Position numbers and translations under genes: made by a program. 25,433 bases of DNA from a virus. How positions within the stretch are numbered: the stretch's first letter is position 1; the number at the start of each line of letters is the position of its first letter. This document shows positions 1 to 25,433 of the stretch, piece after piece. The DNA lies in the IMG/VR virus record IMGVR_UViG_3300032331_001686, positions 1-25,433 of that record. The stretch is one strand, 5' to 3'. The notes under the pieces are model-generated. The model had not been told where the DNA came from and did not search any database. It saw nothing but the letters and a program-made list of their open reading frames with translations.

Positions 1-1
1 A

Positions 2-1417
2 TTCTATCCTATTTGGCATCATCAGTTTGATGACCTTATTGTGCTTAAGAACAACCAAGGAACAGAAGAAACCCGAGTCCGTCATATGGATTATGGGGTT
101 GTGCTTAGTGCCTTCTTCTGGAGACGATTTAAAAATAAAGAAAACATAACATTCTTTGATCCCAACGAAGTGCCTGACTTATATGAAGCTTTTTATAATA
201 ATACAGCGTTGTTTGAACAACTATATGTCAAATACGAAAAGCGTAAAGACTTACGTACTAAAACAATGTCAGCTGAGGAAGTATTCAAAAGCGGCATTCT
301 AAAAGAACGTACAGATACTGGCCGCATCTATCTTGTGTTTATTGACAACGTACAAAATCAAGGACCATTTGATCCTGAGTATCATACAATTTATCAAAGT
401 AACTTATGCTGTGAAATCCTATTACCTACTAAACCTTTTAAGCGTCTTGATGATGCTGATGGCCGCATTGCTCTTTGCACACTCGGCTCAATCAACTGGG
501 GAGCATTCCGTAATCCAGAAGATATGCGCAGGGCTTGCCGCATTTTACAGCGTAGTCTATGCAACATACTTGATTACCAAGATTTCCTAAGTATACAAAG
601 TAAACTAAGCAATGACGAAATACAACCACTAGGCATTGGTGTTACTAACCTAGCATACTGGCATGCCAAGCGTGGACTCAAGTATGGTGAAAAGGATGCC
701 CTACAAGATGTTAAGAGTTGGATGGAACATCAGGCGTTTTACCTAACGGAAGCAACAGTTGAATTAGCCAAAGAACGTGGTGCTTGCTTACATAGTGAGA
801 AGACACGCTACGGACAAGGTACCTTCCCGTGGGAATTACGTGCTAAAGGTGCTAATGAATTAGCAGACTTTACTCCTGAACTTGATTGGGAGACGCTTCG
901 TACTAATATGAAGCAGTACGGAGTACGTAATGCTACATTAATGGCTATTGCACCTGTTGAAAGCTCTAGTGTTGTTATTAACAGTACCAATGGCATTGAA
1001 ATGCCAATGAGTCTCATTTCAACTAAGGAAAGCAAAGCAGGTAGCTTTACACAAGTTGTCCCCGAGTATCATAAACTCAAGAACAAATATCAAATGATGT
1101 GGGAACAAAAAGACTGTGCGGCTTATTTGAAGACTGCGGCTGTACTTGCGGCCTATGTAGATCAATCAATTAGTACAAATACATTTTATAATCCCGCACA
1201 CTTTGCGGATCGTAAAGTACCAACTACATTGATTGCTAAAAACTTAATGCAAGCACACATGTGGGGTTTGAAAACATTTTACTACAGTTTGATTAACAAA
1301 GCAGGCAGTAAAGCAATACAAGAACCAACTCCTGATCAAACACAGATTAATGGAGTACAAATTAATGGCTACCATCACGAAGAACTAGAAGATGACTGCG
1401 AAGCATGTAAACTATGA
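2..1417 (+). CDS. nrdA: Class Ia ribonucleoside-diphosphate reductase, large (alpha) subunit, 5'-truncated by window edge
   Basis: This is the large subunit of aerobic ribonucleotide reductase, which reduces NDPs to dNDPs with the NrdB radical subunit. The frame is open to the first bases of the window, so the true start lies upstream. A GTG at 41 falls inside the conserved 'IVLKNN' stretch and is not the start. Numbering from that GTG, the active-site motif NLCCE gives N121, C123 and E125 (radical and acid/base residues), C146 in 'ALCTLG' is the second redox cysteine, 'FYYS' holds the tyrosine pair of the radical path, and the tail ends DCEACKL, the C-terminal cysteine pair re-reduced by glutaredoxin or thioredoxin. 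The stop overlaps the nrdB start (ATGA). The N-terminal ATP-cone region is outside the window, so allosteric type cannot be judged. Confidence 0.97.
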   Translation, partial: FYPIWHHQFDDLIVLKNNQGTEETRVRHMDYGVVLSAFFWRRFKNKENITFFDPNEVPDLYEAFYNNTALFEQLYVKYEKRKDLRTKTMSAEEVFKSGILKERTDTGRIYLVFIDNVQNQGPFDPEYHTIYQSNLCCEILLPTKPFKRLDDADGRIALCTLGSINWGAFRNPEDMRRACRILQRSLCNILDYQDFLSIQSKLSNDEIQPLGIGVTNLAYWHAKRGLKYGEKDALQDVKSWMEHQAFYLTEATVELAKERGACLHSEKTRYGQGTFPWELRAKGANELADFTPELDWETLRTNMKQYGVRNATLMAIAPVESSSVVINSTNGIEMPMSLISTKESKAGSFTQVVPEYHKLKNKYQMMWEQKDCAAYLKTAAVLAAYVDQSISTNTFYNPAHFADRKVPTTLIAKNLMQAHMWGLKTFYYSLINKAGSKAIQEPTPDQTQINGVQINGYHHEELEDDCEACKL

Positions 1418-2514
1418 GTAAAGCACAATATAACCTAAACACACGAACAGACTACTTGACACGCAAGATGTTTCTGGATCCAGAAGGTCCAGTTACTATC
1501 CAACGTTTTGAAGAAGTTAAGTATAAAAAAATCGCAGACTTTGAAACTACAGCACGTGGTTTCTTTTGGGTACCTGAAGAGATAAGCCTAAGCAAAGATG
1601 CTAACGACTTTAAAGATGCTAGTGATGCAGTCAAACATATCTTTACCAGTAACTTACTACGCCAAACAGCCTTAGACAGTTTACAAGGTCGTGGTCCTAG
1701 CCAAGTATTTGCACCAGTTATTAGTTTGCCAGAACTAGAAGCATTAATCTACAACTGGACGTTCTTTGAAACAAATATTCATAGTCGTAGCTATAGCCAT
1801 ATCATTCGCAACATCTATAACGTTCCGAAAGACGTATTCAACACTATTCACGACACTAAAGAAATTGTAGATATGGCAAGTAGTGTAGGCGCATATTACG
1901 ACAAGTTACACATGATTAATTGTCTTAAAGAAACAGGTGAAAAAATTGATCAAAAGATTCACATCAAAGCAATCTATATGGCCTTACACGCCAGTTATGC
2001 ACTAGAAGCATTCCGCTTTATGGTATCATTTGCTACAAGTTTGGCAATGGTTGAAAATAAAATCTTTATTGGTAATGGCAACATTATCAGTTTGATCCTA
2101 CAAGACGAGTTACTACACAAAGGCTGGACAGCTTTCCTAATCAATCAAGTAGTCAAAGAAGATCCTCGTTTTGCCGAAGTGAAAGCAGAATGTGAACAAG
2201 AAGTGTATAATCTATACATGGATGTTATCCGAGAAGAAAAAGAATGGGCAAATTACTTGTTCAGTAAGGGGCCAGTAATTGGACTTAATGCAAATATTCT
2301 GCGTGACTTCGTTGATTACACAGCAGTAAACGCTCTTAAGGATATTGGAATTAAGTACAATAACCCTGCTCCAAAATCAACTCCGATTCCTTGGTTTAAC
2401 AAACATAGCGATACAAGTAAAAAACAAACAGCATTGCAAGAAAGTGAAAGCACAAACTATGTCATTGGTGTAATGAGTGAAGCCATTGACTATAGTGAAT
2501 TACCGGAATTATAA
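1414..2514 (+). CDS. nrdB: Class Ia ribonucleoside-diphosphate reductase, small (beta) subunit
   Basis: This 366-residue protein is the diiron-tyrosyl radical subunit that supplies the radical to NrdA. Metal ligands can be placed: D88 (in ALDSLQGR), E119, H123, E214, E232 and H235 (DELLH), with radical tyrosine Y127 in HSRSY. The proposed glutamate and histidine of the second helix are written E-T-N-I-H, with three residues between them; E. coli and T4 NrdB, as I remember them, have E-T-I-H. The other ligand and tyrosine contexts look intact, so the protein is probably active, but this spacing deserves a check. The start overlaps nrdA by four bases, and the glutaredoxin gene follows one base after the stop, a translationally coupled operon. 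Confidence 0.97.
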   Translation: MSKAQYNLNTRTDYLTRKMFLDPEGPVTIQRFEEVKYKKIADFETTARGFFWVPEEISLSKDANDFKDASDAVKHIFTSNLLRQTALDSLQGRGPSQVFAPVISLPELEALIYNWTFFETNIHSRSYSHIIRNIYNVPKDVFNTIHDTKEIVDMASSVGAYYDKLHMINCLKETGEKIDQKIHIKAIYMALHASYALEAFRFMVSFATSLAMVENKIFIGNGNIISLILQDELLHKGWTAFLINQVVKEDPRFAEVKAECEQEVYNLYMDVIREEKEWANYLFSKGPVIGLNANILRDFVDYTAVNALKDIGIKYNNPAPKSTPIPWFNKHSDTSKKQTALQESESTNYVIGVMSEAIDYSELPEL

Positions 2515-2515
2515 G

Positions 2516-2758
2516 ATGATCACAGTATATAGTAAAAATAACTGTCCGTTTTGTGACAGAGCAGTTGCCTTATTAGAAAGTAAAGGTATTGAATTTAAAA
2601 TAATTAAAGTTGAAGACGCTCCAGATGCTAAAGAATTCTTAATGGATCAAGGTTTGCGTAGTGTTCCTCAAGTATTTAAAGATGGTGTTTTACTTCCAGG
2701 TGGCTATCAAGGCTTGGCCGGTAAACCCGAAGATTTTTGGCAAACATTAAAAGGATAA
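2516..2758 (+). CDS. grx: Glutaredoxin
   Basis: An 80-residue single-domain glutaredoxin with thioredoxin fold. The start ITVYSKNNCPFC carries the dithiol CPFC motif at residues 10-13, followed by the cis-proline region 'RSVPQVF' and the C-terminal GG-Y-x-G glutathione-binding region. It most likely re-reduces the C-terminal cysteine pair of the phage NrdA, as T4 NrdC does. The ATG at 2516 is chosen because it lies one base after the nrdB stop and puts the usual beta-strand at the N-terminus; the frame is open further upstream only inside nrdB. Length fits short phage glutaredoxins. Confidence 0.93.
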   Translation: MITVYSKNNCPFCDRAVALLESKGIEFKIIKVEDAPDAKEFLMDQGLRSVPQVFKDGVLLPGGYQGLAGKPEDFWQTLKG

Positions 2759-2760
2759 GC

Positions 2761-3051
2761 ATGTTAATCAACAAAGGAATCACCCCAGGTGAAATTGTAA
2801 CAATTAAAACAACAGCAGGCGAAGAACTTGTTGCTAAATTAAAAGAAGAAAATCCATTAAATGTTACAGTTAGTAAACCACTATGTTTAACAGCAACTAA
2901 AGATGGAATAGGATTAGTTCCGTTTTTGTTTACAACAGATCCAGATGCTGATGTTTCTATTAATAGAAGTGCAATAATGGTATTAGCACCGACTGTAAAA
3001 GATGCGGCAGATCGATATATACAACAAACAACCGGAATTAAATTAGCATAA
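2761..3051 (+). CDS. Small conserved-looking phage protein of unknown function
   Basis: A 96-residue protein that I do not recognise with certainty. The first 45 residues (GEIVTIKTTAGEELVAKLKE) have the alternating hydrophobic pattern of a small beta-barrel, vaguely like an Sm or SH3-type fold; the C-terminal end looks helical. There is no signal peptide or membrane segment. The ATG at 2761 lies two bases after the glutaredoxin stop and avoids the overlap of the longer frame from 2737. The stop overlaps the PAAR gene start (TAATG), so the two are probably translated together, hinting at a structural or assembly role. That role is inference only. Confidence 0.75.
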   Translation: MLINKGITPGEIVTIKTTAGEELVAKLKEENPLNVTVSKPLCLTATKDGIGLVPFLFTTDPDADVSINRSAIMVLAPTVKDAADRYIQQTTGIKLA

Positions 3052-3356
3052 TGCCAGCAGTAGCTAGACAAGGTGACCCAACAACAACCGGACATGGTTG
3101 TGATGGTACTACGACTGTAGTAGGCCCAACTGGTGCCGGAGCCAAGGTATATGCTAACAATATTGCAGTTGAATGTAAAGGCAATCCAACTGCCGCTCAT
3201 ACTATCAGATCAGGAAACAACTGTGTCCCTCACAGTGCAGTAATTAATGTTGGATCAGGTAATGTATTTGTTGGGAACATTGCCATTGCTCGAGTCGGGG
3301 ACTCAACTGACGGCGGATCGATTACAGCCGGCAGTCCAAATGTATTTGCCAATTAA
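3051..3356 (+). CDS. PAAR-domain baseplate spike tip protein (T4 gp5.4-like)
   Basis: A 101-residue PAAR-repeat protein. The start MPAVARQGDPTTTGHGC is the typical PAAR opening, and the body is built of glycine-rich turns ('VGPTGAGAKVYANN', 'NVGSGNVFVGN', 'IARVGDSTDGG'). H15, H50, C58 and H61 are the likely ligands of the single metal ion at the tip. PAAR proteins form the sharp point of the central spike of contractile phage tails and type VI secretion systems; in T4 this is gp5.4. In a phage context with no secretion-system genes nearby, the virion spike role is the better reading. Confidence 0.93.
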   Translation: MPAVARQGDPTTTGHGCDGTTTVVGPTGAGAKVYANNIAVECKGNPTAAHTIRSGNNCVPHSAVINVGSGNVFVGNIAIARVGDSTDGGSITAGSPNVFAN

Positions 3357-3386
3357 GTAGACATTTATTTTTAGCTCATGTAAACT

Positions 3387-3411
3387 AGGTATAAGTACTC
3401 TGTACTTGCCT
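3387..3411 (+). other. Hairpin upstream of the histone-like gene
   Basis: AAGTAC (3393-3398) and GTACTT (3402-3407) form a six-pair stem with a TCT loop, extended by AGG/CCT across a small bulge. It ends just before the AAAAGGAGA ribosome binding site of the gene at 3426. It may terminate readthrough, shape the leader or be a processing site; no long T-run follows, so a classical terminator is not clear. Confidence 0.45.
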
Positions 3412-3425
3412 AAAAGGAGATTTAA

Positions 3426-3620
3426 ATGGCTACAAACAAATATTCAGAATTCACAGCAATAGTAGAAGCAATGGAAAGCGATTTCGAAAAGTTCTACGAT
3501 AAAGAAGTTGGTGCCGCAGGAACTCGCGTTCGCAAACACTTACAAGAATTGGCTAAGTTATGTAAAGAAACTCGTAACGATGTTACCGCAGTAAAGAACG
3601 CTCGCAAAGAAGTAAAATAA
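3426..3620 (+). CDS. Histone H1/Hc1-like small basic protein
   Basis: A 64-residue, lysine/arginine-rich, largely helical protein. The order 'FEKFYDKEVGAAGTRVRKHL', then 'LAKLCKETRNDV' and 'KNARKEVK', matches what I know of the bacterial histone H1/Hc1 family (Chlamydia Hc1 N-terminal part and the short Bacteroidetes H1-like proteins), without the long Lys/Ala/Pro tail of Hc1. It should bind DNA. Roles could be condensing phage DNA, organising the infected nucleoid or altering transcription. A strong ribosome binding site (AAAAGGAGA) sits seven bases before ATG. The next gene begins one base after the stop. Confidence 0.8.
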   Translation: MATNKYSEFTAIVEAMESDFEKFYDKEVGAAGTRVRKHLQELAKLCKETRNDVTAVKNARKEVK

Positions 3621-3621
3621 T

Positions 3622-4683
3622 ATGAAAATTTCAAAAATACCTGGATTGGGTAGATTTGGAATTTTTATTGACGATTTAGATTTCGTAAACTTAACAGATG
3701 AAGAGTGGTTAGAGATTGGCCAACTTCATCTAGAAAGTTTAGTTACAATCATTCGCAATGTAAATCTAACACCGATCGAATACGAAAATTGGATGAAAAA
3801 ATGGGGTACACCTCGTAACCTATCACTATACAGAGTTCTTAAAAAGTATAAGATAACCGGAGTCGATCAGATATATGGTAAAGATGAAGTAAATGGAATA
3901 CCTGTATCTATTGAAGATAAAAATTGGGTTAAGACCTTACTTAATTTAGTTGCAGTGGCTGAAACAAAAGGAGCTCCCGAAACACAAATTTTAAGAGTAT
4001 CTGGAAAAAAGAATGAACAAGGAGATCCTGTTGGTATGTTTGCTGAAGGCGAACTACGTTGGCATTCAAATGAGTCAGGTAACTTATTATTTGCTCCAGC
4101 AGTTAGTTTATTAGGACATCACGGAGTAGTTGGGAGTGCAACTGGGTTCTTGACAACACCTGACTGGTACGAAGAACAGACAGAAAGTTTTCGTAGCGAA
4201 CTTGATGAGATGATCATTGAGCACAGATTTACACCTGGAAGAATTAATCCCGGATTACGTGTAGAACAAGACGACATCATGTATAGGAATATGTGTCCAG
4301 CACCAATCGATTTACCGTTAGTAATAAAAAGCCCGATTGGTATTAAAGGTTTACATTATAGCGTAAACACAATTAGTACAATCAGAGGCATGTCAGAGGC
4401 AGAATCGAAATCAGTATTTGATCAAATTGACAAAACCTTGTTTGTTGACAAATACATATATGATCATTGGTACAAGCAAGATAACGACTTATGTCTATTT
4501 GATAATTCAATTACACTGCATAGGCGATTAGGTGGAATAGCTGACAGACTATGCTATAGACTACAATACGACTATGGTAAGATTGCAAAAAACAATCAGC
4601 CATACTTACAAGAACCATATGCTTCGGAATATAATGCAATACGAGATGATGTTAACAAAGTTTTAAATATCAATAATGACTAA
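3622..4683 (+). CDS. TauD/TfdA-like 2-oxoglutarate Fe(II) oxygenase-family protein
   Basis: A 353-residue protein with the layout of the TauD/TfdA branch of Fe(II)/2-oxoglutarate oxygenases. The proximal metal motif appears as 'ELRWHSNESG' (H148, N150), the distal histidine as 'FDNSITLHRR' (H299), and the 2-oxoglutarate-binding arginine as R312 in 'RLCYRLQY'. The canonical motif is H-x-D/E; here the acidic position is Asn, with Glu one residue later. The enzyme may use an altered coordination, perform a different reaction, or have lost redox activity. Substrate is unknown. It overlaps the radical SAM gene by eight bases, which suggests a shared pathway. Confidence 0.82.
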   Translation: MKISKIPGLGRFGIFIDDLDFVNLTDEEWLEIGQLHLESLVTIIRNVNLTPIEYENWMKKWGTPRNLSLYRVLKKYKITGVDQIYGKDEVNGIPVSIEDKNWVKTLLNLVAVAETKGAPETQILRVSGKKNEQGDPVGMFAEGELRWHSNESGNLLFAPAVSLLGHHGVVGSATGFLTTPDWYEEQTESFRSELDEMIIEHRFTPGRINPGLRVEQDDIMYRNMCPAPIDLPLVIKSPIGIKGLHYSVNTISTIRGMSEAESKSVFDQIDKTLFVDKYIYDHWYKQDNDLCLFDNSITLHRRLGGIADRLCYRLQYDYGKIAKNNQPYLQEPYASEYNAIRDDVNKVLNINND

Positions 4684-6184
4684 TAATTTCGATGCTATCA
4701 TTGTCACAGACACACCAACATATCCTAATTGGACTAGGGGATACGGTGCTCACAGAATAGCCACGCATTTAAGAGAAAATGGCTATTCTGTTCTTGTAGT
4801 TGATTTTTCTGCGGCCCTAACTATTGAGACATGGGAAGAAATTCTCAAGGTATCAGTTGGTTCAAATACTCGATTCGTTGGATTTAGTACAACATGGTGG
4901 CCATATAGAAAAGCAAAACATAATCAAAAACATGTAAACCTATCAGCTAATTTACGGGATCATGTTTCTGATGAATACAGACCAGAAGAAGAAACTAAGG
5001 CTAAGACATTTACAGAATTTGTAGCCATCGGCCAGGCAAAGATTTGGATTGACGTTATTAAAAAGTATAACCCCAAGACTAAGATTCTGTTAGGCGGCGC
5101 CAAGATAGATTGGTACCCAGATTTCCCAGCAGACCATTTCATGTCCGGATACTCCGAAGTTCAAATTTTAGATTTTCTACAACAACCAAGACGTATATGG
5201 AACAAACTAATAAATCACGACACTCATGCTGAGAGTAGAGACTGGGGGTGGTTAGATAGCTTTACTCGATATACAGAGTATGATCAAATACGAAGTGACG
5301 AGATACTTACACTAGAAGCCGCTAGGGGTTGTCGATTTAAATGTTTATATTGTGCGTTTCCTCTAATAGGGAAAAAAGATATTGCAAGTTACATCAAAAG
5401 TAAAGATGCTCTTTATAAAGAACTGTTAGAAAATTACGAACGTTGGGGAATCACTAGTTATTGGATTGCCGATGATACTGTAAACGACTCAACTGAAAAA
5501 TTGCAGTATATGGCAGAAGTTATTAAACTACTTCCATTTAAGCCAAAATTTAGATGTTACTTACGACTTGATATTCTTGCAATGAATCCCGAGCAAGCCC
5601 AACTATTATTAGATATAGGTATGGTCAGTTGTTTCTTTGGGATCGAAACGTTCCATCCAAAAGCCGCTAAATTGATCGGTAAAGGCATGGACCAAACAAA
5701 AAGAAAACAAGCGTTATATGATGCACAAAAGATTTGGGGTGATAAGGTAAGTGTAAACGCAGGCTACATCATAGGACTACCTAATGAAAACTATGCAGAC
5801 ATGTGTGAAAGCCATGAATGGTTTATGCGGCCCGAATCTCCAGTACACGCTGTATTTTATTTTCCGTTAATGATAAACCCAGTAGGCGTATATCCAAATC
5901 ACCCAACTAGTGAATTAGATCGTACTTACGAAAAACATGGATACACAATACCAGATTTAGAAAATCACGAATTTTGGTTTAAGGATGACGGAACTGACGT
6001 TTTAAGTTTTGCCAGGGCATTCGAAATTATTAAAAAATTTAATGATGATATGGACAATAAACCAAAACCAGTAATGGAACAGATACGATATGGTATGGGT
6101 AACAGCATGAAAGACCCCGTAATCGAATACTTTCCGAACTTAATTAGTATGCTTAAAAGAGACGCTGAAAAATCAACTAAATAG
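4676..6184 (+). CDS. Radical SAM protein, B12-binding-type architecture
   Basis: A 502-residue radical SAM enzyme. The N-terminal ~165 residues resemble the Rossmann-like domain found in front of B12-dependent radical SAM proteins ('DAIIVTDTP', 'FVGFSTTWW', 'KILLGGAKIDW'), but I see no DxHxxG cobalamin lower-ligand motif. The cluster motif is C219-x3-C223-x2-C226 (GCRFKCLYC). Later segments follow the TIM-barrel pattern: 'SYWIADDTVND', 'RCYLRLDIL', 'CFFGIETF' and 'NAGYIIGLPNEN'. Substrate is unknown. It starts inside the 3' end of the oxygenase-like gene and is followed seven bases later by iscU, so the Fe-S assembly genes may serve this [4Fe-4S] enzyme. Confidence 0.9.
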   Translation: MTNNFDAIIVTDTPTYPNWTRGYGAHRIATHLRENGYSVLVVDFSAALTIETWEEILKVSVGSNTRFVGFSTTWWPYRKAKHNQKHVNLSANLRDHVSDEYRPEEETKAKTFTEFVAIGQAKIWIDVIKKYNPKTKILLGGAKIDWYPDFPADHFMSGYSEVQILDFLQQPRRIWNKLINHDTHAESRDWGWLDSFTRYTEYDQIRSDEILTLEAARGCRFKCLYCAFPLIGKKDIASYIKSKDALYKELLENYERWGITSYWIADDTVNDSTEKLQYMAEVIKLLPFKPKFRCYLRLDILAMNPEQAQLLLDIGMVSCFFGIETFHPKAAKLIGKGMDQTKRKQALYDAQKIWGDKVSVNAGYIIGLPNENYADMCESHEWFMRPESPVHAVFYFPLMINPVGVYPNHPTSELDRTYEKHGYTIPDLENHEFWFKDDGTDVLSFARAFEIIKKFNDDMDNKPKPVMEQIRYGMGNSMKDPVIEYFPNLISMLKRDAEKSTK

Positions 6185-6190
6185 TATACT

Positions 6191-6583
6191 ATGGCATACT
6201 CAGATAAAGTTATTGATCACTATGAAAACCCGAGAAACGTTGGATCTTTTCCAAAAGATGATCCTACTATTGGCACTGGCATGGTTGGTGCTCCTGCTTG
6301 TGGCGATGTAATGAAATTACAGATAAAGGTAGATGAAGATGGTATTATTAGAGATGCTCGTTTCAAGACATATGGTTGCGGTTCAGCAATTGCCAGTAGC
6401 TCGTTGGTTACAGAGTGGGTTAAGGGTATGCATATTGATGACGCTCTTAATCTTAAAAACTCCGAAATCGCCCAAGAACTAGCATTACCTCCAGTTAAGA
6501 TTCACTGTTCAATCCTTGCAGAAGATGCTATTAAAGCGGCCGTAAATGATTACCGTAACCGACACAGCCAAAAAGAAAATTAA
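6191..6583 (+). CDS. iscU: IscU-type Fe-S cluster assembly scaffold
   Basis: A 130-residue IscU/NifU-N scaffold on which Fe-S clusters are built. All key residues are present at the classical positions: C37 and D39 (APACGD), C63 (YGCGSA), H105 and C106. The LPPVK motif at 99-103, recognised in bacterial IscU by the Hsp70 HscA, is intact. Alignment feels full length with a short charged tail. No IscS cysteine desulfurase is visible in the window, so sulfur would have to come from the host or a gene elsewhere. The tail overlaps iscA by 38 bases. Confidence 0.95.
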   Translation: MAYSDKVIDHYENPRNVGSFPKDDPTIGTGMVGAPACGDVMKLQIKVDEDGIIRDARFKTYGCGSAIASSSLVTEWVKGMHIDDALNLKNSEIAQELALPPVKIHCSILAEDAIKAAVNDYRNRHSQKEN

Positions 6584-6872
6584 ACAACTTCTTGCGCAAC
6601 GTGGCAAGGGCGTTGGCATTAGGTTAGGAGTTAAGACTACAGGATGTAGTGGTTTAGCATACACTATAGAATATGTTGACAAGTACGAAGCTGAACCGGG
6701 CGTTACTAATTATGCCCAGCCAGAATTTGCAGTACTAGTCGATGCAAAAAGTTTAGTCTACCTAGATGGACTAACAGTAGATTGGGTCCGAAATGGACTT
6801 AATGAGGGATTTGATTTCTCTAATCCAAATGAACGTGACCGTTGCGGGTGTGGCGAGTCGTTTCGAGTTTAA
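6546..6872 (+). CDS. iscA: IscA/ErpA-type Fe-S carrier (A-type)
   Basis: A 108-residue A-type carrier that transfers clusters or iron from scaffold to client enzymes. The three conserved cysteines are visible: C34 in TGCSG and C100/C102 in the C-terminal CGCGESF motif. The start at 6546 lies well inside the 3' end of iscU in another frame; this ATG gives the usual family N-terminus ('ITVTDTAKKKIKQLL'). Together with IscU and the upstream radical SAM protein this makes a compact Fe-S module. Confidence 0.94.
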   Translation: MITVTDTAKKKIKQLLAQRGKGVGIRLGVKTTGCSGLAYTIEYVDKYEAEPGVTNYAQPEFAVLVDAKSLVYLDGLTVDWVRNGLNEGFDFSNPNERDRCGCGESFRV

Positions 6873-6883
6873 ACCAAAAATAC

Positions 6884-6912
6884 TTGACATTTAATCAAAG
6901 TTATTGTATAAT
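6884..6912 (+). promoter_or_regulatory. Consensus sigma70-type promoter
   Basis: TTGACA at 6884-6889 and TATAAT at 6907-6912 with a 17-base spacer: both hexamers are perfect consensus. It lies between the iscA stop and the gene at 6945, with transcription expected to begin near 6919. In a T4-like phage this would act as an early, host-polymerase promoter. Confidence 0.85.
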
Positions 6913-6944
6913 AACTGTTACTGTTAAACTTTTGGAGAAACATT

Positions 6945-7337
6945 TTGACTATGCATTTGGAAGGTCCGTGGCTTAGTACCACTGGCAAAAAGAAAGGCAA
7001 AAAGAAATTCGCTTCGGCAGAACATGCAAGAAAGGCTAGAGAATTGGAAGATAGCTGGAAAGAGCTACAAAAGAAATGGGGTATTGAAGCAGAAGAAAAA
7101 AAGCGCAAACGTGCTTTGACTGCTGAAGTTTGGAAACCAGATAACAAACCTTATAGCAGGTTTGGTACAGATGTCAAGCATCCGAGCTTGCCATTCACAG
7201 GCGGACCTTGTACTATAGCACCGCCAAAAGTGTACACTGGAACCAAAGTAAAAGGTATTGCGACCATGCATAAAAGCAACGCAGTACCGGTTTTTAGTGA
7301 TGAAGAGGCTGTAGATATCTCTAAAATGAGGAGATAA
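6945..7337 (+). CDS. Conserved phage-type hypothetical protein, basic
   Basis: A 130-residue protein without a known function. A basic start (HLEGPWLSTTGKKKGKKK) leads into a charged helix or coiled coil (about 23-60) and ends with 'GIATMHKSNAVPVFSDEEA' and 'DISKMRR'. From memory this pattern recurs in hypothetical proteins of marine T4-like phages. The start is TTG at 6945 (M-T-M), six bases after GGAGA; ATG at 6951 is the alternative but sits 12 bases from the Shine-Dalgarno. It is the first gene after the strong promoter at 6884, so it is probably expressed early. Confidence 0.85.
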   Translation: MTMHLEGPWLSTTGKKKGKKKFASAEHARKARELEDSWKELQKKWGIEAEEKKRKRALTAEVWKPDNKPYSRFGTDVKHPSLPFTGGPCTIAPPKVYTGTKVKGIATMHKSNAVPVFSDEEAVDISKMRR

Positions 7338-7339
7338 AT

Positions 7340-7498
7340 ATGCCGATTTATAATAATAGTTGTTTACACACAGATACAGATGATAACTATATATTGTCCC
7401 CAAAGGGTTTGGGGCAAAAAACGATTTGGCTATTAAAGGAGAAAGTAAGACAGCCTAACAAAATAATGACGGTGGTAGCGACACCTCATCCAGCGTAA
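7340..7498 (+). CDS. Possible 52-residue protein of unknown function
   Basis: A short open frame beginning two bases after the stop of the previous gene. The start has a very strong Shine-Dalgarno (GAGGAG) seven bases before ATG, and the stop lies 11 bases before the hydrolase gene. The product (MPIYNNSCLHTDTDD..., ending VVATPHPA) has no motif that I recognise. A strong GC-rich hairpin lies within the frame (7394-7417), which raises the alternative that the stretch is an untranslated leader or terminator. The ribosome binding site favours translation. Confidence 0.45.
   Translation: MPIYNNSCLHTDTDDNYILSPKGLGQKTIWLLKEKVRQPNKIMTVVATPHPA
7394..7417 (+). other. Strong hairpin, possible terminator or leader structure
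   Basis: CCCCAAA (7398-7404) pairs with TTTGGGG (7408-7414) over a GGG loop, extended by TTG/CAA across one bulged T. It is followed by six As rather than Ts. It could stall or process transcripts between the gene at 6945 and the hydrolase. Confidence 0.55.
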
Positions 7499-7509
7499 AG
7501 GAGAATAAA

Positions 7510-8040
7510 ATGATACGCATTATCAAAACAGTAGTAAACTGTCTAGTTCTACTAGCAGTAATAGTTGTAGCACATCAAGCAGTAACACAGAAGTTTCAAA
7601 GACTAAAAGAAGCACGTGAATCAGTAAGTCCGATTACTGCCGATATGAGACAAAAACAATTAGATTGCCTAGCTCGTAACATCTACCACGAGGCCGGATA
7701 CGAACCATTCGAAGGTAAAGTAGCCGTAGCGCAAGTCACAATAAACAGAACAGAAAGCGGTCAATTCCCTTCTGACATCTGTCAAGTTGTATACCAAAAA
7801 AATATTGTATACGAAAAAGTTCTATGCCAGTTCAGTTGGTATTGCAATTCAGCATCACTACAAAAACCAATGAATGGTCCAGTTTATACCGAAAGTATGG
7901 CAGTTGCCAAAAAGGTATTGTTAGAAGGATTCCGAATTGACAGCGTTAAATCAGCATTGTATTATCATGCAGACTACGTCAATCCAAAATGGGGTAAGAA
8001 ACCTGTAACAAAAATCGGCCACCATATCTTTTATAACTAA
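7510..8040 (+). CDS. SleB-type cell wall hydrolase (Hydrolase_2 family), membrane-anchored
   Basis: A 176-residue protein. Residues 7-24 form a hydrophobic N-terminal segment that acts as signal anchor, so the catalytic domain should face the periplasm. The domain opens with 'CLARNIYHEAGYEPFEGK' (E61 is the likely catalytic glutamate), continues with 'VAQVTINRTESGQFPSDICQ' and 'CQFSWYC', and ends with 'ALYYHADYVNPKW' and 'KIGHHIFY', the order of the SleB / cell wall hydrolase family of peptidoglycan lytic enzymes. In a phage it may serve as endolysin of signal-anchor type or help remodel the wall. The ribosome binding site is AAAGGAGA. Holin-like partners are not certain; the next gene encodes a small membrane protein. 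Confidence 0.92.
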   Translation: MIRIIKTVVNCLVLLAVIVVAHQAVTQKFQRLKEARESVSPITADMRQKQLDCLARNIYHEAGYEPFEGKVAVAQVTINRTESGQFPSDICQVVYQKNIVYEKVLCQFSWYCNSASLQKPMNGPVYTESMAVAKKVLLEGFRIDSVKSALYYHADYVNPKWGKKPVTKIGHHIFYN

Positions 8041-8049
8041 GGACTAAAA

Positions 8050-8403
8050 ATGAACGCACAAACACAAGTAATGTTGAATCAAGTTAAAACCGCAATTCAT
8101 AACTTTTTCGATCCAGACCTTTGGGTTAAAAACATTAAAGAACATGCTCCACACTTGTCAGCAGAAACAATGGGTTGGATCGCTGTGATCCTAATGCATC
8201 TAGCAACAATCCCAACATTGTTAGCAGTTTTAACAGGCTTAACTGAAAAGATGCCTCCGGTAGACCTAGTCCTGTTTGCATGGGCTGGTTTATTCTGCTT
8301 TTTTATCAAAGCCGCAATTCAAAAGGACTTTTTAAACATCGTAACTATTGGATTTGGCTTTTTTGTACAAGCAGGGCTGATGGCCATGATCATTTTTAAA
8401 TAA
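8050..8403 (+). CDS. Small membrane protein, unknown function
   Basis: A 117-residue protein with an amphipathic N-terminal part (1-38) and three likely membrane helices at about 42-62, 72-90 and 94-116. No family is recognised. It starts nine bases after the hydrolase stop with a GGA-containing ribosome binding site, and a hairpin closes the operon after it. Size, topology and position next to a lytic enzyme make a holin-like role conceivable, but this is inference. Confidence 0.8.
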   Translation: MNAQTQVMLNQVKTAIHNFFDPDLWVKNIKEHAPHLSAETMGWIAVILMHLATIPTLLAVLTGLTEKMPPVDLVLFAWAGLFCFFIKAAIQKDFLNIVTIGFGFFVQAGLMAMIIFK

Positions 8404-8421
8404 ACCAATAAGATTGCACAT

Positions 8422-8459
8422 AAAACACATCTCTTGTATACTTGTACAAGAGGTGTTTT
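8422..8459 (+). terminator. Bulged hairpin, likely transcription terminator
   Basis: AAAACAC (8422-8428) and CTCTTGTA (8431-8438) pair with TACAAGAG (8445-8452) and GTGTTTT (8453-8459), leaving a two-base bulge and a six-base loop. The 3' arm ends in TTTT. The A-rich 5' and T-rich 3' arms suit a terminator. Confidence 0.75.
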
Positions 8460-8462
8460 ACT

Positions 8463-8470
8463 GATAAATA
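8463..8470 (+). promoter_or_regulatory. Candidate T4-like late promoter GATAAATA
   Basis: GATAAATA resembles the T4 late -10 motif TATAAATA. It lies between the preceding terminator and the structural gene at 8495, 24 bases before its ATG, where a late promoter would be expected. The same octamer occurs at 7333 and 12057, also next to gene starts. Confidence 0.5.
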
Positions 8471-8494
8471 TCTTATATTATAAGGAGCATAATA

Positions 8495-9073
8495 ATGCCA
8501 TCAGGTTTTCAAAACGACACAAATCAGCTACAAGCTGAAATGTACAGAATAACAATCGATACATCTAACGCAACATATTATCCAACTGCGGATGGTAACG
8601 ATAACGGCGGAGTCACGCCAACTGCGGCAGATGCATTTACATCATTGCCAACTTCTTTAGTTAAAGGTAAAGCAAGAGCACGTGGTAATATGCGTTTCCG
8701 CAATATCGTTAATCGCTTAACAGGATTCGGTGACTGTCAAATCCGTGATATTACAATTACAGAAGCCAACGGTGATGCACAAGCGACCACACTAGCATTT
8801 ACGGTTGCATACGAGCGTCCAGGTTTTATTCCAGTTACTGGTACAGCTATTGACGGATCTACTGCAATTAGTACAACAGCCATCGCAATTAAAAATGCAG
8901 TAGCTCAAGGTATCCGTGATACATCTAATGCAGTAGTTCGTGTATACGATCCATCAGTGGGCGTAGGAGATACACAACAATCGATTGCAGTAACAACTAC
9001 TGGTATGACTGCTACTCAAACTTTCGGTACTGTAACAGTTACTATCATTGACGAATCAACTTTATTTGATTAA
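8495..9073 (+). CDS. Probable phage structural protein
   Basis: A 192-residue, threonine/alanine-rich protein of beta-strand character without signal peptide or membrane segment. It opens MPSGFQNDTNQLQAEMYRIT, then 'GNDNGGVTP', 'ARGNMRFRNIV', 'CQIRDITITEANGDAQATTL'. From memory similar openings occur in proteins of marine T4-like phages that are thought to be virion-associated; I cannot verify this here. A candidate late promoter and a good ribosome binding site (AAGGAG) precede it, consistent with a late, high-expression gene. Confidence 0.8.
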   Translation: MPSGFQNDTNQLQAEMYRITIDTSNATYYPTADGNDNGGVTPTAADAFTSLPTSLVKGKARARGNMRFRNIVNRLTGFGDCQIRDITITEANGDAQATTLAFTVAYERPGFIPVTGTAIDGSTAISTTAIAIKNAVAQGIRDTSNAVVRVYDPSVGVGDTQQSIAVTTTGMTATQTFGTVTVTIIDESTLFD

Positions 9074-9082
9074 GACTATCGA

Positions 9083-10294
9083 ATGATTTTAGCCTGGTTA
9101 CTGCTCCTTACGGGTTTAACAATATCTGCGGTTGCAATCTACTATTCAGTGGTAGGTTTAACCGCAATATTTTCTGCGGCAGTGATCCCAATTATCATAA
9201 TGGGATCTGCTTTAGAAGTAGGTAAACTTGTATGTGCAAGTTGGCTTAAAGCCAATTGGGAACGTGCTCCACGTTTTATGAAGTACTACATGATCACAGC
9301 CGTGCTAGTGCTGATGGTTATTACTTCAATGGGTATCTTCGGATTCCTATCTAAGGCACACAACGATCAAAATTTAGTAAGTGGTGATGTTCAAAGTAAG
9401 ATTGCCATCTACGATGAGAAGATCAAAACGGCGAAGGATAACATTGATGCGAACCGTAAGGCGCTTAAACAGATGGACGAGGCTGTGGACCAAGTCATGG
9501 GCCGAAGCAGTGATGAAAAAGGTGCCGAGAAAGCAGTTGCTATTAGAAAAAGCCAACAAAAAGAACGTGCTCGTCTCCAAGCTGAGATCACTTCCGAACA
9601 GAAAACTATTAGTCAACTATCTGAAGAAAGGGCGCCTATTGCCGCTGAAGTACGTAAAGTAGAAGCTGAAGTAGGACCAATCAAATACATTGCCAAGTTT
9701 ATCTATGGTGAACACGGCGCAGATGAAAATTTCTTAGAAAAAGCAGTCACCTGGATTATTGTTCTTATCGTTGTTGTATTTGATCCGCTAGCAGTTATCA
9801 TGTTGCTGGCCGCACAAATGACGTTTGGCTGGCGCAATGAAAATTCTGATGAAGGCAAACTTATACAAGACTCAGACGGTACGATAGTTGGTATTGTGCC
9901 GCCTACTCCAAGCATACAAGAATTAGATTCCTTTGTCGGTGAAAAACCAACAGCGGAAGAACTAGCTGAAATTGAACAAACACACACAGAGGAAGTTCCA
10001 AGCGAAACACCGTCGACTGCACTAGGAGGTGATATAACAGCGCCGGAGGAACCTTCAGTACCAAATACTGAAGAGTCAGAGCTAGAAAAATGGAACAAGA
10101 TGGTAGAGGAAGCCGAACGTGAAGTTCTAGCGCAACAAAGTACCGTTGAGGAACGTGTAGCCAAAGGCGAAACATACATCGATAACACTGGTAAAGAAAT
10201 TGCGTTAGAAGTTGATCTTCCTTTGGATGAATCAAAAAAAAAGACTTACATGATCAAGGACGAATCGGGACAGATACAGATCAAGGACCGATAG
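9083..10294 (+). CDS. Coiled-coil membrane protein (zero-frame product)
   Basis: A 403-residue membrane protein. Likely membrane helices lie at about 3-23, 25-47 and 69-90, and another at about 224-245. Between the third and fourth is a long charged coiled coil (about 95-200, rich in K, E, Q and A). The tail from about 255 is acidic and proline-rich ('PTAEEL', 'VPSETPSTALGG', 'EEPSVPNTEE'). I do not know the function; similar coiled-coil membrane proteins occur, from memory, in marine T4-like phages. The zero frame ends soon after a run of nine As, and the -1 frame continues for 115 codons, so this may be only the shorter of two products or a frameshifted gene. Confidence 0.85.
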   Translation: MILAWLLLLTGLTISAVAIYYSVVGLTAIFSAAVIPIIIMGSALEVGKLVCASWLKANWERAPRFMKYYMITAVLVLMVITSMGIFGFLSKAHNDQNLVSGDVQSKIAIYDEKIKTAKDNIDANRKALKQMDEAVDQVMGRSSDEKGAEKAVAIRKSQQKERARLQAEITSEQKTISQLSEERAPIAAEVRKVEAEVGPIKYIAKFIYGEHGADENFLEKAVTWIIVLIVVVFDPLAVIMLLAAQMTFGWRNENSDEGKLIQDSDGTIVGIVPPTPSIQELDSFVGEKPTAEELAEIEQTHTEEVPSETPSTALGGDITAPEEPSVPNTEESELEKWNKMVEEAEREVLAQQSTVEERVAKGETYIDNTGKEIALEVDLPLDESKKKTYMIKDESGQIQIKDR

Positions 10295-10575
10295 GCTATG
10301 TTCAAAATAGTGAACAGACTAGCAGTAGTCTTTGGGGCAGAGTAGCAGGACTTAAATCAAAGGATCAACTGCGTGTTGAATATGGCAGAGATCAATTTCA
10401 AAATTTAATAGTTGATAAAGATGCAGATCCTGATCTGTATAATTTTATCGAAAATATTAAAGCGAATGGTCCTAGATTTTATAGTTACTCGGAAGAACAA
10501 TTAAAATATTTTGAAGAGTGTATACATGAACTTAGGAAAAATCACGGTGATAACACCACCGGACAAGTTGTTTAA
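10231..10575 (+). CDS. -1 frame extension of the membrane protein (no start codon of its own)
   Basis: This frame is open from just after a TGA at 10228 to the TAA at 10573-10575, 115 codons including the stop. It contains no ATG, GTG or TTG, so it cannot easily start independently. Its product ('GYVQNSEQTSSSLWGRVAG', '[19 protein letters not shown]') has normal protein composition and fills an otherwise empty gap of about 230 bases in a tightly packed genome. It can be reached from the 9083 frame by a -1 slip on the A run. It is either a programmed frameshift product or the real C-terminus cut off by an indel. Confidence 0.65.
   Translation: MKKKDLHDQGRIGTDTDQGPIGYVQNSEQTSSSLWGRVAGLKSKDQLRVEYGRDQFQNLIVDKDADPDLYNFIENIKANGPRFYSYSEEQLKYFEECIHELRKNHGDNTTGQVV
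10237..10243 (+). promoter_or_regulatory. A AAA AAG slippery site, candidate programmed -1 frameshift
   Basis: In the 9083 frame the codons AAA AAA AAG (10235-10243) place the heptamer A AAA AAG exactly in the register used by E. coli dnaX. A nine-A run spans 10234-10242. A weak downstream stem ATCGG...CCGAT can be drawn; no strong pseudoknot or upstream Shine-Dalgarno is clear. Confidence 0.55.
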
Positions 10576-10939
10576 TTTAACATTGAGTTATCTTTTAGTT
10601 AAACCAAGTATTTTAACTAAAGAACAATTTCAATCAATTTTAAGCAAAAGCATAGATGACTTGAATGTCTTTATCTTTGATGAAAACGAAACTGATATCA
10701 GTTGGCTACTAAGCGTAGCACATCAAGTTGATTGCGTTATAATTGATGTAGATAACTGTGACCCATTGACTCGAAAATTCGTAACATTTTTATTGGCACA
10801 ACCTAATAGCTACTATATAACTAATGACGAAACTACACCGTATAATTTAATTAGCAAAAACCGAATTTATGATCTTAACCAAATTGTTCAACAACTAGAG
10901 GACCAAGAAGAAGATAATGATGATATACAAGAAGACTAA
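10526..10939 (+). CDS. Conserved phage-type hypothetical protein
   Basis: A 137-residue acidic protein. It opens [20 protein letters not shown], has alternating strands and helices ('[19 protein letters not shown]', '[13 protein letters not shown]', '[14 protein letters not shown]') and ends in a very acidic tail ([13 protein letters not shown]). The pattern resembles a response-regulator or Rossmann-like fold, but no family is certain. From memory similar small proteins are common in marine T4-like phages. The ATG at 10526 is preferred over an in-frame TTG at 10511. It overlaps the -1 extension upstream and the bS21 gene downstream. Confidence 0.85.
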
Positions 10940-11153
10940 GGGCACTGGCGTTACCGTTAAGGATAACGAAAATATTAATCAGGCACTGAGACGATTTAAA
11001 CGCAAAGTAGAGGATGCCAAACTTTTGGAAACTCTGCGGGCCAAGGAATTTTACGAAAAGCCCACAACTGAGCGTAAGCGTAAAAAAGGCGCGGCCAAAG
11101 CTCGTTGGAAAAAGAAACTCGAAAGTCAACAATTACCTAAGAAAATGTATTGA
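10917..11153 (+). CDS. rpsU: Ribosomal protein bS21
   Basis: A 78-residue homologue of the small-subunit ribosomal protein bS21. The diagnostic features run almost throughout: '[17 protein letters not shown]', 'REFYEKPT'-like '[16 protein letters not shown]', and the end '[14 protein letters not shown]'. In bacteria bS21 sits next to the anti-Shine-Dalgarno of 16S rRNA and affects initiation. A phage copy could enter host ribosomes and favour phage mRNAs. Two adjacent ATGs (10917, 10920) are possible starts. It overlaps the previous gene by 23 bases, and its TGA stop overlaps the -35 box of the next promoter. Confidence 0.95.
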
Positions 11154-11178
11154 CACTGCTCTATAAATCTGCTATAAT
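11150..11178 (+). promoter_or_regulatory. Consensus sigma70-type promoter for a leaderless transcript
   Basis: TTGACA at 11150-11155 and TATAAT at 11173-11178, spacer 17: both hexamers are perfect. The ATG of the exonuclease begins at 11185, seven bases after the -10 box, which is where transcription should start. The -35 box overlaps the bS21 stop codon. Confidence 0.85.
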
Positions 11179-11184
11179 GTTATT

Positions 11185-11766
11185 ATGAATACTGACATTA
11201 TGATAGATTTAGAGACTCTAAATACAACTCCAGATTCCACAATCCTTACAATAGGTGCTGTGAAATTTGACCCGTTTGGGAGAGAACTACAAGAACCCGC
11301 AATGGATAGCTTCTACTGTAAAGTAGATGTTGACAGTTGTGATAGGATTGGCCTAACAACTAGTGACGATACAATCGCTTGGTGGGCCAATCAAAGCAAA
11401 GAAGCGCAAGAAGCCGCTTTTGATCCCGAAGGAAGAATTGATATCGTTGATGCATTTAATCAACTGTACAAATTCTGCTGGGGTGCAAAACGTGTTTGGT
11501 CAAATGGTAGTTGTTTTGATATTATTATTTGCGAGCATGTTTTCCGTAAAATTAACAAAGCTGTTCCGTGGAAGTTTTGGGAAGTTCGAGATGTGCGCAC
11601 AGCATTTGATCTAGGTATCGATCCAAAACGTCCTCCGGTAACAGCCCACCATGCGTTAGAGGATGCATGGAACCAGGCAGTGGGCATACAAAATGTCTAT
11701 AATACGCTACGAACTAGCACTACAAAAGATGGCAATTACATTGCGCCATTCGCAAACCAAAGGTAA
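11185..11766 (+). CDS. DEDDh 3'-5' exonuclease (T4 DexA / RNase-like)
   Basis: A 193-residue 3'-5' exonuclease-fold protein. Motif I is 'IMIDLETL' (D8, E10), motif II is 'WSNGSCFDIIICEHVF' (D112), and motif III is 'AHHALEDAWNQA' (H155 or H156, D160). This is the DEDDh arrangement of two-metal exonucleases such as T4 DexA and Rv2179c-like ribonucleases. It may degrade host DNA or RNA, or trim phage intermediates. The start at 11185 lies directly at the expected +1 of a perfect promoter, leaving no Shine-Dalgarno; the alternative ATG at 11200 would remove five residues and leave about 15 bases of leader. Confidence 0.9.
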   Translation: MNTDIMIDLETLNTTPDSTILTIGAVKFDPFGRELQEPAMDSFYCKVDVDSCDRIGLTTSDDTIAWWANQSKEAQEAAFDPEGRIDIVDAFNQLYKFCWGAKRVWSNGSCFDIIICEHVFRKINKAVPWKFWEVRDVRTAFDLGIDPKRPPVTAHHALEDAWNQAVGIQNVYNTLRTSTTKDGNYIAPFANQR

Positions 11767-11770
11767 TAAA

Positions 11771-12061
11771 ATGGACTCACAAACTAAAGAAGTAATGGAC
11801 ATTCTCCAGGAAGAGTGCGCTGAAGTTATACAAGCGGTAAGTAAGATCAGCCGCTTTGGATTAGATAACTTAAAGCCCGGTAAGCCTAAAACTAACCGTG
11901 AGCATTTAGAAGAAGAACTAGGTGATTTACAAGCAATGGTAGATATTCTACAAGAGCTTGATATTGTTAGTTTTTCTAATATTGAACGTGCGGCTGAAGC
12001 TAAACGTGAAAAATTAAAAATCTGGTCAAATATTTTTAAAAACGAGACAATTCAGAGATAA
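11771..12061 (+). CDS. mazG: MazG-like nucleotide pyrophosphohydrolase
   Basis: A 96-residue all-alpha NTP pyrophosphohydrolase. The metal-binding pattern is visible as 'LQEECAEVIQAVSK' (E14, E15, E18) and 'HLEEELGDLQAMVDIL' (E48, E49, D52). MazG-type enzymes hydrolyse non-canonical (d)NTPs; phage versions have been proposed to act on ppGpp or dGTP/dCTP, but the substrate cannot be read from sequence. The ATG at 11771 is chosen because the family motif starts right after it and it follows the exonuclease stop by four bases; the longer frame runs into the exonuclease gene. Confidence 0.88.
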   Translation: MDSQTKEVMDILQEECAEVIQAVSKISRFGLDNLKPGKPKTNREHLEEELGDLQAMVDILQELDIVSFSNIERAAEAKREKLKIWSNIFKNETIQR

Positions 12062-12064
12062 ATA
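12057..12064 (+). promoter_or_regulatory. Candidate late promoter GATAAATA
   Basis: A third copy of the octamer GATAAATA, overlapping the mazG stop and 58 bases before dnaK. It resembles T4 late promoters and could drive dnaK with its structured leader. No -35 element is visible. Confidence 0.4.
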
Positions 12065-12069
12065 AAATT

Positions 12070-12117
12070 GTAGAACGCCGTAAGGGTTTTACATTTTTCT
12101 TGCTTAATTAAAGGAGA
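12070..12117 (+). promoter_or_regulatory. Structured dnaK leader (hairpin plus conserved tail)
   Basis: GTAGAAC (12070-12076) pairs with GTTTTAC (12086-12092) with one G-U pair; a single G (12077) is bulged, and CC/GG closes a GTAA tetraloop. Four bases after the stem follows TTCTTGCTTAAT, then TAAAGGAGA as ribosome binding site. The same architecture and tail stand in front of hsp20 with different paired bases, so the structure appears to be conserved. Confidence 0.7.
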
Positions 12118-12122
12118 ACATT

Positions 12123-14033
12123 ATGAGCAAAATCATCGGTATCGACTTAGGTACAACAAATAGCTGTGTAGCAATCCTAGAAAACGGCATTGCTAAAGTA
12201 ATTGAAAACAGCGAAGGTGCTAGAACAACACCATCAATCATTGCGTATACAGACAAAGAAATTTTAGTAGGCGCAACAGCAAAACGACAAGCAGTCACAA
12301 ATCCAAAGAATACTATCTACGCAAGCAAGCGTCTTATTGGACGTAAGTTTGACGAAAAAGAAGTACAAAAAGACATTGACTTAATGCCATACACTATTGT
12401 CAAAGCAGACAACGGTGATGCATGGATCGAAGCAAATGGCGAAAAGTTAGCGCCACAACAAGTGTCAGCTGAAGTACTTCGCAAAATGAAAAAGACTGCT
12501 GAGGACTATCTTGGACACGAAGTAACACAGGCTGTTATCACAGTACCTGCTTACTTCAATGATAGCCAACGTCAAGCTACTAAAGATGCGGGCAAGATCG
12601 CCGGCCTAGAAGTTCTACGTATTATCAACGAGCCAACAGCGGCCGCCCTTGCATATGGCGTAGATAAAGCAGACAAGAAAGATCGCAAGATTGCTGTATA
12701 CGACTTAGGTGGTGGTACATTTGATATTTCAATTATCGAAATTGCCAATATTGAAGGTGATAAACAAATTGAAGTACTTTCAACAAACGGTGATACATTC
12801 TTAGGCGGTGAAGATTTTGACCAAGCCATTATGGATCACTTAGTTGACGAGTTTAAGAAAGACAGTGGTATCGATTTAAAGAGCGACATGCTTGCCCTAC
12901 AGCGTTTGAAGGATTCTGCTGAAAAGGCTAAAATTGAATTGTCAAGCACACAACAAACCGCAGTTAACTTACCATACATCACAGCTGATGCAAGTGGTCC
13001 TAAGCATTTGAATGTAACAATCACTCGTGCTAAGTTTGAACAGATGGTTGAGAAACTAATTGAGCGTTCAATTGAGCCATGTAAGATTGCTATGAAAGAC
13101 GCTAAGGTCACAGCCGCAGACATTGACGAAGTTATCCTAGTCGGTGGACAAACACGTATGCCTAAAGTACAAGAAGCAGTTGAGAAACTATTTGGCAAGG
13201 CTCCACGTAAAGACGTTAACCCAGACGAAGCAGTTGCCGCTGGCGCCGCAGTACAAGGTGCTGTTCTAGCAGGTGACAAGACAGACGTATTGTTATTGGA
13301 CGTGACTCCATTAACATTGGGTATTGAAACAATGGGCGGTGTGTTTACCAAGTTGATTAGTAAGAATACTACTATTCCAACTAAGCACTCACAGACATTC
13401 TCAACAGCAGAAGATAACCAACCAGCTGTAACTATTAAAGTTGCACAGGGTGAACGTGAGTTGTTTAAGTACAACAAACTATTGGGAGAATTTAATCTAG
13501 AAGGTATTAACCCAGCACCTCGCGGAACACCGCAGATTGAAGTTACACTTGACATTGATGCTAACGGTATCTTGAATGTAAGCGCCAAAGATAAAAACAC
13601 TGGCAAGGAAAATAAGATTACCATTAAGTCAGATAGTGGATTGACCGAAGCTGAAATTGAACGTATGGTTCGTGAAGCTGAAGAAAACGCAGAGTCAGAT
13701 AAAAAGCAAAAAGAATTAATTGATGCTCGTAATCAAGCCGAAGGTACTGTACATAGTATTACTAAAGACTATGAAGAATACAAAGGTCAAATGACTGAAG
13801 AAGAAAAGACCAAGTTCGAAGAGCAATCTAAGAACGTAACTGAGGCATGTAAAGGCGAAGACAAAGAGGCAATTGACAAGGCAGTGCAGGCATTTTTTGA
13901 AGCCGCTCAAGTTGTGTTTGAGAAGAAGCGTGTTGCTGAAGAATCAAAGAACAATGCTCCTAACCAAGCCGATACTACTGAGCAAACAGTTGATGCCAGC
14001 TTCACAGAAGTTGACAAAGACGAAAAGAAGTAA
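12123..14033 (+). CDS. dnaK: Chaperone DnaK (Hsp70)
   Basis: A full-length 636-residue Hsp70, close to the 638 of E. coli DnaK. The nucleotide-binding domain starts '[15 protein letters not shown]' and contains '[20 protein letters not shown]', '[13 protein letters not shown]' and '[16 protein letters not shown]'. The interdomain linker is [10 protein letters not shown] (around residue 388-397). The substrate-binding domain and helical lid follow, ending in an acidic tail like that of proteobacterial DnaK. It is a DnaK type, not HscA. No dnaJ or grpE is visible, so host co-chaperones are presumably used. hsp20 and clpS follow. It could help fold capsid proteins or protect the infected cell. 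Confidence 0.98.
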
Positions 14034-14045
14034 TATAATAAACAT

Positions 14046-14093
14046 GTAGGGCGCCTAAAAGGGCCCTACAAAGTTCTTGCTTAATAAAGGAGA
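14046..14093 (+). promoter_or_regulatory. Structured hsp20 leader (hairpin plus conserved tail)
   Basis: GTAGGGC (14046-14052) pairs perfectly with GCCCTAC (14063-14069); a G (14053) is bulged and CC/GG closes a TAAAA loop. TTCTTGCTTAAT and AAAGGAGA follow, as in the dnaK leader. The stem differs at three consecutive pairs from the dnaK one while pairing is kept. It may also terminate or attenuate transcription from dnaK. Confidence 0.7.
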
Positions 14094-14098
14094 CTAAC

Positions 14099-14515
14099 AT
14101 GCAATTAAGAACTGTAGATCCGGCCGCTCTAGCCGCAGTGAGTAGAGCACTTGTAGGTTTTGATCGTTATTTCAATAACGTCAATCACGTAAATGGAAAT
14201 TATCCTCCACACAATATCGTAAAGTATGATGATACACATTATGGTATTGAAGTAGCAGTTGCTGGTTTCAGTAAAGATGAAATCACTGTAGAAGTTGATC
14301 AAGATCAACTTATGATTACAGGTAAGAAGGCAACGACTGCTGAAGGTGTAGAATATCTACATCGCGGTTTAGCCGCACGTGATTTCGAACAACAATTTAC
14401 TCTTGCTGAGTATATGGAAGTTCGCGGTGCTGAAGTTAAGGATGGTATGCTTAAGATTCAAATTGAGCGTATTGTTCCAGAAGCATTGAAACCACGTCAA
14501 ATCGAAATTAAATAA
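14099..14515 (+). CDS. Small heat-shock protein, Hsp20/IbpA-like
   Basis: A 138-residue alpha-crystallin-domain chaperone. The N-terminal part contains 'ALVGFDRYFNNV' and 'YPPHNIVKYDDTHYGIEVAV', followed by the domain hallmark 'AGFSKDEITVEV' and 'YLHRGLAARDFEQQFTLAEY', and the C-terminal I-x-I motif 'RQIEIK'. The order matches IbpA/IbpB-type proteins, which hold unfolded proteins for DnaK and ClpB. Small heat-shock proteins are also known in T4-like cyanophages. It lies between a leader hairpin and a strong terminator-like hairpin, and probably shares control with dnaK. Confidence 0.95.
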   Translation: MQLRTVDPAALAAVSRALVGFDRYFNNVNHVNGNYPPHNIVKYDDTHYGIEVAVAGFSKDEITVEVDQDQLMITGKKATTAEGVEYLHRGLAARDFEQQFTLAEYMEVRGAEVKDGMLKIQIERIVPEALKPRQIEIK

Positions 14516-14518
14516 ACA

Positions 14519-14540
14519 AAAGGGGAGGCAACTCCCCTTT
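14519..14540 (+). terminator. Strong GNRA-loop hairpin terminator
   Basis: AAAGGGGAG (14519-14527) pairs perfectly with CTCCCCTTT (14532-14540) over a GCAA tetraloop. Nine pairs, with A-rich 5' and T-rich 3' arms, directly after the hsp20 stop. Confidence 0.82.
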
Positions 14541-14556
14541 AACTAAAAAGAAAAAT

Positions 14557-14859
14557 ATGCCAAGTACAGATATTCAAATCGACGAAAAGATTAAAGTTAC
14601 TATTTCAGAACCAAAACGTTGGAAAGTAATATTGCTCAATGACGATACTACTCCGATGGAATTTGTTGTATCTTTACTCATGGAAATCTTTAGACACAAT
14701 CCGGAAACTGCTGAACGTGTAATGATGGACATTCATACAACTGGTTCAGGCATTGCAGGTGTTTATAGTTTTGAAATCGCTGAAGCAAAAGCAGTCGAAG
14801 CAACTAACCAAGCAAGAAACCAAGCATACCCACTTCAAATCAAATTGGAGGAAGAATGA
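14557..14859 (+). CDS. clpS: ClpS-like adaptor protein
   Basis: A 100-residue homologue of ClpS, the adaptor that delivers N-degron substrates to ClpAP or ClpCP. The core 'WKVILLNDDTTPMEFVVSLL' contains the NDDTTPM residues that form the N-degron pocket; 'IFRHNPETAERVMMDIHTTG' and 'GVYSFEIAEAKA' follow. A phage adaptor could redirect host proteolysis. It begins after the hsp20 terminator without a clear Shine-Dalgarno (only A-rich sequence), and its stop overlaps the heme oxygenase start (ATGA). Confidence 0.92.
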   Translation: MPSTDIQIDEKIKVTISEPKRWKVILLNDDTTPMEFVVSLLMEIFRHNPETAERVMMDIHTTGSGIAGVYSFEIAEAKAVEATNQARNQAYPLQIKLEEE

Positions 14860-15407
14860 GTCTAAGAGACCTTACACACGATGCACACAAAAATGCTGAA
14901 ACACAGCCATTTGTAAAAGTTTTATTTTCTGGAAAAATCAATCCAAAGCTATACGCAACATTTTTAAAAAATCAGCACCCGTGTTATGAAATACTAGAAG
15001 TATGTGCTATGCCACATCAACTACTACATGGGCTTCCTGACATTCGACGAGCTCCGTCGATTCTAGCAGACTTCCAAGAATTATGGTCAGAAGCAGACGG
15101 TGATCCACAAATGCTTCCAACAACTGATCAATACATCAAATATATTCTAAGTATCAAAGATCAACCAGAACGTCTTATGGCACACATTTATGTACGTCAT
15201 ATGGGAGATCTTGCTGGTGGACAAATGATCGCCAAACGTGTTCCCGGATCTGGACGTATGTACCAGTTTGAAAATCCCGATGCACTTAAAGCCGCTATCC
15301 GTGAACGTATAAATGACGACATGGCTGAAGAAGCAAAAGTTTGTTTTCAATTTGCCGCAGACATGTTTAAAGACATGATGGAATTAGTTGAGTTTGTAGA
15401 TGAGTAA
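14856..15407 (+). CDS. ho1: Heme oxygenase
   Basis: A 183-residue heme oxygenase, which opens heme to biliverdin IX-alpha, CO and iron. The proximal heme histidine is H11 in 'LTHDAHKNAE'. The distal helix with the GxxxGG pattern is 'YVRHMGDLAGGQMI' (112-125). It is shorter than cyanobacterial HO1 (about 240) because the family's C-terminal tail is missing, as in other phage versions. It overlaps clpS by four bases and the bilin reductase by eight, so biliverdin should pass straight to the next enzyme. Electrons would come from a ferredoxin not encoded here. Confidence 0.93.
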   Translation: MSLRDLTHDAHKNAETQPFVKVLFSGKINPKLYATFLKNQHPCYEILEVCAMPHQLLHGLPDIRRAPSILADFQELWSEADGDPQMLPTTDQYIKYILSIKDQPERLMAHIYVRHMGDLAGGQMIAKRVPGSGRMYQFENPDALKAAIRERINDDMAEEAKVCFQFAADMFKDMMELVEFVDE

Positions 15408-16080
15408 AGTCTGGGATAAACTGATTGAAATACAACACCTTCTAGAAGATAATTTTAGTCGAACTGGGATAGAGATTAACGAGCCCGGAATGGAACGATT
15501 CAATCAACCTGGTTGGGTTAATCGTGTTTGGACTAGTTTTAATTATCGTCGAGCACACATAGATGTAGTTGATGCTCGTGAAACTAAAGGCCTTTGGATG
15601 ATGCACTGTTGCATTTTCCCACATATACACAATCCTGCTCCGATTTATGGATTTGATGTGGTAGCAGGTAAGAATAAAATTACTGGCTGTTTCCATGATT
15701 ATAGCCCTACAGTAAATGTAGCACATCCTATGTCAACATGGTTTGCACACGAAGTTAGCAAACTCGAATGGCGTAGAGAACGTGCTTTGCCTGATTGGGC
15801 ACAGCGTATTTTTAGTAAAAATATGGTAGCCGCAGGCAACGTACAAAGCGATGAAGAATTAGATCAAATGCTAGAAATGGCTAAACGTACTTTAGCACAC
15901 TACTTAGACACAGTAGGCGAAACTAATAATACTGTAGCTGACACAACGCACGAACAGAATTATTACGCAATAAATCAAAAACAAAACCCACATACTCCTC
16001 GTGTAATGGCTAGTTTAGGGCTAGATGAGGAAGATGTGCGTGTTTTCATACAGGAATGCTTGTTCCCCGAAATACGCTAA
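15400..16080 (+). CDS. Ferredoxin-dependent bilin reductase (PcyX/PebS/PcyA family)
   Basis: A 226-residue protein of the FDBR family, which reduces biliverdin to phycobilins with ferredoxin electrons. The core 'PIYGFDVVAGKNKITGCFHD' with D86 matches the catalytic aspartate region of PcyA and PebS, and 'LWMMHCCIFPHIH' precedes it. Later come 'WRRERALPDWAQRIFS' and the ending 'FIQECLFPEIR'. Length is near that of PebS and PcyX. In a phage without photosystem genes PcyX (phycoerythrobilin synthase from phage contigs) is the most attractive subtype, but I cannot distinguish the subtype by eye, so no symbol is given. Confidence 0.9.
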   Translation: MSKVWDKLIEIQHLLEDNFSRTGIEINEPGMERFNQPGWVNRVWTSFNYRRAHIDVVDARETKGLWMMHCCIFPHIHNPAPIYGFDVVAGKNKITGCFHDYSPTVNVAHPMSTWFAHEVSKLEWRRERALPDWAQRIFSKNMVAAGNVQSDEELDQMLEMAKRTLAHYLDTVGETNNTVADTTHEQNYYAINQKQNPHTPRVMASLGLDEEDVRVFIQECLFPEIR

Positions 16081-16089
16081 ATATTTACT

Positions 16090-17583
16090 ATGCGTATACT
16101 TGACATAATCCAATTAAATGAATTTGCTCCGCCGAGTGGGCAAGAAGACCTGTTTCAGCAATTAGCAACTATTGCCCAGGAAACACAGCCTGGTGATCCG
16201 TTTCATGAAAAAGCTATGAAGCTGATGCAAGCAGTACTTAAGAAAGTCGGTGATGTTGCTGTTCAACCTGCACCAGTTGCTCAAGAACCACAGCCTGCAC
16301 CAGTTGCTCAAGAACCAATACCTGCAGAAGAACCAGTACCTGCAGAAGAACCAGTACCTGAAGAAGAACCAGTTATTGCAGAACGTGCTCCATCTAAAAA
16401 AACAGTAGCACAACCGGATGATTTAGTATGGGAAGAATATCTTAATACTATTGCCGATCCAACAGCGAGAGCAAAGATTGCAAAAGACCCGCATATTAAA
16501 GCGAGTATTTCAATATTCATCAAAGCATACGAATCTAAAAAAGAAACGGCTAGAAAAGAACTCAACGATCTTGCAGGCGACGTTTTAAGTAGAATCTCTA
16601 AAGATGGTGCAAGTGACAGCGAAAAAGAATCTTTGATTGCTATTTTTGCCACAAATAATGTTCCTGAAGAACATATGAAGTTTTTCCTACAAGGCGCAAA
16701 GGCAGGAAAAATTATTGACATGTCAAGTTTAGTAAATTCTTATAATGGTAAAATAGATGATCATGTAAGACAACCATATCGTGCTATTTTTAGCAAAGTT
16801 ATTGGAAATTTCTTTAACCTAGCAGATGGTATGCGAACTGCCGGTAATATCGGCCCAGGTGAGGTTGCATTTGTACTGTTAGGTAATCCTGCAAAGAAAA
16901 TGAACAAAGGCGATTTAGAAGTTGGTAATGAGTCCTTTGAAGTTAAAGCATCGAGCGATACTCCAGGCAAACCTAAGAAGGATGGAACTCCTGGCGCAAG
17001 CAAACCAAACGGTGCTGTATTCGGTGCTAAGGTAAATCAAAAACCAGCAAGCGCATGGCCTATTGTACAAGAGATTTTAAACAAGTATGGTATAGAGCGT
17101 ACTACACGTGAAGTTAAAGATGCTAGTTCGCCAACCGGATTTAAAGAATTAGAAAGATTTAAAATTAATTCTTCGGGAATGATTGATTTAAATGCAGAAT
17201 TAGATAACCTACGTATGCCAAAGGCAAAACGTGCGAATTTAATGGCTGATATTTTAGAGCAATTATTTCCAAAAATTGTGAAACAAAATAAAAAGGATTT
17301 TGTTCAACATGTCGCGCTTACAATGGATCCGAAAACTGGACATTTTCCAACAGAAGATTCTGGCGAGCTAATGAAGCTGTTAGCAAAAACAGCACTAACA
17401 GGCTATAAATTAGAAAAACATAAAGAAAATTTTATATTTTTTAATAAGTCATCTAGAACCTTTTATGTGTTCCGTGGTGATGAAATGGCTGAAGCTATTG
17501 ATGACGGTACAATTCGTCTATTTAAAGGCATAGATTGGAGCGACGGACAATATCCTGCCGCACCAAAAATGTATATTGCCTAA
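16090..17583 (+). CDS. Large phage protein with Pro/Glu repeat and PD-(D/E)XK-like motif
   Basis: A 497-residue protein. A short N-terminal helix region (1-58) is followed by a low-complexity Pro/Ala/Glu repeat (60-95), a helical region (110-250) and an alpha/beta part. There, 'GPGEVAFVLLGN' (E258), 'KGDLEVGNESFEVKAS' (D275, E284, K286) fits the E...D-x(n)-E-x-K arrangement of the PD-(D/E)XK nuclease fold. The function could be a virion-associated or injected nuclease or a genome-end protein; the start MRILDIIQLNEF resembles N-termini of other phage proteins from T4-like marine phages. Family assignment is my motif reading and not certain. The gene begins nine bases after the bilin reductase, past CTAAATATTT. 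Confidence 0.75.
   Translation: MRILDIIQLNEFAPPSGQEDLFQQLATIAQETQPGDPFHEKAMKLMQAVLKKVGDVAVQPAPVAQEPQPAPVAQEPIPAEEPVPAEEPVPEEEPVIAERAPSKKTVAQPDDLVWEEYLNTIADPTARAKIAKDPHIKASISIFIKAYESKKETARKELNDLAGDVLSRISKDGASDSEKESLIAIFATNNVPEEHMKFFLQGAKAGKIIDMSSLVNSYNGKIDDHVRQPYRAIFSKVIGNFFNLADGMRTAGNIGPGEVAFVLLGNPAKKMNKGDLEVGNESFEVKASSDTPGKPKKDGTPGASKPNGAVFGAKVNQKPASAWPIVQEILNKYGIERTTREVKDASSPTGFKELERFKINSSGMIDLNAELDNLRMPKAKRANLMADILEQLFPKIVKQNKKDFVQHVALTMDPKTGHFPTEDSGELMKLLAKTALTGYKLEKHKENFIFFNKSSRTFYVFRGDEMAEAIDDGTIRLFKGIDWSDGQYPAAPKMYIA
16267..16374 (+). repeat. In-frame Pro/Glu/Ala repeat
   Basis: Two types of short direct repeat lie in tandem inside the gene at 16090: CCAGTTGCTCAAGAACCA twice and CCTGCAGAAGAACCAGTA twice. 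They encode PVAQEP and PAEEPV units, a flexible acidic linker that is likely to vary in length between relatives. Confidence 0.85.
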
Positions 17584-17671
17584 TTCCAAGTAATACGTAC
17601 AAATAAACCAGCAATATAATTACAGTCTAGGTCAATGTAAATACTAATGAGACTTAATGGGGAGCGAATCC
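17584..17671 (+). promoter_or_regulatory. Gap before the curli-like cassette with weak promoter-like motifs
   Basis: This 88-base gap is larger than most in the window. It contains TATAAT at 17615-17620 without a matching -35 hexamer, and TGTAAATA at 17636-17643, a late-promoter-like variant. A promoter for the cassette is expected here, but neither candidate is strong. Confidence 0.35.
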
Positions 17672-18154
17672 ATGTCAAAATTAGTAGCATCATTTCTACT
17701 CGTATTTCTGCCAGCGTGTGCAATAGCCGCACCTCTTGCTGACTATACATTTAAAAGTCCAGCCTTTAGCGGTATTGGATATAGCAGTCATGTATTAACT
17801 ATTGAAAATCAAGAATATACAAGACAAAAAGCATGGCGTGATCAAGTTCAAGCCGCATTAGATAAAGCCGCGGCAGACAAACAAAACAGCAACTTACAAA
17901 AGTTTTTAAACAACTTAGAATCACGCATCTATGCACAAATTAGCCAAAACTTAGCGGCTAGTATGTTTGCTAATAGTGGTGCATGTTCAACATCATCGAG
18001 CTCATACAGTGCACCTTGCGGATCATTTGATTTCGAAGGTAATAATATTACATGGTGGAAAACTACTTCTAGCGTAGTTATGCGTGTAACTGATATAGCA
18101 GGGAAACCAACAGAAGTGGAAATTCCCCTAAGCCAATTTCAATTCGGGAATTAA
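17672..18154 (+). CDS. csgF: CsgF-like curli assembly protein
   Basis: A 160-residue secreted protein. Signal peptide 1-19 or so (SKLVASFLLVFLPACAIA) is followed by the CsgF opening 'DYTFKSPAFSGIGYSSHVL', equivalent to the F-x-N-P-x-F-G-G segment that inserts into the CsgG channel in E. coli. The middle is helical (QVQAALDKAAADKQ...), then 'LESRIYAQISQNLAASMF', and a beta-rich end ('VVMRVTDIAGKPTEVEI'). Two cysteines (ACSTSS..APCGS) may form a disulfide absent from E. coli CsgF. ATG at 17672 is chosen because GGGGAG stands seven bases before it. It precedes csgG by four bases. Confidence 0.9.
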   Translation: MSKLVASFLLVFLPACAIAAPLADYTFKSPAFSGIGYSSHVLTIENQEYTRQKAWRDQVQAALDKAAADKQNSNLQKFLNNLESRIYAQISQNLAASMFANSGACSTSSSSYSAPCGSFDFEGNNITWWKTTSSVVMRVTDIAGKPTEVEIPLSQFQFGN

Positions 18155-18158
18155 TTAA

Positions 18159-19328
18159 ATGAAAAAGACACTAATATCCCTATCAGTAATAGCAATGTTA
18201 AGTGGTTGCGCTATGATGCAAACTACTGGAGTACTGGATAAAGATCCTGAAGTTACTAGTCAAATGAAAAATGTTAAAAAGGAATTTGACACTATTCCAT
18301 CACCTGCGGCTGGAAAACCAGTTAGCGTTGCTGTATATAGTTTTACAGATAAAACAGGACAACGTCGCCCACAAGCAAACGTGGCTAGTTTGTCAACAGC
18401 AGTTACACAGGGTGCTGAATCATTCTTAATTTCAGCATTACAAAATGTAGGTAAAGGACAATGGTTTGAAGTAGTAGAGCGTGTAGGTATTGATAACTTA
18501 ACTAAAGAACGTTTAATTATTCGTCAAATGCGTGAAGCTTATGAAGGTGCTAATGCTAAACCATTGATGCCAATGCAGTTTGCTGGTATTATTATCGAAG
18601 GCGGCATTGTAGGCTATGATACAAGTACTACCAGCGGTGGCGCTGGTATGCGCATTTTTGGCATAGGCAAACAAACACAGTGGTCGACAGACACAGTTAC
18701 CGTAAGTTTACGAGCAGTTAGCGTAAACACAGGTAAAGTGCTAATGACTGTTACTGTACAAAAGACTATTCTTAGTACAGGTGACAGTGTAACAGCATTA
18801 AAATTCTTTGATAATGCAACACAGAGCTTTGAGGCAGAAGCAGGCTTAACAATCAACGAACCAGGCACATACGCAGTTAAGGCCGCTACAGAAATGGCTG
18901 TAGTTGAGTTGATTAAAGAAGGCGCTAAAAAAGGTGTGTGGGACTATAAACAAGAGCCAATTCCGGCGATGATTATCCCCCCAGCACCTATAGTACCTGC
19001 TCCCGTAATCAGCAGTGAAGCTAAACAAGAAGTTAAAGTAGAGGAGAAGAAAGATGTCGTGGTTCAATCGCAAACCCAATCCGAAACCAAAACAGAAGCC
19101 GCACCCAGTGCCGCCCCAAAAGAGTTAGAAAAGTTACCAAGTGAAGTGACCTTGAAAGAAGCAGAATACATTTATAAAGAGCCTAATGAAAAGAGTCAAA
19201 AAACTTGGCAGTTTAAGAAAGGAACCGTAGTAACAATCGTAGGAGCAGAAGGCGATTGGATCGAGGTTAGAGACGCAGAGAAGCGTAAAGGATTTGTTAA
19301 GAAGGATGTACTTATTAACAAACAATAA
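18159..19328 (+). CDS. csgG: CsgG-like curli secretion pore with C-terminal SH3-like domain
   Basis: A 389-residue outer-membrane lipoprotein. The lipobox LSGC puts the acylated cysteine at C17. Residues about 53-262 match the CsgG core: 'VAVYSFTDKTGQ', 'STAVTQGAESFLISAL', 'WFEVVERVGIDNLTKERLI', 'IIEGGIVGYD', 'FGIGKQTQWSTDTVTVSLR' and 'VNTGKVLMTVTVQKTIL'. The nonameric CsgG pore exports curli subunits across the outer membrane. E. coli CsgG ends near here; this protein adds a Pro/Glu/Lys linker (265-330) and an SH3b-like domain (330-386, 'EAEYIYKEPNEKSQKTWQFK', 'GDWIEVRD', 'KGFVKKDVL'), probably periplasmic. It pairs with csgF directly upstream; no csgE is seen. Confidence 0.93.
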   Translation: MKKTLISLSVIAMLSGCAMMQTTGVLDKDPEVTSQMKNVKKEFDTIPSPAAGKPVSVAVYSFTDKTGQRRPQANVASLSTAVTQGAESFLISALQNVGKGQWFEVVERVGIDNLTKERLIIRQMREAYEGANAKPLMPMQFAGIIIEGGIVGYDTSTTSGGAGMRIFGIGKQTQWSTDTVTVSLRAVSVNTGKVLMTVTVQKTILSTGDSVTALKFFDNATQSFEAEAGLTINEPGTYAVKAATEMAVVELIKEGAKKGVWDYKQEPIPAMIIPPAPIVPAPVISSEAKQEVKVEEKKDVVVQSQTQSETKTEAAPSAAPKELEKLPSEVTLKEAEYIYKEPNEKSQKTWQFKKGTVVTIVGAEGDWIEVRDAEKRKGFVKKDVLINKQ

Positions 19329-19330
19329 GG

Positions 19331-19364
19331 TGTTGTTTTTCCAACAGTGTAAATTTTTTTACAC
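19331..19364 (+). terminator. Double hairpin after csgG, likely terminator
   Basis: TGTTG (19331-19335) pairs with CAACA (19342-19346), and GTGTAA (19347-19352) pairs with TTACAC (19359-19364) around a T-rich loop. Alternatively AGGTGT (19328-19333) pairs with ACACCT (19361-19366). The region separates csgFG from the fibre genes. Confidence 0.55.
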
Positions 19365-19393
19365 CTAAAGATAACGGAAAAATAACAGCAGAG

Positions 19394-19493
19394 TATAATT
19401 TATTAAGATGTAACATTAAATAATTTTGTAGCGAGAACATAACCGAGGAGAGATCCTCAAGGAACTTGATTGTGAATAGAAAGCAATCATTTT
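19394..19493 (+). promoter_or_regulatory. Possible promoter and structured leader of the curlin-like gene
   Basis: TATAAT at 19394-19399 could be a -10 box, but no good -35 stands 17 bases upstream. If used it gives an unusually long leader for this genome (about 88 bases). The leader folds locally: GAGGA (19445-19449) pairs with TCCTC (19454-19458), and TTGATTG (19466-19472) with CAATCA (19484-19489). No clear Shine-Dalgarno precedes the ATG at 19494; GGAG at 19447-19450 is in the first stem, so the leader may regulate translation. Confidence 0.4.
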
Positions 19494-20348
19494 ATGAAGA
19501 TGGATAAAAGTATGAAAGGCGCTGGTGGGTTGTCGAGAAAATTACTCACTATTCTGGTGTTGTCTGCAATGTCAACATTGGGACATGCGGCTGATAATAG
19601 CATTTACATTGACCAATCTGGCGATTTCGCTAACGTTACGATTAATCAAGACGGGGCTGGTAACCAAGTAAAAGGCTTAACATCAGCAGTTTCTACAAAC
19701 AGTTCAACTGATCCTGCTCTTATTAGAGGTGATGGTGTTAATGTTAATATTAACCAAACTGGAAGTAATAACAAACTAGGTTTAGGAATTGATGCTACTA
19801 TGGGTACTAGCAAGAGTGTTGATTTAACTTATAGTACCGTTAATAGCAGTAACATAAGTGGAAGCAACAACTTGGCAACATTCCAGCTAGGTACTAGTAG
19901 TGCAAGAGCAATTGACACGATTGTTAATGTTACACAACTAAACGGTGGTAACACAGCATACGTAACAATGACCGGCAGTGATAATCAGTTAACTGCTACA
20001 CAAAGCGGTGGTAGTGCTACATTGATTTCTAGTGTGGCTGCAACAGGTACTAGACAAGATATTACAACAGCCGGTGGTACTGGTAACTCTGTTACTACAA
20101 ACTTAACTGGCGATAACGGTAATGTTTATGTTAACGTAATGGGTGCAACTAACACCATTGATATTGCTCAAAGTGGTGCTGGCGGCTCGACAGGGCATCA
20201 AGCATGGATGGATATCAATGGAACAGGTAATAGTGTAACATTAGCACAATCTGGAAATAATCAGGCTAACGTGTTTAATTTAAGAGTCGGTAGTGCTGGA
20301 ACAGCATCTAACACTAATACATATAATATAACACAAACTGCTAGATAA
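19494..20348 (+). CDS. Secreted curlin-repeat-like protein (candidate amyloid fibre subunit)
   Basis: A 284-residue exported protein. The signal peptide covers about 1-32 (positive N-region, 'LLTILVLSAMSTLGHA'). The mature part is Asn/Gly/Ser/Thr/Gln-rich with repeating strands of curlin type: 'NSIYIDQSGDFANVTINQDG', 'GVNVNINQTGSNNKLGLG', 'NTIDIAQSGAG', 'NSVTLAQSGNNQANVF' and 'NTYNITQTAR', i.e. units of roughly N-x-I/V-x-I-x-Q-x-G-x-x-N. Such repeats form stacked beta-arches in CsgA/CsgB. Repeat spacing is less regular than in CsgA. Cargo for the CsgG pore is the obvious reading. Starts at 19494, 19500 or 19512 are possible. Confidence 0.87.
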   Translation: MKMDKSMKGAGGLSRKLLTILVLSAMSTLGHAADNSIYIDQSGDFANVTINQDGAGNQVKGLTSAVSTNSSTDPALIRGDGVNVNINQTGSNNKLGLGIDATMGTSKSVDLTYSTVNSSNISGSNNLATFQLGTSSARAIDTIVNVTQLNGGNTAYVTMTGSDNQLTATQSGGSATLISSVAATGTRQDITTAGGTGNSVTTNLTGDNGNVYVNVMGATNTIDIAQSGAGGSTGHQAWMDINGTGNSVTLAQSGNNQANVFNLRVGSAGTASNTNTYNITQTAR

Positions 20349-20349
20349 T

Positions 20350-20371
20350 GTAAACGGGGTAACCCGTTTAC
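20350..20371 (+). terminator. Perfect GNRA-loop hairpin after the curlin-like gene
   Basis: GTAAACGGG (20350-20358) pairs perfectly with CCCGTTTAC (20363-20371) over a GTAA tetraloop, one base after the stop codon. It could attenuate transcription so that the fibre subunit is made in excess over the genes downstream. Confidence 0.8.
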
Positions 20372-20392
20372 ATTTCTAATAAAAGGTGATGA

Positions 20393-21499
20393 ATGAAATT
20401 CCAAAATACGCTGATTCTAATCTCGATGTTTATCTCGCAGATATCTTACGGTGCAATAGGAACCGTAACGGAACAGGTCAATACCCCTGCATCGATACAG
20501 AGAAAAAATCAAACGCTCACTGGTGCAAAAGGTACTGGTGTGGAAATGGACGATGCAATCAAAACTCAATCAGGGAAGTTAGGAATAACATTCCAGGATG
20601 ATACCCGAGTTCAGGTTAACGAAAATAGTAAACTTGTTATTGACGATTTTGTATACGATCCTAAAACAAAAACTGGTAAACTAGGTGCCAAGATTGCACT
20701 CGGTACTGTTCGCTATGCTAGCGGACAAATTGCTAAAAACGCACCACAGAACGTAGCACTAAGTACACCAACGGCAACTGTAGCAGTACGTGGTACAGAC
20801 TTTACAGCCTCAGTAGACGAACTGGGCCAAAGCACATTTGTATTATTACCTAGCTGTCCAACTGATCGCCCGACCCGCACACTTAAAGATATTGAATCAA
20901 CATGTAAAGTTGGACAGATTGAAATTTTTACAGAAATGGGTAGTGTTATTTTAAATCAGCCATTCCAAGCAACTAAAGTCACCACCAGGATGTTAGCACC
21001 TAGTAAACCTGTAACACTACAACTTAGTGAAAATGCAATTGAAACACTGCTGATGTCCACTCCTGAAGAACTGAAAGCTAGTAAAGAAGATAATCGTAGA
21101 ATAATGAAAGGACCATTAGACGTTGATTTTCTTAAAGAGCAAGGTCTTACTAATGCGTTAGATGATAGCGCAAAACAGTTTTATCAAGATCGTCTTAGTC
21201 AAAACTTTTTAGACAACAGTTTCTTAGCAAACTTATTTGATATAATGGGTAATCAACTTAACGAAAAATTATTAGCTGAAGTTGATAGTATGTTGCCAGA
21301 CTATAAAAAATCCAGTGGTATTACTGTAAGTAAAGATGATCCAACTGTGTCATTATGTCGTGACAACGGTGCTGACCGCATTTGTATTACTACTCCGCAA
21401 ACACAAAACTCAACGCTATATATGACACAAAATAATATAGAGTTTAAAAATCGTGTTAACCAAGGCGGTAACACTATCATTACTATTGTACAAAAATGA
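20393..21499 (+). CDS. Secreted FecR-domain protein
   Basis: A 368-residue protein with signal peptide 1-20 (FQNTLILISMFISQISYG). Residues about 25-175 form a FecR domain: 'GVEMDDAIKTQSGKLGITFQ', 'DDTRVQVNENSKLVIDDFVY', 'KIALGTVRYASGQI' and 'TPTATVAVRGTDFTASVDE'. This fold in the periplasm senses or binds surface components; it lacks the cytoplasmic anti-sigma helix of true FecR. The middle is helical (about 215-310), and the last 35 residues ('STLYMTQNNIEFKNRVNQGG', 'TIITIVQK') look like one curlin-type unit, which links it to its neighbours. It overlaps the next gene by four bases. It could be a minor subunit, nucleator or assembly factor. Confidence 0.88.
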   Translation: MKFQNTLILISMFISQISYGAIGTVTEQVNTPASIQRKNQTLTGAKGTGVEMDDAIKTQSGKLGITFQDDTRVQVNENSKLVIDDFVYDPKTKTGKLGAKIALGTVRYASGQIAKNAPQNVALSTPTATVAVRGTDFTASVDELGQSTFVLLPSCPTDRPTRTLKDIESTCKVGQIEIFTEMGSVILNQPFQATKVTTRMLAPSKPVTLQLSENAIETLLMSTPEELKASKEDNRRIMKGPLDVDFLKEQGLTNALDDSAKQFYQDRLSQNFLDNSFLANLFDIMGNQLNEKLLAEVDSMLPDYKKSSGITVSKDDPTVSLCRDNGADRICITTPQTQNSTLYMTQNNIEFKNRVNQGGNTIITIVQK

Positions 21500-23862
21500 T
21501 AATAACAACAAAGACTGATCAGCGTAACGAACAAATAAAAGACTACTGGCGTAGATTTCACGCTGAAAAACAAGCTCTTTATAAAAAACAAATAATAAAG
21601 GGCTGTATTATCGCACCATTTATTTTTTTGTTACCATATATCTTTGCAATTTTGTTAGTATTGATATCGGGAAAATCTTTTGCTACTGGCTTAGTAGACT
21701 TAAAGTTTGGACAATCACAGATAGCAGACAGTCAATGGAACGTACAGGCTTGTACACAAACAGCGACTTGCCAAATCTATAGTAAGAATCCTGGAACAGT
21801 ATATAAGATTCCTTGGTGGAGTGGACAACTTGCATGGTCGACTGGCGACTATGTTGCTTTTGTAACTACTGGCGATGCTACTAATCCTTACAACGCTATC
21901 CAATACAATGCTAATGGCACACAGAAAGCAGTAATGGGTACTGGACATATTATTAACATGGGTGCGGACTATTTCTTCTTTGTTGGTAATGATAACGATA
22001 CCGGGCAGTTGTTTAGTATGACACAGGGTTTCGCTAACACAAGCGGAGTTACATGGACTGGGACATTAAATCCTACAGTAACACAGGTTAATACATACGC
22101 TACTAATGGATCAACAACACCACTTGCGGCAGGACAAACTGTAGCACCTTCTGCTCCTGTAAGAACAGTAACAGGAACAGCAGTAACATATACAACAAGA
22201 AATGTAGTAAGCGGTAACACTACTACAGTCTATCGTACTCCCGTAACTACGACAACATACAGTGATAATACAACATCTAGTAGCAACGGAACCGAAACAC
22301 TTTATCAAACTCGTGTTACATCTAACGTAGTAACTACTAAAGTTGTTAACGGCGTACTAACAACCACTACAACTCCTATCACTAAAGTTACAACTAATGG
22401 TGTAACTACAGTTGAAGCTAACGGTCAAGCAACTACTACAACACAAAATGTACTACAGGGATTAATTTTCAAAGTACATGACTTTGATGCTTACACTTAT
22501 AGTTGCGGAATATTTGGCTGTGTTAGAAATTTATTAGGGCCATATCGTGTGCCCAGTCTAACTCCAGGTAACTACAGTACAAACTATACAGGCAGAACTA
22601 CTAACGGTATCTATGTTCCAACTAACGGATCATTTCCAAATATGGGAGACGGAACACTTGTAGCTTATACAGGAACTATCACAGCTCCAATAACAACTGG
22701 GCATCCTGCTGGCAGTGTTTATAGATTATATTTTTACAGTAATAGCGATGACGGATTTGTACTAGACATAAACGGCAGTAGAATAATTAATGATCAATCA
22801 ACTAATCAGTGGCAAAGTGTATTTGGTTATACTGCTTCGGGATGGATCGACGTAGTTGCTGGACAAACATACAATCTCGATGCGTGGTATTGGCAAGACT
22901 TAGGCGGGTACGGAATGAAGTTCTATTGGGACTATGGTGCTGGCCGGATGTTAGTTCCTAACTCGGCATTTACCACAGGACGTATTGTAGAAACAACTAC
23001 TATTGATACTACTGGTGTTTCTTATTCTAATGTTAATTTAATAGATATGTCGGGCACTTCGGTTTCAATGTATCCAGATTATGTTACAATTGGTAATGGT
23101 ACTACAGGCGAAATGATATTTGGATCTGGAAGTGCAGTTACTATTAATCAACAGACTAAAGTTGATGTGTGGACTAACAAAACAATCACCGATGGTAATA
23201 AAATTTACATTGACCAAGTTAGTGGAAGTAACAATACAGTTACTATGGACCAGGATGGCAATAAGAATTTAATCAATGCTACTATTAATGGAAATAGCAA
23301 TAATATAATATCTAAACAAGGTACTATTGGCACAGGACAAAACGAGATTAGAATTAACCTCGTTGGAGACAGTAACACACTAGATATCAAACAAGCAAGA
23401 ACTACACAGGGGACTGCCATAGGCACAAACGGACACTATCAAAATGTAGATGTCACCGGCTATAATAACACAGTTACTACACAACAAACTAACACAGGCG
23501 GTGTCGGTGGCCACTACATGGAAACTACAGTTAACGGTAATCAAAATAATATTACTGCTCGTCAAACAGATAACGGTAATAAAATAATGTTTACCAGCAT
23601 CACTGGCAATAACAACACAGTTGACGCTGTACAGAAAGGTACAGGACAACATTATTTAGATACCAAGTTAACTGGCAATAGCAACAGCGTTTCAGCAGTT
23701 CAAGAAGGAACAACAGCTAATCGTGCTACGTTAGACTTGACTAATGCAGGCGGCCCGGCTAGTGTCATTTTACAGCAGAACGGTGGACAAAATGTTACTG
23801 TTACAACATCCTGCGCTACCGCCGGCGGATGTGCGCCAATCACCATAAGACAAGGCTATTAA
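21496..23862 (+). CDS. Large protein with membrane segment, PA14-like domain and curlin-like repeats
   Basis: A 788-residue surface protein. A charged N-terminus (1-33) precedes a hydrophobic stretch (34-57), either membrane anchor or long signal. Residues 65-190 are beta-rich with two cysteines. A Thr/Val/Asn-rich stretch follows (195-320). Residues about 320-490 resemble a PA14 domain ('YRLYFYSNSDDGFVLDINGS', 'GWIDVVAGQTYNLDAWYWQD', 'GMKFYWDYG'), a sugar-binding fold in adhesins. Residues 566-788 are curlin-like repeats ('NKIYIDQVSGSNNTVTMDQD', 'NSNNIISKQG', 'NTLDIKQ', 'NTVTTQQ', 'NNITARQ', 'NTVDAVQ', 'NSVSAVQ'). The repeat start mirrors the mature start of the protein at 19494. It may be an adhesive tip or anchor of the fibre. 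Confidence 0.87.
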   Translation: MIITTKTDQRNEQIKDYWRRFHAEKQALYKKQIIKGCIIAPFIFLLPYIFAILLVLISGKSFATGLVDLKFGQSQIADSQWNVQACTQTATCQIYSKNPGTVYKIPWWSGQLAWSTGDYVAFVTTGDATNPYNAIQYNANGTQKAVMGTGHIINMGADYFFFVGNDNDTGQLFSMTQGFANTSGVTWTGTLNPTVTQVNTYATNGSTTPLAAGQTVAPSAPVRTVTGTAVTYTTRNVVSGNTTTVYRTPVTTTTYSDNTTSSSNGTETLYQTRVTSNVVTTKVVNGVLTTTTTPITKVTTNGVTTVEANGQATTTTQNVLQGLIFKVHDFDAYTYSCGIFGCVRNLLGPYRVPSLTPGNYSTNYTGRTTNGIYVPTNGSFPNMGDGTLVAYTGTITAPITTGHPAGSVYRLYFYSNSDDGFVLDINGSRIINDQSTNQWQSVFGYTASGWIDVVAGQTYNLDAWYWQDLGGYGMKFYWDYGAGRMLVPNSAFTTGRIVETTTIDTTGVSYSNVNLIDMSGTSVSMYPDYVTIGNGTTGEMIFGSGSAVTINQQTKVDVWTNKTITDGNKIYIDQVSGSNNTVTMDQDGNKNLINATINGNSNNIISKQGTIGTGQNEIRINLVGDSNTLDIKQARTTQGTAIGTNGHYQNVDVTGYNNTVTTQQTNTGGVGGHYMETTVNGNQNNITARQTDNGNKIMFTSITGNNNTVDAVQKGTGQHYLDTKLTGNSNSVSAVQEGTTANRATLDLTNAGGPASVILQQNGGQNVTVTTSCATAGGCAPITIRQGY

Positions 23863-23887
23863 TCCTGTAATATTGCTGTAATTTCTA

Positions 23888-23908
23888 ATATGCTAAATAG
23901 TAGCATAT
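23888..23908 (+). promoter_or_regulatory. Perfect inverted repeat before the small membrane gene
   Basis: ATATGCTA (23888-23895) and TAGCATAT (23901-23908) flank AATAG. It may be an operator, a transcript hairpin or part of a promoter: TATAAT (23906-23911) overlaps its right arm, although no -35 hexamer is evident, and CTAAATAG within it resembles late-promoter cores. Confidence 0.5.
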
Positions 23909-23926
23909 AATGAAAGGACACACACT

Positions 23927-24061
23927 ATGGGTATACTAGAAGTAGTAGTATATGGATTTTTCACAGCGTTTGGATGGTGGGGCGCAAATCATTATGTAAT
24001 TGAGCCTTACTTTCCTCCCCCGATTGAACGAAAAGTCGAGAAGAAAGATGACCAAAAATGA
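23927..24061 (+). CDS. Tiny membrane-associated protein
   Basis: A 44-residue protein: MGILEVVVYGFFTAFGWWGA, then NHYVIEPYFPPPIERK and a charged tail. Residues 3-20 could be one membrane helix. An AAAGGA ribosome binding site precedes ATG, and its stop overlaps the next start (ATGA), which strongly supports translation. From memory such mini-proteins are common in marine T4-like phages; function unknown. Confidence 0.8.
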   Translation: MGILEVVVYGFFTAFGWWGANHYVIEPYFPPPIERKVEKKDDQK

Positions 24062-24303
24062 TCGATTATCTAACAACATTTCTTGCAATTTTCTTACTAG
24101 ATGTTGTTTATACTTACTACCTAAGATGCGTAGCTGACGATAATGTATTAGGTGCGAGCTTTTGGTCAGTTGCTTGTTACATTTTAGGAAGTATAGCAGT
24201 TATAAATTATACAACTAATCATTGGTTAGTTATACCAGCAATAGCCGGAGCATTTTGTGGAACATATGTTGGTATGAAAATTAAAAAGAATGTTGTATCA
24301 TGA
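24058..24303 (+). CDS. Small multi-pass membrane protein, unknown function
   Basis: An 81-residue protein with three probable membrane helices (about 3-22, 33-50 and 54-75) and a basic C-terminal end (KIKKNVVS). Four-base overlaps link it to the genes on both sides (ATGA at 24058 and 24300), so it is part of a coupled run leading to the CHASE2 gene. No family recognised. Confidence 0.82.
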   Translation: MIDYLTTFLAIFLLDVVYTYYLRCVADDNVLGASFWSVACYILGSIAVINYTTNHWLVIPAIAGAFCGTYVGMKIKKNVVS

Positions 24304-24953
24304 AACCTACCATAGCCCTGTTCTTGTACGATCCAAAGTGTTCAGTGCAATGTGGCAATGGCATGATACACGCATTGCAATCAGATTACAATTTTAAAAT
24401 TTTCACCATCAATCCACTTGAAGATAGTTTCTTTGACGATGTGGATATAATAGCAGTTCCTGGTGGTATAGGTGATGCCGCATCATTTGATCGCGCATTT
24501 AAACATAATAAACATCGTGTTAAGAAATTTGTCCAGGCCGGTGGCAAATATTTAGGTATCTGTATGGGTGCTTATTGGGCTGGACAGCATTACTTTGATA
24601 TCCTTGATAATGTAGATGCTGTGCAATATATTACACAGCCTGGAACTGATACAAGACGGCCACATGCTAAAGATCTTAAAGTCACATGGAATGGTGCTGA
24701 CACAACTATGTTTTTTTACGATGGGTGTGCTTTAGTTGGTAACGGACAATACGATACACTTGCTACATATACAAATGGTGATGCTATGGCAATAATACAG
24801 AACAATATAGGTGTTATAGGATGCCATCCAGAAGCTGAACCGTTTTGGTATGAAGGTTATACTTGGATGCGTGGCAAGTATACTAATAAACATTATCTAC
24901 TTCTAGACTTTGTAAACCAGCTAAATACTGGATGTTCAAAAAAATCATTTTAA
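24300..24953 (+). CDS. Class I glutamine amidotransferase-like protein (BPL_N type)
   Basis: A 217-residue protein with the flavodoxin-like fold of class I amidotransferases and the DJ-1 superfamily. The nucleophile elbow is 'YLGICMGAYWAG', and 'IIAVPGGIGDAASFDRAF' precedes it. The partner residues appear in 'GVIGCHPEAEPFWY', giving a C-H-E triad. The overall layout ('ALFLYDPKCSVQCGNGMIHA', 'ARRPHAKDLKVTW'-like region) matches the N-terminal domain found in front of, or like, biotin-protein ligase (BPL_N). The real substrate is unknown; no biotinylation domain is present. It overlaps the CHASE2 gene by 22 bases. Confidence 0.82.
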   Translation: MKPTIALFLYDPKCSVQCGNGMIHALQSDYNFKIFTINPLEDSFFDDVDIIAVPGGIGDAASFDRAFKHNKHRVKKFVQAGGKYLGICMGAYWAGQHYFDILDNVDAVQYITQPGTDTRRPHAKDLKVTWNGADTTMFFYDGCALVGNGQYDTLATYTNGDAMAIIQNNIGVIGCHPEAEPFWYEGYTWMRGKYTNKHYLLLDFVNQLNTGCSKKSF

Positions 24954-25433
24954 GCCCATGGACTGCTCTATTAACCTTATCGTTAGTAGTGGGCATACGT
25001 ATTGCAGATCCTACATTTGTTGAAAAAATACGATTAAGTTATTTCGACACACTGATTACAGCCAAAGCTCCTACAGAAAATAATATCTATACAGTTAACA
25101 TTGATGAAGCGGCATTAGACAAATACGGACAGTGGCCATTACCAAGGGTTAACTATGCTGAAATTATTGAAGACCTTTATCATCGTAATGCTGGCCTTGT
25201 TGTTCTCAATGTGCTTATGGCTGAGCGTGATCGCACTGGTGGAGATAGAGATCTTAGTGCCGCTCTTAAAAACTATCCAGTAGTATTAGGATCAGTACCC
25301 AGTAACAAAACAAAAAATACTCCTCGTGTTCCAGGTAGTGCTGTATTAGGACCAGAGTGGTTGGATCAAATCGTACAGTATCCTGGACTTATTGCTAACG
25401 TGCCGCAGTTAGAAAATTCAGCGGCGGGTGTTG
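24932..25433 (+). CDS. CHASE2-domain sensor protein, 3'-truncated by window edge
   Basis: An open frame from ATG 24932 runs to the end of the window (167 codons). It begins with a membrane helix (about 5-23, 'ILSPWTALLTLSLVVGIRIA') and continues with features of CHASE2, an extracytoplasmic sensor domain: 'EKIRLSYFDTLITAKAP', 'IYTVNIDEAALDKYGQWPLP', 'AEIIEDLYHRNAGLVVLNVL', then 'DRDLSAALKNYPVVLGSV'. In bacteria CHASE2 is usually followed by two or three membrane helices and an adenylate cyclase, kinase or diguanylate cyclase; the output domain is outside the window. Confidence 0.85.
   Translation, partial: MFKKIILSPWTALLTLSLVVGIRIADPTFVEKIRLSYFDTLITAKAPTENNIYTVNIDEAALDKYGQWPLPRVNYAEIIEDLYHRNAGLVVLNVLMAERDRTGGDRDLSAALKNYPVVLGSVPSNKTKNTPRVPGSAVLGPEWLDQIVQYPGLIANVPQLENSAAGV

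Follow-up and report, generated by a model that had tools for sequence, protein, structure and literature searches.

An essentially fixed heme oxygenase-PcyX gene pair in a clade of uncultivated large phages, and a candidate bilin acceptor in the tail fibres of relatives

Pairs of heme oxygenase (HO) and the bilin reductase PcyX are already known from phages of heterotrophic bacteria, including the cultured pelagiphage Mosig. Wegner et al (2024; PMC11480375) described hemO-pcyA/X-valaS cassettes from both marine and freshwater phages and considered PcyX to be known only from marine ones. What bilin genes do for phages whose hosts are not photosynthetic was 'still enigmatic' in that study. For cyanophages, the purpose of PebS, PcyA, HO1, and CpeT has also been called a mystery or unresolved (PMC3037559). 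Given the Mosig pair and the cassettes of Wegner et al, an HO/reductase pair is by itself no novelty. What is new here is that HO-PcyX is essentially fixed, within a larger gene block, in a clade of phages, and that relatives encode a phycobiliprotein-like domain in their tails.

The pair was found in IMG/VR virus record IMGVR_UViG_3300032331_001686, of which we analysed positions 1-25,433 (a stretch of 25,433 nt, hereafter the window). On the plus strand, an ORF of 183 aa at 14856..15407 matched the heme oxygenase family (HO/HemO; Pfam PF01126, 2.4e-21), and an ORF of 226 aa at 15400..16080 matched the ferredoxin-dependent bilin reductases (PF05996, Fe_bilin_red, 1.4e-15). Both matches were above the curated cut-offs, and the reductase gene begins 8 bases within the HO gene. 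Apart from its family profile, the HO ORF has the proximal heme His and the distal GDxxGGQ helix of an HO-1-type enzyme, both conserved among its relatives, and its best solved relative is heme oxygenase 5kzl (1.6e-12). We found relatives encoded at 376 IMG/VR loci, with a median dN/dS of ~0.07 for PcyX and ~0.06 for HO, indicating strongly purifying selection; this is therefore not a chance pair of ORFs. Pfam matches, catalytic residues, and purifying selection thus bear out the overlapping HO and bilin reductase genes proposed in an earlier, sequence-only reading of this DNA, and the identities of the two enzymes, as judged from their sequences, are near certain. The pathway looks intact and is predicted to lead from heme to the pink pigment phycoerythrobilin (PEB).

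Regarding the reductase subtype, comparison with solved structures gave PcyX_EBK42635 (5OWG) as the nearest relative (1.3e-72), followed by PcyA (2.8e-12). In a reductase tree that included PcyA of cyanophage and Synechocystis as well as PebS of P-SSM2, all PcyX rows formed a single group (support 97/96) that contained the window reductase. It was separate from P-SSM2 PebS, whose branch is very long, and within the PcyX group it sat among large-phage rows, separately from the marine sequences of Mosig and EBK42635. At the sites equivalent to E76, H88, and D105 of PcyA, the window reductase has Asp55, His69, and Asp86, i.e., it has Asp rather than the Glu76 equivalent of PcyA, and it retains the His that is missing from the PebA-like lineage of PebS. 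Asp55, described as the PcyX-specific catalytic residue (Wegner et al, 2024; PMC11480375), was present in all 82 PcyX-sampled sequences (the window counted) and in 43 of the 44 readable sequences sampled through the neighbouring gene ibpA. The reductase is PcyX, as the sequence-only reading had supposed, and its product from biliverdin and ferredoxin is predicted to be PEB.

Next, we considered the host. In a long relative, the capsid protein shares 66-71% identity with those of Rak2/CBB-like jumbo phages infecting Sinorhizobium, Vibrio, and Erwinia, and, among the matches listed, the closest bacterial homologues of the Fe-S scaffold protein IscU of the window (6191..6583, plus strand; TIGR01999, 8.5e-67) were mostly from Burkholderiales, which within those matches is a hint to the host. 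Photosystem genes (psbA/psbD) were absent from the 20 longer related contigs, as had been suspected from the window. Since a search for close matches in 84,980 bacterial species, with one genome per species, gave no PcyX, bacterial PcyX offered no link to a host. Taken together, the capsid neighbours, IscU, and the absence of photosystem genes support a heterotrophic host, likely a proteobacterium. Many of the relatives come from metagenomes that, from their IMG numbers, we take to be freshwater, which contrasts with a marine-only distribution of PcyX. It could still be proposed that the host is a cyanobacterium in which these genes maintain phycobilisomes, as in cyanophages, because the tail domain described below, like related reductases, also occurs in cyanophages. 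We rejected this reading, already disfavoured, as scarcely credible: psbA/psbD were found in 0/20 contigs, the ISC-type IscU is nearest to Burkholderiales among the matches listed, the nearest capsids are those of phages that infect Sinorhizobium, Vibrio, and Erwinia, the PcyX clade is distinct from PcyA and PebS, and 11 of 22 related records encode AlaS, an enzyme that cyanobacteria are not known to have. Tree and host evidence therefore place the reductase neither with PebS or PcyA nor in a phage of cyanobacteria, the combination that the sequence-only reading had set against its own proposal.

One relative (L440) departs from the rest of this picture. It carries the same gene block, with a reductase gene ~1.3 kb past IbpA, but this reductase shows only 43% identity and has Glu at the Asp55 site. 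Based on this substitution, it is possibly a PcyA-type (PCB-making) variant in situ, and product specificity may have switched inside the cassette. Such a variant bears on the idea that the bilin acts on a host protein, with PEB, or the PcyA-type product in variants, being loaded into a host bacteriophytochrome or another bilin-binding protein and altering signalling. Freshwater Burkholderiales, which are likely hosts, can carry bacteriophytochromes, although Pelagibacter, the host of Mosig, is not known to have a phytochrome. In line with this idea, the reductase of freshwater phage CB_2 makes PCB that assembles phytochrome (PMC11480375). Against it, a PHY domain was found in none of the 22 phage records. 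This discards a phage-encoded phytochrome as the sensor that the sequence-only reading imagined being fed by the bilin and leaves the host phytochrome as the possible form of that suggestion; overall, we consider action on a host protein unlikely.

We then examined the gene neighbourhood. Directly upstream of HO-PcyX, in the window and in nearly all relatives, lies a chaperone and N-degron module (12123-14859, plus strand) composed of DnaK (12123..14033; PF00012, 9.7e-260, and synteny), the small heat-shock protein IbpA/Hsp20 (14099..14515; PF00011, 4e-19, and an IbpA-like NCBIfam match), and the N-end-rule adaptor ClpS (14557..14859; PF02617, 1.5e-29), whose gene overlaps the start of HO by 4 bases. 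The order DnaK-IbpA-ClpS-HO-PcyX was retained in 77/77 loci holding all five genes. Using IbpA as a sampling handle independent of PcyX, we found HO in all 48 loci of the clade and the reductase in all 45 that had room for it, i.e., that did not end first. This presence shows that HO-PcyX belongs to the core gene set of the clade rather than being a sporadic extra, and we report here as new that the pair is essentially fixed in these large uncultivated phages, a clade related to Rak2/CBB-like jumbo phages. PcyX had a median identity of 76% to its window counterpart and HO one of 66%; these values were taken from the IbpA-selected loci, as PcyX-selected loci are a biased sample.

Further downstream in the window there is a curli-type cluster (17657-23862) with CsgF, CsgG, a FecR-domain protein, and two curlin-like candidates, and CsgG was found in 47 of the 56 related loci with enough downstream sequence. 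Pelagimyophages are known to carry curli genes, with CsgA/B reported missing (PMC7029224). Curlin-like subunits may be present in the window, since proteins at 19494-20348 and 21496-23862 gave weak curlin-repeat matches, below cut-off. Upstream, a TauD-type 2OG oxygenase is followed by a radical SAM protein with a weak B12-binding match (3622-6184), the two overlapping by 8 bases.

The neighbourhood is relevant to a second explanation, namely that the gain lies in iron and heme recycling. HO would free iron from the heme of the host and so supply the iron enzymes of the phage (class Ia RNR, 2OG oxygenases, and Fe-S proteins), and PcyX would do no more than clear biliverdin, relieving product inhibition. 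The window does encode IscU, an IscA-type Fe-S protein (6546..6872, plus strand; TIGR02011, 1.3e-41), the TauD-type oxygenase, the radical SAM protein, and NrdB; in Mosig, HO-PcyX adjoins three genes for 2OG-Fe(II) oxygenases, a fourth such gene and one for a ferrochelatase are found nearby, and iron supply has been proposed earlier (PMC11480375). However, iron release requires neither the strictly conserved four-electron active site of PcyX nor its retention in every IbpA-sampled locus with room, and it is HO that diverges more. In addition, a strong match to 5-aminolevulinate synthase (AlaS, Shemin pathway) lies elsewhere in 11 of the 22 long related records (e.g., L084 and L085), suggesting that these phages may both make and degrade heme; under iron recycling, heme would be made only to be destroyed. 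As PcyX is always kept where there is room and diverges less than HO, we argue that the bilin itself matters, and iron release as the real gain, which the sequence-only reading had offered, seems rather unlikely. A third explanation is that PEB or its intermediates stay unbound in the infected cell and serve there as small molecules, whether as antioxidant, light screen, or electron sink. The pathway uses up O2, heme, and reducing power, and the pair sits in the stress-gene block DnaK-IbpA-ClpS. Still, biliverdin alone would do for this purpose, and neither the conserved specificity of PcyX nor the tail domains would be explained, so that we regard a free-molecule role as quite improbable.

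Those tail domains came from the longer relatives. In four of them, PF00502 (phycobiliproteins) gave weak matches within ORFs of 2,300-4,100 aa, which turned out to carry tandem repeats of ~145 aa each with a conserved Cys-x-Arg-Asp. A profile of the repeat matched 12 of 22 records, and the domain was present in 11/12 of the reductase-bearing IMG/VR contigs of at least 120 kb. The largest contig has 41 copies, and single ORFs of 6,682 and 6,792 aa (L294 and L295) each hold ~30 or more repeats. Of three repeat-bearing ORFs tested, two matched families of tail fibres, and the remaining one matched a family of virion structural proteins; one repeat-bearing ORF is also homologous, in another region, to a Mosig tail fibre. 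The sequence-only reading had seen no light-harvesting genes, which holds for the window, but the phycobiliprotein-like domains in relatives' tail fibres are a candidate bilin acceptor that it had missed. The window, as a 25 kb fragment, holds no tail gene with this domain, and we infer its presence in the window's own phage from the relatives. Contigs of the clade sampled through the capsid have the domain without the reductase. We attribute this to fragmentation, the contigs ending before the reductase locus, which lies ~180 kb from the capsid gene and just past the end of G022 (G022 and G007 overlap and share an identical domain stretch).

To assess whether the domain is a phycobiliprotein relative, we modelled two different copies with AlphaFold (pLDDT 81 and 89), both runs being built on one shared alignment and hence not fully independent. 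The top 50 PDB matches of each model in Foldseek were all phycobiliproteins or bilin-binding derivatives, with E-values of only ~0.005, and VIA-align, which covers only the folds in its list, gave best Z-scores of 15.6 and 16.0 (rmsd 2.8 and 2.6 over 127 and 136 residues). The models thus predict a phycobiliprotein (globin-like) fold. At the sequence level, the best copy matched PF00502 above the Pfam cut-off (1.3e-7, 32.1 bits), and this was the sole recurring Pfam family, at E <=0.1 in 8/37 copies, with most copies under the cut-off. When the domain profile was compared with PDB sequences, 24 of 25 matches were phycocyanin alpha chains (best E only 0.017), and the domain Cys aligned on the bilin Cys of phycocyanin alpha. 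In a search with masked motif columns, Cys-x-Arg-Asp was kept in 80/95 copies from the reductase-bearing phages (Cys in 87/95, Arg in 85/97, and Asp in 92/97) and in 14/14 copies from four cyanophages. The domain could alternatively be a structural reuse of the phycobiliprotein fold, but a purely structural domain has no obvious need to retain the bilin triad. Searches of open-licence PMC text gave no previous description of a phage tail with phycobiliprotein domains.

The distribution of the domain among phages was examined with three queries (E <=0.01), which matched 201 to 397 of 50,697 phage records. All were Synechococcus or Prochlorococcus phages and other cyanophages, apart from one seawater virus (AG-345-P14) that carries PebS. 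Phages of host MED4 among the matches listed (P-HM1, P-HM2, and MED4-213) all have PebS, and many Synechococcus phages have the domain and no reductase; these could use host bilin. The domain therefore occurs where bilin is available from host or phage, a co-occurrence that is confounded by shared ancestry and has exceptions in the form of reductases without the domain: PcyX occurs without it in Mosig (complete, SAR11 host) and in a pelagiphage-type contig of 177 kb, and P-SSM2 has PebS and no domain in its first 54 kb. The jumbo isolates nearest by capsid have neither reductase nor domain. A search for bilin lyases of the CpeT and CpeS types found neither in the 22 records, which, like the exceptions above, speaks against the tail as acceptor.

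Our preferred explanation, which we put forward tentatively as plausible though short of probable, is that in this clade HO-PcyX makes PEB that is attached to the phycobiliprotein-like domains of the phage's own tail fibres. HO would open heme, with release of iron and CO, to give biliverdin IXalpha, and PcyX would reduce biliverdin to PEB with four electrons from host ferredoxin. The host is assumed as donor because a phage Fer2 domain was seen only in Mosig, and phage ferredoxin was accordingly set aside. PEB would then attach through the conserved Cys of Cys-x-Arg-Asp, so that the virion tail would carry bilin made during infection. Candidate roles of a tail bilin, as putative as its attachment, are photoprotection, stabilisation of the fold, and light-dependent adsorption. 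In its broader form, that phages of non-photosynthetic bacteria have pigmented tails, with PEB from HO-PcyX on dozens of domains, and that cyanophages load host bilin or the product of PebS or PcyA, the proposal is possible but more doubtful. If true, virus particles would include phycobiliprotein-like domains, and phage bilin genes would have a structural rather than a metabolic purpose. A tail acceptor could, moreover, explain what PebS, PcyA, HO1, and CpeT are for in cyanophages, and a candidate acceptor in the phage's own virion makes the question of the bilin genes directly testable.

Finally, we compared the locus with known systems. Rak2/CBB/GAP32-like jumbo phages and Sinorhizobium phage Phosso share 66-71% identity with the clade in the major capsid protein but, unlike it, these isolates lack both the reductase and the tail domain. 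Compared with phycobiliproteins (PF00502; phycocyanin alpha, phycoerythrin, and the ApcE bilin domain), the tail domain shares the predicted fold and the bilin Cys-x-Arg-Asp motif, with matching spacing to the next Tyr and Gly. In contrast to them, it is only ~10-20% identical, has an extra invariant Asp and Tyr, was seen without partner subunits or linkers, and occurs as tandem repeats in giant phage tail fibres. Cyanophages with PebS or PcyA also encode HO together with a reductase, whereas their hosts make phycobilins, and both residues and tree put their reductases outside PcyX. In the hemO-pcyA/X-valaS cassettes of the CB_2 type, HO and reductase stand together as they do here, but the AlaS of our relatives lies elsewhere (11/22 records), and the CB_2 reductase is a PcyA without Asp55 (PMC11480375), a residue that many of our relatives have. 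Another of the closest systems is Mosig EXVC030M, which infects a heterotroph, has the same overlapping two-gene HO-reductase cassette, and shares with PcyX_EBK42635 (5OWG) and the window the same PcyX active-site residues. Its PcyX is ~50% identical to that of the window, which belongs to a separate large-phage group within PcyX, and its cassette sits beside neck genes and 2OG oxygenases, whereas in our clade the pair lies behind DnaK-IbpA-ClpS in large phages.

Follow-up and report, generated by a model that had tools for sequence, protein, structure and literature searches.

A curli cassette in the genome of a probable T4-like phage with a predicted sugar-binding second fiber subunit

In a window of 25,433 nucleotides of viral DNA (the whole stretch analyzed here, IMG/VR record IMGVR_UViG_3300032331_001686), five plus-strand genes at 17657-23862 encode, in order, CsgF, CsgG, a curlin-repeat protein (Cur1), a secreted FecR-domain protein, and a protein combining PA14 and curlin domains (Cur2). 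A CHASE2 gene of the adenylate cyclase type follows at 24932 and is cut by the contig end. The phage is probably large, aquatic, and T4-like. We consider it rather probable that this is a phage-borne curli cassette of the alphaproteobacterial type, through which an infected Gram-negative cell would display a carbohydrate-binding amyloid and stick or clump. The first-pass annotation had placed the same five genes together on one strand, which we confirmed, but had left out the CHASE2 gene, a regular cassette member. The features are as follows.

14011-14039, plus strand: perfect sigma-70-type promoter (TTGACA-17-TATAAT) upstream of hsp20
17657-18154, plus strand: csgF (165 aa), putative CsgG-pore companion, with a hydrophobic signal and then the N-terminal stretch LADYTFKSPAFSG (PF10614, 1.3e-9)
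18159-19328, plus strand: csgG (389 aa), predicted outer membrane export pore, with lipobox LSGC and the CsgG core at aa 53-263 (PF03783, 3.1e-47)
19170-19310, plus strand: bacterial SH3 domain at the CsgG C terminus (aa 338-384; SH3_4, 8.3e-9; SH3_3, 2.3e-6)
19494-20348, plus strand: Cur1 (284 aa), with a signal peptide and degenerate curlin repeats
20393-21499, plus strand: secreted FecR-domain protein (368 aa; PF04773, 1.1e-9), with a signal peptide
21496-23862, plus strand: Cur2 (788 aa), with a long signal peptide, module A, beta-rich stalk, PA14, disordered linker, and curlin domain
21685-22125, plus strand: module A of Cur2 (about aa 64-210), beta-rich and well folded (AF2 pLDDT about 90)
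22651-22935, plus strand: PA14 domain of Cur2 (about aa 386-480), predicted to bind sugar and containing SDDG, a motif known from PA14 lectins
23188-23859, plus strand: curlin domain of Cur2 (aa 565-788; family profile versus the solved curlin 8C50, 3e-10), with a beta-strand every 20-25 residues in the AF2 model
24932-25433, plus strand: 5' part of a CHASE2 sensor gene (CHASE2, 5.1e-16), truncated by the contig end and of the adenylate/guanylate cyclase type in relatives

Conservation of the cassette order is nearly exceptionless across viral csgG loci. Among loci with enough flank for the gene in question, csgF lies at most 800 bp upstream of csgG in 74 of 74, a curlin gene is present in 64 of 65, fecR in 58 of 58, and CHASE2 in 41 of 43. 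The linkage of csgFG to curlin-like genes in phage contigs, on which the first-pass annotation had let its proposal stand or fall, is therefore almost always found. Dozens of independent contigs show this order as well, which argues that this contig is not a chimera of the kind that the first-pass annotation had named as a second refuting condition (a break between 16 and 24 kb), and open frames are intact across 62 distinct CsgG sequences. The window itself runs csgF-csgG-curlin-fecR-curlin-CHASE2; the cyclase half lies beyond the contig end and is known from relatives, such as the full-length gene of locus L016 (CHASE2, 6.5e-38; cyclase, 8.9e-14). The gp23 capsid and T4 portal genes are not within the 25-kb window and occur on 353-kb and 289-kb contigs carrying related cassettes.

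Over its whole length, CsgG aligns with E. coli CsgG of solved structure (2.9e-43), and it retains the conserved core in the family alignment. A proline-rich linker precedes its SH3 domain, which is expected on the periplasmic side; no such tail was found on the CsgG of phages HTVC008M or Melnitz or among seven extended cellular CsgG proteins scanned. The identity of CsgF draws on its Pfam match, which is above the gathering score, and on gene position, as phmmer against solved structures gave no CsgF match. The constriction of most viral CsgG copies lacks the E. coli aromatic residues, and the idea that a lost aromatic gate makes phage CsgG a lysis pore was dropped: alphaproteobacterial CsgG encoded beside curlin genes is equally nonaromatic there, so this is not a phage change.

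As the first-pass annotation had reported, CsgE, CsgC, and CsgD had no match among the scanned ORFs of the window, and the cassette contains no conserved unassigned small gene that could be a hidden CsgE. Because Alphaproteobacteria also lack all three (PMC3521004), their absence excludes only the enterobacterial type and not curli itself. With a CsgG pore, CsgF, and curlin-repeat subunits, the locus can be classed by homology as a curli, or type VIII secretion, system that would secrete its subunits and form amyloid fibers.

Family profiles identify both cargo proteins as curlins. As single sequences, Cur1 and Cur2 fall just under the Pfam curlin cutoff (E values of 0.004 and 0.002), and a simple curlin regular expression, with only two strict matches per protein, was too weak and gave way to family profiles. 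The Cur1 profile (54 homologues) matched 8C50 at 2.8e-25 and the E. coli CsgA fibril 8ENQ at 3e-5, where noise in such comparisons starts near 0.02. On the beta-solenoid that the first-pass annotation had made its remaining condition, the signals are mixed: the AF2 model of Cur1 has regularly repeated beta-strands (mean pLDDT, 80), and Foldseek returned nothing below 0.001 for it. The earlier proposal of an exporter and plausible cargo in a probably T4-like phage is supported. The accompanying belief that the complete set with substrates was unknown in phages was mistaken, as the cassette was described in SAR11 and OM43 phages in 2020-2022 (PMC7029224, PMC9599517, PMC9004378).

The start of Cur2 overlaps the fecR stop (ATGA), an overlap found in 46 of 63 loci. 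By sequence alone its PA14 match is weak (0.022), while relatives exceed the cutoff, and the region is of low confidence in the AF2 model. Foldseek matched it to the MpPA14 lectin (1.6e-4) and also to Flo5, Epa, and Cea1. In PA14 lectins, a DDG pair (DcisD) holds Ca2+ and sugar (PMC8092209), and DDG is invariant in all seven PA14-bearing relatives. Fold match and residue pair together point to a PA14 lectin, and Cur2 may thus bind sugar.

This head is one of several. PA14 is also present on the second cargo of relatives (L024, 1e-9; L026, 3.8e-12; HTVC008M gp018, 2.7e-6), F5/8C on that of others (L028, 1.3e-9; L215, 2.1e-12), and some relatives have a plain curlin without a lectin in the Cur2 slot. 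The N-terminal modules joined to Cur2-type curlin tails thus comprise PA14 lectins, F5/8C, and two modules without a name, A and B. Copies of module B share 80-89% identity even where the curlin tails of the same proteins share just 37-68%, and in the reverse case, tails that are 82-85% identical carry different heads. Such patterns indicate that the heads of the second fiber subunit are swapped between curlin tails.

Modules A and B also occur on autotransporters of related phages (Autotransporter domain, up to 7e-22), module A being found on the autotransporter-type proteins L185, L188, and L191. Among autotransporter-bearing contigs of this kind, two have a T4 gp23 capsid gene and six also have csgG. 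What curli and autotransporter export have in common is display on the outer surface. Modules shared by two surface display routes, together with a putatively sugar-binding cargo, therefore suggest a carbohydrate-binding amyloid on the infected cell surface and not a lysis pore. Exchangeable sugar-binding heads common to curli and phage autotransporters appear to be new relative to the open-access literature.

We propose that the subunits would cross the inner membrane via Sec and that the two curlin proteins would pass through the CsgG pore with CsgF. Cur1 would build the fiber, and Cur2, attached by the curlin repeats that it contains itself, would carry the PA14 lectin and module A outward. 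At the periplasm, FecR and the CHASE2 cyclase probably have a sensing or tuning part in the process. Sugars of neighboring cells or particles might then be bound by the exchangeable heads, so that infected cells stick or clump, presumably to the benefit of the phage. Adhesion or aggregation of infected cells, one of the roles suggested in the first-pass annotation, is supported as a reading in this sense. Several points count against this reading as a whole. OM43 cultures infected with Melnitz did not clump (PMC9004378), CsgE is absent, which leaves gating without explanation, the curlin repeats are degenerate, Cur1 had no significant Foldseek match, the PA14 region of the model is of low confidence, and some relatives have plain curlins.

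From hsp20 to Cur2, the genes are closely packed on the same strand. Over all viral loci, strict sigma-70-type promoters number 68 on the plus strand and 0 on the minus strand. The T4 late promoter ATAAATA is underrepresented in the window (3 versus 10.9 expected) and stands before csgF in 3 of 75 loci, before hsp20 in 25 of 70, and before dnaK in 21 of 39. The neighborhood of the cassette includes DnaK, Hsp20, ClpS, heme oxygenase, and bilin reductase genes. Strict promoters upstream in several loci would suit a block of superinfection, as proposed previously (PMC9599517), in which a fiber coat masks the receptors of the infected cell from competing phages and binding to other cells is not the point. 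Such a coat needs the same exporter and cargo, but exchangeable lectin modules and their recurrence on autotransporters are left unaccounted for unless the lectins have glycans of the infected cell itself as their target, and we regard this explanation as unlikely.

It is considerably less likely that CsgG and CsgF form a gated outer membrane pore helping to depolarize or open the envelope late in infection, as was proposed for Melnitz (PMC9004378) and suggested in the first-pass annotation. The missing CsgE plug and the missing aromatic residues would fit, but the alphaproteobacterial constriction is the same, curlin genes are almost always linked, and a separate SleB-type cell wall hydrolase (PHROG endolysin) is present at 7510-8040. 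Lectin cargo, moreover, has no bearing on lysis, and it disfavors envelope opening together with the autotransporter parallel.

FecR anti-sigma regulators have an inner membrane segment between their cytoplasmic and periplasmic parts. In contrast, hydropathy of the FecR protein encoded here revealed no transmembrane segment after the N-terminal signal. This argues against nutrient uptake, in which an open CsgG pore would admit larger molecules to the periplasm and FecR would be a regulator linked to iron (PMC7029224, PMC9599517); the cargo would also be left unexplained, and we hold this to be very improbable. An assembly artifact or functionless decaying host genes can practically be dismissed, since a contig of just 25 kb ending inside a CHASE2 gene is outweighed by the recurrent order and intact frames.

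Phage curli have been puzzling since 2020 because exporter genes were known without a convincing cargo or purpose. Under the reading we favor, display of a sticky amyloid, the second cargo would be a lectin-amyloid fusion, also predicted in the cultured SAR11 phage HTVC008M, giving the system a testable role; HTVC008M with SAR11 is a cultured system for testing it. Because phage autotransporters have these heads too, adhesion-directed remodeling of the infected cell surface may be a wider phage strategy. We speculate, more tentatively, that large T4-like phages maintain a stock of sugar-binding modules that can be exchanged and mounted on either curli fibers or autotransporters, tethering sticky, lectin-coated infected cells to new prey or particles.

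Among known systems, the Pelagiphage type VIII module (HTVC008M gp014-gp019; PMC9599517, PMC7029224) and the operon of Methylophilales phage Melnitz (PMC9004378) carry the same six genes in identical order, and HTVC008M gp018 likewise combines PA14 and curlin, though annotated as hypothetical. The window differs from the Pelagiphage module in its SH3-tailed CsgG, which belongs to a separate clade (27 rows; support, 96/99), in its chaperone, ClpS, heme oxygenase, and bilin reductase neighborhood, and in its larger heads (module A plus PA14). The podovirus form has a histidine kinase before csgF, whereas the gene there in the window (16090-17583) has no Pfam match and is no histidine kinase. Melnitz differs in its SH3-less CsgG, in a second curlin without PA14 by Pfam, and in a glutamine riboswitch; Rfam found no RNA families in the window.

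Bacterial curli (E. coli and alphaproteobacterial csg) share CsgG, CsgF, and curlin subunits with the phage cassette, but FecR and CHASE2-cyclase genes, regular in phages, occur in few cellular csg loci (4 of 80 and 3 of 80, respectively), most of these lying inside the viral clade. The exception is a chromosomal operon of Hyphomonas (csgF-csgG-curlin-fecR-CHASE2/cyclase). Its CsgG branches as the sister of the viral clade, and the operon shows that this version occurs in bacteria too. PA14 adhesin lectins (Marinomonas MpPA14, yeast Flo5 and Epa) have the same fold match and DDG pair, but in Cur2 the predicted lectin and a curlin amyloid domain are fused. The passenger modules A, B, and F5/8C are shared with type V autotransporter adhesins of related phages, which use a C-terminal barrel for display, whereas the cassette heads would use curlin and CsgG.

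The virus record measures 25.4 kb, is covered in full by the window and carries its main genes all on the + strand. Upstream lie genes for ribonucleotide reductase, glutaredoxin, TauD, radical SAM, IscU, IscA and a SleB-type cell wall hydrolase and further ones for an exonuclease, S21 and MazG, and then come DnaK, Hsp20, ClpS, heme oxygenase and bilin reductase. The cassette and the gene beyond it are as follows.

17657-18154, +, CsgF
18159-19328, +, CsgG
19494-20348, +, curlin 1 (Cur1, the first curlin subunit)
20393-21499, +, FecR
21496-23862, +, curlin 2 (Cur2, the second fibre subunit, with module A, PA14 and a curlin tail)
from 24932, +, CHASE2 gene, truncated where the contig stops, with a few small genes between it and curlin 2

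A small histone H1-like protein is encoded at 3426-3620 (Hc1, 2.8e-18). A full-length DnaK above NCBI's DnaK cut-offs stands with Hsp20 and ClpS at 12123-15404 of this phage. Positions 14856-16080, immediately 5' of the cassette region, encode heme oxygenase together with a PcyA/PcyX-like, ferredoxin-dependent bilin reductase. Aquatic phages are known to carry pairs of this kind, with no mention of a curli linkage there (PMC11480375).

The first-pass annotation had described a curli-like set in a T4-like phage, and the set itself is confirmed. The order csgF, csgG, curlin, fecR is present, and the viral contig scan yielded 75 loci, in which csgF (74/74), curlin (64/65), fecR (58/58) and CHASE2 (41/43) recur when counted only where the contig reaches far enough; coming from one collection, these loci do not sample nature independently, and several of them are near identical (62 distinct CsgG sequences). 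No capsid gene lies in the window, and its assignment to the T4-like phages is supported by contigs of 353 and 289 kb that bear genes for T4 gp23 and the T4 portal. Upstream of the cassette, with the same requirement on reach, we found ClpS in 64/68 loci, heme oxygenase in 43/68 and DnaK in 38/68. The chaperone set adjoins the cassette in many viral loci (Hsp20/ClpS in 70-71/77, DnaK in 39/77). Genes judged by eye from sequence to be glycosyltransferase-like and LpxH-like phosphatase genes often lie 3' of it (L030:17174-18202, L055:15544-16428 and relatives in 10 to 13 loci) and perhaps represent further surface remodelling.

Solved Escherichia coli CsgG aligns with the window CsgG along the core, the latter having an additional Pro-rich linker and SH3 domain. 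In the CsgG tree, the window belongs to a viral clade with 27 rows (96/99), separate from the SAR11 phage HTVC008M and the OM43 phage Melnitz. All viral rows, together with Hyphomonas as their sister, make up a single group (99/95), the exact place of the long Hyphomonas branch being unsure. CsgG of L092, L094, L095, L096 and L103, filed under Rhodobacteraceae, Flavobacteriaceae, Pirellulales and Pelagibacter MAGs, also falls inside the viral clade; these are probably mis-binned phage contigs.

Single Cur1 and Cur2 sequences score slightly under the Pfam cut-off. A 54-sequence Cur1 profile matched the solved curlin 8C50 at 2.8e-25 and the E. coli CsgA fibril 8ENQ at 3e-5, with unrelated proteins beginning at 0.018, and a Cur2 tail profile (19 sequences) matched 8C50 at 3e-10 and nothing else. 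The Cur1 AF2 model is a regular run of beta-strands (mean pLDDT 80), for which Foldseek returned no close solved structure. By these profile matches, the repeats are identified as curlin.

Among 20 aligned Cur2 relatives, the curlin tail is combined in several ways with module A, module B (both unnamed N-terminal heads), PA14 or F5/8C. B modules are 80 to 89% identical where the tails of their proteins are 37 to 68% identical, and tails 82 to 85% identical bear differing heads, which indicates, at the sequence level, that heads are exchanged. The very long Cur2 signal peptide (21496-21684; about 63 amino acids, with a charged N-region) has a similar counterpart (YWRRFHAEKQALYKKQII) in L002 and L007, where it is attached to different curlins, and the peptide seems also to move as a module. 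The window PA14 is weak by sequence and has a fold match to PA14 lectins (Foldseek), and the domain is above the cut-off in Cur2 relatives and HTVC008M gp018. The DDG pair, which serves Ca2+ and sugar binding in PA14 lectins (PMC8092209), is kept in 7/7 PA14-bearing relatives.

Module scans also placed A and B on proteins without curlin and away from fecR. These end in outer membrane barrels (Autotransporter, 3.7e-9 in L188 and up to 7e-22 in L226), and their family profile matches the EstA autotransporter. A T4 gp23 gene occurs on a 367-kb and a 164-kb contig of this kind, and csgG is present on six of the 16. The following autotransporter-type genes of phage contigs have as passengers the modules that also fill the Cur2 slot (A, B and F5/8C).

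L188:3929-6277
L226:3914-7654
L236:3914-6736
L207:3914-7264
L185:3932-6271

Since only outer-surface display is common to the curli and autotransporter routes, the shared purpose of the heads, on either carrier, would be binding outside the cell. We therefore favor, with some reserve, a lectin-bearing amyloid on infected cells that serves adhesion or clumping. Melnitz-infected cultures show no clumping (PMC9004378), which counts against the simplest form of this adhesion reading; Pfam finds no PA14 in the Melnitz second curlin, and PA14-bearing HTVC008M is the fitter test case. That the fibres instead form a protective coat on the infected cell is rather unlikely. A lysis pore is improbable: the open, non-aromatic CsgG constriction was dropped as its sign because cellular alphaproteobacterial CsgG has the same loop. 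An uptake pore is also improbable.

The first-pass view that the complete set was new to phages is contradicted by earlier reports of csgF, csgG and a curli-associated protein in SAR11 myophages (PMC7029224), of csgF, csgG, csgA/B, fecR, a second csgA/B and adenylate cyclase in podo- and myophages (PMC9599517) and of the Melnitz cassette (PMC9004378). We found the same six genes in HTVC008M and Melnitz-3, and the phage curli cassette as such is already known. The modular Cur2 and the sharing of its heads with autotransporters appear to be new; neither was found in full-text searches of open-access papers. In the window FecR, the signal peptide is followed by no membrane segment, so this protein is not an ordinary FecR-type membrane regulator. 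Bacterial curli operons are said to lack both FecR and the cyclase (PMC9599517), and fecR is absent from 76/80 cellular hits. However, a 705-kb contig of Hyphomonas sp. TMED17 with ordinary chromosomal neighbours carries the operon csgF-csgG-curlin-fecR-CHASE2/cyclase (L093:9477-15500), and a bacterial form therefore exists.
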